NCBI GenBank assembly: GCA_002898575.1
Contig: BEHT01000026.1
Location: forward strand, 1-50,909
Reading direction: 5' to 3'
Source of the DNA: a bacterium HR17
GTDB taxonomy: Bacteria > Armatimonadota > Fervidibacteria > Fervidibacterales > Fervidibacteraceae
DNA: 50,909 nucleotides
Every line of letters begins with the position of its first letter. The stretch's first letter is position 1. This document shows, piece after piece, positions 1 to 50,909 of this stretch. Under the pieces are notes generated by a model, which had not been told where the DNA came from, ran no database searches, and saw only the letters and a list, made by a program, of their open reading frames with translations. The position numbers were made by a program, and so were the translations under genes.

Positions 1-184
1 TCAGAGAGCCGCCCTCCGAACAAACTTTCAGCGCCTCGGAGGGCGCGTCTCTTGACGCGCCGCTCTTTCTGCGGCGGCTCAGAGAGCCGCCCTCCGAACA
101 AACTTTCAGCGCCTCGGAGGGCGCGTCTCTTGACGCGCCGCTCTTTCTGCGGCGGCTCAGAGAGCCGCCCTCCGAACAAATCTC
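1..184. repeat. Structured tandem repeat array 1 (78-bp units, left end cut by window)
   Basis: The same 78-bp unit begins at 1, 79 and 157; the third copy breaks off after about 27 bp. Each unit carries TCGGAGGG and, further on, CCCTCCGA, which can pair as an outer stem. Two palindromes lie inside: GCGCGTC with GACGCGC, and GGCGGCTC with GAGCCGCC. The copies are nearly identical and no variable spacers are seen. The array lies downstream of mreB (minus strand). It is the same family as the arrays at 38816-39102 and 46520-47226. Its left boundary is outside the window, so copy number is a minimum. Confidence 0.93.
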
Positions 185-185
185 G

Positions 186-217
186 TTTTTCAACCGCACA
201 GCAAGCGGTTGAAAAAA
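186..217. other. 12-bp perfect hairpin between mreB and repeat array 1
   Basis: CAACCGC (191-197) pairs with GCGGTTG (205-211) around a 7-nt loop. Flanking T5 and A5 runs extend the stem to 12 bp. Because the T run precedes the stem in either direction, there is no U tract after it, so it is not a textbook intrinsic terminator. It sits about 30 bp past the mreB stop and could still protect or end that transcript. Confidence 0.6.
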
Positions 218-245
218 CTCATCCGGCGTAGAAGCCCTATTTGCT

Positions 246-1241
246 TTATCGTCCGTCCAAGTGGAGCACATGGAGCATGTCCAGCGCTAAGCCGGTGCCG
301 AGGGCGACGGCGGAAATGGGGTCGTCGGCGATGCGGACGGGGACACCGGTCTCCAACTGCAGCAATTTGTCCAACCCCCGTAACAATGCACCGCCGCCGG
401 TCAACACGATACCCCGTGTGACAACTTCCGCTGCCAATTCGGGCGGCGTCTGCTCCAGCGCGGCTTTGACGCGGGCGACGATTTGGTTGATCGGATCGCT
501 GAGGGCGTTGCGGATTTCCTCGGAAGTGATGCGGATGGTCTTGGGCAAGCCGGTCACTAAATCCCGCCCCCGCACCTCCATGCTGAGTTCCTGCGGGAGT
601 TTGTAGGCGGAGCCGATTTGGATCTTGATCTCCTCAGCGGTCTGTTCACCGATGAGCAAGTTGTATTCGCGCTTGATGTAACGGGCGATAGCCTCATCCA
701 ACTTGATGCCACCGATGCGCACTGATTCGCTGACGACGATGCCGCCTAACGAAATCACAGCGATGTCCGTCGTGCCACCACCGATGTCCACGACGACATT
801 CGCCCCCGGCTCGGTGATGGGAAGACCGGCACCGATAGCGGCTGCCATCGGTTCTTCTATGGGAAAGGCACGGCGGGCGCCAGCCTCTAACGCGGCGTCT
901 ACGACCGCGCGGCGTTCTACGCTGGTGGCTTGAGCGGGGACGCAAACGATGACCTCAGGTTTAAACATCGCCCATTTGCCGCAGGCTTTGCGGATGAAGT
1001 GTTTAAGCATTGCCGCGGTCGTGGTGTAATCAGCGATAACGCCTTCCCGCAGCGGTTGGCGGGCGACGATGGAACTGGGGGTTTTACCGATCATGCGTTT
1101 GGCGTCTTCGCCGGCGGCTAAGATATTGCCCTTGCGGTCAACGGCGACGACCGACGGTTCGCGCAGGACAATGCCTTTCCCTTTGACGAACACACGCACA
1201 CTGGTCGTGCCCAAATCAATCCCCAAACTGCGCGACAGCAT
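246..1241 (-). CDS. mreB: Rod shape-determining protein MreB
   Basis: 331 aa, the usual length for MreB, an actin-fold ATPase that forms membrane-associated filaments directing lateral cell-wall synthesis. Seen: the phosphate-1 motif GIDLGTTS at residues 7-14, the second phosphate loop DIGGGTTD near residue 155, and a C-terminal adenosine motif GGGALLRG near 285. MreB lacks a signal peptide, as here. The ATG lies inside the 3' end of murA, overlapping it by 26 bp, so translation is probably coupled. mreC and mreD are not adjacent; the next downstream sequence is a hairpin and repeat array. A murA-mreB pair makes sense as a cell-wall unit. The alternative, a related actin-like protein such as Mbl, cannot be excluded from sequence alone, but the family is certain. 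Confidence 0.95.
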
Positions 1242-2547
1242 AACCGGTCACCCGTTTCGTCGGGATTTCATCTATCACGAGGCGCGCTCCTAAGGCAGTA
1301 AACTTGTCCACAAAGTGGGCGTAGCCGCGCCAGAGTTTTTCTGCGTTCTGGATAACCGTTTCACCTTCCGCGCTGAGGGCAGCGAGCAGAAGCGCCGCAC
1401 CTGCCCGAAGGTCATGGGCGTCCACTTCGGCGGCGTGTAATCGGTCTACGCCGGTGAGCCACGCTAGACATGGCAATCGTTTGGGATTGGTGGCTTCCTC
1501 CACGATGACTTGCGCCCCCAATTTGGAGAGTTCCTTCAAATAGAGCAAGCGGTCAGGATGGATCGTCTCCACGATAAGGCTAATGCCCTCACATCGGCTG
1601 AGGAACGCCCCCAATGGCGGTTGTAGGTCGGTGGGAAAGCCGGGGAAGGGTTCCGTCATGACCGCGATAGGGCGTGGGCGTCCCCGCATCTCAACGGTGA
1701 CCTGATGCCCTTCAGCGTCAACGGATGCACCGGCTTCCACCAATTTTTGAAGGACGGGATGCAACCACTCTGCGGGCACGCCGACGGTCGTCACCCGCCC
1801 CTGCGTGGTCGCGCCGGCGATCAAGTAAGTGCCCGCTTCCATGCGGTCGGGGATGACTGTCCAATCGGTGGGGCGAAGTTCGGAGACCCCCGTGATAGTC
1901 ACCGTCGTCGTTCCTTCGCCAGTGATTTGGGCGCCCATGGCTTTGAGGTAGCGGGCACACGAGACGACTTCGGGCTCTACCGCAGCGTTTTTGATAACGG
2001 TCGTCCCCTCCGCCAACGAGGCTGCTAGCAGGATGTTGATCGTTGTGCCGACGCTGCGCCATCGCGGGTCTAACTCAACCACGGCTCCTTGCAACCGCCC
2101 GCGCGGACAGACAGCGTGAATGATTTCACCGTCAAACACGACTTCCGCTCCCATTTTCCGAAAGGCTTCTAGGTGAAAGTCCACGCGGCGGTTCAGCGGG
2201 CACCCGCCTGGCAAACCGATAACGACTTCACCGAACCGTGCCAGTAACACGCCGGCGAGATAGATGGATGCACGGATTTGAGCGACCGAACCGTTCGGTA
2301 AGGGGCGCAAGGTCAAACCGGTGGTGTCCATTTCCACCGTGTCGCCATCAAAGTGGACTTGCACATCCAAGGAGCGGACGATTTCCAGCATCGTGTGCAC
2401 ATCGCTGATATCAGGGACTTGGTGCAACCGCACGCGCCCTCGGCACAGAAGCGGTGCGGGCAGCACCGCCAGAGCGCCGTTTTTGCTCCCACTGACTTCT
2501 ACAACTCCGCGCAGTGTGTGCCCCCCAACCACACGCAGGGTCGCCAT
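1216..2547 (-). CDS. murA: UDP-N-acetylglucosamine 1-carboxyvinyltransferase MurA
   Basis: 443 aa from the ATG at 2547. It transfers enolpyruvate from PEP to UDP-GlcNAc, the first committed step of peptidoglycan synthesis, in the cytoplasm. Seen: the early SGSKNGAL segment with the substrate-binding Lys, the catalytic-loop Cys at residue 116 in [10 protein letters not shown] (equivalent to E. coli Cys115, the fosfomycin target), DRMEAGTYL, and FPTDLQPP. The retained Cys predicts fosfomycin sensitivity; some lineages carry Asp there. An upstream in-frame GTG at 2577 would add ten residues (MFDNTECDGC), but family alignments begin near MATLRVVGG, so the ATG is preferred. The gene is divergent from the diadenylate cyclase gene and overlaps mreB at its 3' end. 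Confidence 0.95.
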
Positions 2548-2566
2548 ACAACCATCACACTCCGTG

Positions 2567-2597
2567 TTGTCAAACACTCGTCACCGCAAAGTATAAT
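2567..2597 (+). promoter_or_regulatory. Candidate sigma-70-type promoter for the diadenylate cyclase gene
   Basis: A perfect TATAAT (2592-2597) follows TTGTCA (2567-2572) with a rather long 19-bp spacer, 61 bp before the ATG at 2658. The opposite strand of the same spot reads TATACT, a possible -10 for murA, so the two divergent promoters may overlap. Assignment is by motif only. Confidence 0.45.
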
Positions 2598-2657
2598 GTG
2601 CCATTGTTATCTGCGTAATCGTCAACATCGGTCGCGTCATGAAGGGGGACGCTGGCA

Positions 2658-3569
2658 ATGCCAGAAAAAGAGCCGAAGCGTAAGCCCCGCCGTGAAGGGG
2701 CAGAAGACATCCTTGACACCACAGAAGCCCTGTTAGGCACAGCGGTTCAATTGGCACGCCAAATGGCAGGGTTGACGGTGCTTGTCTGCCTAGAAGCCCC
2801 TTTGCTGCCGGCATTGCAAGAGTGGTTAGGTAAAGCCCCGATGGCTTTAGCGACGACAGCGCGCAACCTGCCCGACGAAATCAAAGAGGCTGTTAAAGGC
2901 GTGATTGAACTGCCGACCATCCGCCTGCCCCGCATGGGACAAATCAAGTTGGCGGTTGTCCTCGGCATGGCACAAGGGTTTATCAAGCCCCAGGACGCAC
3001 TCATCTGTTTGGTAGGTCCGCCCAACGCCCATCGGTTAGACACATTGTTGTTGCTAACGGTGCGCGATGAGTTTGAATTGTTTGCTGACTCGGAGCGCTT
3101 GTTGGTGGAGCATGTCAACCCTGAAGTGTTTGAGCAGGTGTTGGAAATTGCCATTCAAATCGCGGCGGAAGGACGCGAAGGCAAATCGCTGGGAGCGCTT
3201 TTCGTCGTCGGCGATTACGACAATGTCGCCCGTTACGCCACACAACTGGTGCTCAACCCTTTTAAAGGCTACGACGAAAGCGAACGCAACATTTTAGACC
3301 CACGCCTGACCGAAACGGTCAAGGAGTTTTGCGCCATTGACGGCGCATTTTTGATTCGGGGTGACGGTGTCATTGAAGCGGCGGGGGCGTTTTTGCACCC
3401 AGGGTTGCCCCGGGAAGAGTTGCCGATGGGCTTAGGCGCGCGCCACGCTGCCGCTGCTGGCATCACGGCGGTCACCAACGCTATCGCCATCACTGTGTCC
3501 GCCTCCACGGGCACCGTGCGGGTCTTTCGGAGTGGGCGCATGGTCATTGAAATTGAGCGCCCTGGGTAG
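2658..3569 (+). CDS. Diadenylate cyclase, DisA_N domain with N-terminal alpha/beta domain (DacZ-like)
   Basis: 303 aa. Predicted to condense two ATP into cyclic di-AMP, a second messenger that controls potassium and osmotic balance. Residues 1 to about 150 form an alpha/beta domain resembling the pyruvate-kinase-C-like domain of archaeal DacZ. The C-terminal part is a DisA_N cyclase domain with the DGA motif in IDGAFLIRGDG (about residues 229-239). The second signature reads GARHAAAAGIT, so the usual R-H-R triad is R-H-A here. There is no transmembrane segment (unlike CdaA) and no helix-hairpin-helix region (unlike DisA). The start is supported by AAGGGGG nine bases upstream. The gene lies near ktrA/ktrB, whose products are known c-di-AMP targets in other bacteria. 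Family assignment is firm; activity is less so because of the changed residue. Confidence 0.85.
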   Translation: MPEKEPKRKPRREGAEDILDTTEALLGTAVQLARQMAGLTVLVCLEAPLLPALQEWLGKAPMALATTARNLPDEIKEAVKGVIELPTIRLPRMGQIKLAVVLGMAQGFIKPQDALICLVGPPNAHRLDTLLLLTVRDEFELFADSERLLVEHVNPEVFEQVLEIAIQIAAEGREGKSLGALFVVGDYDNVARYATQLVLNPFKGYDESERNILDPRLTETVKEFCAIDGAFLIRGDGVIEAAGAFLHPGLPREELPMGLGARHAAAAGITAVTNAIAITVSASTGTVRVFRSGRMVIEIERPG

Positions 3570-3585
3570 GGGAGAGAACTATCAA

Positions 3586-4230
3586 ATGCCGCGACAGCGC
3601 CCCACTGGGTTGATCGCCTTCGTCGGTGTCCTTTCCGCCGTCGCTTGCTACTTAGCCCCAGTTCACCCGTATGCCAACTGGATCGGGTGGTGCTTGTGGG
3701 GCTTTTTATGCGGGTTTGTGTTGCCCGTGGGCGTCATTCTCGCCTTGGGCGAACCCCTAACGGCGTGGGGCATAACCCTCGGTGATTGGAAACGGGGATT
3801 AGCCGTCGTGGTCGTCGGCGTGACAGCCATGGGCGCTGTGGGATGGTGGGCGGCGCAACGCCCCGATTTTCGCGCTTACTACTTACCCCTGACCGCTCAC
3901 TTGCGCGCCAACCTGATAGCCTTTTGGCTGGCGTTGGCGGCTTACATGCTCGGATGGGAGTTTTTGTTTCGCGGCTTTTTGCTGTTCGGCTTGGCAGGCA
4001 CCGAAAAGCCCGTGCCGACCCGTCGGCTGGTAGGCGCCATAGCCTTTTCCACGCTGCTGTTTGGTCTGAGTCACCTCGGCAAACCGCTGCCCGAAGTCGC
4101 CGGCTCGTTCTGCGCCGGTGTCATCCTTTGCGTCGTCGCGTGGACGACACGCTCGATAATGGCGCCCGTTTTGCTCCACACCTTCGTTTTCGGCATGTTC
4201 ACGGCGCAAGTAGCGTGGCTCAACCGCTGA
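3586..4230 (+). CDS. CPBP (Rce1/CAAX-like) family intramembrane protein
   Basis: 214 aa, six or so hydrophobic helices. CPBP proteins are membrane-embedded glutamate proteases related to eukaryotic Rce1, often linked to bacteriocin immunity or protein maturation. Seen: motif 1 as WEFLFRG (normally EExxFRG, so the first Glu is Trp), motif 2 FGLSH, and motif 3 beginning VLLHTF. The start ATG at 3586 follows GGGGAGAG; longer upstream readings have no such site. It begins 16 bp after the cyclase gene and is probably cotranscribed with it. Its last 11 bp overlap the end of ktrA on the other strand. Substrate unknown. Confidence 0.8.
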   Translation: MPRQRPTGLIAFVGVLSAVACYLAPVHPYANWIGWCLWGFLCGFVLPVGVILALGEPLTAWGITLGDWKRGLAVVVVGVTAMGAVGWWAAQRPDFRAYYLPLTAHLRANLIAFWLALAAYMLGWEFLFRGFLLFGLAGTEKPVPTRRLVGAIAFSTLLFGLSHLGKPLPEVAGSFCAGVILCVVAWTTRSIMAPVLLHTFVFGMFTAQVAWLNR

Positions 4231-4876
4231 CTAACCGCTCCAAATCCGCGTTGCGCCCGAACACGACCAACAAATCACCCGCACGAATTTCATCGTCACC
4301 GCCAGGGTTGGGCAACAGTTGCTTGTTGCGCCGCACGGCGATGACCGTTACGCCAAGCCGTCGGCGCAAATCCAGTTCCCGCAGCGTCTTGCCGACCATC
4401 CACGCTGGTGCTTCAATCTCCTCTACACTCCATTCGGGGTCAAATTGCAAGTGCTCTAAAATGCGCCCTGGCGAGAGAAGTTGGTGCGCCAAGCGCCGTC
4501 CCATTTCCTTTTCGGGAAACACGATCAAGTCAGCGCCGACCTTGCGCAAGATGTGGGCTTGACGGTCGGTGACGGCTTTAGCGGCGATGAACTTTGCCCC
4601 TAAGTCGCGCAAAATCGCCGTCAGCAACACGCTGTTGCCCAAATCGGCGCCCGTGCCGACGACGCATGCGTCAAATTCACCGGTGCCCAACCGCTTTAAC
4701 ATGTCTTCATCTGTCGCATCAAAGCAGTAAAGATGTTCCAACCAATCGCGCACGGCGTCCACGACTTGTTGGTCGCGGTCTACACCCACGACCTCGTGCC
4801 CCATTTGCAGTAGCGTCTCAGCGACCGCTTGCCCGAAGTAGCCTAACCCGATCACGAGAACGCTGCATCGCTTCAT
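4220..4876 (-). CDS. ktrA: Potassium channel regulatory subunit KtrA/TrkA (RCK protein)
   Basis: 218 aa, standard length for a single-RCK KtrA. It forms a cytoplasmic octameric ring that gates the KtrB membrane subunit in response to nucleotides. Residues 1-130 are an NAD/ATP-binding Rossmann RCK_N domain, with GLGYFGQAVAETL at 10-22 and VDRDQQVVD at the end of strand 2. Residues about 135-215 are an RCK_C domain, the part that binds c-di-AMP in Firmicutes. It starts 42 bp after ktrB on the same strand, so the two form one unit. The proximity of the diadenylate cyclase gene supports, but does not prove, c-di-AMP control. Confidence 0.92.
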   Translation of the reverse strand: MKRCSVLVIGLGYFGQAVAETLLQMGHEVVGVDRDQQVVDAVRDWLEHLYCFDATDEDMLKRLGTGEFDACVVGTGADLGNSVLLTAILRDLGAKFIAAKAVTDRQAHILRKVGADLIVFPEKEMGRRLAHQLLSPGRILEHLQFDPEWSVEEIEAPAWMVGKTLRELDLRRRLGVTVIAVRRNKQLLPNPGGDDEIRAGDLLVVFGRNADLERLVSG

Positions 4877-4918
4877 GCCGAAGCACTCCCCTTCGTGCCA
4901 AGTGTCGCACCACAGCGA

Positions 4919-6286
4919 TCACCCGATCAGCACTTCTTCGCGGGCAAACCGCACCGTTCGGGTGGGACGACCCGCGACGGCGACGATGACAGTCAATAGC
5001 CCGATGCGCCCGACAAACATCGTCGCCACCAGCAACAATTTGCCCCAACCGCTTAAGGCAGGTGTGACGCCCGTAGACAATCCAACCGTCCCAAAAGCGG
5101 ACACAGCCTCAAACAGCAAGTCCAAGAAAGTGTAAGGGGTGTTAGATTGCAACAGCGCCTGCTCGGTTAGGCACAGCAGCAAGGTCGTCCCACCGACCGT
5201 ATGGGCCGCCAAGAGGGTGAGCGCCAGCGCTTTTGCCAATTGCTCATTGGGCACGCTCCGCCGAAACAGCACGACTTGATCGTAACCAACGGCTCCCGCC
5301 CACGCCGCTGCAGCGAGGACAGCGGCGGTTGTCGTCTTGATGCCGCCACCCGTTCCGCCCGGCGACGCGCCGATGAACATGAGCAAGCACAGCAACCATA
5401 ACGAGGTAGCTGTCATCTCCCCGATGGGCACCGCTGCAAAGCCTGCCGTTCGGGCGGCGACCGCGTGGAAAAAGGCATTGAGGATTTGAACGGGCAGGGG
5501 CTGCTGACCCAGCGTCGCCAGGTTGGACGCTTCAAACAACCACAGCAATAATGCCCCGCCACACCACAGTATGGCGTTAACGGTGACAACGACCCGTAAA
5601 TGAACGCTCCAGCGGAACCGGCGCTGCCGCACGCGGTCAGCAATTTCGGCGACGACCAAAAAGCCTAATCCCCCTGCGCCGATGAGGGCAGCGATGGGCA
5701 GGAGCACCAACGGGTCGCGGGCAAAGGGTTGCAAACTGCCACCCCAGCCCCGCTCGGCACCCACAGCGCCGAAGACATCCAACCCCGCATTGCAAAAGGC
5801 TGAGACGCTGTGAAACACCGAAAACCACAATTGGGTCGTCCAAGGCAACTCGTAGCGGTCCAAGGCGATAAAAAGCGCGAGGGCACCCAAAGCCTCTGCA
5901 AGAAAGGTGAACCCGATAACATGGCGGACTATTTGGCGGGCATCCCACCAGTCGCCGTGCAGAAGCCCAACAATTGCCCGTTGCTCGGCACTGAGCCGCC
6001 GCCGCAGCGCGACGGCAACGAAGGCAGCGACGGTCATGTAACCCAACCCGCCCAATTGAATAAGAAGCAGTAAAAATCCTTGCCCCAGCGGTGACAAGTC
6101 CCGACCGGGGTCAATGGGGGTCAACCCCGTCACGCACACCGCGCTCGTCGCCAAAAACAGCGCGTCCACGAACGCCAACGGCTCCCGCGCCGCTGACACG
6201 GGCAGCCACAACACCACCGTGCCCACTGCGATAAGAGCGGCAAACGACGCTAGCGTTCCAACTGCCGGTCGCCACCGTGCTGCCAT
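4919..6286 (-). CDS. ktrB: Potassium uptake channel membrane subunit KtrB/TrkH
   Basis: 455 aa from the ATG at 6286. This is the ion-translocating subunit of a Ktr/Trk system, built from four M1-pore-M2 repeats. Seen: hydrophobic segments throughout and the first selectivity-filter loop ATSAVCVTGLTP. Similar Gly-containing loops recur: HSVSAFCNAGLD, AVAARTAGFAAV and EAVSAFGTVGLS. A longer reading from a TTG at 6349 adds 21 polar residues before the first helix and lacks a good ribosome site, so the ATG is preferred. The gene follows the sugar isomerase gene and precedes ktrA. The likely holo-complex is a KtrB dimer on a KtrA ring at the inner membrane. Confidence 0.92.
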   Translation of the reverse strand: MAARWRPAVGTLASFAALIAVGTVVLWLPVSAAREPLAFVDALFLATSAVCVTGLTPIDPGRDLSPLGQGFLLLLIQLGGLGYMTVAAFVAVALRRRLSAEQRAIVGLLHGDWWDARQIVRHVIGFTFLAEALGALALFIALDRYELPWTTQLWFSVFHSVSAFCNAGLDVFGAVGAERGWGGSLQPFARDPLVLLPIAALIGAGGLGFLVVAEIADRVRQRRFRWSVHLRVVVTVNAILWCGGALLLWLFEASNLATLGQQPLPVQILNAFFHAVAARTAGFAAVPIGEMTATSLWLLCLLMFIGASPGGTGGGIKTTTAAVLAAAAWAGAVGYDQVVLFRRSVPNEQLAKALALTLLAAHTVGGTTLLLCLTEQALLQSNTPYTFLDLLFEAVSAFGTVGLSTGVTPALSGWGKLLLVATMFVGRIGLLTVIVAVAGRPTRTVRFAREEVLIG

Positions 6287-6361
6287 CGGTGTGATCGCGC
6301 CTTTGCCATCGCGCGGTGTTTGGAATGCCCTGCAAGTCCGAGTGCCCAAGGTGGGGGGCTT

Positions 6362-7213
6362 CTAAACGACCTGCGCCAACAACTGGTCAAGGTTGCGCTT
6401 TGCCCACGCCGCCAGTTCGTCCTTGCTGAACTGTTGAGGCAAAGTTTTGCTTAACACTTCAACGGACACCGCACCATCGTAACCGGCGGCGCGCAACGCC
6501 CGCACGAAGCCGACAAGGTCAATAATGCCCTCGCCAGGCATGACCCGCTCGTTGTCCACTTGCGCGTCAACGGGACGGTCAGGTGCATCGTTGATATGGA
6601 CATGGACGATGCGTTCGTGAGGCAGCGCCCGCAGTTCGTCCAATGTGTGCTGGGCACAAAACCAATGAAAACTGTCCACCAGCAACCCGATGTTGGGCGC
6701 ACCGATGGCGTCGCACAGTTCCAACGCTTGGTCCATGCGCCAAAGGGTCGGGTTACCGCTTTGGCGAAAATGGGCGGGTGCGACCCATTCAATCCCCAGC
6801 CGCACACCGTAATCCGCCAAGACAGCGCATACCTCACGAAACCGCCGCACCACCATCCCGCGAAATGCAACAGGGTCGTCAGGAACAGATGGCGGGATGT
6901 AAGTCACGCACGCTGTGCACCCGATCGCTTGCGCCGTTTGGGCTTTTTGCGGCAGCGTTTGCAAACTCGCTTGAAACGCCGCCTCATCGTCCCGCCACCG
7001 AACGGGCAACCAGAAAGCGGCATGTGTAACGCCCTGCTGCGCCAGCCATTCCCGTGCGGCGCTAACGCCCTCTTTGCTGGCTTTTTCTGCCAACCATTCA
7101 ATCCCGAATTCCACTGCAGGGAACCCGTGCCGCTTCGCTAACGCGACAAACTCCTCGTAACTCAAACCGCCGCCGACAGTGCCTGGGTTCAAACACGCTA
7201 CCATTGCCCTCAC
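6362..7213 (-). CDS. Sugar phosphate isomerase/epimerase-type TIM-barrel protein
   Basis: 283 aa from a GTG whose last two bases form part of the upstream gene's TGA (GTGA overlap). An ATG three codons later is an alternative. The family (xylose isomerase-like AP_endonuc_2 fold) interconverts keto and aldo sugars or epimerises ketoses using a divalent metal. Seen: VEFGIEW near the start, LGIEWVAP and LLVDSFHWF in the middle, a VHVHINDAP strand, and a C-terminal VSVEVLS strand. These carry the typical Glu, Asp, His and Glu metal ligands. It is the fourth gene in a minus-strand run behind rng. Substrate unknown. Confidence 0.85.
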   Translation of the reverse strand: MRAMVACLNPGTVGGGLSYEEFVALAKRHGFPAVEFGIEWLAEKASKEGVSAAREWLAQQGVTHAAFWLPVRWRDDEAAFQASLQTLPQKAQTAQAIGCTACVTYIPPSVPDDPVAFRGMVVRRFREVCAVLADYGVRLGIEWVAPAHFRQSGNPTLWRMDQALELCDAIGAPNIGLLVDSFHWFCAQHTLDELRALPHERIVHVHINDAPDRPVDAQVDNERVMPGEGIIDLVGFVRALRAAGYDGAVSVEVLSKTLPQQFSKDELAAWAKRNLDQLLAQVV

Positions 7214-7836
7214 GCCCCTTTGCCTGTGGCTTCCACGCGTGTTGTTAGTCGCTGCAACAGCGTTTCCAACGAATGGGGTGGAGTGTCAATGCGGGCAGCG
7301 CGCAAATAACCGCGCCCGTCTGCCGTCCGTCGTGTCAGGAGTGCCGCGCGTTGCACTAACAACCGTGCCACGCGCGCCAGCAGCACATTGTGGGGGATGC
7401 CGACCCGCTGTCGCATCGTGTGGGCGTTGCGCCAAATGCGCTGGGCTAATTCGCGGACGAGCCCGTCACCGTTCGGTTCATGGGGGATACCCGACATGAC
7501 TTCCCGCTCGGCGGCGTCTTGCACCGCTTGCAGTGCCGCGATGGCGACAGCGTCCGTCACCTCGGGGTGCTCCGTGGCGAAAGTGGTGATGGCTTCCTCA
7601 AGGGCGTAAGCCGTCAAACGCTGTTCCAATTCGGCGCGCGCGGCACCTTGCCGCGCCCATTCGGCTTCCCGGTGCGCCATTTCCATTGCCTTTGCCTGCT
7701 GCAAGTAAGGGCAGGACGAAGGACAGTTGAGTTTTTTGAGCCGATGCGTCCCGCAGCAAGTCGGGCAAATGTAGTTGTAAACGGCGGGGCAAAAGCGCTT
7801 GCCCTTGCGTTGCCGACACAAGACACAAATCGCCAC
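7210..7836 (-). CDS. Cys-rich (putative zinc-binding) protein of unknown function
   Basis: 208 aa from a GTG preceded by AAAGGAGG. I do not recognise the family. The first 45 residues hold many cysteines: CVLC at 4-7, then a CP, CPTCC followed by GTHR, and NCPSSCPYL, a pattern suggesting one or two zinc ribbons. The rest is helical and Arg/Ala-rich, without a signal peptide or membrane helix. It sits 24 bp after the DnaA_N-like gene and overlaps the sugar isomerase gene by 4 bp, so it is very likely part of the rng unit. A nucleic-acid-linked role is possible from context only. Confidence 0.75.
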   Translation of the reverse strand: MAICVLCRQRKGKRFCPAVYNYICPTCCGTHRLKKLNCPSSCPYLQQAKAMEMAHREAEWARQGAARAELEQRLTAYALEEAITTFATEHPEVTDAVAIAALQAVQDAAEREVMSGIPHEPNGDGLVRELAQRIWRNAHTMRQRVGIPHNVLLARVARLLVQRAALLTRRTADGRGYLRAARIDTPPHSLETLLQRLTTRVEATGKGA

Positions 7837-7860
7837 TCGGTAGGGTGCCTCCTTTCAGCG

Positions 7861-8493
7861 TCATGCCTCTCGGGCGCGGCGCGCCCGCAGTGCCCGCTCA
7901 ATTTCCAACCCGATAACGACCGCAGAAGTGTTAAAAGTGCCAGCTAACCGTTGGCAGATGCGTTCCAGTTCTCGCGTCACCTCTTCGGACTTGTCAGGAT
8001 GTTGGGCGAGGTAGTTCGTCGCGAACTCCGCAATTTTATCCGCCCAGTCCAACAAAAACTTGGCTTTGACGAAATCATATTGGCGGTGAAGCAAATGGGC
8101 GTAGGCGTGGTCCATCTGGTGCACCAACGCAGCCCAGTCACTTTCTTGGGGTTTCCGCGCTCCCCCTTCACCTCGCCCTATCAATTGGCGCAATTGACTT
8201 TGCCGTCGCTTATAGTGCTGCCAGTCTTCTTCTGTCGTGCCGGTAATGATGACGACATCCATCGCTATGCCCGTCAACTCGCGCAGGATTTCGCGAATCA
8301 ACGCCAGCATCGTGGTAGTCTCCAAATGGGCGCGCAGCCTCTCGTTCTCCGTCGCCAGTCCCAACACAAAAGTCGTCCCGTCGACTGTAACGGGGACAGC
8401 GGCTTCCACGCTGCGCCACGCGTCAGGCGTGAACCGCATGCGTTGGCGCACCAACGGTTTGGCTTTCTCCCATAACTCCTTTGCAGACACCAT
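7861..8493 (-). CDS. Protein with DnaA N-terminal-like domain
   Basis: 210 aa from the ATG at 8493, which has GGGAGGTG just upstream; a longer reading from 8511 lacks one. Residues about 4-75 resemble DnaA domain I: an ELWEKAKPLVRQRM helix, a PVTVDGTTFVLGL strand pair, and an IREILRELTGIAMDVVII ending. In DnaA this KH-like fold mediates self-association and binding of DnaB or regulators. There is no AAA+ ATPase and no helix-turn-helix domain; residues 90-205 are a charged helical region. It follows rng by 47 bp and precedes the Cys-rich gene by 24 bp. Resemblance was judged by eye; function is unknown. Confidence 0.75.
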   Translation of the reverse strand: MVSAKELWEKAKPLVRQRMRFTPDAWRSVEAAVPVTVDGTTFVLGLATENERLRAHLETTTMLALIREILRELTGIAMDVVIITGTTEEDWQHYKRRQSQLRQLIGRGEGGARKPQESDWAALVHQMDHAYAHLLHRQYDFVKAKFLLDWADKIAEFATNYLAQHPDKSEEVTRELERICQRLAGTFNTSAVVIGLEIERALRARRAREA

Positions 8494-8540
8494 CGCCAAC
8501 ACCTCCCGCATCGGACGGCTACGGGCTAGTCAATGCAGGT

Positions 8541-10265
8541 TCACGCAGAGCCCCGGGCTTTCCAGGCGCGTTGCTGGGCAGCCGCAGTTTGAACCGTCCC
8601 CTCGCAGAACCAACGCCCATCTGTCGTAATCCGCACCGTGACGACCTCCTCCGCCTCAGGGACATTGACCCGCACCAATCGGTTGTTGTAGACGGCGAAC
8701 ATCGGCTCTTCGTGGGGCACCAGATCCTTGACGGTGCATGTAAAGTGCGCTCCTACCACCGAGGGTAACCCTTCAACCCGGCTGGCGAGCGAAATAGTGA
8801 ACCGCTCAGGCGCAGAGTGCGGGTTGACCAGCAAGACGATGGGGCGCTGCGCTTTTTGCTCCAATATTTCCATCGCCTCTTCTTCCACGACCAGCCAACT
8901 GGCAACCTCTGGGTGCGCGTCCACGACGATGACGCCCTCCTCTTCAGGGGACAAGGTCGCCGCGAACGAACGGATACGGCGGCGCAGTTCAAGGCTCAAG
9001 GTCAGCGCCGTTTTGACGCGCCCTGTCCCGCGACAATGCGGACACTGCTGGGTCATTTGCCGCCACAGACTTTCACCCCGCCGATGGCGGGTGATTTCCA
9101 CCAGACCCAACGGGGTCAAGTCCACGATTTTTGTCGGGTTGCGGTCGCGTTGCAGCGCTTGTTGGAACGCTGCCATCAACTTGTTGCGGTCACGACTGCG
9201 CAAGACATCAATCAGATCCACCAAGATAATCCCGCTCAAGTCCCGCAGGCGCATTTGCCGCGCGACTTCCTCAATCGCTTCCAAGTTCGTCTGAAAAATC
9301 GTTTGTGCCGCCCCTTCGCGCCCCGTAAAGCGTCCCGTGTTGACATCAATGATGGTCGCCGCCTCCGTTTCTTCCACGACAAGGTAGCCGCCGCTGGGCA
9401 AGGGGCTTGCCGGCTCAAAGATGCATCGCAACTGCGGCTCCACATTGAAATGCTCAAAGATAGGCGTACGCCCCTCATAAACCTCAATGCGATCTGCCAA
9501 CTCAGGACGCAGTTCCTTTGCTAACTCCCGCAATTGCGTCGCTTCCGCTTCGCCGTCCACGACGATTTTGTGGGTGTCAGGCGGCGCGATGTCCCATAAC
9601 AAATCGGCAAACACTGACGGACGACTGAACAGCAGCGAAGGGGCAGGGGCTTTGGCAAACTCCCGCAGGATGCGTTGCCAGCGCCGATACAGTTGTTCCA
9701 CTTCTAACGCGATGGCTTCAGGTGTCGCCCGGGCAGCGTGGTAACGCAAAATCAGTCCGCAATCTAACGGGCGCAACTGTTCACCTAACCGGCGCAGTCG
9801 TTCCCGCGTTCGCTCGTCCGACACTTTGACGGAAACGCCCACATGGTCCGAACCTTGACACAGCAAGACACAATAGTGCCCCCGTAGCCCGACCTTGGTC
9901 GTCAACCGCACGCCTTTGCGTGGACCACCGTAGCGGGCAATTTGCACCAGCACCTTATCGCCTTCCCGCAGCGCCTCACGGATGCTACGAAATTGGTCGC
10001 GGTTTATTTGTCCCGAAACACCTAACCCGCCAGGAACGATGTCAGCGACATACAAAAACCCGTTGCGTTCTAAGCCGATATCTACAAAAGCGGCGTCAAT
10101 GCCGGGGACAATCGTGCGGACAACACCCTTGTAGACATTTTCCACGATGCGTGGCTCGCGTTCTATCTCCAAGTCCACGACCTTCCCGTTTTCCACGACG
10201 GCGATGCGCGTCTCCATCGGGTCGCATTCCACGAGCACAAGGACTTGCCGCGCCGGTTGCGCCAT
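8541..10265 (-). CDS. rng: Ribonuclease G/E (Rne/Rng family)
   Basis: 574 aa. An Mg-dependent endoribonuclease for rRNA maturation and mRNA decay. The start ATG at 10265 has AGGAGGT eight bases upstream; the frame stays open further upstream but that reading is not protein-like. Seen: an N-terminal S1-type RNA-binding region (VENVYKGVVRTIVPGIDAAF), the catalytic strand IDVNTGRFTG, a second metal-site segment ILVDLIDV, and the zinc-link CPHCRGTGRV. The C-terminus is a short folded extension rather than the long scaffold of RNase E, so RNase G is the better name. It heads a minus-strand run of about six genes. Confidence 0.93.
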   Translation of the reverse strand: MAQPARQVLVLVECDPMETRIAVVENGKVVDLEIEREPRIVENVYKGVVRTIVPGIDAAFVDIGLERNGFLYVADIVPGGLGVSGQINRDQFRSIREALREGDKVLVQIARYGGPRKGVRLTTKVGLRGHYCVLLCQGSDHVGVSVKVSDERTRERLRRLGEQLRPLDCGLILRYHAARATPEAIALEVEQLYRRWQRILREFAKAPAPSLLFSRPSVFADLLWDIAPPDTHKIVVDGEAEATQLRELAKELRPELADRIEVYEGRTPIFEHFNVEPQLRCIFEPASPLPSGGYLVVEETEAATIIDVNTGRFTGREGAAQTIFQTNLEAIEEVARQMRLRDLSGIILVDLIDVLRSRDRNKLMAAFQQALQRDRNPTKIVDLTPLGLVEITRHRRGESLWRQMTQQCPHCRGTGRVKTALTLSLELRRRIRSFAATLSPEEEGVIVVDAHPEVASWLVVEEEAMEILEQKAQRPIVLLVNPHSAPERFTISLASRVEGLPSVVGAHFTCTVKDLVPHEEPMFAVYNNRLVRVNVPEAEEVVTVRITTDGRWFCEGTVQTAAAQQRAWKARGSA

Positions 10266-10400
10266 CGCCAAGGACCTCCTCTCGGTGCCGTTGAAGTTGC
10301 TATGGATTATGCCATCGTCGGCACGGAACCTGCCACCTGAACGGCGGTCTTCACACGCACTTTGCGGTGCCTGAACTTCGGCGCTACATTTTGCGTGGCG

Positions 10401-10766
10401 ATGCTCATGCGCAATCGGCAAGTCATTGTCGTTTACGACAGCGACTGCGGCTTTTGTCGCTGGTGCGCAGCAATGCTGAAGTCTTGGGATAAAGCGGAGC
10501 GGTTGTGCCTTGTGCCCGCCGCGCAAGCGCTTTCGCTGCAGTTGCACCCGCAGTTAACGCCTGAACGCTGCCAGCAAGCATTGCAAGTCATTTTGCCCGA
10601 TGGGCAATTATTGAGCGGGTGGGACGGCTTAACGGCAGTAGCAATGCGCTTACCATCGCTCAGGTGGTTGGGACAACTGGGGGCGTTGCCGTTGATGCGC
10701 GTCGTGGGGCGTACCTTTTACCGCTTCGTCGCCACCCATCGTTGTCGTCGGCGATGCAAGGTATGA
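10401..10766 (+). CDS. DCC-family thiol-disulfide oxidoreductase-like protein (DUF393)
   Basis: About 121 aa from the ATG at 10401 (10407 is an alternative). The DCC family has a thioredoxin-like fold named after its Asp-Cys-x-x-Cys motif, seen here as YDSDCGFCRWC near the N-terminus. Other typical features are a GWDGLTAVAM segment and a basic C-terminus (HRCRRRCKV). Members are thought to be redox proteins, but no substrate is established. The gene is divergent from rng and runs convergently toward the polysaccharide deacetylase gene, 15 bp away. The ribosome site is weak. Confidence 0.8.
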   Translation: MLMRNRQVIVVYDSDCGFCRWCAAMLKSWDKAERLCLVPAAQALSLQLHPQLTPERCQQALQVILPDGQLLSGWDGLTAVAMRLPSLRWLGQLGALPLMRVVGRTFYRFVATHRCRRRCKV

Positions 10767-10781
10767 GCGTTGTGCAAGCGG

Positions 10782-11555
10782 TCACTGAACACCGAGGGCA
10801 GCACGCCACGCGGCGATGCGTTTTGCGACTTCTACGACGGGCGCGACCCAAATGTCGCGGCGCTTTGTGAGGTAGTCGCAAAGTTCCTGTAAAGCGTAGC
10901 GGGCAATGGGTAAATGCCCCTCGTCAACGCCGTGAAAGGTGAAGATGAGCCATCGCCCCCGCTGAGCGGTCCATTCCACCCAGCCAATCAACTCCGCGCC
11001 CCGCAAGTATTCGGCTTTTAGCGACCACAACGCGTGTAAATCACAAGTCAGCGGATGGTTGTCGGGGCGTTCGCCCCCACCCCGCGCGGCGACGAAGTGT
11101 TTGGCGATGACGGGCACATAACTTTGCCGCGTCAGACCGCTGCCGACAAAATCCTGATAGCACGGGTAAGCGAAACTCCGTTCAGCGACGCCCGTCAACA
11201 AACGCAACCTGCGTTCGGCTTCCAAGACATCGGCTTCAATATCGGCGAGGGTCATCCGTTCAAGGCAAGGGACATCCACGCGGTCGCCGAGAGCGCGGCT
11301 GCACGGGTGCGTCAGCGAGTGGTTGCCGATTTCGTGCCCTTGTTGGGCGACATTTTGCCACTGTGCCCAACGCTGTCGCCAATCGTCGCTTTCAGGCGTC
11401 GTCCCGCGAGGGTTCAGGTAAAAGGTGGCACGCAAATTGCGCTCATTGAGGAGCGGGACGGCGATTTCGTATTGCGACCGCAGCCCATCGTCAAAAGTCA
11501 GGGAGGCGGCACCGACGCACCCTTGCGGGAACGGCGTTTCAACGGACGCTGCCAT
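10782..11555 (-). CDS. Polysaccharide deacetylase (NodB homology domain)
   Basis: 257 aa. Family members (carbohydrate esterase 4) remove N- or O-acetyl groups from chitin, peptidoglycan or other glycans using a metal. Seen: motif 1 SLTFDDGLRSQYE near residues 18-30 with the base and metal Asp pair, and motif 2 HEIGNHSLTHP, whose two His residues complete the Asp-His-His metal site. No signal peptide is evident, so it may act inside the cell or leave by another route. The ATG has AAAGGGGG upstream and lies 13 bp after leuC, so it is probably cotranscribed with it. Substrate unknown. Confidence 0.88.
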   Translation of the reverse strand: MAASVETPFPQGCVGAASLTFDDGLRSQYEIAVPLLNERNLRATFYLNPRGTTPESDDWRQRWAQWQNVAQQGHEIGNHSLTHPCSRALGDRVDVPCLERMTLADIEADVLEAERRLRLLTGVAERSFAYPCYQDFVGSGLTRQSYVPVIAKHFVAARGGGERPDNHPLTCDLHALWSLKAEYLRGAELIGWVEWTAQRGRWLIFTFHGVDEGHLPIARYALQELCDYLTKRRDIWVAPVVEVAKRIAAWRAALGVQ

Positions 11556-11568
11556 CCCGTTGCCCCCT

Positions 11569-12900
11569 TTACGGTGCGACGGGTTGAGCGGCGAAGGCTT
11601 TCAGCGACCACACCTTCAGCGCGCCATCCAGTTCGTCGGGATGGGCGATACGCCCCAACACAGCGGTCGCAGCCGCAACGGCAGGGTTGGCGAGAAAGGC
11701 TTCCGCTTGCGGTGACCCCATGCGTCCGATAAAGTTGCGATTGCTTGTGGACAAGCAGCGTTCGCCTGGCGCCAAGACGCCGAAGTAACCGCCCAAGCAC
11801 GGACCACAAGTCCCTTCAGCAATGATTGCACCTGCATCGGCAAAAATCTCCAACAACCCTTCCCTCATCGCTTGCATGTAGACCCGATGGGTCGCGGGGA
11901 TGACGATGAGCCGCACATTGGGATGAACCTTTCGCCCTTTAAGCAATTGAGCGGCGATGCGCAGGTCTTCCAACTTGGCGTTGGTGCACGAACCGATAAA
12001 CACTTGGTCAACGGTGATGTTCAATGCGACTGCCTCTGAGACAGGATGCACATTGTCAGGCGAGTGCGGAAAGGCGACCAGCGGTTCCAACTCGGAGCAA
12101 TTGATTTCCCAAACGCTGTGGTAGGGGGCATCAGGGTCGCTCTCCACGATGAGCCATTTGTCTTCGGTGTGGGGAGCGTGACGGCGCAAGTAGTCCAGCG
12201 TGATCTCGTCAACGGGCATGAGACCGTTTTTGCCACCTGCCTCAATGACCATGTTGCACATCGTGAACCGTTCGCTCATCGGCAACTCGGCGATGACGGG
12301 ACCCGTGAACTCCATCGCGCGGTAGAGGGCACCTGAGACGGTGATTTTGCCGATGGTCGCCAAAATCAAGTCTTTGCCCATGACCCATTGGGGCAACTTC
12401 CCCGTGTAGACGAACTTCATCGTTTCGGGCACTTTCAGCCAGATTTCGCCCGTCGCCCAGACAGCAGCCATGTCCGTTGACCCGACACCCGTCGCAAAAC
12501 AGCCCAACGCGCCGACGGTGCAAGTGTGCGAATCAGCGCCGACATACAGCATGCCGGGATACGCCAGACCTTGTTCGGGCACAAGGATGTGCTCAATGCC
12601 GCCCCGACCGACTTCAAAAAAGTGCTTGATGCCCATCGCCCGGGCGAAATCGCGCATGATTTTCACTTGGGCAGCGGCTTGGATGTCCTTGCTGGGCGCA
12701 TAGTGGCTGGGAACTAGCACGATTTTCTCCGGGTCAAACACCCGGTCAACGCCGATTTTGCGGAACTCCTTGATGGCGAGCGCAGCGGTCACATCGTTCG
12801 CCATGCACAAGTCCACCTTGCAGTTGACCAGTTCGCCTGGTTTGACTTCCCGCACACCGGCGTGGGCGGCGAGGATTTTTTCGGTCATCGTCATGCCCAT
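11569..12900 (-). CDS. leuC: 3-isopropylmalate dehydratase large subunit (LeuC/HacA-type aconitase family)
   Basis: 443 aa from the ATG at 12900, preceded by GAGGTG; upstream in-frame sequence is not aconitase-like. The enzyme isomerises 2- to 3-isopropylmalate in leucine synthesis, using a 4Fe-4S cluster. Seen: ADSHTCTVGALG, a GSTDMAA segment, and the cluster ligands in FIGSCTNAKLEDLR and GTCGPCLGG. The length fits the shorter, thermophile-type LeuC/homoaconitase group, so homoaconitate is an alternative substrate. The small subunit gene leuD is not adjacent. The next gene downstream is a polysaccharide deacetylase. The 299-bp gap upstream (12901-13199) holds no gene, T-box or leader peptide that I can see. 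Confidence 0.9.
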   Translation of the reverse strand: MGMTMTEKILAAHAGVREVKPGELVNCKVDLCMANDVTAALAIKEFRKIGVDRVFDPEKIVLVPSHYAPSKDIQAAAQVKIMRDFARAMGIKHFFEVGRGGIEHILVPEQGLAYPGMLYVGADSHTCTVGALGCFATGVGSTDMAAVWATGEIWLKVPETMKFVYTGKLPQWVMGKDLILATIGKITVSGALYRAMEFTGPVIAELPMSERFTMCNMVIEAGGKNGLMPVDEITLDYLRRHAPHTEDKWLIVESDPDAPYHSVWEINCSELEPLVAFPHSPDNVHPVSEAVALNITVDQVFIGSCTNAKLEDLRIAAQLLKGRKVHPNVRLIVIPATHRVYMQAMREGLLEIFADAGAIIAEGTCGPCLGGYFGVLAPGERCLSTSNRNFIGRMGSPQAEAFLANPAVAAATAVLGRIAHPDELDGALKVWSLKAFAAQPVAP

Positions 12901-13199
12901 TCGGATAACACCTCGCGTGGCGTGAGCGTGTCGGCAACGGCGTGATCGTAGAGCCTCGTCGCGCTGGCGAACAATTTTAATGCATTCCGAGACGGTCGGG
13001 TAAATAAAGCGCGCTAAAATGGACGGCGTTGATGCCAAATATCCCTTCAGGGTGAAAGGCGCTTGCCCACGCACGGTAGAGTTGGCTGGAGCGCTCACCG
13101 GAGCGAGACAACGACGGATGCGCTGTTGTCCGAAAACTTGCCGTCGGTTGATTGAGTGGTTGCTTGGCAGGATTGTGGCGGTGCGGAGCGTGAGCCACA

Positions 13200-14072
13200 G
13201 TGCGCAGCGTTTTGATCGTCAACCCGAAAGCCAAACGGGGGCGTGCCCTTTCCCTCGCCCGACAAGCGCAAGGGGAATTGCTCCGACACGGTTGGCAATG
13301 CGACTTGCTGCCAAGCGAAAGCGGAGAGCATGTCCGGCATTTGACCCACCAAGCGCTGCAGCGGGGCGTTGACGCCGTCTTCGTTTGTGGCGGTGACGGC
13401 ACCATTCACCACGCCGTCCAAGCCTTAGCCCTTTCACCGACACCGTTAGGCATCATCCCCTGCGGTCGGGGCAACGACTTGGTGCGGGCGCTAGGCATCC
13501 CGTTGGACCCTACAGCTGCCGCCCGCGTCATCGCGGGCGGCAGAACCCACGCGATTGACTTGGGTGTCGTGCGCGGCGAATACTTTTGCGGCATCGTCAC
13601 TTGCGGCTTTGACAGCGCGGTGGCGGATTTCGCCTACCGCCACCGTTCCATCCCCGGCGGTTGGGTCGGCTATTTGGGCGCGGCGTTGGTGCTGTTGGCG
13701 CGCTACCAGTTTCGGCGCGTGCAAGTGGACGGCGACGGTGTAGCCTTTGACGGTAGGGTCCTCTTGGTGGCGACAGCAAATTGCCCCGCTTACGGCGGCG
13801 GTCTATGGATTGCCCCGACCGCTCAACTGGACGATGGCTTGCTGCATGTCTGTATCGTGCGGGAGACGAGTAAGTGGCGTATTTTGCGACTGCTACCGAC
13901 CGTCTTCACCGGCGCGCATATCCATGAGCCTGAAGTCAGTTTGCACGCCGTCCGCAAGGTGCGGTTGCAAAGCGATGAGCCGCTACCGCTATTTGCCGAC
14001 GGGGAACCGGTAGGCGCAACGCCCGCGACCGTCACCGTCGTGCCGTCAGCGCTACGGGTGTTCGTGCCGTGA
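13200..14072 (+). CDS. Diacylglycerol kinase family lipid kinase (YegS/DgkB-like)
   Basis: 290 aa from a GTG. The family phosphorylates diacylglycerol or related lipids with ATP at the inner face of the membrane, recycling lipids or making phosphatidic acid. Seen: the N-terminal VLIVNPKAKRGRA strand-loop, the nucleotide-binding loop VCGGDGTIHHAV near residues 62-73, IIPCGRGNDLVRALGIP, and a C-terminal all-beta region ending in DGEPVGATPATVTVVP. No membrane helices, as expected. It is divergent from leuC and 30 bp upstream of a small zinc-binding-type gene on the same strand. Exact lipid substrate unknown. Confidence 0.9.
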   Translation: MRSVLIVNPKAKRGRALSLARQAQGELLRHGWQCDLLPSESGEHVRHLTHQALQRGVDAVFVCGGDGTIHHAVQALALSPTPLGIIPCGRGNDLVRALGIPLDPTAAARVIAGGRTHAIDLGVVRGEYFCGIVTCGFDSAVADFAYRHRSIPGGWVGYLGAALVLLARYQFRRVQVDGDGVAFDGRVLLVATANCPAYGGGLWIAPTAQLDDGLLHVCIVRETSKWRILRLLPTVFTGAHIHEPEVSLHAVRKVRLQSDEPLPLFADGEPVGATPATVTVVPSALRVFVP

Positions 14073-14102
14073 AGCGAAAGGTCCGAAGGCAGGGGATGGA
14101 CG

Positions 14103-14516
14103 ATGAACCGCTACTGGTTTCGTCAGCCCAAATGCCATTTTTGCGGGGCGCTGATTGATCGCCCCGACGACGGTGTCGTGTGCTGGGAAGAGAGCATTGA
14201 AAGCAGCGGCAAGTGGCGGGCACAAAGTTTCGCCGTCGCCCACCACCGGTGCGTTCCATCGCACCGTCCTTTCCAATGCGACCCGTTGACACAAGTGAAC
14301 CCCGGCTATCTGGCGGGCTTGGCATTGCGGTTTACGCGGCGCATGTATGAAGAGGTGGACACGCCCGCGCTGGTGCGGTTGGTCTGCGAACTCTTTCCTG
14401 ACGCCGCCGGGCGCGCAAGCGTGTGGGCGAATGTTTTTGACTTCATGCGCTGGGACGACGGTTTTCCGCCCGACCTGAGCGAAGCGCGCCCGACGCTGGA
14501 AGGGGCGACAGATTAG
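14103..14516 (+). CDS. Hypothetical protein with Cys/His metal-binding motif
   Basis: 137 aa; family not recognised. It has CHFC at residues 11-14 and an HHRC group near 47-50, a spacing suited to a structural zinc site. A helical region with an FDFMRWDDGFPPD segment follows. No signal peptide or membrane helix. AGGGGATGG precedes the ATG. It follows the lipid kinase gene by 30 bp and is probably cotranscribed. Its last four bases overlap the end of the TadE-like gene on the other strand. Confidence 0.7.
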   Translation: MNRYWFRQPKCHFCGALIDRPDDGVVCWEESIESSGKWRAQSFAVAHHRCVPSHRPFQCDPLTQVNPGYLAGLALRFTRRMYEEVDTPALVRLVCELFPDAAGRASVWANVFDFMRWDDGFPPDLSEARPTLEGATD

Positions 14517-15001
14517 TTGCGGTCGCATTCCATCCGAAAGGTCGCTGACGACCGCAATCGCCGAGGGCTGGATAAAACGCCGGGAATGGGCACAACGGGT
14601 GCATCGTAGGTGACAGTCACCGTCAGTGACCCGCCCCGACGACGGATGCCCGGCGGGACGGCGGTCGCTTGGCAAGAGGTCACGATCACGGGCTCTAACA
14701 AATTACCGCTGGGGTCACGCTCGGTGATGGTAATCGTGATGCTGTTTTGGTTGGGAAAGCCGGCAGTGGCTTGGCAGATGCGGGCGACGATGTGCTCGTT
14801 CAAATTGCCGTCGTTGTCCGGGTCGTAGCAAGTTGCCCCCAACCGAGCGGCATCGCGGACGGCGTTGTTAAGGGTGTGGAGCCACATGAACAACTGACCG
14901 AACACCAGCGTGCCTGTGACCAACAGGATGAGCACGCTGGCTACCAGCGCCAACTCCACGATGGCTTGCCCTGTTCGTGCTGTGCCAAACAGTTTGGACA
15001 T
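14513..15001 (-). CDS. TadE-like pilus/secretion minor protein
   Basis: 162 aa. TadE/TadG-like proteins are pseudopilins of Flp/Tad pili, or loosely related exported proteins. Seen: the short basic N-terminus followed by GQAIVELALV, where the Glu is the typical TadE position, then one long hydrophobic helix. The rest is extracytoplasmic and Thr/Val-rich, with two Cys that could form a disulfide. No other tad genes are in the window. It is the last gene of a MarC-TusA-TadE run (23 bp after TusA). The weak ribosome site suggests translation coupled to upstream genes. Confidence 0.75.
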   Translation of the reverse strand: MSKLFGTARTGQAIVELALVASVLILLVTGTLVFGQLFMWLHTLNNAVRDAARLGATCYDPDNDGNLNEHIVARICQATAGFPNQNSITITITERDPSGNLLEPVIVTSCQATAVPPGIRRRGGSLTVTVTYDAPVVPIPGVLSSPRRLRSSATFRMECDRN

Positions 15002-15024
15002 TACGCTTCAGGACGCGACCGCGC

Positions 15025-15267
15025 TCATTTCGTGCGGCGCACCAACACCCGCTCATAGCCGTCGGCGGGGAAGGCACCGAGGAACTCATGTCCCGCCCGC
15101 TCGCACCACGCTTTGGCGTCGTCTTTTGTGCGCGGCTCTTGCGTCCACAGTTCCACGACGGCACCGATAGGCACTTCTTTAATGGCGCGAACGAGTTCCA
15201 CCAACGGACCGGGGCACTGGGCACCCCGTGCGTCCACAACTTTGTCGGCTTGGACCGATTGTGCCAC
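15025..15267 (-). CDS. TusA/SirA-like sulfurtransferase
   Basis: 80 aa, the usual size. Start GTG at 15267 has AAAGGAGG nine bases upstream; the frame is open further upstream but unlike the family there. TusA-type proteins carry persulfide sulfur on a single Cys for tRNA thiolation, molybdenum cofactor or sulfur metabolism. Relatives accompany selenium metabolism in some bacteria. Seen: VVDARGAQCPGPLVELVRAI, with the active Cys in the CPxP motif. The rest is the expected beta-alpha-beta fold, ending GYERVLVRRTK. It lies between marC-like and tadE-like genes. Confidence 0.9.
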   Translation of the reverse strand: MAQSVQADKVVDARGAQCPGPLVELVRAIKEVPIGAVVELWTQEPRTKDDAKAWCERAGHEFLGAFPADGYERVLVRRTK

Positions 15268-15296
15268 AGTGAGCCACCTCCTTTGTGTGATGGCGG

Positions 15297-15896
15297 TCAC
15301 CGGGGCAAATTGTGCCCTTGTGCCCACAGCGCTGCCAGCCCGGAACGAACAAACTGAACGGCGATGGTGGCAAGAAGCAGCGCCATGATTTGGGCGATGA
15401 GCCCCGACCCCGTTTTGCCCAGCCGTCTGAAGAACCATTCACCCATCATCAAGATGCCCCAAGTTACGAGGAAGGTCAAGACCAGCGCCAGCAAGGTCAG
15501 CGGCAACCCGTAGGTGGCGCTGAGGACCAAAGTCGCCGTCAACGCCCCAGGACCCGCCAGCAACGGGCACGCCAGTGGCACGACGGACACTTCGCCTGTC
15601 CCTTCCACTGTCCAGTGCCCTGCCAAAACGATTCGGACGGCGATGAGGAACAGCAGCAAGCCTCCAGCGACCTGCAAATCCGCAAGGGTCACGCCAAACA
15701 GGACCAGCACACCTGCTCCCCCCAGCGCAAACACTAACAAGATACCGAAAGCGACGAGGGTAGCGACCGTGAACACGCGTCGGCGCTGCATCGCTGAGTG
15801 CTGCTCCGTCGCCGCCATGAACAGCGGCAGGTTGCCAAACGGGTCGGTGATGAGCAGCAAGGACACAAAGGCTTTCGCCAAGTCTGCCCACTCCAT
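15297..15896 (-). CDS. MarC family (UPF0056) integral membrane protein
   Basis: 199 aa with six predicted hydrophobic helices, the standard size for MarC/UPF0056. Despite the name, no role in antibiotic resistance is established; a transporter-like function is assumed. Seen: the first helix with LLLITDPFGNLPLF, the typical DPxGNxP signature, and the later PLACPLLAGPGALTATLVL segment, also typical. It is the first gene of a three-gene minus-strand run with TusA-like (29-bp gap) and TadE-like genes. It is divergent from the aldo/keto reductase gene. Confidence 0.9.
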   Translation of the reverse strand: MEWADLAKAFVSLLLITDPFGNLPLFMAATEQHSAMQRRRVFTVATLVAFGILLVFALGGAGVLVLFGVTLADLQVAGGLLLFLIAVRIVLAGHWTVEGTGEVSVVPLACPLLAGPGALTATLVLSATYGLPLTLLALVLTFLVTWGILMMGEWFFRRLGKTGSGLIAQIMALLLATIAVQFVRSGLAALWAQGHNLPR

Positions 15897-15978
15897 CGTC
15901 CCATCCCCTCGCTAGACAATGGCAAAATAGGTGGTGACTACGGTTTTACCATTTTGCGCTGCTGCGAGGCGAGCGACT

Positions 15979-16968
15979 ATGCGTTACATCCGCGTCGGGA
16001 CGACAGGCGTGCAAGTGTCGCGGTTGTGTTTTGGGACACTGCCGCTGGGACCGTTGCTCCGACGCATGCCGCTAATGCAGGGCGCTGAGTTGCTAGCTTA
16101 CGCCTTTGAGCGAGGCGTTACGACCTTTGACACCGCCAAAGGCTTCCGCACCCGCGACTATTTGGCGGTGGCGTTCGGTGACAAACCGGACGTCGTCATC
16201 GTAGATAAATCGTCGGCTCGCTCTTACGAGGAGATGGAACGGGATATCGCTGACAGTTTGGTGGACTTAAACCGCGACGAAGCGGACATCTTTCTGCTTT
16301 ACGATGTCCGCTCCCGCGATGACTTTGCGACCCGACGGGGGGCATGGGAATACTTGGCGGAAGCGAAAGCGATGGGCTTGGTCAAAGCCATTGGGTTGTC
16401 CACCCACACTGTTGAAGGGGCACTGCTGGCGGCAGAGTTACCTGAAGTGGATTTCGTGCAGGTGCCTTTCAACTTACTGGGAGCCGGCATTTTGGATGGC
16501 GATTTGGCGGCGATGGAAGCCGCTTTGCACCGCCTCAAAGCCGCCGACAAAACCGTCTGTGCTATCAAGCCGTTGGCAGGGGGGATGCTTTCCCGCAGCC
16601 AGTGGCAGGAAGCGTTGACATTTGTGTTTTCGCACCCGTGCGTGGATTGCGTTTGCGTTGGGCTACTCACCCACGACGAAGTGGACGCCGGTTGCGCTTT
16701 CGCCGACCACCAACCCGTAGCGCCAGAGGTTGCGGGAGCGGTGACCGCGATGCCTCGCCGCCTCTTCATCCTTGACTGGTGCACCGGATGCGAAGCCTGC
16801 ATCCCCGTTTGCCCGACACAAGCCCTCTACATGCACGAAGGCGTGGCGAAAGTGGTCCACGAGCGCTGCGATTGGTGCGGCAAGTGTGGTCCTGTGTGCC
16901 CTGAAAGCGCCATCTTCCTCATCGCCAACCCACCTGCTCCGTCCGATGAAGAACCCAATGGCGAGTGA
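15979..16968 (+). CDS. Aldo/keto reductase-fold protein with C-terminal 2x[4Fe-4S] domain
   Basis: 329 aa from the ATG at 15979 (an in-frame start at 15931 is less likely). An N-terminal AKR TIM barrel of about 260 residues is followed by a ferredoxin domain. Its two cluster motifs are CTGCEACIPVCP and CDWCGKCGPVCP. In the barrel, FDTAKGF keeps the catalytic Asp but has Phe where AKRs have Tyr. The Lys survives in VDKSSA, and LLYDVR has Tyr where the tetrad His is expected. The classic NADPH reductase mechanism may therefore be lost, and the iron-sulfur domain suggests electron transfer. It overlaps the next gene by GTGA. Confidence 0.88.
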   Translation: MRYIRVGTTGVQVSRLCFGTLPLGPLLRRMPLMQGAELLAYAFERGVTTFDTAKGFRTRDYLAVAFGDKPDVVIVDKSSARSYEEMERDIADSLVDLNRDEADIFLLYDVRSRDDFATRRGAWEYLAEAKAMGLVKAIGLSTHTVEGALLAAELPEVDFVQVPFNLLGAGILDGDLAAMEAALHRLKAADKTVCAIKPLAGGMLSRSQWQEALTFVFSHPCVDCVCVGLLTHDEVDAGCAFADHQPVAPEVAGAVTAMPRRLFILDWCTGCEACIPVCPTQALYMHEGVAKVVHERCDWCGKCGPVCPESAIFLIANPPAPSDEEPNGE

Positions 16969-17729
16969 CGGCGATGCCCGTCCGCTTGTGGCTGACTTGC
17001 CCTGCCGATGTAATGCCACCGATGCTGGCGCGGCTACAGTGGTTGGGCGTTCGGCGCCTGCAACGCTACTTGTATGGACCACTTTGTCGCGTGTCCGCGT
17101 TGCTGCCAGACACAACCGACACGCCCTTGCGAGTCCATTGGCTCTGGGAACAAGGGCGCCAGCAAGGTCTCACAGTGTATCTTTACGCCGGCAACGACAC
17201 CGACTTGCCCTTCGCACTGCCGTTCCTGCCGCCTTTGCGGACCGAACAGGGTGTGTTCGGTTCCATCCGCCACCCGACGACGCAGTTGTGCCTCGCGTTG
17301 CTGCAAGCCGTCGGGCTTGACGCCAAACGCGTGTTGGACATTGGCACGGGGACCGGCGTCCTTGCCGTCGCCGCCCTCGCGGGAGGTGCGAGGCAAGTTA
17401 TCGCGACCGACATCGCTTCCACTGCCGCCCGGCTCGCCGCTTTCAACCTTGCCCGCTATCCGTCCGAGCGGTGGGCAGTGGTCGTTTGCGACCTCGCCAG
17501 TGCGCTGCGAGGGTGCTTTGACCTCGTTTGCTGCAACATCAGCGCCGATGTGTTGCCACCGCTGTTATCCCACCTGCAGCACGACCTTGCGTGCGACGCC
17601 CTCATCGTTTCAGGGTTCACCGCGCCAGAGTGGCGGTCGGTGCGTCGGTGGCTGCGGTCACGCGGATGGTGCGTGGACCAATGGCGGTTCCTCAACGGGT
17701 GGCTCGCCGCCTTTGCGCGGCGATTGTGA
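16965..17729 (+). CDS. SAM-dependent methyltransferase, ribosomal protein L11 methyltransferase (PrmA)-like
   Basis: 254 aa from the GTG overlapping the previous stop; an ATG three codons later is an alternative. PrmA trimethylates ribosomal protein L11. Seen: the substrate-side signature GVFGSIRHPTTQLCLALLQ (PrmA usually has AFGTGxHxTT), the SAM loop VLDIGTGTGVLAVAAL, the acidic IATDI, and DLVCCNISADVL. PrmA has N-I-L-A at that last site, so N-I-S-A is a close match. The N-terminal domain is divergent and short, so the target protein could differ. The last 38 bp overlap the glycosidase gene on the other strand. Confidence 0.75.
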   Translation: MTAMPVRLWLTCPADVMPPMLARLQWLGVRRLQRYLYGPLCRVSALLPDTTDTPLRVHWLWEQGRQQGLTVYLYAGNDTDLPFALPFLPPLRTEQGVFGSIRHPTTQLCLALLQAVGLDAKRVLDIGTGTGVLAVAALAGGARQVIATDIASTAARLAAFNLARYPSERWAVVVCDLASALRGCFDLVCCNISADVLPPLLSHLQHDLACDALIVSGFTAPEWRSVRRWLRSRGWCVDQWRFLNGWLAAFARRL

Positions 17730-19764
17730 CGAACAATGGCTCTTCGGTAAGGGTGAGCGTCAATTGCCCTCTAACTGGGCGCATTGGCTGGCTGTTGCCC
17801 ATTAAGTCGGTGACGGTGACGACTGACGCTGTGACGGGCACCGTGACTCGGCGCTCGCCTTGCGTCGCCCAAAGGGTCCACACCTCGCCTGTCGCATCGC
17901 CAAACACGAGGCAAACCGCTCCGTCGCCGACTGCCGCTTGCCGCAGGAACCGTTTGCGGGCAAGCATCCGCACCATCGTGTTGAACGCCGCGTAACCGAC
18001 CTTCGGCGAGTGGTCAAAGCGGATAAGCCCAAAATTGAACTCGTTGTAGGTCGGGTCGTCACCGTCGTCCTGAAAGTCGTAGACGAACACCCGCTCAATG
18101 AACGGCAGCGTCAGCGCCCACAAAAAGGTGCGCACGATGTATGCCGCCGAAAGCCATTGGGGCGTCCCGCCCGTGATATGGGTCGGGTAGCCGAACTCCG
18201 TCAGCCACACCTTTAAGTGCCCCGCACCGTATTTGTCCAACAGCGCTTTGAGCCGCTGCATTTCGCCGACGAAGTCACTGGCTTCAGGAGAACGCGGGTA
18301 ACGGTAAGGGTGTACGGAGAGGGCGTCCATGAACTTGCCGCCGTCCCGCTGCAACACGGCTTCAATGAAGCCCAAATCGGTCCCAGCGGTGCAGACACCG
18401 ACGACTGTCGCCTGCGGGTCAACGGACTTAACGGTCGTGTAGACAGTTTTGAGCAGCGCAGTGTAATCGGCGGGATTGGGCTTTGGCTGCCAAAAGCCGA
18501 TGTTGGGTTCGTTCCACACTTCCCAGTGGCGGCAAATGCGCCCGTAGCGCTCTATCAACGCGCGGCAATAGCGGGCAAACGCCTCGCGCCCGGCGTCGGT
18601 GTGCGGAGCGACCCCGTTATCGTAATGGCGGTTGGCGTAGTTGAAGATGATGAGGGGACGAATGCCTGACTCGCCCGCCGCCCGCATGTAAGCGTCGTAG
18701 TAGGTGGGAAAGATGAACTTCCCCTGCTCCCGTTCCACTTCGCTCCAGTAGAGTTCATCGCGGAGCCATGCGGCGCCCATGCGGCGCATGAGGTCCAGCG
18801 TATCAGGCACCTTGTGCTTGAACTGCCCAAAGTGGGTGCAGACGCCAAAAGGGCTGTCCTCACCAATCGGGGCAGGTTCAGGAAGCCAACAGACGGACAC
18901 AAGGCGCGTGGCAGACGGGCGCTCAGGTGTCAAGGCGGTCAGTTGAATCGCCACAAAATGCACGCCAAACCGGATGGGGTGTAACGCTATTGTGCGCTCA
19001 ACGGGTTTACCAGGTGTCACCGTCACCTCGCTCCGCCACAACGACCGCACCGGTTCCTCGCGGTGGTTGAGCAATTGAACGCTCACCGCAACGGTCACGG
19101 GAGCGTTTGTCGTGTTGGTGAGCACCAGTTTACCCGTTGGGGGGTCCGTAGCGCCCCAGAAGTAACCCCAACGGCGAGCGGGCACAAATTGGGCGTTGAC
19201 AGGCGGTTGCACTTCCTCGCCGTAATGGGCGCTCACGGCGTCAAAGGCGACGACGCCTTCAGACGGGCGGACGAGGCTGTCAAGGACGAGGCTGAAGAAG
19301 GTGACGGGAAAGTCAAGGCGCCCGTTGCCATCACCGCCCCAGTGCCCGTGCGGTGTGTCTAAGTGCGTCCAGAGCACCCGCCAGCCGCGAAAATGCAGCA
19401 CGCCCAAATCGTATTGATGCCATTCGCCACCAGCGTCCACGAACCGGGCGCGCACGATGTTGCCCGAACCGTCGCCCCGCACGGCGACGCTGAACCGGCG
19501 GGGCTTTTCCGTCAGCCGATGAGGTGCGATGACCTCCAAGTATTGCAGCCCGCTGACTTTTTCAAAGCGGTAGTGCAACTCGGCACACCGCTTGCCCTCA
19601 AAGGGGTCGCGCTCGCTCAGTTGCAGCCGCGACGCCGGTTGCACTTGCATCCCGCCCAACTGTAGCTCGGTGGGTTGTTCAAAACCCTCAATAACCGTCG
19701 CTCCGGCGGAGCGGCAAAGAGCCATCACCACCAGCACCCCCAACCATCGGACTGTACCGCCCAT
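17692..19764 (-). CDS. Secreted glycoside hydrolase, clan GH-A (GH39-like)
   Basis: 690 aa from the ATG at 19764, with a GGGGGG ribosome site and an 18- to 22-residue signal peptide (VRWLGVLVVMALCRSAGA). Residues about 25-190 form a beta-sandwich that may bind carbohydrate. The region around 200-290 is Ig-like, and residues from about 300 form a TIM barrel. Seen: WEVWNEPNIGFW, where the Glu after Asn is the clan GH-A acid/base, and WLTEFGYPT, the likely nucleophile Glu. These fit a retaining xylosidase, arabinosidase or similar enzyme. It begins 20 bp after the sialidase-like gene, so both are probably made together. Exact substrate unknown. Confidence 0.88.
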   Translation of the reverse strand: MGGTVRWLGVLVVMALCRSAGATVIEGFEQPTELQLGGMQVQPASRLQLSERDPFEGKRCAELHYRFEKVSGLQYLEVIAPHRLTEKPRRFSVAVRGDGSGNIVRARFVDAGGEWHQYDLGVLHFRGWRVLWTHLDTPHGHWGGDGNGRLDFPVTFFSLVLDSLVRPSEGVVAFDAVSAHYGEEVQPPVNAQFVPARRWGYFWGATDPPTGKLVLTNTTNAPVTVAVSVQLLNHREEPVRSLWRSEVTVTPGKPVERTIALHPIRFGVHFVAIQLTALTPERPSATRLVSVCWLPEPAPIGEDSPFGVCTHFGQFKHKVPDTLDLMRRMGAAWLRDELYWSEVEREQGKFIFPTYYDAYMRAAGESGIRPLIIFNYANRHYDNGVAPHTDAGREAFARYCRALIERYGRICRHWEVWNEPNIGFWQPKPNPADYTALLKTVYTTVKSVDPQATVVGVCTAGTDLGFIEAVLQRDGGKFMDALSVHPYRYPRSPEASDFVGEMQRLKALLDKYGAGHLKVWLTEFGYPTHITGGTPQWLSAAYIVRTFLWALTLPFIERVFVYDFQDDGDDPTYNEFNFGLIRFDHSPKVGYAAFNTMVRMLARKRFLRQAAVGDGAVCLVFGDATGEVWTLWATQGERRVTVPVTASVVTVTDLMGNSQPMRPVRGQLTLTLTEEPLFVTIAAQRRRATR

Positions 19765-19783
19765 TTCTAACCCCCCTTGTTTG

Positions 19784-20749
19784 TCATTTGCCCCCGCGCA
19801 GCCACGAGCGGTCAAAGGCTGCGTGCCGAACGGTCTGGCGACGGTAGGTGTAAACGCAGTGCACCCAACCGTCAGCGCTTGCCAGTAGGCACGGGTAACT
19901 GAACTCGCCGTCGCCGACTTCTAAGTCGCGGATAACCGTCCAACGCTGCGTTTCGTCAGGCGAGTAGGCGATGCTCAGCGGTGAACGCTGATGGGTGCTG
20001 TCGTTGAACGCCAGCACTAACGCCCCGTCAGGCAACCGCACCAAGTCCACCGCCGCGTTAGGGTTGGGCAACTCGGTCGGTTCCGGCGCCGTCCAAGTGT
20101 GCCCGCCGTCGGTGGAAGTGATCCGGACGATTCGCCCGACGGTGCTGCGGCAGTAAGCCACCAAGCGTCCGTCTGCCAGTTCCACGACCGCCGGCTGAAT
20201 GAGTCCGCGCCACTGGTGCAAGACAGCGACTTCGCGCCAAGTGCGCCCTGCGTCCTCAGAACGCCAAAAGACAGGGTGCCAGCGCCGTTCGTCGTAAAGG
20301 GGCAACAGCCATGCCCCGTCCCGCAGCACCAGCGGCTTGGTGCGCACCATGTAACCTTGCACCGCCGAAAGCAACTGCGGCGCCGTCCAACTACGACCGT
20401 CGTCCAGCGAACGCATCGCGAACAACAGTGCCGTCGCCCAACTTTGTCCCTGCAGCGTGACGAAAAAGAGCCACACCGCGCCGTCGGGGGCAGTAAACAG
20501 AACGGGGTTGCCATCGGCTTTGCCAGGCGTGTCCACAAGGGGAGAGGGCTCAAATCGCCACGCGACCGTGCCGTCTCCTTGCGGTTGCCCCCACGCCATG
20601 AAGATGGCTTGGTTAGGCGCTTTTTCGTAGTCGCCGGCGTAAAAGGCGCAAAGCAATGTGCCCCCGCGCGTTTGTGTCAAGGTCGCCGCATGGACAGACG
20701 GGTGCGTCGGTAGGAAACCGGCAACATCCCGCTTGACCAACACCCTCAC
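19784..20749 (-). CDS. Sialidase/neuraminidase-like BNR-repeat protein
   Basis: 321 aa from the GTG at 20749; the GTG at 20743 has better spacing from GAGGTG and may be the true start. Bacterial sialidase-fold enzymes are six-bladed beta-propellers that cleave terminal acidic sugars. Asp-box (BNR) repeats are visible as SLDDGRSWTAP, SEDAGRTWREV and STDGGHTWTAP. No signal peptide is seen, which is unusual for a secreted sialidase. The catalytic Arg triad cannot be assigned by eye, so another glycan-binding propeller is possible. It lies 33 bp after the tRNA-Ser(GGA) gene and 20 bp before the GH39-like gene. Confidence 0.85.
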   Translation of the reverse strand: MRVLVKRDVAGFLPTHPSVHAATLTQTRGGTLLCAFYAGDYEKAPNQAIFMAWGQPQGDGTVAWRFEPSPLVDTPGKADGNPVLFTAPDGAVWLFFVTLQGQSWATALLFAMRSLDDGRSWTAPQLLSAVQGYMVRTKPLVLRDGAWLLPLYDERRWHPVFWRSEDAGRTWREVAVLHQWRGLIQPAVVELADGRLVAYCRSTVGRIVRITSTDGGHTWTAPEPTELPNPNAAVDLVRLPDGALVLAFNDSTHQRSPLSIAYSPDETQRWTVIRDLEVGDGEFSYPCLLASADGWVHCVYTYRRQTVRHAAFDRSWLRGGK

Positions 20750-20782
20750 AGCACCTCATCGCCACAGCGTCGGCTGGCTCAA

Positions 20783-20875
20783 TGGCGGAGCGACGGGGAT
20801 TCGAACCCCGGAGGGTCCTTTTCGGACCCTACCCGGTTTCCAGCCGGGTCCCTTCGTCCACTCGGGCATCGCTCC
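20783..20875 (-). tRNA. tRNA-Ser (anticodon GGA)
   Basis: 93 nt including an encoded 3' CCA. The acceptor stem GGAGCGA pairs with TCGCTCC. The anticodon loop CTGGAAA sits between CCCGG and CCGGG. A long variable arm with GGGTCC/GGACCC is typical of tRNA-Ser. The T arm is CGGGG TTCGAAT CCCCG. Reads UCC and UCU serine codons. Confidence 0.97.
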
Positions 20876-20901
20876 GTTTGACGGGGCGCTTACGCAGGTC
20901 A

Positions 20902-20997
20902 TGGCGGAGGGACGGGGATTCGAACCCCGGAGGAGCGTCCTTTAACGCCCCTACGCGATTTCGAGTCGCGCCCCTTCGTCCGCTCGGGCATCCCTCC
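20902..20997 (-). tRNA. tRNA-Ser (anticodon CGA)
   Basis: 96 nt including an encoded 3' CCA. The acceptor stem GGAGGGA pairs with TCCCTCC. The anticodon loop CTCGAAA lies between CGCGA and TCGCG. A long variable arm (GGGGCG/CGCTCC region) marks class II tRNA-Ser. Reads UCG. It lies 26 bp upstream of the tRNA-Ser(GGA) gene on the same strand, so the two are probably processed from one transcript. Confidence 0.97.
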
Positions 20998-21058
20998 GCT
21001 CAACAATTTTAGCCGTCACGATCCGCCGATGTCGCTCAATCCGACCGCAAAGGCAGTG

Positions 21059-22015
21059 TCACAACCGGTCGGGCACGCGGATGCGTCCGGCTTTGATAGC
21101 AGCCTCCACCTGTTGCAATTCCGCCAGCAATTTCGCTGGGATGCGGCGTTTGAGTCGGGGGTTGAACACAACGCCGACTGCTTTTTCCCGCAGCCCCAAG
21201 TGGACAATGTCGCCCCGTAACTTGCCGGCTCGAACCAACCGCGCTACATACAGGAACCCGTGCGGCACATCTACGACGGCGCTGGCGAGCACGACATCGG
21301 GCATGACCTGGTGCTGGGGCTTGATGGCGCCGAAAGCGTAAACACCTTTGGTTTCACGAGCCGCTTGGAACACGCCGACGCCTGCCGCGTCGGCGTCATG
21401 GAACAGAAAGTCAGCGCCCCACCGAATAAGGGCGCGCCCGGTCTCTTTGGCGGCGGCGACATCTTCAAAGTTACCGATGTAAGCGACCTGCACCTGCACT
21501 CTGGGGTCGGTGCGTTTGGCGCCGGCGACGAACCCCGCAAAAGCGCGTTCCACTGACGGGATTTTCATTCCGCCGATGCAGCCTAACTTCTTCGTTCGGC
21601 TCATCCGCGCCGCCAAGACGCCCAGCAAATACGCGGCTTCGTTAAGCCGCAGTTCCAGCGACGCGACATTGCGGGCTTTGACCCGTCCCGAGGTGATGAC
21701 GAAGAAGGTGCGGGGAAACTGGGGCGCTATTTGCAGCGCTGCATCGCCGAACTCAAACCCATGCCCGATAACCATCCGGTAGCCCCTCGCTGCAAAATCG
21801 CGAAAGGCTTCCGCATACTCCGCCGGCGCTCGCACTTCTACGTGCGTGACGGTGGCGCCCAATTGGCGTCGAATCTGCTGCAACCCTTGGTAAGCCGATT
21901 GGTTCCAGCCCCCGTCGCTGATGGGACCGGGCGTCACGAGAGCCACTTTAAAGTCCTGCCGAGCGGCGATGGCGCCGGTCAACGCCATGCTTATCAGCAA
22001 CACCCACACCCGCAT
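21059..22015 (-). CDS. BMP-family substrate-binding protein (basic membrane lipoprotein/Med-like)
   Basis: 318 aa from the ATG at 22015, behind AAAGGAGGG, with a short signal peptide (MRVWVLLISMALTGAIAA). The BMP family comprises periplasmic receptors for nucleosides and similar ligands of ABC importers, or regulators. Seen: VALVTPGPISDGGWNQSAYQG, the family's N-terminal hallmark with the DGGWNQ ligand loop, and GHGFEFGDAALQIA further on. No lipobox Cys is evident. No ABC ATPase or permease genes are adjacent. Instead it follows the anti-sigma factor gene by 31 bp, which suggests a sensory rather than a transport role. Confidence 0.88.
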   Translation of the reverse strand: MRVWVLLISMALTGAIAARQDFKVALVTPGPISDGGWNQSAYQGLQQIRRQLGATVTHVEVRAPAEYAEAFRDFAARGYRMVIGHGFEFGDAALQIAPQFPRTFFVITSGRVKARNVASLELRLNEAAYLLGVLAARMSRTKKLGCIGGMKIPSVERAFAGFVAGAKRTDPRVQVQVAYIGNFEDVAAAKETGRALIRWGADFLFHDADAAGVGVFQAARETKGVYAFGAIKPQHQVMPDVVLASAVVDVPHGFLYVARLVRAGKLRGDIVHLGLREKAVGVVFNPRLKRRIPAKLLAELQQVEAAIKAGRIRVPDRL

Positions 22016-22046
22016 CAACGCTTCGCCCTCCTTTGCGCATCGGTTA

Positions 22047-23435
22047 TCAGCGGCGCGATTGGGCTGCGCCTTCAAGGAAGGCAAACGCTGCACCGGTTTG
22101 CAGCCAGCGCCCGCCTAATTGCTGGGCTGTGGCGTTCAGCACCTCCGCCAATGTCCGTGTGCCGGTGGGCACGGTGACGGAAGCGTCAGCGAGGGCGTGT
22201 GGGACAAGGAACGCCCCTTGAATTTGCCACGCCAGATGGTAAAGGAGCGCCCACAAGGACCAGCGTTCCTGCTGCAAACTGATGGCGTTGAAGTTGACTT
22301 CGCGACTGGTTTCAATGGCGGCAAACACCAGCAACCATTGACGGTGTTGACCGTTAATGTCAACGGTGAGGGTCATGCGGCGCGCCCCTGCTTGGGTCGG
22401 GCGCGCCAAAACGGGAACGGACGCGGCTTTATCGGGAAGGACTTTGCCCTCCCACAGCAGTAGACCGGGTTGGTCGGCTCCTTGCGAGACGAGGGCGTTC
22501 GGTACTTCCACGCCCTCGGTTGGCTGCACCCACACGCTCACAGAAACCGGTGTGTCCGCTTGCAGGGCAAGCTGCCACACGGCGACGCGCCCGACGCGGG
22601 CGGGTTCAAACCGCGCCCAACGCATCTGCACCGACGGATTGAGCGGTTCCGACGCTGCCCGCCCCATTTGTGGCACCGATAAAGCCAACGGCTGTTGGGG
22701 GGACTGCCTCTCAACCGCCAGTGGCGGGCTTACTGGTGCCCGCATCGCGGTCGCTGGGGGCACGCTGGGCGCGAGAGCAGGGGCAGGTATATCCGCACCC
22801 CTTGCGATGTCTTTGGAGGGGCGGTGTTCTGACGGCAACTGCGCCACTTGAGGGGGAGGAGGTGGGGAGGTTAACCCCGGCGCTAAAGGCGCTGACCGTG
22901 TTTCACTTTCTCGGCGCGGCACCGTCAAGTGAGGCGGTGGCGCAGCCTCGGAACCAGAACGCAACGACCGCCGTTGCAGCAGTTGTTGGCGGGGCGGCGG
23001 TAGTCGTTCCGCTAACTTGGGCGTCGTTGACGGGGGTGCCGGAGCGCGAGCAGGGGGGGGCGGTGGCGGCGGTGCGCTGTGCCTTTTTACGACAAGCGGC
23101 GCAGGCGCTGAAGAGGGCTGCCAATGGCGCGTCATCAGGGGTACCACCACTAAAGTGGCAACGGCTCCAACGGCTACCCATCCCCAACGCCGCGTGACCT
23201 GTCGTCGGCGCGTTTGCCGCCTTTGTAGGGTAGTGCGTATGCGTGCTGGCAAATCGGCTGGCGCCGACGGCGCTTGCGCTTGACGCAGGGACGCCATCGC
23301 TTCACAAAACGCCTCCCATTCACGACGGCAAATAGGGCAAGTGCGCAAGTGAGCGGCGAACGCTTGCTCGTCGTCCGACGGCAGTTCGTGGCTCCAAAAT
23401 TGGCTCATGCGGTGTTGCACTTGCTGACAGGTCAT
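22047..23435 (-). CDS. Anti-sigma factor with zf-HC2 domain, TM helix, Pro-rich stalk and STN-like C-terminus
   Basis: 462 aa. The ATG at 23435 overlaps the sigma stop (ATGA) and has GGGAGG upstream. Residues 1-60 hold a zinc-binding anti-sigma domain with the H-x3-C-x2-C pattern in HLRTCPICRREW, which binds the sigma factor. One membrane helix (WGWVAVGAVATLVVVPLM) follows near residue 85. An external, very Pro-rich stretch of about 180 residues comes next, then a beta-rich domain. The last 80 residues, with TRTLAEVLNATAQQLG, resemble a secretin/TonB short N-terminal (STN) domain. That last point is judged by eye. The layout fits a sensor that releases sigma on an envelope signal. Confidence 0.85.
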   Translation of the reverse strand: MTCQQVQHRMSQFWSHELPSDDEQAFAAHLRTCPICRREWEAFCEAMASLRQAQAPSAPADLPARIRTTLQRRQTRRRQVTRRWGWVAVGAVATLVVVPLMTRHWQPSSAPAPLVVKRHSAPPPPPPPARAPAPPSTTPKLAERLPPPRQQLLQRRSLRSGSEAAPPPHLTVPRRESETRSAPLAPGLTSPPPPPQVAQLPSEHRPSKDIARGADIPAPALAPSVPPATAMRAPVSPPLAVERQSPQQPLALSVPQMGRAASEPLNPSVQMRWARFEPARVGRVAVWQLALQADTPVSVSVWVQPTEGVEVPNALVSQGADQPGLLLWEGKVLPDKAASVPVLARPTQAGARRMTLTVDINGQHRQWLLVFAAIETSREVNFNAISLQQERWSLWALLYHLAWQIQGAFLVPHALADASVTVPTGTRTLAEVLNATAQQLGGRWLQTGAAFAFLEGAAQSRR

Positions 23436-24052
23436 TGGTTTTCGCCTCCCTTTGGACGCGGCGGGGAGAAGGTTTGTTCCCGATGGAGTTGTTGCCAGAG
23501 TTCCTTGAAAGCGTGACGGGCACGATGCAAACGCGACTTGACGGTGCCTTCCGGCACACCCAACACCGCTGCCACTTCGGCGTAGGTCAACCCCTGCAAG
23601 TCGCACAAGACGAGGACCTGCTGGAACTCTGCGGGCAAGCGCTGCAGGACGCGGTGCACCGCCTCGCGCCGTTCCCGCCGCTGCCATTCTTCTGCGGGGT
23701 CTGGGTCGGCTGATTCAAGGACGGCGTCTAGCGTGTCCTTGTCGCCCTCGCTCAATTGCGAAAACGGGGTAGGGCGAAACCGCCGTCGCGCATCGCGGCA
23801 GATATTGACTGTGATACGGTAGAGCCATGTGGAAAATGTTGCGTCACCGCGAAACTGGTGCAGTCGCTCAAACGCGCGCACGAACGCCTCTTGGGTCGCG
23901 TCAGCAGCGTCGTCAGCGTTGCCCAACAAATGAAACGCCAAAGCGAACACCTTTTGGTAATGCCGCTCCACCAACTGATCAAACGCCGATGAATCGCCGG
24001 CTTTCGCCCGTTGCACCAATAGTTCATCGGGGAGGGCTGTGGGTTTTGGCAT
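23432..24052 (-). CDS. ECF-type RNA polymerase sigma factor (sigma-E-like)
   Basis: 206 aa. It directs RNA polymerase to an alternative regulon. Sigma region 2 is near residues 22-90 (FDQLVERHYQKVFALAFHLL, then DAADATQEAFVRAF). Region 4 is near 130-185, with LPAEFQQVLVLCDLQGLTYA and VPEGTVKSRLHRAR, the recognition helix-turn-helix. There is no region 1 or 3, the ECF arrangement. Its ribosome site AGGAG lies within the last codons of the kinase gene. The stop is shared with the anti-sigma start, so the three are translationally coupled. Confidence 0.93.
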   Translation of the reverse strand: MPKPTALPDELLVQRAKAGDSSAFDQLVERHYQKVFALAFHLLGNADDAADATQEAFVRAFERLHQFRGDATFSTWLYRITVNICRDARRRFRPTPFSQLSEGDKDTLDAVLESADPDPAEEWQRRERREAVHRVLQRLPAEFQQVLVLCDLQGLTYAEVAAVLGVPEGTVKSRLHRARHAFKELWQQLHREQTFSPPRPKGGENQ

Positions 24053-24058
24053 CGGGCG

Positions 24059-25759
24059 TCACAACTCCTGATCAGGGGCGACCGGTTTCCCGTTGACGAG
24101 GACGCGGATGCGCCCGCTGCCCCGCACGACGACCGTTTTGCTCACGCGGTCGCCAGGGACATGAACGCCGCGATAAACTTCCCGCGTGCCATCTGCATCG
24201 GTGACTTGGATTTGCACGACCTGCTGGAGTTGCGTGCCGCCCACGACGATGGCGACGCGCGCGACTTTAGCGTCCGGTGGCAGGTCGCGCCAATTCACTT
24301 CGGGTTCGGGCGGTGGAGCCCCTTTGCTGACGATGAGGTGAACGGGCGTATCTTCGGGCACTTGGGTCAAGGGCGGGGGTTGTTGACCGATGACGGTGCC
24401 GGCAGGTGCGGTCTCGCTGAACGCTTCCACGCGTTGACCGACCCGCAACCGTGCGCTTTTCAACGCCGCGATCGCATCCGCCACCTTTTGACCCGTCACA
24501 TCGGGCACTGTTGCCGGCGTAACGCCTTGGCTGACCACGACAAGCACTTCCCGTCCTTCAACGACGCGTCGGTTTGGCTCTGGGTCTTCCATGCGCACGA
24601 TGTGGTCGGGAGGGATATCGCGATGGGGTTCGCGCCGCAGGACGCGCAAGTGTAACCCCCGTTCTTCCAACAGGCGTTGCGCTTCCGTCAACGGCAAGCC
24701 CGTGACATCGGGCACGACGACTTCGCGGGGTCGCGTCCCGACCAAGAGGTAGTAAACGATGACACTGACTGCCAACAGCCCCAAAAACATGCCGCCTAAC
24801 ATGGCGAGAGCCGACTGAGTAATCTGACGCCACACGGGTTTTTCCTCCTCTGCCGCGCCTTCGGTCAACACTTGTGTCTCTGCAGGGGTTGCGGTGGGGT
24901 GTGGCGGGACAGTTGAGATGGACGGCGCAAGGTCGGTTAACGCCAACGCCGCTTGCAGCATGGCGCGCAAAGTGTTCGCCGAATCAAACCGTCGCTGAGG
25001 GTCCTTTGCCATCGCTTGCAGCACCAATGTATCCACATGGGGCGGCACAGCGGGGTTGAGGCTGCTAGGCGCTGGGGGCAGTGCCGTCATGTGGAAGTGC
25101 GCAAACTCCGCCACCGTCGCCGCTTCATAAGGTAAACGCCCTGTCAACATCTGGTAAAGCAAAACGCCCAGCGCGTAGATGTCGCTTTGGGGTGTCGCCT
25201 CGTCGCCTTGAAAGCGTTCAGGTGCCAAATAAGGGGCAACGCGTTCCATCCATTCCGTCTCCACCACGCGGGACGCCGTGAACGCCATCCAAAGCCCGTA
25301 ATCACCCACCTTGACCTCGCCCCGCGCTGTGACGAGGATGTTATGTGGTCGCAAATCCCCGTGCACGATATTGTGTTGGTGCAAATAGGCGAGGGCATCG
25401 GCAATTTGAACAGCCAATTGCAAGGCTTGAGGCAACGCTAACGGAAGCCGCCGTTGCAACAGTTGGGCTAACTCTTGCCCCGCGACCAGTTCGCACACCC
25501 AAAAGAACGGCTGTCGCTCGTTAACCTCCCCGACAGTCAGGTAGCGCACCAACGCGGGATGGCTCAACCCCGTCACCTGCTCACAAGCGTGCTGCAACGC
25601 AACGGTGAACGATGGGATACTCGTAAAAGTTGGGCGCAATACTTTCACGGCGACCGGTTGCCCGGTCAATTGGTCACGGGCGCGGTAAACAGTAAACAAC
25701 CACCCCTCGCCCAATCGGCTGACAATATGGAAGCGCGTGCCAACGGTCGTCCCAATCAT
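24059..25759 (-). CDS. PASTA-domain serine/threonine protein kinase (PknB/Stk-like)
   Basis: 566 aa from the ATG at 25759, behind GAGGGG. An N-terminal Hanks kinase domain spans about residues 10-270, with VAVKVLRP (ATP Lys) and HGDLRPHNILV, whose catalytic Asp is residue 135. The usual HRD is HGD, and the Lys two residues after the Asp is Arg. DYG replaces DFG, and APERF marks the activation loop. A single TM helix lies near 345-370. Two extracellular PASTA domains follow (VPDVTGLPLTEAQRLLEERG and VPDVTGQKVADAIAAL), which bind muropeptides in relatives. A C-terminal beta domain follows. The sigma gene starts 6 bp later, so kinase and sigma factor probably act in one circuit. Confidence 0.93.
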   Translation of the reverse strand: MIGTTVGTRFHIVSRLGEGWLFTVYRARDQLTGQPVAVKVLRPTFTSIPSFTVALQHACEQVTGLSHPALVRYLTVGEVNERQPFFWVCELVAGQELAQLLQRRLPLALPQALQLAVQIADALAYLHQHNIVHGDLRPHNILVTARGEVKVGDYGLWMAFTASRVVETEWMERVAPYLAPERFQGDEATPQSDIYALGVLLYQMLTGRLPYEAATVAEFAHFHMTALPPAPSSLNPAVPPHVDTLVLQAMAKDPQRRFDSANTLRAMLQAALALTDLAPSISTVPPHPTATPAETQVLTEGAAEEEKPVWRQITQSALAMLGGMFLGLLAVSVIVYYLLVGTRPREVVVPDVTGLPLTEAQRLLEERGLHLRVLRREPHRDIPPDHIVRMEDPEPNRRVVEGREVLVVVSQGVTPATVPDVTGQKVADAIAALKSARLRVGQRVEAFSETAPAGTVIGQQPPPLTQVPEDTPVHLIVSKGAPPPEPEVNWRDLPPDAKVARVAIVVGGTQLQQVVQIQVTDADGTREVYRGVHVPGDRVSKTVVVRGSGRIRVLVNGKPVAPDQEL

Positions 25760-25781
25760 GGCGTCGTCCCCTCGCTGGGCA

Positions 25782-25813
25782 ACGGCAGGCGCTCCTGCCG
25801 TGTGGCAATTATA
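25782..25813 (-). promoter_or_regulatory. Candidate promoter -10 and 5' leader hairpin of the kinase-sigma operon
   Basis: On the minus strand TATAAT occupies 25813-25808. Between it and the kinase ATG lies a perfect inverted repeat, ACGGCAGG/CCTGCCGT, at 25782-25789 and 25794-25801 with a 4-nt loop. It could be an operator or an mRNA hairpin. No convincing -35 is visible, as expected if an alternative sigma factor is used. Confidence 0.45.
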
Positions 25814-25841
25814 GGACGGCAATAAAGGAGGCATGCCCGTC

Positions 25842-26522
25842 ATGCGTGTGTTGGTCGTCGGTGATTTGCACGGTCGGTGGGATGGACTGTGGCAAGCGTT
25901 GGAAACGGAAAAGCCCGCATTGGTGCTCTGCGTCGGCGACTGGGGCGACCCCGGTCAAGTGTCTCGCGACGGCTTTGAACGCTTGCTGGATCGCGTGCCG
26001 GTTCACACCGTGTTCGGAAACCACGACGATTTAGCGCTGTTGCAGACGCTGCAAAACCGTGACGGGACACCTGTCCTACTCCCCCACGGGATCGTCCTTG
26101 ACCGCGACGGGGTGCGGTTGGCAGGCATTAACGGCATCTGGGCAAAAAGCCGCCGCAAACCTCATTACATCACCGCTGAAGAAGTGGCAGCGATCGCTCG
26201 GCAACTGGCGGGGCAGGAGGTGACAGTGCTGTTGACGCACGGCTGTCCCATTGGGTTAGCCGACGAGACGCCGAAGGGCACCCACGGCGGGCAACGGTGT
26301 TTCCTGGAGGCGTTCAGACAGGTGCAACCTCGGTTGCATTTATGCGGGCATTTGCACAGACCCCAAGCGCGGCAGTTGAAAAGCGGACAGTGGGTCATCA
26401 ATGTGGGCGTCACGGCGTTGGGCGATTACGCCGTCGTGGACATCACACCCTCGCAAGTGACCCTGCTCAAGCAGGTCACACCATCGCTACGCGCCGCGCC
26501 GTCGGCTTGGGAAGGGCTTTAA
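25842..26522 (+). CDS. Metallophosphoesterase (YfcE/MJ0936-like)
   Basis: 226 aa from the ATG at 25842, with GGAGG ten bases upstream; the ATG at 25833 is too close to that site. A calcineurin-fold, two-metal phosphoesterase. All motifs are present: GDLHG near residue 7, GDWGD, GNHDD, LLTHGCP and CGHLHRPQ. Small proteins of this type act as phosphodiesterases on varied substrates; none can be assigned here. The gene is divergent from the kinase gene and convergent with the 2Fe-2S protein gene, 12 bp away. Confidence 0.9.
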   Translation: MRVLVVGDLHGRWDGLWQALETEKPALVLCVGDWGDPGQVSRDGFERLLDRVPVHTVFGNHDDLALLQTLQNRDGTPVLLPHGIVLDRDGVRLAGINGIWAKSRRKPHYITAEEVAAIARQLAGQEVTVLLTHGCPIGLADETPKGTHGGQRCFLEAFRQVQPRLHLCGHLHRPQARQLKSGQWVINVGVTALGDYAVVDITPSQVTLLKQVTPSLRAAPSAWEGL

Positions 26523-26534
26523 AGCCACCGCTCC

Positions 26535-27032
26535 CTACGGTGTCTTTTGCGCTTGGGATTGCAACTCACGGGCAGCCGTCAACACCGCTTGCACGATCTT
26601 GTGGTAGCCAGTGCAGCGGCACAAGTTGCCCGCCAACCAGTAACGCACAAACTGCTCGTTCGGGTTAGGGTTTTCGTTCAGCAAAGCGACGGCGTTGACG
26701 ATGAAGCCGGGGGTGCAGATGCCACATTGCAATCCGCCCAACTCTACGAAGGCTTTTTGGACGGGGTGTAACCGCCCGTCTTGGGCGATACCTTCCACCG
26801 TCGTGACGGTGCGTCCGTTGGCGGCGACGGCTAACACTAAGCAGGAAGTGACCGGCTTGCCGTCCAGCAGGACAGTGCAAGCGCCGCAGTCGCCGGTGCC
26901 ACATCCTTCTTTGGGACCCGTGTAGCCCAGACGGTAGCGAAGGACATCCAACAATCGTTCACGGGGCTCCACTTCAATCTCGTGTAAACGCCCGTTGACG
27001 GTCAATCGCACTCGGTTTAATTTGCGCTCCAT
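26535..27032 (-). CDS. 2Fe-2S iron-sulfur subunit of xanthine dehydrogenase/CO dehydrogenase family (CoxS-like)
   Basis: 165 aa from the ATG at 27032, behind GGGAGGT; frame-open sequence upstream is not family-like. It is the small electron-transfer subunit of molybdenum hydroxylases. The plant-ferredoxin-type cluster is KEGCGTGDCGACTVLLDG plus a later Cys, and the second cluster domain has GLQCGICTPGF and NLCRCTGYHKI. All eight ligand Cys appear present. The partner molybdopterin (CoxL) and FAD (CoxM) subunits are not in the window, so it is either separated from them or serves another oxidoreductase. It is divergent from glyS. Confidence 0.9.
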   Translation of the reverse strand: MERKLNRVRLTVNGRLHEIEVEPRERLLDVLRYRLGYTGPKEGCGTGDCGACTVLLDGKPVTSCLVLAVAANGRTVTTVEGIAQDGRLHPVQKAFVELGGLQCGICTPGFIVNAVALLNENPNPNEQFVRYWLAGNLCRCTGYHKIVQAVLTAARELQSQAQKTP

Positions 27033-27085
27033 CCAGCCGACCTCCCTCAAGCGAAGCGCTTTACCCCCGAACGGCGCTTTCAATT

Positions 27086-27115
27086 GTAGCGACACGCTGT
27101 GGCGAGTGACGCTAC
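27086..27115. promoter_or_regulatory. Inverted repeat in the glyS / 2Fe-2S intergenic region
   Basis: GTAGCG-A-CAC pairs with GTG-A-CGCTAC around a 10-nt loop, nine base pairs with one A/A mismatch, ending 25 bp before the glyS ATG. It could be a regulator-binding operator between the two divergent genes or a leader hairpin of glyS. No T-box hallmark sequence accompanies it. Confidence 0.35.
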
Positions 27116-27140
27116 TATTTGGAGCGATGAGGAGGGTGAT

Positions 27141-29282
27141 ATGAAATTGGCGAAAACGCTGCTTTTGGAAATCGGCACGGAAGAGATGCCAGCGCGATTT
27201 ATGGTGCCGGCGCAAGTTCAACTCCGCAAGTTGTTGGAACAGACCCTTGATGAATTGCGGTTGCCGCACGGCACTGTCCGCACAATGGGCACACCGCGCC
27301 GGTTGGCGGCGCTCGTCGCCGATGTCGCCGAACACCAAACGCCTATCATCCGTGAGGTGCGCGGTCCAACCCGTCAAGCCGCCTTTGACGCTCACGGGCG
27401 CCCCACTGAAGCCGCTGAGCGCTTTGCCCGCGCCCAAGGCGTCGCCGTGAGCGATTTAGTCATCAAAGCGACGGACAAAGGCGAGTTCGTCTTCGCCGTC
27501 AAACGCGATGAGGGGCGCCCAGCAATAGAAGTGCTCGCAGCCACGCTGCCACACCTCATCCGCCAGCTATCGTTCCCCAAGACGATGCGCTGGGAGCCCA
27601 GTGGGCTACGGTTCGGACGCCCCATCCGCTGGATCGTCGCCCTGCTAGATGAGGCAATTATCCCGTTTGAGATTGCGGGTGTCCGCAGCGACCGCGTCAC
27701 TTACGGGCGCCGGTTCACCGACGGATCCAGCCGAGGTAAACCCATCTCTTTGACCACTGCCGCCCTCTATGAGTCAGCGTTGGAACTGGGACGGGTCATC
27801 GTTGACCCCGCTCGGCGCCGTGCTCTGCTCCGGTCCCAGGTGCAAGCGGCAGCCGCAGAATGCAACGGCACCGCCCTTATGCCCGACGAATTGTTAGAGG
27901 AGGTGAACTTCCTTGTGGAAGAACCGGTCGCCCTGTTGGGCTCGTTTGACCCGCGCTATCTGGAGTTACCGCCGGAATTGTTAGTCACCGTGATGATGCA
28001 CCACCAGCGCTATTTCCCCATCGCCCGTGCGGCGCCCACGGAGCAACCGTTGCAACTGCTGCCGTTTTTCGTCGTCGTTTGCAACGGCGCTCCTAGCCGC
28101 CCCGAAACGGTGCGTCGGGGGAACGAAAAAGTCATTACAGCGCGCTTTGAAGATGCCCGCTTTTATTTCGCCGAAGACCGCCAGCAACCGCTCACAGCGT
28201 TCGTGCCGCGCTTAGCGGACATCGTGTTCCAACAGGGTTTGGGGACGATGGCAGATAAAACTCAACGGCTCAAAGCGTTGACGGCAGCGCTCTGTGCCCA
28301 ATGGGGCGTTGACGCCGATACCTTTGCTCTCGTCCAGCGCGCCGCTGAACTGTGCAAAGCGGATTTGGCGACGCGATTGGTCAACGAATTCACCGAGTTG
28401 CAAGGTGTCATCGGGCGCATTTACGCTTTGCTGGACGGCGAGCCACCTGCAGTGGCATGGGCGATTGAAGACCACTACAAGCCGCAACCGCCAGATTACA
28501 CCCTACCGCGCCACCTCGTCGGGTGGCTGCTGGCGGTAGCAGACCGCGTGGACACTTTATGTGCGTGTTTTGACCGCGACATGGTGCCTACAGGGTCCCA
28601 TGACCCGTTGGGGTTACGCCGAGCGGCAACGACATTGCTCGTGTTGTTGCGCCACCCTCCCGCCCAAGTAAAGGCGTCGTTGACTGCGTTGCTGGCGTTG
28701 GGGCTGAAGACGCTTGCGGATGCAGGTATAGCGCAAAGTGAGCCCAAGGAGGCGCAAGCGCGTTTGTTGGCGTTTTTGCGGGAACGGTTAGAGGCGTTGT
28801 TGGAGAGCGAAGGGATTGACCATGACCTGCGCGGCGCTGTGCTGGCGGCTGGCATAGACATGGTGCCTGCTGTTTTTGCGCGCGCCGACACCTTGCAAAA
28901 GCTACGACGGGCTCGCCCACACGACTTCCGCACCACTGTAGACACTTTCACCCGCGTGACCAACATCCTCATGCAAGCGCGGCAGCGCGGTGAAAGTCTG
29001 GACGATACCGTGCAGCCGGCGCTTTTCCAGACAGAAGCGGAAAGCGCTTTATATCGCGCCGTTGAGCAAGTGTTCCCTATAGTCACCGAACGCGCTTCAG
29101 CCGGCGATTTCGCCGGCGTCTTTAGTGCATTGGCAGAATTGGCGCCGACCATCAACCGCTTTTTTGACGAGGTGCTGGTCATGCACGAGCAGCCGTCAAT
29201 CCGCCGCAACCGGCTGGCGCTGTTGCATCGGGTGGAACAATTGCTTTTGCATTTAGCCGATTTTCGGTTGGTGCGACAATGA
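27141..29282 (+). CDS. glyS: Glycyl-tRNA synthetase beta subunit
   Basis: 713 aa from the ATG at 27141, five bases after GGAGGGTGAT. This is the large, tRNA-binding beta subunit of the heterotetrameric (alpha2beta2) glycyl-tRNA synthetase. Seen: the family N-terminus LLLEIGTEEMPARF, then TMGTPRRLAALV, SFPKTMRW followed by a RFGRPIRWIVALLD stretch, and a C-terminal anticodon-binding domain (FFDEVLVMHEQPSIRRNRLALL). The catalytic alpha subunit gene glyQ is normally adjacent but is absent here. The subunit must be encoded elsewhere for the enzyme to work. The gene ends 9 bp from the convergent Met-rich protein gene. Confidence 0.95.
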   Translation: MKLAKTLLLEIGTEEMPARFMVPAQVQLRKLLEQTLDELRLPHGTVRTMGTPRRLAALVADVAEHQTPIIREVRGPTRQAAFDAHGRPTEAAERFARAQGVAVSDLVIKATDKGEFVFAVKRDEGRPAIEVLAATLPHLIRQLSFPKTMRWEPSGLRFGRPIRWIVALLDEAIIPFEIAGVRSDRVTYGRRFTDGSSRGKPISLTTAALYESALELGRVIVDPARRRALLRSQVQAAAAECNGTALMPDELLEEVNFLVEEPVALLGSFDPRYLELPPELLVTVMMHHQRYFPIARAAPTEQPLQLLPFFVVVCNGAPSRPETVRRGNEKVITARFEDARFYFAEDRQQPLTAFVPRLADIVFQQGLGTMADKTQRLKALTAALCAQWGVDADTFALVQRAAELCKADLATRLVNEFTELQGVIGRIYALLDGEPPAVAWAIEDHYKPQPPDYTLPRHLVGWLLAVADRVDTLCACFDRDMVPTGSHDPLGLRRAATTLLVLLRHPPAQVKASLTALLALGLKTLADAGIAQSEPKEAQARLLAFLRERLEALLESEGIDHDLRGAVLAAGIDMVPAVFARADTLQKLRRARPHDFRTTVDTFTRVTNILMQARQRGESLDDTVQPALFQTEAESALYRAVEQVFPIVTERASAGDFAGVFSALAELAPTINRFFDEVLVMHEQPSIRRNRLALLHRVEQLLLHLADFRLVRQ

Positions 29283-29291
29283 GAACGCCGG

Positions 29292-31277
29292 CTAATGCCG
29301 ACTGCCTAAATACTTCAGCGCCATGTCCAGCCGTCCGCTCGCCTCTAAAGTGTTTTCAACGGTGTAGGTGTAAAGCACTTTAGCGGCGACATTGCGGAAG
29401 GGAGGTGTAACGGCGCTGGGCGCACCGCTGAACGGTGTCCCATATGGTGGTGGGCTTGGTGCACCTGGCATGGGGCTTTCCGCGCCCGGTGCGCTTTCCA
29501 TCCCTACCCCCGGCATGCCTCTGAACATCGGCGGTTGACCCAGCGCGCCTGGCATAGGTGCCATGCCTGGTCCGAACGCCCCCGGCATGGGGCTGGCTGG
29601 TTGCCCGTAGGGCGTTCCCGTCATCGATGCGCTGGGCTGTTGGGTCTGTTGAAGCAGCGGGAGCACGGAAAGATAGTCAGTCGTAAAAGTCACTTTGACT
29701 TCCACCTTGGCGTAGACGACCCGACCGTTTTGGAGGTCAAACAACAAGGTGCGGGTGCCTTCCCCGATGCCGGTCAGTTTGCGCGCGGTTGGCATTTGGC
29801 CCGTCGTGCCGCCAAAAGGCATCGGACCTGTCGGTACACCCGCCATGGGTGGTGTGCCGCCCCTAAACGGGGCACCTATCATGGGGGCACCCATCGGCGT
29901 CATCCCTTCGCCCATGCCCATCCCAGCCGCCTGCTGCGTTCCGGCGATGTCCAATTCCGCAGCGATTTTGAAGCGGCTAACGATGCGGGCACAAAGGACA
30001 TCTCGCCACATTTCAAATCCGTCCAAACGATGAACGGCGGGCACCTGAATCACGGGTGCGTCGGCGAGAAAGGCATCAGCATTGCGCTCTACCGTGCCGG
30101 TAGCGCCCACCGCAGCGCCAGGTAGGTTGGGGACGCCCAGGGGTCCTGGCATGCCCATCGGACTACTCGGTCGCCCCATCGGCGCTCCCATGCCGGGCGC
30201 GATCGGTCCGTAAGGTGCGGAGCCGCTGGGGGCACCGTAAGGAAATGGGGCGCCGAAAGGACCGACCGCTTCCTCACCGCCGAACCCCCCCGCCCCCATC
30301 GGGGCACCGACAAGGGTCAGGTTTTCCAAGTTGCGAGGCAGCACCATGCGCCCTTGCCATACTTCGCCGATCCTGAGCGGGCGCGCCGGGGTTGACAGGT
30401 CAATGCTGGCTGTTATGAACCGAACGACGCTGGGCAACTCTTGTCCAGTCACCACTTCGCCGTTGGGCAAAAGCGTCAGAAAGCCGAGGCGCTGGCTTTC
30501 AATCGGTTGGAGGCGGAGCCGTGTGGGGTTGGTCGCGCTTGCCATTGGCATGCCGGTCATCGGCGCACCCATCGGAGCCGGCACACCCCCTGCCCAAGGC
30601 GCTCCCATCATCGGTCCGCCCATCGGCGCCCCGCTCATGGGTGCCATCGCTTCGCCGCCCATCATGCCCATTCCCACCCCGGCAGGGGCGATAGGCGCTT
30701 CGCGCTCCAGCGTTCCTTCCTCTACAGAGCGGACCAAGCGTAACAAGCGGTCAACGGTGATGTCGCGGACCGTTTGCAACCACCGAAAAGTTAACTTGCT
30801 GCTCAGATGGGGCACTTTACGCCGAATGGCTTTCGTCGGCACTTCCACCTTTGTTTCCGAAACGCCGCGAAAGGAGTAACTAAAGATTTCGCCGGTGCGC
30901 CCCTGAAAAGTCAACTGGGTTTCACCCTGCGCCAGTCCGGCGCCCGTCAAATCCACCTGAAACTGCACTTGGGCTTCGCCTTCCACGCGATGGCTTTTAT
31001 CTACGCCGACAACCCGCAAAGTGTGGGAACCGGTCAACGCATCGCGTTCTGCGAGGTCAAGGGTCATCTCAAAAGGTGCGGAAACGGCTGCCACAAATTT
31101 GCCGTCCAACCATACCATCACATATCCGTCGTCAGTCGGTTTCTGGACACGCACGGTGAGGCGGCGCGACCGAACGGTTTCGCCGTCGCGGGGAGAAACG
31201 ATGACAACTTGAGCCGTCCCGACACTTGCGACGAGCCCGGTCAGAACAATCGCCAGCGCGCAACCTGCCCAACGCAT
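29292..31277 (-). CDS. Secreted protein with Met/Pro/Gly-rich low-complexity linkers, function unknown
   Basis: 661 aa, start supported by AAGGAGG. It has a signal peptide (MRWAGCALAIVLTGLVASVGTAQ), then an Ig-like domain (VVIVSPRDGETVRSRRLTV) typical of surface proteins. Folded-looking beta segments alternate with four blocks dominated by M, G, P and A, such as GAPMGGPMMGAPWAGG and GMGAPMGRPSSPMGMPG, at about residues 200-250, 320-390, 450-500 and 545-625. The blocks lack charged residues and may be flexible linkers. The repeated Met could bind copper or buffer oxidation, but that is speculation. I do not recognise the folded family. It ends close to glyS and is divergent from the TerC gene. 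Confidence 0.8.
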   Translation of the reverse strand: MRWAGCALAIVLTGLVASVGTAQVVIVSPRDGETVRSRRLTVRVQKPTDDGYVMVWLDGKFVAAVSAPFEMTLDLAERDALTGSHTLRVVGVDKSHRVEGEAQVQFQVDLTGAGLAQGETQLTFQGRTGEIFSYSFRGVSETKVEVPTKAIRRKVPHLSSKLTFRWLQTVRDITVDRLLRLVRSVEEGTLEREAPIAPAGVGMGMMGGEAMAPMSGAPMGGPMMGAPWAGGVPAPMGAPMTGMPMASATNPTRLRLQPIESQRLGFLTLLPNGEVVTGQELPSVVRFITASIDLSTPARPLRIGEVWQGRMVLPRNLENLTLVGAPMGAGGFGGEEAVGPFGAPFPYGAPSGSAPYGPIAPGMGAPMGRPSSPMGMPGPLGVPNLPGAAVGATGTVERNADAFLADAPVIQVPAVHRLDGFEMWRDVLCARIVSRFKIAAELDIAGTQQAAGMGMGEGMTPMGAPMIGAPFRGGTPPMAGVPTGPMPFGGTTGQMPTARKLTGIGEGTRTLLFDLQNGRVVYAKVEVKVTFTTDYLSVLPLLQQTQQPSASMTGTPYGQPASPMPGAFGPGMAPMPGALGQPPMFRGMPGVGMESAPGAESPMPGAPSPPPYGTPFSGAPSAVTPPFRNVAAKVLYTYTVENTLEASGRLDMALKYLGSRH

Positions 31278-31383
31278 CCGCCAGCACCTCCTTGCGGTTG
31301 CCAGTCGCTATTGTAGCACGCCTATACTCCGTCACGGCAACGCAAGGTGCGTTATCCTGAAGGAGCGGGGGTGACGAACTCTG

Positions 31384-32349
31384 ATGACGGAAGCACCGCT
31401 CTGGGCATGGTTTGCGTTTTTAGCGGTGGTCGCTGTCATGCTGATGGTGGACTTAGGCGTGTTCCACCGCCACGCCCACACCGTTTCGCTTCGTGAAGCC
31501 GCTATTTGGAGCGTTGTTTGGATCGTGATGGCGTTGCTGTTTAACTTGGTCGTGCTGTTTTGGATGGGCAAGCGCGAGGCGCTGGAGTTTCTGACGGGCT
31601 ACCTCGTGGAAAAGGCGCTGTCGGCGGACAACATCTTCGTCTTCGCTGTGTTGTTCAACTACTTTGCCGTTCCGCCTGCGTATCGGCACCGCGTGCTGTT
31701 TTGGGGCGTTTTGGGCGCCATCGTGATGCGGTTCATTTTCATCTTAGCAGGCGCAGCGCTGCTCAAAAAGTTCCATTGGGTCGTGTATGTGTTCGGTGCC
31801 ATCGTCGTTCTATCTGGTATCAAATTGCTACGCCGTAAGGACGATCATGTTGACCCAGAGAAAAACCCAGTCATTCAATTGGCGCGGCGGTTCCTCCCCC
31901 TAACGCAAGGCTATGTCGGGCAGCATTTTATCGTCCGAGAAGATGGGCACTGGCGGTTCACCCCTTTGGCGTTGGTTTTACTGGCGGTGGAGACGACGGA
32001 TGTCGTGTTCGCCGTTGACTCGGTGCCCGCCATCTTTGCCATCACCCGCGATCCCTTCATCGTGTTCACTTCCAACATCTGCGCCATCTTGGGGCTGCGG
32101 GCACTCTACTTTCTGCTGGAGGGCGTCATGCAACTGTTTCGCTACCTTGATGAGGGGTTGGCGATCATCCTCATTTTCATCGGCATCAAGATGCTGCTCA
32201 GCGAAGTTTATCCCATCCCCGTCGCCGTTTCGCTGGGAGTCGTGCTGGCGGTGCTGACGATCACGATCCTCCTATCGCTGGTGGCGGAGCGGCGGGAACG
32301 CGCGATGGCGATGCGGTCCGCTGAACCGCACGACGGAGGCGAACTGTGA
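31384..32349 (+). CDS. TerC/Alx family integral membrane protein
   Basis: 321 aa with about eight hydrophobic helices. TerC-type proteins are linked to manganese or other metal export during protein secretion and to tellurite resistance. Seen: the acidic membrane motif VEKALSADNIFVFAVLF and its repeat VETTDVVFAVDSVPAIFA, the two Asp-containing hallmarks of the family, plus a cytoplasmic RRKDDHVDPEKNP loop. No yybP-ykoY manganese riboswitch is visible in the 106-bp upstream gap. It is convergent with ccmB, 7 bp away. Confidence 0.93.
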   Translation: MTEAPLWAWFAFLAVVAVMLMVDLGVFHRHAHTVSLREAAIWSVVWIVMALLFNLVVLFWMGKREALEFLTGYLVEKALSADNIFVFAVLFNYFAVPPAYRHRVLFWGVLGAIVMRFIFILAGAALLKKFHWVVYVFGAIVVLSGIKLLRRKDDHVDPEKNPVIQLARRFLPLTQGYVGQHFIVREDGHWRFTPLALVLLAVETTDVVFAVDSVPAIFAITRDPFIVFTSNICAILGLRALYFLLEGVMQLFRYLDEGLAIILIFIGIKMLLSEVYPIPVAVSLGVVLAVLTITILLSLVAERRERAMAMRSAEPHDGGEL

Positions 32350-32356
32350 AGGGCGC

Positions 32357-33079
32357 TCACCACACAGCCTCAAACAGCAGCGCTCCACCCAACACGGCGG
32401 CGCCAGCGTAAGCGCACAGAAACTGGAGCGGTTCGCGGGGATCAGGCGCAGCGCCAAACGCTGCAGCGGTCGCTTGCAGCGCCGCAGCCAACGCAGGGAA
32501 GAACACGGGAAACGCTGCCACGCCTAACAACGCCCCCCGACTCTGGGCTTTCGCCAAGATGGCACCCAGCAATGTGCCCAGCGCCGCCATTGCCACCGAG
32601 GCGGCGATCACTGCGATCGCCAACGCGCTGGGGACAGTCAAAGGCAACTCCATTACGACCGCGAACAACGGGACGGTGACGAGGCTGACTGCGGTCAACA
32701 ACGCGAAGTTGAACAAGCACTTACCCGCAAACACCGCAATAGGGTCGGCGTTCAACCGCAGCACATCCGCAGTGTGAGCATCTTCCTCTTTGGTGAAGGC
32801 GCGTCCCAAAGCGATGACAGCGGCAAAAAACAATACGACCCACAACACGCCCGCCGCCAAATCGGGCGCCGTCCGCAGCGAACCGACGCTGAGGCTGACA
32901 GCGGTGAGGGCAATGAGGGCGAAAGCGATGGCAGTGGCGCTGGCATGGCGGGTGCGCCATTCTTGGCGCAGGTCTTTGGCGGTGATGGCAAGCGCTTGCC
33001 GCCACCACGCTGAACGCGCCGTCGGTTCAATCTGCGGTGGGCGCTGTGTCGGTGCCCAAGATGATTTGCCGGTCGCCAT
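32357..33079 (-). CDS. ccmB: Heme exporter membrane protein CcmB
   Basis: 240 aa from the ATG at 33079, behind AAAGGG; this start lies 53 bp inside the 3' end of ccmA. CcmB is the permease of the CcmABC complex that supplies heme for cytochrome c maturation. Seen: RQALAITAKDLRQEWRTR before the first helix, as in CcmB; six hydrophobic helices; and a cytoplasmic RAFTKEEDAHTADVLRLN loop. The roughly 30 N-terminal residues before the helix are not typical, so a later start is possible. ccmC and other maturation genes are not adjacent. Confidence 0.85.
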   Translation of the reverse strand: MATGKSSWAPTQRPPQIEPTARSAWWRQALAITAKDLRQEWRTRHASATAIAFALIALTAVSLSVGSLRTAPDLAAGVLWVVLFFAAVIALGRAFTKEEDAHTADVLRLNADPIAVFAGKCLFNFALLTAVSLVTVPLFAVVMELPLTVPSALAIAVIAASVAMAALGTLLGAILAKAQSRGALLGVAAFPVFFPALAAALQATAAAFGAAPDPREPLQFLCAYAGAAVLGGALLFEAVW

Positions 33080-33662
33080 ACGCCACATCCCTTTCATCGT
33101 TGGTTGCGAGAACGACCAACCCCCGCTGTTTTTGAGCAGCAATCAACTCACCCACGAGGTGGCGCCCCGCAGCGTCCAAAAACGCCGTCGGTTCGTCCAA
33201 CAGCAAAACGACGGGCGTATGCACCAACGCCATCGCCAATTTCAACCGCAACCGCATGCCTGATGAAAAGGTCCCGACAAGTTGATGCTGTGCATGGCGC
33301 AACTGCACACGTTCCAGCCATTCTGCGGCGCGTTCCGTCGGGACGCCCTGCAAAGCCGCAACCATTTGCAAGTTTTCTGCGGCGGTCAGTTCGGCATACG
33401 GTTCACAGTCCGGCAGCACAGCACCTAACCATCGCCGCGCCATGCGCGGCGGCACACGCAAACCGTCCCGATGCCACCAAATGGCTCCTTCCGTCGGCGC
33501 GGCTAAGCCGCACAACATCCGCAGCAGCGTCGTTTTGCCCGACCCGTTCGGGCCGACGATAACGACGCATGTCCCGCTGGAAACCGTTACAGACAGGTGC
33601 CGAAACAGCCATCGGCGCCCAAAGGCTTTGCCGAGGTTGTCACAATGTAACGCGACGCCCAT
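33027..33662 (-). CDS. ccmA: ABC transporter ATP-binding protein CcmA-like
   Basis: 211 aa from the ATG at 33662, behind GGAGGG. This is the ATPase partner of CcmB. Walker A is GPNGSGKTTLLRML near residues 38-51, the signature is TFSSGMRLRLKLAMAL, Walker B is VVLLLDEPTAFLD, and a switch-like region reads VLATNDE. The length of about 210 residues is typical of CcmA, and the immediate overlap with ccmB supports the name. Without that context it would only be called a generic exporter ATPase. It is divergent from the cobalamin adenosyltransferase gene. Confidence 0.87.
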   Translation of the reverse strand: MGVALHCDNLGKAFGRRWLFRHLSVTVSSGTCVVIVGPNGSGKTTLLRMLCGLAAPTEGAIWWHRDGLRVPPRMARRWLGAVLPDCEPYAELTAAENLQMVAALQGVPTERAAEWLERVQLRHAQHQLVGTFSSGMRLRLKLAMALVHTPVVLLLDEPTAFLDAAGRHLVGELIAAQKQRGLVVLATNDERDVAYGDRQIILGTDTAPTAD

Positions 33663-33780
33663 GCTGGACCGCCCTCCGTCGGACGCGGTGGCGAACTGCG
33701 GTGCGCGGTGGTGGACAGAATTTTGGGGCGTTGCCGCGCTCTGTGACGATGGCGTTGATGAGGGGAGGTTCAACGCAGCT

Positions 33781-34347
33781 ATGACAAGGCGCCTTTACAC
33801 GCGGCGCGGTGATACGGGCATGACCGATTTAATCGGTGGGCGCGTCCCGAAAAGTCACCAACGCGTGGACGCCTACGGCACTTTGGATGAACTCAACGCG
33901 ACGCTAGGATTGCTGCGGGCGCATTTGACGGACGCCCAACTGGCGCGCTTGGTGGCGCAAATCCAACGGGATGTGTTTACGCTGGGTGCGGAACTGGCGA
34001 CAGCCCCATCGCACCGACCGTCGGTGCGCCTGTCGGCAACCCGCCTTCGGGCGTTGGAGCGGCAAATAGACCAGTTCCAACAAGAAGCCCCGATACCGCC
34101 GCAATTTGTCCTGCCTGGTGGGACGGTAGCGGCTGCCCTCGCGCAGGTCGCCCGCGCAGTCTGTCGGCGCGCGGAGCGACGCGTGGTCGCGTTGGCGGCT
34201 GAGGAACCAGTGCGCCCAACCGTGCTGGGCTACTTGAACCGTTTGTCGGATTGGCTGTTCGCCCTAGCGTTAGTGATCAATCACCGCAACGGCGTGCGAG
34301 AGACCACGTGGCGGGGACGGCGCCGCAAGGCGTCCCCCACCGCGTGA
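33781..34347 (+). CDS. Cob(I)alamin adenosyltransferase, PduO type
   Basis: 188 aa from the ATG at 33781. It transfers the adenosyl group of ATP to cob(I)alamin, giving coenzyme B12. The family N-terminus is clear: TRRGDTGMTDLIGGRVPKSH, whose Gly-Asp-x-Gly loop binds ATP, followed by RVDAYGTLDELNATLGLL. Near the C-terminus are CRRAERRVVAL and YLNRLSDWLFALA, which complete the trimer-interface active site. No cobalamin riboswitch is seen in the 118-bp upstream gap. The following WD40 gene is on the same strand, 55 bp on. Confidence 0.93.
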   Translation: MTRRLYTRRGDTGMTDLIGGRVPKSHQRVDAYGTLDELNATLGLLRAHLTDAQLARLVAQIQRDVFTLGAELATAPSHRPSVRLSATRLRALERQIDQFQQEAPIPPQFVLPGGTVAAALAQVARAVCRRAERRVVALAAEEPVRPTVLGYLNRLSDWLFALALVINHRNGVRETTWRGRRRKASPTA

Positions 34348-34402
34348 AAGTTGGCGCGTCAAGGACATGGCGCCTAAAATTTGTGCTGGAGGTGTTTCGG
34401 GC

Positions 34403-35734
34403 ATGCGACGCGATATTATCGGTATCAGCGTTCTTTTTGCTGTTGCGGTGACCTTCGCCGCCGCTCCGCCGCCACAGCAGCCGCAAGGGAAAGCACCTCC
34501 TCCCAGCAACATTCCCCCCATCGCTCCCTCCACACCGGCGTTGGAAAGCGGTATGCCGGTGGGCGAATTTTTTGCAGTTGTTTTCAGCCCGGACGGGCGC
34601 TATATCGCCGCCAGCGCCCGTTGGTCAGCGCAGTTCGGCGCGCACGAGCAGCGCAGTGTGGACATCTTGGACGCTGCGACGGGCAAAGTGGTCGCTTACT
34701 ATTTGCCGCCCCGACGGTTTTACGAAGGGATCCCCAAAGCCCTCTCCTTCAGCCCCGACGGGCGCTTTCTGGCAGTCGGTGGCATGGACAGCCGTGTTTA
34801 CCTTTGGGATGTGCGCCAAGCGAAGTTGCAACGCACCCTCGTGTTGACCAACGGCGTGGAAGCGGTAGCGTTCAGCCCCGACGGCAACTGGTTGGCAGTG
34901 GGGCTGTGGGACGGGCGCGTTTACCTGTATCAACGGCAAGGACGCGATTGGCAGCGCCCCCAAATGCGCCGCATGATCCGCGTGCTCACGGGCGACTTCG
35001 TTAAACCCTTGCCTCCCTTGCCCGATTTTGGCGTCACACCAACGGAGCGGGAGCGCCGGCGTTTGGAGCAGTTACTGATGATGTTCCGCTTCAAAAATCC
35101 ACCGTTTGTCAAGGCTGTTGTCTTTGACCCGAAAGGGCGTTGGTTAGCCGTAGGAGGGTTAGGCGAAGTCGTCAACGGCAAAGAGGGCATCGTCGTTTTG
35201 GCGTTTCCGACGACGCAACGCTTGGCGCTCTTGCAAGGGCACGCTCACGATGTGACTTGGAAGGTGCGGGTCGGTAACCAGTGGCAACCGCCGCGCCCGT
35301 GGGTCAACAGCCTCGCCGTCTCGCGGGACGGGCGGCTGTTAGCGTCGGCAGGATGGGACGGCACAGTGCGGCTGTGGGACATGACGGCGTTGCGGCAACT
35401 GCGGAAGTTGGAGTCGCCAAAGACGCCAACAGGTCGGGTCGCTACCCGCATCTACAACCGTGTCAGCATCAGCCCTGACCGACGATGGGTTGCAGCGGGC
35501 GGTTTCGGACATCGCGTGGATGTCTGGGAGGTGGCAACGGGGCGTTTGGTTGTTTCGCTGCGCACAAACGGCATCGTAGAGGCGGTGGCGTTCAGCCCCG
35601 ATGGCAAGCGGTTGGTCGCCGGCGGATGGGACGGACGGTTACGGACCTGGCAAGTGGGCAGTTGGCGGTTGCTCTGGCAACAAACCCATCGGTTCATAGA
35701 GCGCCAACCGCCCCCGCCAGTTCCCCTGCGTTAG
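34403..35734 (+). CDS. Exported WD40-repeat beta-propeller protein
   Basis: 443 aa from the ATG at 34403, ten bases after GGAGGTG. A signal peptide (IIGISVLFAVAVTFAAA) is followed by a Pro-rich linker and then a propeller. At least six WD40-type blades are visible by the recurring AVAFSPDGxxLAxGxxDG pattern, for example VAFSPDGNWLAVGLWDG and SVSRDGRLLASAGWDG-like stretches. These proteins usually scaffold protein contacts; no catalytic domain is fused. The lengthy blade near residues 200-240 with Arg-rich segments is unusual. Function unknown. Confidence 0.88.
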   Translation: MRRDIIGISVLFAVAVTFAAAPPPQQPQGKAPPPSNIPPIAPSTPALESGMPVGEFFAVVFSPDGRYIAASARWSAQFGAHEQRSVDILDAATGKVVAYYLPPRRFYEGIPKALSFSPDGRFLAVGGMDSRVYLWDVRQAKLQRTLVLTNGVEAVAFSPDGNWLAVGLWDGRVYLYQRQGRDWQRPQMRRMIRVLTGDFVKPLPPLPDFGVTPTERERRRLEQLLMMFRFKNPPFVKAVVFDPKGRWLAVGGLGEVVNGKEGIVVLAFPTTQRLALLQGHAHDVTWKVRVGNQWQPPRPWVNSLAVSRDGRLLASAGWDGTVRLWDMTALRQLRKLESPKTPTGRVATRIYNRVSISPDRRWVAAGGFGHRVDVWEVATGRLVVSLRTNGIVEAVAFSPDGKRLVAGGWDGRLRTWQVGSWRLLWQQTHRFIERQPPPPVPLR

Positions 35735-35789
35735 ATGGCAAACTGTCGTGGGAGTGCAAGCGATCACGACAAGGAGGGCGCTGAAGGCG

Positions 35790-37049
35790 ATGGTCGTCGG
35801 CACGCGCGAGGAGACCTTGTGGGGAATGGTGACCAGCCAGTTGGACCGCGTCGCCGCACTGATGCATCTTGACCCACGCATCCATGGGTTTTTACGCCAC
35901 TGTAAGCGCACCTTGGAGGTTTCCATCCCCGTCAAGATGGATGACGGGTCACTGCGGGTCTTCACGGGTTGGCGTGTCCACCACAACTTGACGCGGGGTC
36001 CCGCTAAAGGCGGCATCCGCTACTCGCCCAACTTGACGATGGACGAAGTGAAGGCGCTGGCGATGCTGATGACTTGGAAATGCGCCGTCGTGGATTTGCC
36101 CTACGGTGGCGCCAAAGGCGGCGTCGTGTGCAACCCGGCTGAGCTCTCGGACGGCGAACTGGAGCGGCTCACCCGCCGGTTCACTTCCGAACTCATCCTG
36201 CTGCTGGGACCGGAAAAGGACATCCCAGCCCCCGACATGGGCACCGACGAGCGCGTGATGGCGTGGATGATGGACACCTACAGCATGAATGTCGGCTACT
36301 CGGTGCCGGGCGTCGTGACGGGCAAACCGGTCAACATCGGCGGGTCGCGGGGGCGACGGGAAGCGCCTGGTCGCAGCGTCGCCATCTGCGTGGAAGAAGC
36401 CGCCAACCGTTTGGGCATGCGGTTGGAAGGCGCCCGCGTCGTCGTGCAAGGGTTCGGAAAAGTCGGCAGCGTCGTCGCGCTCCTGCTACATGCCATCGGG
36501 TGCAAAATCGTCGCCCTCAGCGACATCAAGGGCGGCATCTACAACCCCAACGGCTTGGACCCAGTGCGGTTGACCTCCCACAAACGCCAGACGAAAACGG
36601 TGTCCGACTACCGGGACGGCGACTTCGTCACCAACGAGGAGTTGCTGGAACTCCCCTGCGATATCTTGGTGCCCGCCGCCGTGGAACGGGTCATCACCGA
36701 ACGCAACGCCGGCAAGATTAAAGCCCGGTTGATCGTGGAAGCCGCCAACGGACCCATCACGCCTGAAGCTGACGCCATCTTACGCGACAGAGGCGTTTTC
36801 ATCGTCCCCGACATCCTAGCGAACGCCGGCGGCGTCATCGTCAGTTACTTTGAGTGGGTGCAAGACCTGCAGCAATTTTTCTGGACGGAACAAGAGGTCA
36901 ACGAACGATTGCGCCAAGTGGTGCGCCGTGCCTTCGGTGAGGTCTGGACAATCGCTCACGACCGCAGTGTGGACATGCGCACCGCCGCTTACATCCTCGC
37001 CGTTAGCCGCGTCGCCGAAGCCATCCGGCTACGGGGCATTTACCCGTAA
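35790..37049 (+). CDS. gdhA: Glutamate dehydrogenase (Glu/Leu/Phe/Val dehydrogenase family)
   Basis: 419 aa from the ATG at 35790, after AAGGAGGG; an in-frame GTG at 35748 lacks a site. It reversibly deaminates glutamate to 2-oxoglutarate with NAD(P). Seen: GPAKGGIRYSPNLTMDEVKA, the catalytic Lys in LPYGGAKGGV, PDMGTDERVMAWMMDTYS, and the nucleotide-binding VVVQGFGKVGSVVALLL. A length of about 420 matches the hexameric enzymes of thermophiles. Cofactor preference cannot be read with confidence. It is followed 31 bp later by the PIG-L gene. Confidence 0.94.
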   Translation: MVVGTREETLWGMVTSQLDRVAALMHLDPRIHGFLRHCKRTLEVSIPVKMDDGSLRVFTGWRVHHNLTRGPAKGGIRYSPNLTMDEVKALAMLMTWKCAVVDLPYGGAKGGVVCNPAELSDGELERLTRRFTSELILLLGPEKDIPAPDMGTDERVMAWMMDTYSMNVGYSVPGVVTGKPVNIGGSRGRREAPGRSVAICVEEAANRLGMRLEGARVVVQGFGKVGSVVALLLHAIGCKIVALSDIKGGIYNPNGLDPVRLTSHKRQTKTVSDYRDGDFVTNEELLELPCDILVPAAVERVITERNAGKIKARLIVEAANGPITPEADAILRDRGVFIVPDILANAGGVIVSYFEWVQDLQQFFWTEQEVNERLRQVVRRAFGEVWTIAHDRSVDMRTAAYILAVSRVAEAIRLRGIYP

Positions 37050-37080
37050 AACGCCCACAAAACAAAGGAGAGGGGGCGCG

Positions 37081-37779
37081 ATGAAGGAACGACCGTGCAT
37101 CGTGGCGATTGGTGCCCACGCCGCCGATATGGAATTCACCGCAGGGGCGACGCTGCTTAAACATGCCCGCAGCGGTTGGGATGCCCACATCGTTCACCTG
37201 ACGCTGGGCGAAAAGGGGAACTATCGGCTATCGCCCGAAGAATACGGGGCGCAAAAGCGACGCGAGGCGGAAGCCGCTGCCGCCGTCTTGCAAGTGACCC
37301 CGCACTTTTTGCCCTACCGCGACGGCGAGTTGACCGTCAGCGACGACATCGCCTGCGAACTCGCCAAAGTGCTGCGACAGTTGCAGCCACAGGTCGTCAT
37401 CACCCATTGGCACGGCAGCATCCACAGCGATCACATAGCGACCCACCATTTGACCCGGCGCGCCGTGTTCATGGCAGCCAACCCGCATTTTGACTTGGAC
37501 GGTCTGCCGCCAGCGCGCGGGATGCGCCTTTACTACGCCGAAAACTGGGAGGACGCCGAGAACTTCCGCCCCTTCGTCTATGTGGACATCAGCGATGTGT
37601 TCGCCGAATGGGAGCGGGCGTTCAAGTGCTTCGCCATCGGGCGGGGCGAAGGCGGTTTCCCTTACTGGGATTGGTATCACGCCCGCACGCGGTTGCGGGG
37701 CATTGAGATCGGCGTCCTTCACGCCCAAACCTTTGCCGTGGACGAATGGCGCATGCGTCAGAAACGCGACACGCTGTGA
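37081..37779 (+). CDS. PIG-L (LmbE) family deacetylase-like protein
   Basis: 232 aa. The family are zinc N-deacetylases acting on GlcNAc-type sugars (MshB, BshB, GPI synthesis). Seen: the first zinc motif as GAHAADMEF, with His13 and Asp16 kept, and a later THWHGSIHSDH segment supplying the remaining ligands. The usual motif is HPDD; here the residue equivalent to MshB's general base Asp15 is Ala. A diverged subfamily with a different mechanism or sugar substrate is likely. AAGGAGAGG precedes the ATG. It lies between gdhA and a GNAT gene on the same strand. Confidence 0.87.
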   Translation: MKERPCIVAIGAHAADMEFTAGATLLKHARSGWDAHIVHLTLGEKGNYRLSPEEYGAQKRREAEAAAAVLQVTPHFLPYRDGELTVSDDIACELAKVLRQLQPQVVITHWHGSIHSDHIATHHLTRRAVFMAANPHFDLDGLPPARGMRLYYAENWEDAENFRPFVYVDISDVFAEWERAFKCFAIGRGEGGFPYWDWYHARTRLRGIEIGVLHAQTFAVDEWRMRQKRDTL

Positions 37780-37812
37780 CGCGCCACGCTGTGGCTTTGG
37801 AGGCGAACGCCG

Positions 37813-38751
37813 ATGGTGAAAGTGCGGGGCTACCGCAGCGGCGACGAAGCACAATTTTTAGCGGTGTGGAACGCCGCCTTGCCCTACGACCCCATTGACC
37901 GGCGCACCTTTCACCGCAAGGTATTGCTGGACCCCAACTTTGACCCCGATTGGCTGCTGATCGCCGACGAGGACGGGCAAGTTGTCGGCTTTGTTTTGTG
38001 CCTGATTCGTCGCGTGCCGATGGAGAAGGTCGGCATGGAGCCTGAGCGGGGTTGGATTACCGCCTTCGGCGTCCATCCAGCGCGACGGCACAAAGGCGTC
38101 GGGGCACTGCTGTTGGAACAGGCACTGCAACTTTTCCGCGACGCCCAACGCACTGAGGTGCTGATTTCGCCCTACACGCCTAACTACTTCGTGCCCGGCG
38201 TGGACGAGCGGCATTATGCCGACGGGCTGGCTTTTTTGCAGCGACATGGCTTTGAAACTGTCGCCCACGCCATCAGCATGGACGCTAACATCGTCCTGTT
38301 TGACGACACCCCTTACGCCGAGCGGGAGCGACAGTTGCGTGAGCAAGGCATTGAGGTGCGGAACTTGCACCCCCATGAGATCCCCGACCTGATGGCGTTT
38401 TTGAAAACCCACATGCCCGGCGATTGGGTCCGTCACGCCCGCGACTTGCTAACGGACATCACAAAAGGCTTGGGCGATTTTGACCAATTCGTCGTCGCGT
38501 GGCGTGACGACGAGATCGTCGGCTATTGCCAATTTGAAGGCGAACATTTTGGACCTTACGGCGTCCGCAGCGACATGCAGGGACGGGGTATCGGCACCGT
38601 GCTGATGGTCAAATGCCTGCAAACGATGCGGCGCAAAGGGTTCCATAACGCGTGGGTCTTGTGGACAAGCGAGGAGACAGGACAAAAGGTCTACAGCCGC
38701 TTCGGCTTCCGCGAAACCCGCCGCTTCGCTATCCTGCGCCGCAGGCTGTGA
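37813..38751 (+). CDS. GNAT acetyltransferase with two tandem GNAT domains
   Basis: 312 aa; GGAGGCG precedes the ATG. The N-terminal GNAT domain carries the acetyl-CoA loop in GVHPARRHKGVGALLLEQAL (about residues 85-105). The C-terminal one has GVRSDMQGRGIGTVLMVKCL near 255-275, both with the Q/RxxGxG/A pattern. Double-GNAT proteins of this layout occur widely, for instance mycothiol synthase MshD. The adjacent PIG-L protein recalls the MshB/MshD pairing, but no other thiol-synthesis genes are here. Substrate unknown. It ends 32 bp before repeat array 2. Confidence 0.87.
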   Translation: MVKVRGYRSGDEAQFLAVWNAALPYDPIDRRTFHRKVLLDPNFDPDWLLIADEDGQVVGFVLCLIRRVPMEKVGMEPERGWITAFGVHPARRHKGVGALLLEQALQLFRDAQRTEVLISPYTPNYFVPGVDERHYADGLAFLQRHGFETVAHAISMDANIVLFDDTPYAERERQLREQGIEVRNLHPHEIPDLMAFLKTHMPGDWVRHARDLLTDITKGLGDFDQFVVAWRDDEIVGYCQFEGEHFGPYGVRSDMQGRGIGTVLMVKCLQTMRRKGFHNAWVLWTSEETGQKVYSRFGFRETRRFAILRRRL

Positions 38752-38783
38752 CAGCAGCCTCTTGTCAAGCGCTTTCTCCTTTG

Positions 38784-39102
38784 GTGCTTTGTTGAATTTT
38801 CCTTCCGGCAGTGCCTCGGAGGGCGCGTCTCTGACGCGCCAATTTCTTTGCGGCGGCTCAGGAGAGCCACCCTCCGAGAGCCACCTTGTCGTTCGGAGGG
38901 CGCGTCTCCCAACGCACCGCCATGCGGCGGCTCAGGAGAGCCACCCTCCGAGAGCCACCTTGTCGTTCGGAGGGCGCGTCTCCCAACGCACCGCCATGCG
39001 GCGGCTCAGGAGAGCCGCCCTCCGAGAGCCACCTTGTCGTTCGGAGGGTGCGTCTCTGACGCGCCGATTTCTTTGCAGCGGCTCAGGAGAGCCGCCCTCC
39101 GA
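38784..39102 (+). repeat. Structured tandem repeat array 2 (four units, with 32-nt end sequence)
   Basis: A 32-nt end sequence (38784-38815, beginning GTGCTTTGTTGAATTTTCC) leads into four units starting at 38816, 38893, 38967 and 39041, spaced 77, 74 and 74 bp. Each unit runs from TCGGAGGG to CCCTCCGA (the fourth ends 39095-39102). Inside are hairpin A (GCGCGTC/GACGCGC, or GCGTCTC-CCAACGCA variants) and hairpin B (GGCGGCTC/GAGCC(G/A)CC). There are no spacers of unrelated sequence. The region 39103-39215 up to the next ATG holds no other feature I can see. The open frames across the array have no ribosome site and merely reflect the repeat. Confidence 0.95.
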
Positions 39103-39215
39103 TCAAACCCCATTACTCAACACATTTGGACATCAAAGCACGGGCTATGGCAAATTTTGTGCGGGCTTATTGCGCTGTCGGATGAGACCGCGGCTGAAGG
39201 GAGGCGAGAAGAGGC

Positions 39216-41237
39216 ATGGCAAAGCGCAAGGTCATCGCTGAAGATTTGCTGGCGATTAAACTTGTCGGCGACCCGCAGGTCAGCCCCGACGGGACGAAAT
39301 GCGTTTTCACGGTCAAGACGGTTGACGGCGAAAAGAACCGCTACCTCTCTCACCTTTGGCTGGCGGATTTGTTGACAGGTGAAGTGCGCCAATTCACTTT
39401 CGGCGAAGTCAGCGACGCCGCGCCCCGGTGGTCGCCCGACGGCAACAAAATCGCTTTCGTCCGCACCGACATGAGAGAGAAGCGGTCACAAATTTGGCTC
39501 ATCCGCACCGATGGCGGCGAAGCGTGGCAGTTGACGAAATTGGACGAGGGTAGCATCGGCGAACCCGTTTGGTCGCCCGATGGCAGCAAAATTGCCTTCA
39601 CTTTCCGTCCAACCCACCCTGACTGGACGCAGGAAGCCCGCAAGAAGCGGCAGGAGACGGGCAAGTCCAACCCGCCCCGCGTCATCACGCGCCTGTTCTA
39701 CCGTCTTGACGGCGTTGGTTTTTTGGACATGCGCCAGCACATTTGGGTTTGCGACGCTCAAACGGGTGAAGCCAGGCAAATCACCGACGGCGATTACGAC
39801 GATCATTCGCCCGTGTGGTCGCCCGACGGCAACAAAATCGCTTTCGCCGCCAACCGCAGCGATGACCCCGAAGAGAAGCCCTACGAGGTGGACATCTGGC
39901 TGGTCGCGTCCGAAGGCGGAGAATTGACAAAGGTGCCGACCCCGACAGGCTACAAGGGCAACCTCGCTTGGTCGCCCGACGGCGAATGGATCGCCTACAT
40001 CGGGCACGAAAGCAAGGATGACCCTTGGGTGCCCCGCAACGATAAGGTTTGGGTCGTCAACCCGCACTCTCATGAAGTCCGATGTCTGACAGCAACCCTT
40101 GACAGAGATGTCGGCAACGCAACTCTGTCCGACATGCGCGAAGCCTTTACGGGCGGCGGGCGCCCGATTTGGAGCGCCGGAAGCGACCGCGTGTTCTTCA
40201 CCGTCAGCGACCGAGGCAACTGCCACCTTTACACTGCCGATATGCACGGTAACTGGCAACCGCTCACAGACGGGGCGATGGACATTTACGCCTTTAGCGC
40301 CGACAGGACTGCGTCGTTGTTCGTGCTGGCACTGAGCAAGCCGACGATGCCCGGCGAACTCTTCACGCTGCAAATACAAACTGCCAGCGTCGCCGTCGCG
40401 ACGAAGTTGCGGCAACTGACGCGCCTGAACGGCGAATGGCTGGACAAGGTGCAACTGAGCGAACCTGAGGAAGTGTGGTTTGACAGTTTTGACGGGACGA
40501 AAATTCAAGGCTGGCTGCTCAAACCGCCCGACTTTGACGCGACGCACAAGTATCCGCTGCTGCTCTACATTCACGGCGGTCCGCACGCGCAATATGGCAA
40601 CACCTTTTTCCACGAGTTCCAGTGGCACGCCGCGCGGGGCTACATCGTGTTTTACACCAACCCGCGCGGCAGCATGGGCTACGACGAAAGTTTCGCCGCG
40701 ATCATTCGGGGCAATTGGGGCGATGTGGACTTCAAGGACATCATGGCTGCCGCCGATTTCGCCACTTCATTGCCTTATGTGGACGAAACTCGCATGGCAG
40801 TCGCAGGTGGAAGTTATGGCGGTTACATGACGAACTGGATTGTCGCTCACACCGACCGATTCAAATGCGCCATCACCGACCGAAGCGTCGTGGATTTGGT
40901 CAGCATGGCAGGGACAAGCGACTATCCCTTCAAACCCGACGGCTATTGGCAAGGTAACTTCTGGGATCGTCCCGAAAAGTTGTGGGAGCAGTCGCCCCTG
41001 CGTTACGCAGCAAATGTCAAGACACCGCTGTTGATCATTCACAGCGAGGGAGACTTGCGCTGCCCCATCGGTCAAGCGGAGGAATTATTTGCGGCGCTCA
41101 AACGGCTCAAAAAGGAGGTCGTTTTCGTCCGCTACCCGCAAGAGACCAGTCACGGTCTCAGCCGCAGCGGTCCGCCCGATTTGCGCATTGACCGCCTAAA
41201 CCGCATCGGCGAGTGGCTGGACAAATGGTGCAAGTGA
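39216..41237 (+). CDS. S9 family serine peptidase (acylaminoacyl-peptidase/prolyl oligopeptidase type)
   Basis: 673 aa; the ATG follows GGGAGGCGAGAAG. It cleaves short peptides, with a propeller restricting access to the active site. Residues 1 to about 400 are a WD40-like (PD40) propeller with repeated SPDGNKIAF-type blades. Residues 400-673 are an alpha/beta hydrolase. The triad is Ser533 in GGSYGGYMTNW, Asp613 in HSEGDLRCP, and His646 in ETSHGLSR. No signal peptide, so cytoplasmic. The length fits the acylaminoacyl-peptidase group of thermophiles. It is the only gene between array 2 and the decayed region at 41244. Confidence 0.94.
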   Translation: MAKRKVIAEDLLAIKLVGDPQVSPDGTKCVFTVKTVDGEKNRYLSHLWLADLLTGEVRQFTFGEVSDAAPRWSPDGNKIAFVRTDMREKRSQIWLIRTDGGEAWQLTKLDEGSIGEPVWSPDGSKIAFTFRPTHPDWTQEARKKRQETGKSNPPRVITRLFYRLDGVGFLDMRQHIWVCDAQTGEARQITDGDYDDHSPVWSPDGNKIAFAANRSDDPEEKPYEVDIWLVASEGGELTKVPTPTGYKGNLAWSPDGEWIAYIGHESKDDPWVPRNDKVWVVNPHSHEVRCLTATLDRDVGNATLSDMREAFTGGGRPIWSAGSDRVFFTVSDRGNCHLYTADMHGNWQPLTDGAMDIYAFSADRTASLFVLALSKPTMPGELFTLQIQTASVAVATKLRQLTRLNGEWLDKVQLSEPEEVWFDSFDGTKIQGWLLKPPDFDATHKYPLLLYIHGGPHAQYGNTFFHEFQWHAARGYIVFYTNPRGSMGYDESFAAIIRGNWGDVDFKDIMAAADFATSLPYVDETRMAVAGGSYGGYMTNWIVAHTDRFKCAITDRSVVDLVSMAGTSDYPFKPDGYWQGNFWDRPEKLWEQSPLRYAANVKTPLLIIHSEGDLRCPIGQAEELFAALKRLKKEVVFVRYPQETSHGLSRSGPPDLRIDRLNRIGEWLDKWCK

Positions 41238-41243
41238 CCTCTG

Positions 41244-41706
41244 ACGGACAAGGCGCGTTTAATCGTCGGGCGTGAAGGCGAGTTTGAGGGCGTAACTTAA
41301 GTCAACCGCTCACCTTCATTGTTCGTCCACTGCGTCTCTTGTTGTCCAATCGTCGTTGACGCCCGCGACGGCGCAAAGCGGTTGGCGGCTGAGGCTGTGC
41401 GGAACCCCAGTTTGTTTGCCTGCCGCCGCGTCAAAGCAATGCGCCCGTAAATCTTCGGCAGCGACGAATTGGCAGCGATGCAATTGGGTAGGGCAATGCA
41501 GGTGTTACTGGGGGAAGAAACAGTTGAAGAGCCACGCGAACGCAAGCGCAAACCCGTTTGTCCGCGTCCGCGAGCAAAAATCAGTGACGGACTTTGAAGT
41601 CGTCATCAGTGCAGGTAGAGTTGGGCGTGAGCGAGGCAGAAGCGGCAATAGAAAGCGAGTGGCTGCAGGGGTTGGCGAACGCCCTGCAGCAAGTGTTGGC
41701 GTGAAC
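41244..41706 (+). pseudogene. Probable decayed gene of unknown family
   Basis: The 580-bp gap after the S9 peptidase holds no intact gene. One frame reads protein-like stretches separated by in-frame stops: TDKARLIVGREGEFEGV, stop, IVVDARDGAKRLAAEAVRN, stop, then IFGSDELAAMQLGRAMQV and a Lys/Arg-rich part. After an apparent frameshift it continues as VQVELGVSEAEAAIESEW and LQGLANALQQVLA, with a stop at 41706. Composition is like neighbouring genes and an intrinsic terminator follows 13 bp later. I infer a degraded coding sequence but do not recognise its family; it could also be chance. Confidence 0.4.
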
Positions 41707-41719
41707 GAAAAGAGACACA

Positions 41720-41754
41720 GCAGGGGCACAGTTGGCTGTGCCCCTGCCGTTTTG
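41720..41754 (+). terminator. Intrinsic terminator, possibly bidirectional
   Basis: A perfect 12-bp stem, GCAGGGGCACAG with CTGTGCCCCTGC, has a TTGG loop (41720-41747). CGTTTTG follows on the plus strand, and TGTGTCTCTTTTCG on the minus strand. It stands 14 bp after the last stop of the decayed plus-strand gene and about 70 bp past the minus-strand selenoprotein gene, so it may serve both. Confidence 0.7.
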
Positions 41755-41817
41755 TGCGTCGTTACCGTGCGGGGGACACCATTTGCCTTCGGCGAACCGC
41801 CGAAGAGGTCATACCCC

Positions 41818-42036
41818 TCAGGTGCCACCGTAACCGATAGTGACCTTGCCGTCTTCCACAATGACAGGCACTTTGCGCTGCCCGCCAGTGAGTTGGAGCA
41901 TTTCTTGCAAGAACTGCGGGTTGGTCTGGGCGTTGCGGTAGTCCACTTTGTAGCCTTGCTTGGCGTAGTCCTCACGGGCCGCCCGCGTGTAGGGTCAGCC
42001 GTCTTTGCCGTAAATGATCACGACCTTCTCCGCCAT
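41818..42036 (-). CDS. UXX-star type selenoprotein, glutaredoxin-like (Sec at codon 14, TGA 41997-41995)
   Basis: 72 aa if the in-frame TGA at 41997-41995 is read as selenocysteine. The ATG at 42036 has AAGGGGG upstream. Translation is MAEKVVIIYGKDG-U-PYTRAARED..., followed by a beta-alpha strand with KVPVIVEDGKVTIGYGG and a TGA stop. That is a thioredoxin/glutaredoxin fold: first strand, U-P-Y-T in place of glutaredoxin's C-P-Y-C, helix, and cis-Pro in KVPVIV. It matches what I know of the small UXX-star (seleno)protein families. Protein-like sequence runs unbroken on both sides of the TGA, arguing against a pseudogene. A possible SECIS hairpin lies just downstream of the TGA. Sec synthesis genes (selA, selB, selC, selD) must be elsewhere. 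Probable redox role; substrate unknown. Confidence 0.9.
41973..41989 (-). promoter_or_regulatory. Candidate bacterial SECIS hairpin
   Basis: From position 9 after the first base of the TGA, CACG-(C)-GG pairs with CC-CGTG: six base pairs with one bulged C and a GCGG loop at positions 16-19. Bacterial SECIS elements lie within the coding region just after the UGA and have a G early in the loop, so position and loop fit loosely. Folding was judged by eye. Confidence 0.45.
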
Positions 42037-42127
42037 CCTAAACGCCCCCTTGCGGTCAGGAATGTGTAGCCGTAAAAATGATAGCACAGCGTCGCCAAGG
42101 TGCCATACGGCTCGGAGGTGAAGGGCG

Positions 42128-42961
42128 ATGGCGATCGGCATCGGTATCAACTTGGAGTTTGTCCGCCATGCAGACAAACCTTTTGAGTATGGCGTCCGCA
42201 AAGCTGCCGAGTTGGGGTATGAGTTCGTTGAGCCGTGCGTGGCGACGGGGCGAGACCTGCTCGCTGAGGCAGGCTACTACCACATGCTCAGCATGGAAGA
42301 AGACCCACTCGCCTATAGGGCAACGCTGGACGAATTAGGGCTGAAAGTTTCGGGTCTTTCCGCCCACTCGCCCCTTATGAAACCCGAAGTTGCCGTCCCC
42401 TACCTTACTCAAGCCATCCGTTGGGCGGCGGACATCGGTGCACCTGTCGTCAACACCGACGAGGGGCAAAAGTGGCCGTGGGTTGAGAGCGACGAGGAAG
42501 CCTTTGCCCTCATGCGCTACACCCTCAAACGGGTTTTGCCCGTCGCTGAACGCCACGGTATCCACATCGGCTTGGAGCCGCATCAAATCTACACGACAAA
42601 ACTGGACACTTTCCTGAAGTTACTCAAACTCTACCCATCGCCGATGCTGAAGGTCAACTTTGACACGGGCAACTGCTTTTTGGCGGGCAACGATCCCGTG
42701 GAATTTTTGGAGGCGGTCGCTGAACATGTCGTGCATGTGCACGCGAAGGACATCGCTTATGAGCATGCGGAGGCAGAACGAGGGAAAGTGACGGGAACGC
42801 CGGTCGGTTGTGCGTGCGGCGATGGCTTGATTGACTGGCACGCCGTCGTGCGCGTGCTCCGACGAGTCGGTTTCAACGGCGTCCTGTCCGTTGAGTGCGG
42901 AACGGAGGAACAGGCGGCACGGAGCATCGCCTACCTGCGCAAAGTGCTGGCTGAAGCCTGA
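42128..42961 (+). CDS. Sugar phosphate isomerase/epimerase-type TIM-barrel protein
   Basis: 277 aa; GGAGGTGAAGGG precedes the ATG. Same superfamily as the protein at 6362-7213 (xylose isomerase-like barrel, metal-dependent keto-aldo conversion or epimerisation), but only distantly alike. Seen: YEFVEPCVATGRD, VVNTDEGQKWPW, IHIGLEPHQIY, VNFDTGNCFLAG, VVHVHAKDI and VLSVECG. These hold the Glu, Asp, His and Glu metal ligands in the usual order. It lies 42 bp before a GH20-like glycosidase gene on the same strand, so it may process the released sugar. Substrate unknown. Confidence 0.88.
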   Translation: MAIGIGINLEFVRHADKPFEYGVRKAAELGYEFVEPCVATGRDLLAEAGYYHMLSMEEDPLAYRATLDELGLKVSGLSAHSPLMKPEVAVPYLTQAIRWAADIGAPVVNTDEGQKWPWVESDEEAFALMRYTLKRVLPVAERHGIHIGLEPHQIYTTKLDTFLKLLKLYPSPMLKVNFDTGNCFLAGNDPVEFLEAVAEHVVHVHAKDIAYEHAEAERGKVTGTPVGCACGDGLIDWHAVVRVLRRVGFNGVLSVECGTEEQAARSIAYLRKVLAEA

Positions 42962-43003
42962 GCCACGATGACCGTGTGCGGGTGGAGATAAGGGGGCAAG
43001 AGA

Positions 43004-46000
43004 ATGTGGCGGTTGGTGGCGCTCCTCGTCCTTTTCTGCACGGTGGCGACGGCGTTGGAGCCTAACCTTTTGACCAACGGCGGGTTAGACCGCGATGCCG
43101 ATCAGGACGGCGTCGCCGACGGTTGGGTCGCTGAAGTGCACCGCGCCGAAGGCGGTGAAGGGCGTTTCGCGTTGGACCCGCACGATAAAGTGCAGGGCAC
43201 CACCAGCCAACATATCGTTCACACCTCCGCAAAGGGGTGGGTGCGTGTCAGCCAAGACGGCATCCCCGCTAAACCCAACGCGCGCTACTTGTTCCGTTGC
43301 TGGGTGAAAGCCAACTGCCGATTTTTGCTGGTCGTTTACGCCTTCAAAGCGGACGGCAGTTACACCACTTTTGTCGTTGCCGAAGGGCAGGGGACAGGCG
43401 ACACCTGGCGCCTTTTTGATGGCGTCGTGCTGACACCGTCCGATGCGCGCTCGTTCAAGATCTCCCTCGTCACCGACAGCGAAGGCGAAGCGCGGTTTGA
43501 CGGCGCGGAACTGATCGCGTTGGAACGACCGCCATATGCGTTCGTGCCCATCCTATCCGTGCCCATCAGGCTGGACGGCAATTTGTCGGAAGCGGCGTGG
43601 CGGCAAACTGAACCCCTGACACCCTTTCTGGAACTCGGCTCAGGCAAAGTGGCTGAACCTGCGACGGTCGCGAAAATTGCTGCGACGCCAACACATTTGC
43701 TCATCGCTTTCCGCTGCGATGAACCCAGTCCGACCGCGATGCGGTTGCGGACACCCGACAGTGACGAACCTGCCTACATGGACGATTGCGTGGAAGTTTA
43801 CCTTGACCCGCAACACACGCACGACGGTTTTTGGCAATTCGTCGTCACACCCAAGGGTAACAAATGGGCGCAGCAAGTTGCGCCGTCGCGTTGGGCGACG
43901 GTGTGGTGGCTTTTGCCCCGCCCCACGCAGCGCCTCATCACAAACGGTTGGCAGGCAGCGACCACTATCGGCAACGACTTTTGGGCGGCGGAAATCGCTA
44001 TTCCCTTTGCGCTATTTGGCGTCCGACCGACAACAGGCACTACCATCGGCATCAACTTGTGTCGGTCAAGGAAAACGACGCGCATCGTGCAGAACAGCGC
44101 CTTCGTTTACCTTGATGAGAAGAGTTTCCAACGCCCTGAAAAGTTTCCGCACATCGTGTTCGTGGCGGCATCGGAGGGTGCGGCTTTCGGCAAGCCATTG
44201 TCCTCTACGGGGACAGAACCGCTATCTGTTGGGAAGGCAAAGCGTCTGCTGAGCCACGCAATTCGGCGGTTTGGCGAATCGGCAGATAGGCAGGGTAGGG
44301 ATGGAGACGCGCTGTTGGCAAAACTCGTGCCGAAACCGCAGCGCGCCGTTGTGTATCGCGGTGAAGTCGCCATTTCGCGCACCGTCGCCATCGCGTTGCC
44401 CCAAAACGCATCGGCGCTGGAACGCACCGCAGCGGAATTACTGACTGACACGCTACGGCGCATGGGTTTGCAAGTGACGCTCACGCATCGCTTCACTTCT
44501 GCCAACCGTTCAGCAGTTACCTCTGCGGCTCAGCGACCAACCGCTCAAACGGCGAGTCTCGTCGTCCTGACGACCTTTGATCGTTTGCCTGTAGAGTGGC
44601 GCACATCGTTGCCCACCAGCAAACTCCGCACCTTTTTTGCGCAACGGGGCGACGAAGCCTACGCGCTTTTTGTCGGGACGGGAAACACGCAGCGGGGTGC
44701 ACGGGTTGCAGGGATTGCGCAGCAAGGAACGAGAAAGGCGAAAGTTTTATGCGCCCCGCTGGTTCTCGTCGGCGCTTCGGCGCGGGGCGTCTTCAACGGT
44801 GTGCAAACTTTACGGCAACTGGTTTGGGCAAATGGGTACGGCAGGGACCTCACCCTCCCGATATGCGAGATTTGGGACTACCCTGACCTAAAGTTGCGGG
44901 GTTGGCACTTTGTTGCCCCCTTGCGAGATGAGTTGCCGTTCGCTGAGAGGTTATTGGATTGGCTGGCGCTGATGAAGTTCAACACGCTCGTCATTGAAGT
45001 GGACGACCGCTTCCCCTACGAGCGTCATCCTGACATCGCTCACCCACAAGCCTTGACCAAATCGCAGTGGCGACGATTTTTGGCACAAGCGCGGCGGTTG
45101 GGTTTTGATGTCATCCCGCAGGTACAAACTTTTGGGCACTTCGGCTATGTCCTCAACAAACCCGCTTACCGTCACTTGAGCGAACACACCGCACCCCATC
45201 CCCGCTGGGGCTTTTACGCCTATTGCCCCTCCGACCCTGCCACTTACAAACTCGTGTTTGACCTGTTTGACGAAGTGCTGGCAACCTTTCAACCCAAGTG
45301 GTTTCACATCGGGCATGACGAAATCACCTTTGTGCCCATCGGCGTCTGCAACCGCTGCAAGGCTACAGGCAAAACTGCATGGCAGTTACTTGCCGACGAC
45401 ATCCGCAAACTTTACGACTACTTGAAGGCGAAAGGCGTTGAACGGGTAGCGATGTGGTGCGACCAGTTGGAACCCGACCGAACGGGTGGCTACGCACCTT
45501 ACTTCACCCATTTCGCCGCTGACCTAATCCCCAAAGACATCGTGCAATTTTGCTGGCATTACGATGCCCGCCCGACTTTTCCGTGGCTGACGCGGTTGAG
45601 GGACAAGGGTTTTGAAGTCGTCGCGTGCGGTTGGTACCATGCCCAAAATGTTTGGCGGTTTGCGGCGGAAAGTTTTGACCGCAAAACGCTCGGCTACTGC
45701 GGGACAACTTGGTACGGTGTGACGGGGTTCGCGACGGCGGTCGATTTGATGACGGCAGTTGTGTTGGGGGCGCAAAACGCATGGTCGGTGGACAACCCAC
45801 CCATTAACAGCGCTCCGCACCCGACCAACATCGCGCAAGATTTGTGGGCGCTCGTCGGCGAACGCCCGCGATGGGGCAAAGGCACAACGCAGTCGGCTTG
45901 TGTGGATTTGACACCTTTCGTCAACACATCGCTGACGCAATGGGGCAAGGAAGGTGTCGTGCCTGACAGATGCGCTGCATTGGAACAAATGTCCGACACG

Positions 46001-46510
46001 ATTCGGTGCAACGGCGTGTCGTTTCGGCTGGTCAAAGGGGCGCAAACGCCACCTTTGTGCGTGGCGCTGTCCAGCGATGTGACGAGCCATGAAGTTGCGC
46101 CCGATTTAGTCGTCGTGCCTGTCAATGCAAAAACGCCGGCGATTTACCTTTTGATGACGACGACGGCGCGCCCCGTGCGCACCGAGGATTTGTATCAGCG
46201 GGGACGCACCGACCCGCGCAAAGTCGCTACGCTCGTCGTCCGCTATGCGGACGGTTCGGAAGAGCGCACCGATTTGCTTTTCCGACGCCATGTGACGGAA
46301 TGGAACGACCGATTGGGTTGCAGCCACGCCCGCATCGCGTGGCAGGGCAAAACGCAGCGCGGCTATTTGCTGACGCTTTGCGCTTACGAGTGGCACAACC
46401 CCAAACCCGATGTGCCGATTGCGTCCGTGCTGCTTCTTTCCGCCAACAGCGCGGTGCAACCCGTCATCGTCAGCATGACAATAGCTCAAAACGAAACGCC
46501 TCTACGATGA
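43004..46510 (+). CDS. Large secreted GH20-like beta-N-acetylhexosaminidase with carbohydrate-binding domains
   Basis: 1168 aa with a signal peptide (WRLVALLVLFCTVATA); AAGGGGG precedes the ATG. Residues 19-170 look like a carbohydrate-binding beta-sandwich (NLLTNGGLDRDADQDGVADG). Residues about 180-385 resemble a CBM9-like domain (IRLDGNLSEAAWRQTEPL). Residues about 450-620 look like the GH20 accessory domain. A TIM barrel follows from about 625, with the catalytic pair Asp772-Glu773 in FHIGHDEITF, the GH20 hallmark (substrate-assisted N-acetyl-sugar hydrolysis). A C-terminal domain of about 250 residues is unassigned. Sequence around the barrel is diverged, so the sugar may not be GlcNAc. 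Repeat array 3 follows directly. Confidence 0.88.
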   Translation: MWRLVALLVLFCTVATALEPNLLTNGGLDRDADQDGVADGWVAEVHRAEGGEGRFALDPHDKVQGTTSQHIVHTSAKGWVRVSQDGIPAKPNARYLFRCWVKANCRFLLVVYAFKADGSYTTFVVAEGQGTGDTWRLFDGVVLTPSDARSFKISLVTDSEGEARFDGAELIALERPPYAFVPILSVPIRLDGNLSEAAWRQTEPLTPFLELGSGKVAEPATVAKIAATPTHLLIAFRCDEPSPTAMRLRTPDSDEPAYMDDCVEVYLDPQHTHDGFWQFVVTPKGNKWAQQVAPSRWATVWWLLPRPTQRLITNGWQAATTIGNDFWAAEIAIPFALFGVRPTTGTTIGINLCRSRKTTRIVQNSAFVYLDEKSFQRPEKFPHIVFVAASEGAAFGKPLSSTGTEPLSVGKAKRLLSHAIRRFGESADRQGRDGDALLAKLVPKPQRAVVYRGEVAISRTVAIALPQNASALERTAAELLTDTLRRMGLQVTLTHRFTSANRSAVTSAAQRPTAQTASLVVLTTFDRLPVEWRTSLPTSKLRTFFAQRGDEAYALFVGTGNTQRGARVAGIAQQGTRKAKVLCAPLVLVGASARGVFNGVQTLRQLVWANGYGRDLTLPICEIWDYPDLKLRGWHFVAPLRDELPFAERLLDWLALMKFNTLVIEVDDRFPYERHPDIAHPQALTKSQWRRFLAQARRLGFDVIPQVQTFGHFGYVLNKPAYRHLSEHTAPHPRWGFYAYCPSDPATYKLVFDLFDEVLATFQPKWFHIGHDEITFVPIGVCNRCKATGKTAWQLLADDIRKLYDYLKAKGVERVAMWCDQLEPDRTGGYAPYFTHFAADLIPKDIVQFCWHYDARPTFPWLTRLRDKGFEVVACGWYHAQNVWRFAAESFDRKTLGYCGTTWYGVTGFATAVDLMTAVVLGAQNAWSVDNPPINSAPHPTNIAQDLWALVGERPRWGKGTTQSACVDLTPFVNTSLTQWGKEGVVPDRCAALEQMSDTIRCNGVSFRLVKGAQTPPLCVALSSDVTSHEVAPDLVVVPVNAKTPAIYLLMTTTARPVRTEDLYQRGRTDPRKVATLVVRYADGSEERTDLLFRRHVTEWNDRLGCSHARIAWQGKTQRGYLLTLCAYEWHNPKPDVPIASVLLLSANSAVQPVIVSMTIAQNETPLR

Positions 46511-46519
46511 ACGACGCCA

Positions 46520-47258
46520 AACAGCGGCGCATCGGGAGATGCGCCCTCCGAACGACACACTCTCGGAGCAAACTCTCGGAGGGCGGCTCTCCTGAGCCGC
46601 CGAAGTAAAAGCGGTGCATCGGGAGATGCACCCTCCGAACGACACACTCTCGGAGGGCGGCTCTCCTGAGCCGCCGAAGTAAAAGCGGTGCATCAGGAGA
46701 TGCACCCTCCGAACGACACACTCTCGGAGGGCGGCTCTCCTGAGCCGCCGAAGTAAAAGCGGTGCATCAGGAGATGCACCCTCCGAACGACACACTCTCG
46801 GAGGGCGGCTCTCCTGAGCCGCCGAAGTAAAAGCGGTGCATCAGGAGATGCACCCTCCGAACGACACACTCTCGGAGGGCGGCTCTCTTGAGCCGCCGAA
46901 GTAAAAGCGGTGCATCGGGAGATGCACCCTCCGAACGACACACTCTCGGAGGGCGGCTCTCTTGAGCCGCCGAAGTAAAAGCGGTGCATCGGGAGATGCA
47001 CCCTCCGAACGACACACTCTCGGAGGGCGGCTCTCTTGAGCCGCCGAAGTAAAAGCGGTGCATCGGGAGATGCACCCTCCGAACGACACACTCTCGGAGG
47101 GCGGCTCTCTTGAGCCGCCGAAGTAAAAGCGGTGCATCGGGAGATGCACCCTCCGAACGACACACTCTCGGAGGGCGGCTCTCTTGAGCCGCCGAAAATC
47201 GGCGCGTTAGAAAACACGCCCTCCGAGGCACTGCCGAAAGGAAAATTCAACAAAGCAC
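46520..47258 (-). repeat. Structured tandem repeat array 3 (about nine 74-bp units, opposite orientation, with 32-nt end sequence)
   Basis: The 74-bp period is strict: the string CGGAGGGCGGCTCT recurs nine times between 46576 and 47182. Units pair TCGGAGGG with CCCTCCGA, enclosing GGCGGCTC/GAGCCGCC and GGTGCATC/GATGCACC hairpins. The first copy has GGCGCATC with GATGCGCC, and the last has GGCGCGTT with AACACGCC. The 32-nt end sequence at 47227-47258 matches the one at 38784-38815 in 31 of 32 positions, as its reverse complement. The array fills the space between the GH20-like and heparinase-like genes. Long open frames here on the minus strand exist only because 74 is not a multiple of three, so the same unit is read in all frames. 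Confidence 0.96.
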
Positions 47259-47286
47259 TGCACAGCGCAGTATGGAGGGATGCTCG

Positions 47287-49668
47287 GTGCGCAAGTGGGT
47301 GATAGCGATGGTGGTATTGATGTCAAGCGGGGCGCCAGCGGAGATGCCGGACCGTCCACCCCGACCGAGCGAGTGGGGTTACCGCCCTCTCGATGGCAGT
47401 CGAGTCGCCGTTAACCCGCCATCGCTCACTTGGGTGCACGACCCCGCTGCTGCCTACTACATCGTCCAGTGGTCCACCACACCCGATTTCCGCGATACCG
47501 TGACGGTTGACAAAGTGCGGTGGTGTGTTTACACCTATCACGCCCCTTTGCGGGTGGGCACTCACTTTTGGCGTTACCGCATCATCCGCAAGGACGGCAG
47601 TGTGTCGGAATGGAGCAAGGTGCGCCGATTCACTGTGCCTTCCGACGCAGCGATTTTCCCGCAACCGTCTTTAGACGAACTACTTCGTCGCATCCCGCAG
47701 GACCATCCACGCCTGTTTTTCCGTCCTGAGGAAATCCCGCTATTGCGCAAGTGGGCGAGCGGAGAAGGACGCCTGACCGTTGAACCGTTGCTCCGCGAGG
47801 CGGAGCGGTTGCTGAACAGTGAGCCGACCCCAGAACCATCGGTGCAGGCATCTTTGCGAGACCCGCAGACGCGCCAGTATTGGTGGGCGAACCGTGAGCA
47901 AACTTTGAAAGCCTGCATGGAGGCGGAAACACTGGCGCTGGCATATTTGCTTACAGGCGAAAAACGCTTCGGCGAAGGAGCCCGCAAGTGGATTTTGCAC
48001 CTTGCGTCGTGGGACCCTGACGGACCGACAAACTTTCGGCTAAACTGTGAAGCGGCGAAACCGCTATTGCACCGTTTACCCCGCGCTTACGATTGGGCTT
48101 ACGACACACTGACGGAAGCCGAACGGGAAAAAGTGCGCCAAGTGATGCGACGGCGAGCGATGGACGCGTGGCGCAGCGGAGAAGTGCGGGAGGGTAACGG
48201 GCATTTGAACGAGCCATACAACAGTCACGGAAACCGCACTTGGCACAAACTCGCCGAGTGCGCCATCGCCTTTTTGGGGGAACTGCCCGAAGCGGAACGG
48301 TGGCTGGATTACGCCGTCAACAAGTTTTTTGCCGCCTACCCCGTTTGGAGCGATGATGACGGCGGATGGCACGAGGGCTTGAGTTACTGGGCGGGCTACA
48401 TGAGCAAGTTCATCTGGTGGGCGGAAGTCGCCGAGAAGGCGTTGGGCATTGACAGTTTTCGCAAACCTTTCTTCGCCCGCGTCGGTGATTACGCCCTTTA
48501 CACGGCACCCCCTCATTCCCCCGATATGGGCTTTGGCGACTTGTCCCACAACCGCCCGTCAGCAGGTTGGTCGTTCGTGCCCTACTTTGCCGTCAAAACG
48601 CGCAACCCTTATCTGGCGTGGTGGGCGGAACGATGGGGCATGCGCTTGACAACGAGTGACCCCGTTATGCGGATCGTCTTTGGCAGGTTGCAACTGATAA
48701 CGCCTAAACCGCCAGCCGATTTGCCGCCATCAAAAGTGTTTAGCGGTATCGGTGTCGCCGTTTTAAACACGACGCTTTTGGATGCCGCCGACAATGTGCA
48801 AGTGCGCTTCAAGTCCAGCCCATTCGGCCGGCAAAGTCACGGGCATGACCCACACAACGCGTTCACGCTGAACGCTTACGGTGATGCGCTGTTAGTCAAT
48901 TGTGTTTATCGTGACTGGCACGGCAGCCCGTTCCACACCCAATGGTGTTGGAGCACAAAAGCGCACAACGCGCTGCTGGTGAACGGGGAAGGACAAAAGC
49001 CTCATTCGCCCGACCCACTGGGGCGCATCATCGCTTGGGAGTTGCGCGATAGGGTCGATTACATCGCAGGGGATGCCACCGCCGCTTACGAGGGCAAGTT
49101 GAGGCGGTTTGTCCGTCACATCGTTTTTGTCAAGCCCGATGTCGTCATCGTCGCGGATGATGTCGTGGCGGCGCAACCGAGCACTTTCCAATGGATGCTG
49201 CACGGGTTGAGCGCTTTTGATGTGAACGAAGCGGCACAAACGCTGGCGTTGGAGCGCGAACGAGCGGGCGTGCTCGTGCATTACATCACCGATGAACCGT
49301 TACGCTTTCGGCAATGGAGCGGCTACGAACCGCCTCCCGACATCACCTACATGGGCGGACGAACTTTTCCGACTCAATGGCATGTGGAAGCCAGCACCAC
49401 GCGGTTGCGCGAACGGGTGTTCACGCTCACCGTTTTGCGTCCCTACCGAAAAGGCGTGCGCCTTGAAAGGACTTTGACCGTTGCGCAAAACGAAACCGCT
49501 CTCATGCTCACCATCCCTTGTGCGGGCAACCGCACCGTCACCGTCGCAGTGCGTAAGCCCGCGACAACGGTCGCGAGCATCAACGGGATGCGTTTTGCAT
49601 CCTTTGCCGTTGTGGACGACGGACAGCGCCGTCAAGAAGTAGGAACGGCGGACGAAGGGCGGAGGTGA
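47287..49668 (+). CDS. Secreted heparinase II/III-like polysaccharide lyase (DUF4962-type)
   Basis: 793 aa from the GTG at 47287, eight bases after GGAGGG; an ATG at 47272 would add five residues. A signal peptide (WVIAMVVLMSSGAPA) is present. Residues 20-125 are a fibronectin-like domain. Residues about 130-480 form the alpha/alpha toroid of uronic-acid polysaccharide lyases, with the substrate-cleft segment NEPYNSHGNRTWHK. From about 520 comes the beta-sandwich heparinase II/III domain, with GRQSHGHDPHNAFTLNAYG supplying a conserved His. These enzymes cleave acidic glycans by beta-elimination. Which glycan cannot be told. It lies directly after array 3 and ahead of a rhamnosidase-like gene. 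Confidence 0.86.
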   Translation: MRKWVIAMVVLMSSGAPAEMPDRPPRPSEWGYRPLDGSRVAVNPPSLTWVHDPAAAYYIVQWSTTPDFRDTVTVDKVRWCVYTYHAPLRVGTHFWRYRIIRKDGSVSEWSKVRRFTVPSDAAIFPQPSLDELLRRIPQDHPRLFFRPEEIPLLRKWASGEGRLTVEPLLREAERLLNSEPTPEPSVQASLRDPQTRQYWWANREQTLKACMEAETLALAYLLTGEKRFGEGARKWILHLASWDPDGPTNFRLNCEAAKPLLHRLPRAYDWAYDTLTEAEREKVRQVMRRRAMDAWRSGEVREGNGHLNEPYNSHGNRTWHKLAECAIAFLGELPEAERWLDYAVNKFFAAYPVWSDDDGGWHEGLSYWAGYMSKFIWWAEVAEKALGIDSFRKPFFARVGDYALYTAPPHSPDMGFGDLSHNRPSAGWSFVPYFAVKTRNPYLAWWAERWGMRLTTSDPVMRIVFGRLQLITPKPPADLPPSKVFSGIGVAVLNTTLLDAADNVQVRFKSSPFGRQSHGHDPHNAFTLNAYGDALLVNCVYRDWHGSPFHTQWCWSTKAHNALLVNGEGQKPHSPDPLGRIIAWELRDRVDYIAGDATAAYEGKLRRFVRHIVFVKPDVVIVADDVVAAQPSTFQWMLHGLSAFDVNEAAQTLALERERAGVLVHYITDEPLRFRQWSGYEPPPDITYMGGRTFPTQWHVEASTTRLRERVFTLTVLRPYRKGVRLERTLTVAQNETALMLTIPCAGNRTVTVAVRKPATTVASINGMRFASFAVVDDGQRRQEVGTADEGRR

Positions 49669-49673
49669 AAAAC

Positions 49674-49853
49674 ATGGGACACATCGTTCCCGTAATTGCT
49701 GTCGCTTTTGCGACGGCTATCCCGATCACCCTTAAGACGGCTTGGGTCCGGCGCATCACTGCGGGTCGTTGTGGAAGTCAACGGAGAAGGACGGAAGCCG
49801 ACGCGATGACGGGTTTGATTCTTTACTTCGCCGGCGTCGTGAATAAACCTTGA
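49674..49853 (+). CDS. Possible small protein of unknown function
   Basis: 59 codons from the ATG at 49674, with GGAGGTGA overlapping the heparinase stop and placed seven bases upstream, so translation is plausible. The N-terminus is hydrophobic (IVPVIAVAFATAIPITL), and the rest is basic and low in structure. No family is recognised and codon use is not clearly coding. It may be a leader or a remnant. The remaining 65 bp to the next gene hold nothing else I can see. Confidence 0.3.
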   Translation: MGHIVPVIAVAFATAIPITLKTAWVRRITAGRCGSQRRRTEADAMTGLILYFAGVVNKP

Positions 49854-49918
49854 AGGAGCGGCGAGCGCAAGTGGTGGCGCGATGTCTGTAAGCATCAAAC
49901 TTATGGCGGTGAAGTTAT

Positions 49919-50909
49919 GTGAACGGGATGGTAGTGCGTTGGATACTGATGGCGACGGCGTTCCTGACGGTCGCTTATTCTGCTGGGCGAGGTGACGATG
50001 CAATGGCTGCGTGGACGGCAAAGTGGATTTGGATTAGCGAGGCGCGGGACGAGAGACGCAGGGCGAGCGACAATGGGTTACCGCGTAACTTTTATTTGCG
50101 AGCCCGCAAGGTTTTCACCGTGCCCAAAGACCTCCAAGCGGCGCTCTTGCGCATCACCGCTGACGCCCGTTATGTGCTTTTTGTCAATGGTCAACGAATT
50201 GGCAATGGACCAATTCGCGGTTGGCAACATTCGTGGTTCTACGATACCTACGACTTGACACTTTACCTTCGTCCGGGCGAGCAAAATGCTATCGGCGTTT
50301 TGGTCATTCAACCAGGTGAGGCGAACTTTCAATATCCGCTCGGTCGCGGTGGTTTGTTGGCACAATTGGACATGACGACGAAGCGGGGACGCAAAATCAC
50401 TGTCGCCACGGACCGAACTTGGAAGGTGTCACCTCATCCCGCTTACGATAGACGAACCCCGAGAATTTCCTGCCAACAAGGTTTCGTGGAGCACTATGAC
50501 GGAACGCGGGACGAGGGACGCGGGGCGAGTGATTGGGCAACGGTTGAGTTTGATGACAGTAAATGGCAAAGGGCAGTTGAGTTGGGCAAGGTCGGCATTT
50601 CGCCTTGGAAAAAATTGGTGCCCCGCAACATCCCGTTTTTGACAATGGAGCCAGTTTACCCCACTCGTGTGATGCGCGTCCGAATAGTTGAGCCACCCGC
50701 TATCGTTCACAGCATTGACCTCCGTCCTAACCTCATTCCCGGTGACCGATTGTCCAACCCTCATGGCTTGACAGGTTTGGTATTGACAATTGTTCATGCA
50801 ACGAAGGCAATGGAAGTCCGAGTGCGGGCTGTTGGAGGAATTGGCTTCGGGGCACGACGAGCGAGAGTTAACGGCGAAGATGCGACTTTTGATGAGCATG
50901 GTGCTGTCT
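49919..50909 (+). CDS. Alpha-L-rhamnosidase-like glycoside hydrolase, N-terminal part (runs off window)
   Basis: 330 codons are visible, open to the window edge, from a GTG at 49919 with GGTGA six bases upstream; an ATG at 49928 is an alternative. A signal peptide (VRWILMATAFLTVAYSAG) is followed by WTAKWIW and the beta-sandwich domain of GH78/GH106-type rhamnosidases. Typical strings are FYLRARKVFTVP, DARYVLFVNGQRIGNGPIRG, and LRPGEQNAIGVLV. The catalytic (alpha/alpha)6 barrel would lie beyond the edge, so activity cannot be judged. Two short in-frame inserts (RDERRRASD and RDEGRGASD) interrupt the domain. It fits the neighbouring polysaccharide-degradation genes. Confidence 0.82.
   Translation, partial: MNGMVVRWILMATAFLTVAYSAGRGDDAMAAWTAKWIWISEARDERRRASDNGLPRNFYLRARKVFTVPKDLQAALLRITADARYVLFVNGQRIGNGPIRGWQHSWFYDTYDLTLYLRPGEQNAIGVLVIQPGEANFQYPLGRGGLLAQLDMTTKRGRKITVATDRTWKVSPHPAYDRRTPRISCQQGFVEHYDGTRDEGRGASDWATVEFDDSKWQRAVELGKVGISPWKKLVPRNIPFLTMEPVYPTRVMRVRIVEPPAIVHSIDLRPNLIPGDRLSNPHGLTGLVLTIVHATKAMEVRVRAVGGIGFGARRARVNGEDATFDEHGAV
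50042..50071 (+). repeat. Short dispersed repeat inside rhamnosidase gene, copy 1
   Basis: The roughly 30-bp segment begins GCGCGGGACGAGAGACGCAG and encodes A-R-D-E-R-R-R-A-S-D in frame. A near-identical copy lies at 50503-50533. It stands out from the surrounding sequence by its GGGACG-type internal repetition and by encoding a charged loop in a beta-sandwich domain. Confidence 0.55.
50503..50533 (+). repeat. Short dispersed repeat inside rhamnosidase gene, copy 2
   Basis: This segment starts AACGCGGGACGAGGGACGCG and encodes T-R-D-E-G-R-G-A-S-D in the reading frame. It resembles the copy at 50042-50071 in about 25 of 30 positions. Both keep the frame open. Confidence 0.55.

Follow-up and report, generated by a model that had tools for sequence, protein, structure and literature searches.

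Bacterium HR17, a member of the Armatimonadota, very probably encodes a UXX-star family 1 protein of 75 residues that is a double selenoprotein, with selenocysteine (Sec) at residues 14 and 73. The gene lies in the window, that is, the whole 50,909-nucleotide stretch of DNA that was analyzed, and its features are listed below.

41809-42036, minus strand: complete gene of the probable UXX-star family 1 selenoprotein, 75 codons plus a TGA stop; two TGA codons inside the frame are read as Sec
41995-41997, minus strand: first probable Sec codon TGA (U14), in motif U-P-Y-T at the site of the glutaredoxin nucleophilic Cys; U or C in homologs, SelA/SelB/SelC/SelD present
41962-41983, minus strand: likely SECIS 1, a small hairpin with loop GTGA, offsets 14-35 from the first base of the first TGA, within the coding region
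41818-41820, minus strand: second probable Sec codon TGA (U73); U or C in homologs, gain in NF041114 score, two Sec in a published review
41809-41811, minus strand: true stop TGA, two codons past U73
41787-41805, minus strand: likely SECIS 2, hairpin CTTCGGCG-GTT-CGCCGAAG, past the stop codon, with a long stem and a short loop
41717-41750, minus strand: probable intrinsic terminator with a 15-bp stem and a T-rich tail, marking the transcript end, from a terminator scan of the region

Gene structure and family membership

On the minus strand, 41818-42036 reads MAEKVVIIYGKDG-TGA-PYTRAARED...KVTIGYGGT-TGA. In the sequence-only reading the TGA at 41997-41995 was taken as a Sec codon at a glutaredoxin redox site and the TGA at 41820-41818 as the final stop of a 72-residue protein. 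The first proposal agrees with the homologs and the family match described below. The second is superseded, as the TGA at 41820-41818 is very probably a second Sec codon: past it the frame continues as Gly-Val-TGA, so that the gene spans 42036-41809 and the 75-residue protein, with Sec14 and Sec73, ends in ...GGT-U-GV. The gene stands alone, with no close neighbor on the same strand, and its flanks are intact, comprising a Shine-Dalgarno-like GGGGG and a downstream terminator. The region has two terminator-like sites where 0.5 would be expected; one of them is the other's stem read on the opposite strand. The stem at 41717-41750 is a strong bidirectional terminator-like structure with the UXX-star gene on one side and a convergent S9 peptidase gene on the other. 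Elsewhere in the window, the intergenic segments 38790-39080 and 46470-47250 share words in their six-frame translations (SFGG, RRLRRAALRE, SEGGSLEPPK), which suggests a DNA repeat family of the HR17 genome.

The 72-residue readthrough protein scores 109.8 bits against NF041114 (gluta_UXX_star_1, "UXX-star selenoprotein family 1"; cut-off 72), in line with the sequence-only reading of a glutaredoxin-like selenoprotein. Addition of U73-G74 (74 residues) raises the score to 116.3 bits, a gain of 6.5 over the version ending at T72, and a translated search of the genome matched positions 1-70 of the model with the two TGA codons inside the match. The protein also scores 100.9 bits against the wider UXX-star model NF041212 (cut-off 66) and 42.1 bits against the Pfam glutaredoxin family PF00462. 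UXX-star families 2 and 3 (NF041211, NF047338) and the HUGP/GUXX-star fusion (NF045501) belong to the same wider family and likewise have U adjoining strand 1, but the HR17 protein reaches only about 54-61 bits against their models, far under the cut-offs of 97-325. With family 1 it shares a score well above the cut-off, the length, the U-P-Y-T motif and the two Sec residues, having a TGA in a UxxT motif after strand 1 and a second, C-terminal Sec. There is no substantive difference from the family; at Sec14 this Armatimonadota protein has G-U-P in place of the commoner T-U-P.

The homolog set comprised 34 sequences: the gene in the window, those of three relatives in its taxonomic family, and 30 more, which come from several phyla. 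The set ranges over the Armatimonadota, Deltaproteobacteria, Methylomirabilota/NC10, Acidobacteria, Planctomycetota and Latescibacterota, and on public contigs the closest relatives carry the label Armatimonadetes. Position 14 is U in 31/34 and Cys in 3/34, and position 73 is U in 33/34 and Cys in 1/34, with no other residue at either site. No frame decay follows position 14. The outcome named in the sequence-only reading as refuting it, homologs with neither Cys nor Sec at this site and a decaying frame, was not seen. The C-termini share the form GG-[TSA]-U/C-x-[VI]-stop (one sequence has GS for GG), the stop being TAA or TAG in 20 of the 34 and TGA in the other 14. T17 of the U-P-Y-T motif is invariant in the 30 aligned members.

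Predicted fold and possible chemistry

AlphaFold2 predicts a glutaredoxin-like fold lacking the last helix (pLDDT 81.7, pTM 0.65), in the order beta-alpha-beta-alpha-beta-beta, with strands at 5-10, 30-35, 58-61 and 64-67 and helices at 15-26 and 40-50. The tail that carries U73 is predicted at low confidence, about 60 in the last block. The top PDB matches of the model are glutaredoxins, including 7c10, a dithiol cGrx1 (Foldseek TM 0.74); cGrx1 is a selenoprotein glutaredoxin of clostridia with a UxxC motif. The two proteins share the glutaredoxin fold, but cGrx1 has one Sec and a second motif Cys, whereas the UXX-star protein has Thr at that position and a second Sec near the C-terminus. U14 is placed just before helix 1, at the catalytic Cys site of glutaredoxins, and the UXX-star protein keeps the invariant glutaredoxin segment V-P-V-I. 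Two features of the dithiol glutaredoxins (PF00462) are absent: the second Cys of CxxC or UxxC, replaced in U-P-Y-T, and the C-terminal helix, the model ending after strand 64-67 and a short tail.

By analogy with the glutaredoxin Cys, Sec14, where helix 1 begins, would act as the nucleophile in catalysis. Since the position normally held by a second Cys is occupied by Thr, U73 would be the resolving residue, if one exists within the protein. The partner of Sec14 would then most likely be the C-terminal Sec73, the two forming a diselenide redox pair or, failing that, a bidentate soft-metal site. We regard this Sec14-Sec73 pairing as a tentative proposal with somewhat less than even chances.

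The main alternative, possible though on balance unlikely, is that the two Sec residues serve as ligands of a soft metal or metalloid rather than in thiol redox catalysis. A 2026 review suggests that the Sec residues of UXX-star proteins may be metal ligands or may bind other substrates (PMC13188914), and the loss of the second CxxC Cys to Thr is consistent with such a role. Retention of the glutaredoxin fold and of V-P-V-I argues against it, and no conserved metal-resistance neighborhood was seen. Neighbors across the loci include a peptidase, a TIM-barrel protein, a nucleoside diphosphate kinase, a protoglobin/PsiE protein, DNA repair proteins and a single zinc-type ABC permease. In several deltaproteobacterial loci the UXX-star gene is followed by ORFs of about 138-140 and 295-297 amino acids, which at one locus (L064) are the nucleoside diphosphate kinase and the protoglobin/PsiE protein. 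This arrangement differs from that in the other phyla, and the gene neighborhoods gave no functional lead.

Hairpins downstream of the two TGA codons

Each of the two Sec codons would have a separate hairpin, a short way downstream, to direct insertion. In the members with U73, the second TGA is followed by a hairpin whose stem is 5-10 bp and whose short loop usually contains G or GT. The loop lies mostly at +16 to +28 from this TGA and the hairpin is largely beyond the stop codon; protein coding therefore cannot account for it. Adding up the longest stems at +9 to +44 in 29 loci gives 213 bp, versus 134 bp in shuffled sequences (z 12.9), and two control regions gave z values of 2.7 and -2.0. 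Between the arms, 5.97 of 6 positions pair with the partner from the same locus versus 3.15 with a partner from another locus; since the arms were picked for pairing, the shuffle comparison is the fair test. Stem sequences vary while pairing is kept, with 23 distinct 5′ arms among the 29 loci. Spacing varies as well, so that MAFFT could not put these hairpins in register, and the stems were compared by script. The hairpin is absent after position 73 in L052, the only Cys73 homolog, which has Cys at both sites. Taken together, the sequence comparisons give strong covariation support for a hairpin at the second site. Bacterial SECIS elements of the E. coli fdhF type are hairpins just 3′ of the UGA with a GGU-type loop. 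The present hairpins resemble these in position and loop, and the string GCAGGTCTGC is present in some homologs (L046, L054); the U73 hairpin differs in being noncoding, with its place after the stop codon.

The candidate element after the first TGA is weaker, having comparative support alone, because folding energy gives no signal: no excess was found after this TGA (mean z about 0), and folding of the window sequence itself favors another structure. Offsets 14 and 35, both third codon positions, gave the top covariation of 909 column pairs (z 5.1, a score that kinship among the sequences can inflate). This pair had been chosen from predicted folds ahead of the scan. Its pair types are GC (14), CG (6), TA (4) and GT (1), and a second wobble pair at offsets 17 and 32 also covaries. 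In the putative hairpin as a whole, 91.1% of cells are paired versus 82.9% in shuffled sequences. Codons 20-22 are near-fixed at synonymous sites in the U14 members (GCC 27/29, CGT 26/29, GAG 29/29), and at the CGT codon the three Cys14 members have CGC, CGC and AGA. The sequence-based covariation support for this first hairpin is moderate.

The second hairpin bears on whether the protein contains a single Sec, with codon 14 read as Sec and the TGA at 41820-41818 as a true stop after 72 residues. This is very unlikely, even though the 72-residue version, at 109.8 bits, is still above the NF041114 cut-off. Position 73 is only ever U or Cys across the 34 homologs and is always followed by one residue, V or I and a stop, and the NF041114 model itself spans position 73 and gains 6.5 bits from U73-G74. 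The covarying hairpin, lost in the Cys73 member, and the two Sec given for NF041114 in the review (PMC13188914) also speak against a single Sec.

Selenocysteine machinery and the coding frame

A selenocysteine system was predicted for the organism from the gene alone, and the genome supplies it. The 3.15-Mb draft assembly (96% complete, 2.6% contamination) contains SelA (581 bits), SelB (409.5 bits), SelD (385 bits) and a tRNA-Sec with anticodon TCA (UCA; 78.3 bits), all that bacterial selenoprotein synthesis requires. The tRNA has a long acceptor domain, a 6-bp D stem and a long variable arm, and the machinery genes sit on contigs other than that of the UXX-star gene. SelA was not found in two relatives of the same genus that have the UXX-star gene, their assemblies being only 61-63% complete. 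In the proposed mechanism, SelB and Sec-tRNA(UCA) would read TGA as Sec at codons 14 and 73, and the third TGA would terminate the protein.

Several other loci of this genome touch on selenocysteine. The selD gene (L015, G000:C2:7112-8038) has an in-frame TGA in KGG-U-ACK, and SelD is likely a selenoprotein itself. A second glutaredoxin-like gene (L020, G000:C21:34626-34811, minus strand), reading MAKQVVIYTAKG-U-GAC-AQEKAWL... with the TGA in a UxxC motif, probably encodes another selenoprotein of HR17; two ORFs of G055 (L035 and L041) resemble it, both with U-P-x-C. The genome also has an extra tRNA-Cys (L007, G000:C22:52032-52122, minus strand; anticodon GCA) with discriminator T, a long variable arm and a tRNA-Sec-like D arm, which scores 55.9 in the Rfam tRNA-Sec model (cut-off 47); an ordinary 73-nt tRNA-Cys is on contig C47. 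The extra tRNA resembles the selC* type of tRNA-Cys, which has been reported in Firmicutes, Thermodesulfobacteria, Nitrospirae and Proteobacteria (PMC7609411). The genome bearing it yielded no second SelB over the cut-off.

The stretch between the two TGA codons is, by its pattern of substitution, a living coding frame under purifying selection. Its 58 codons scored alone give 86.5 bits against NF041114. In comparison with the three relatives of the same taxonomic family there are 27-34 third-position differences and 7-10 second-position differences, with dN of 0.18-0.20 and dS of 2.0-2.8 in the pairs for which dS could be computed. The score of these codons and their coding-like evolution lead us to reject a chance origin of the frame. 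A decayed glutaredoxin pseudogene, which would explain why two TGAs break the frame under table 11 as nonsense mutations, is extremely improbable: it is in effect refuted by the conservation of both TGAs, which recur in many phyla; the codons that separate them have a dN that is a small fraction of dS, and the flanks are intact. Genome-wide reassignment of TGA as an ordinary sense codon, for example for Trp or Gly, has a negligible probability despite the UCA-anticodon tRNA, which is a canonical tRNA-Sec; it is refuted by the TGA stops of neighboring genes (4/5 large nearby genes checked), and homologs carry Cys at the Sec sites, never Trp or Gly.

Distribution and implications

In the 2026 review NF041114 is the "Distant Grx-like protein 1" with motif UxxT, and a "2" stands against it in a column that we read as Sec residues per protein, positions not being given (PMC13188914). 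Both the family and the presence of two Sec in it are therefore already catalogued, and the gene described here adds an Armatimonadota member. The sequence-only reading held that gene calling misses this gene; ordinary ORF calling is indeed broken at both TGAs, but the family is covered by a curated NCBI equivalog model and by the review. Our literature search found no mention of Armatimonadota or Fervidibacter together with selenocysteine. Among 61 Armatimonadota genomes tested, SelA was over the cut-off in 32 and NF041114 in four, confined to this genus and one sister genus. Use of Sec is common in the phylum, whereas the NF041114 protein is not.

A lineage of Armatimonadota would thus use selenocysteine twice in one tiny redox protein, in a gene that ordinary ORF calling splits at both TGAs. 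The fuller picture, which we hold only provisionally, is of a diselenide or bidentate soft-metal site joining helix 1 to the C-terminal tail, with the third-last residue as the resolving residue, and of a 228-nt gene served by two SECIS elements, one of them beyond the stop, in which a TGA nine bases downstream of a Sec codon stays a stop. The pattern of U14 and U73, together with the Cys/Cys homolog that lacks the hairpin, offers a natural test of SECIS function, and the gene, being so compact, may help to show how SelB discriminates between UGA for Sec and UGA for stop when the two are nine bases apart.
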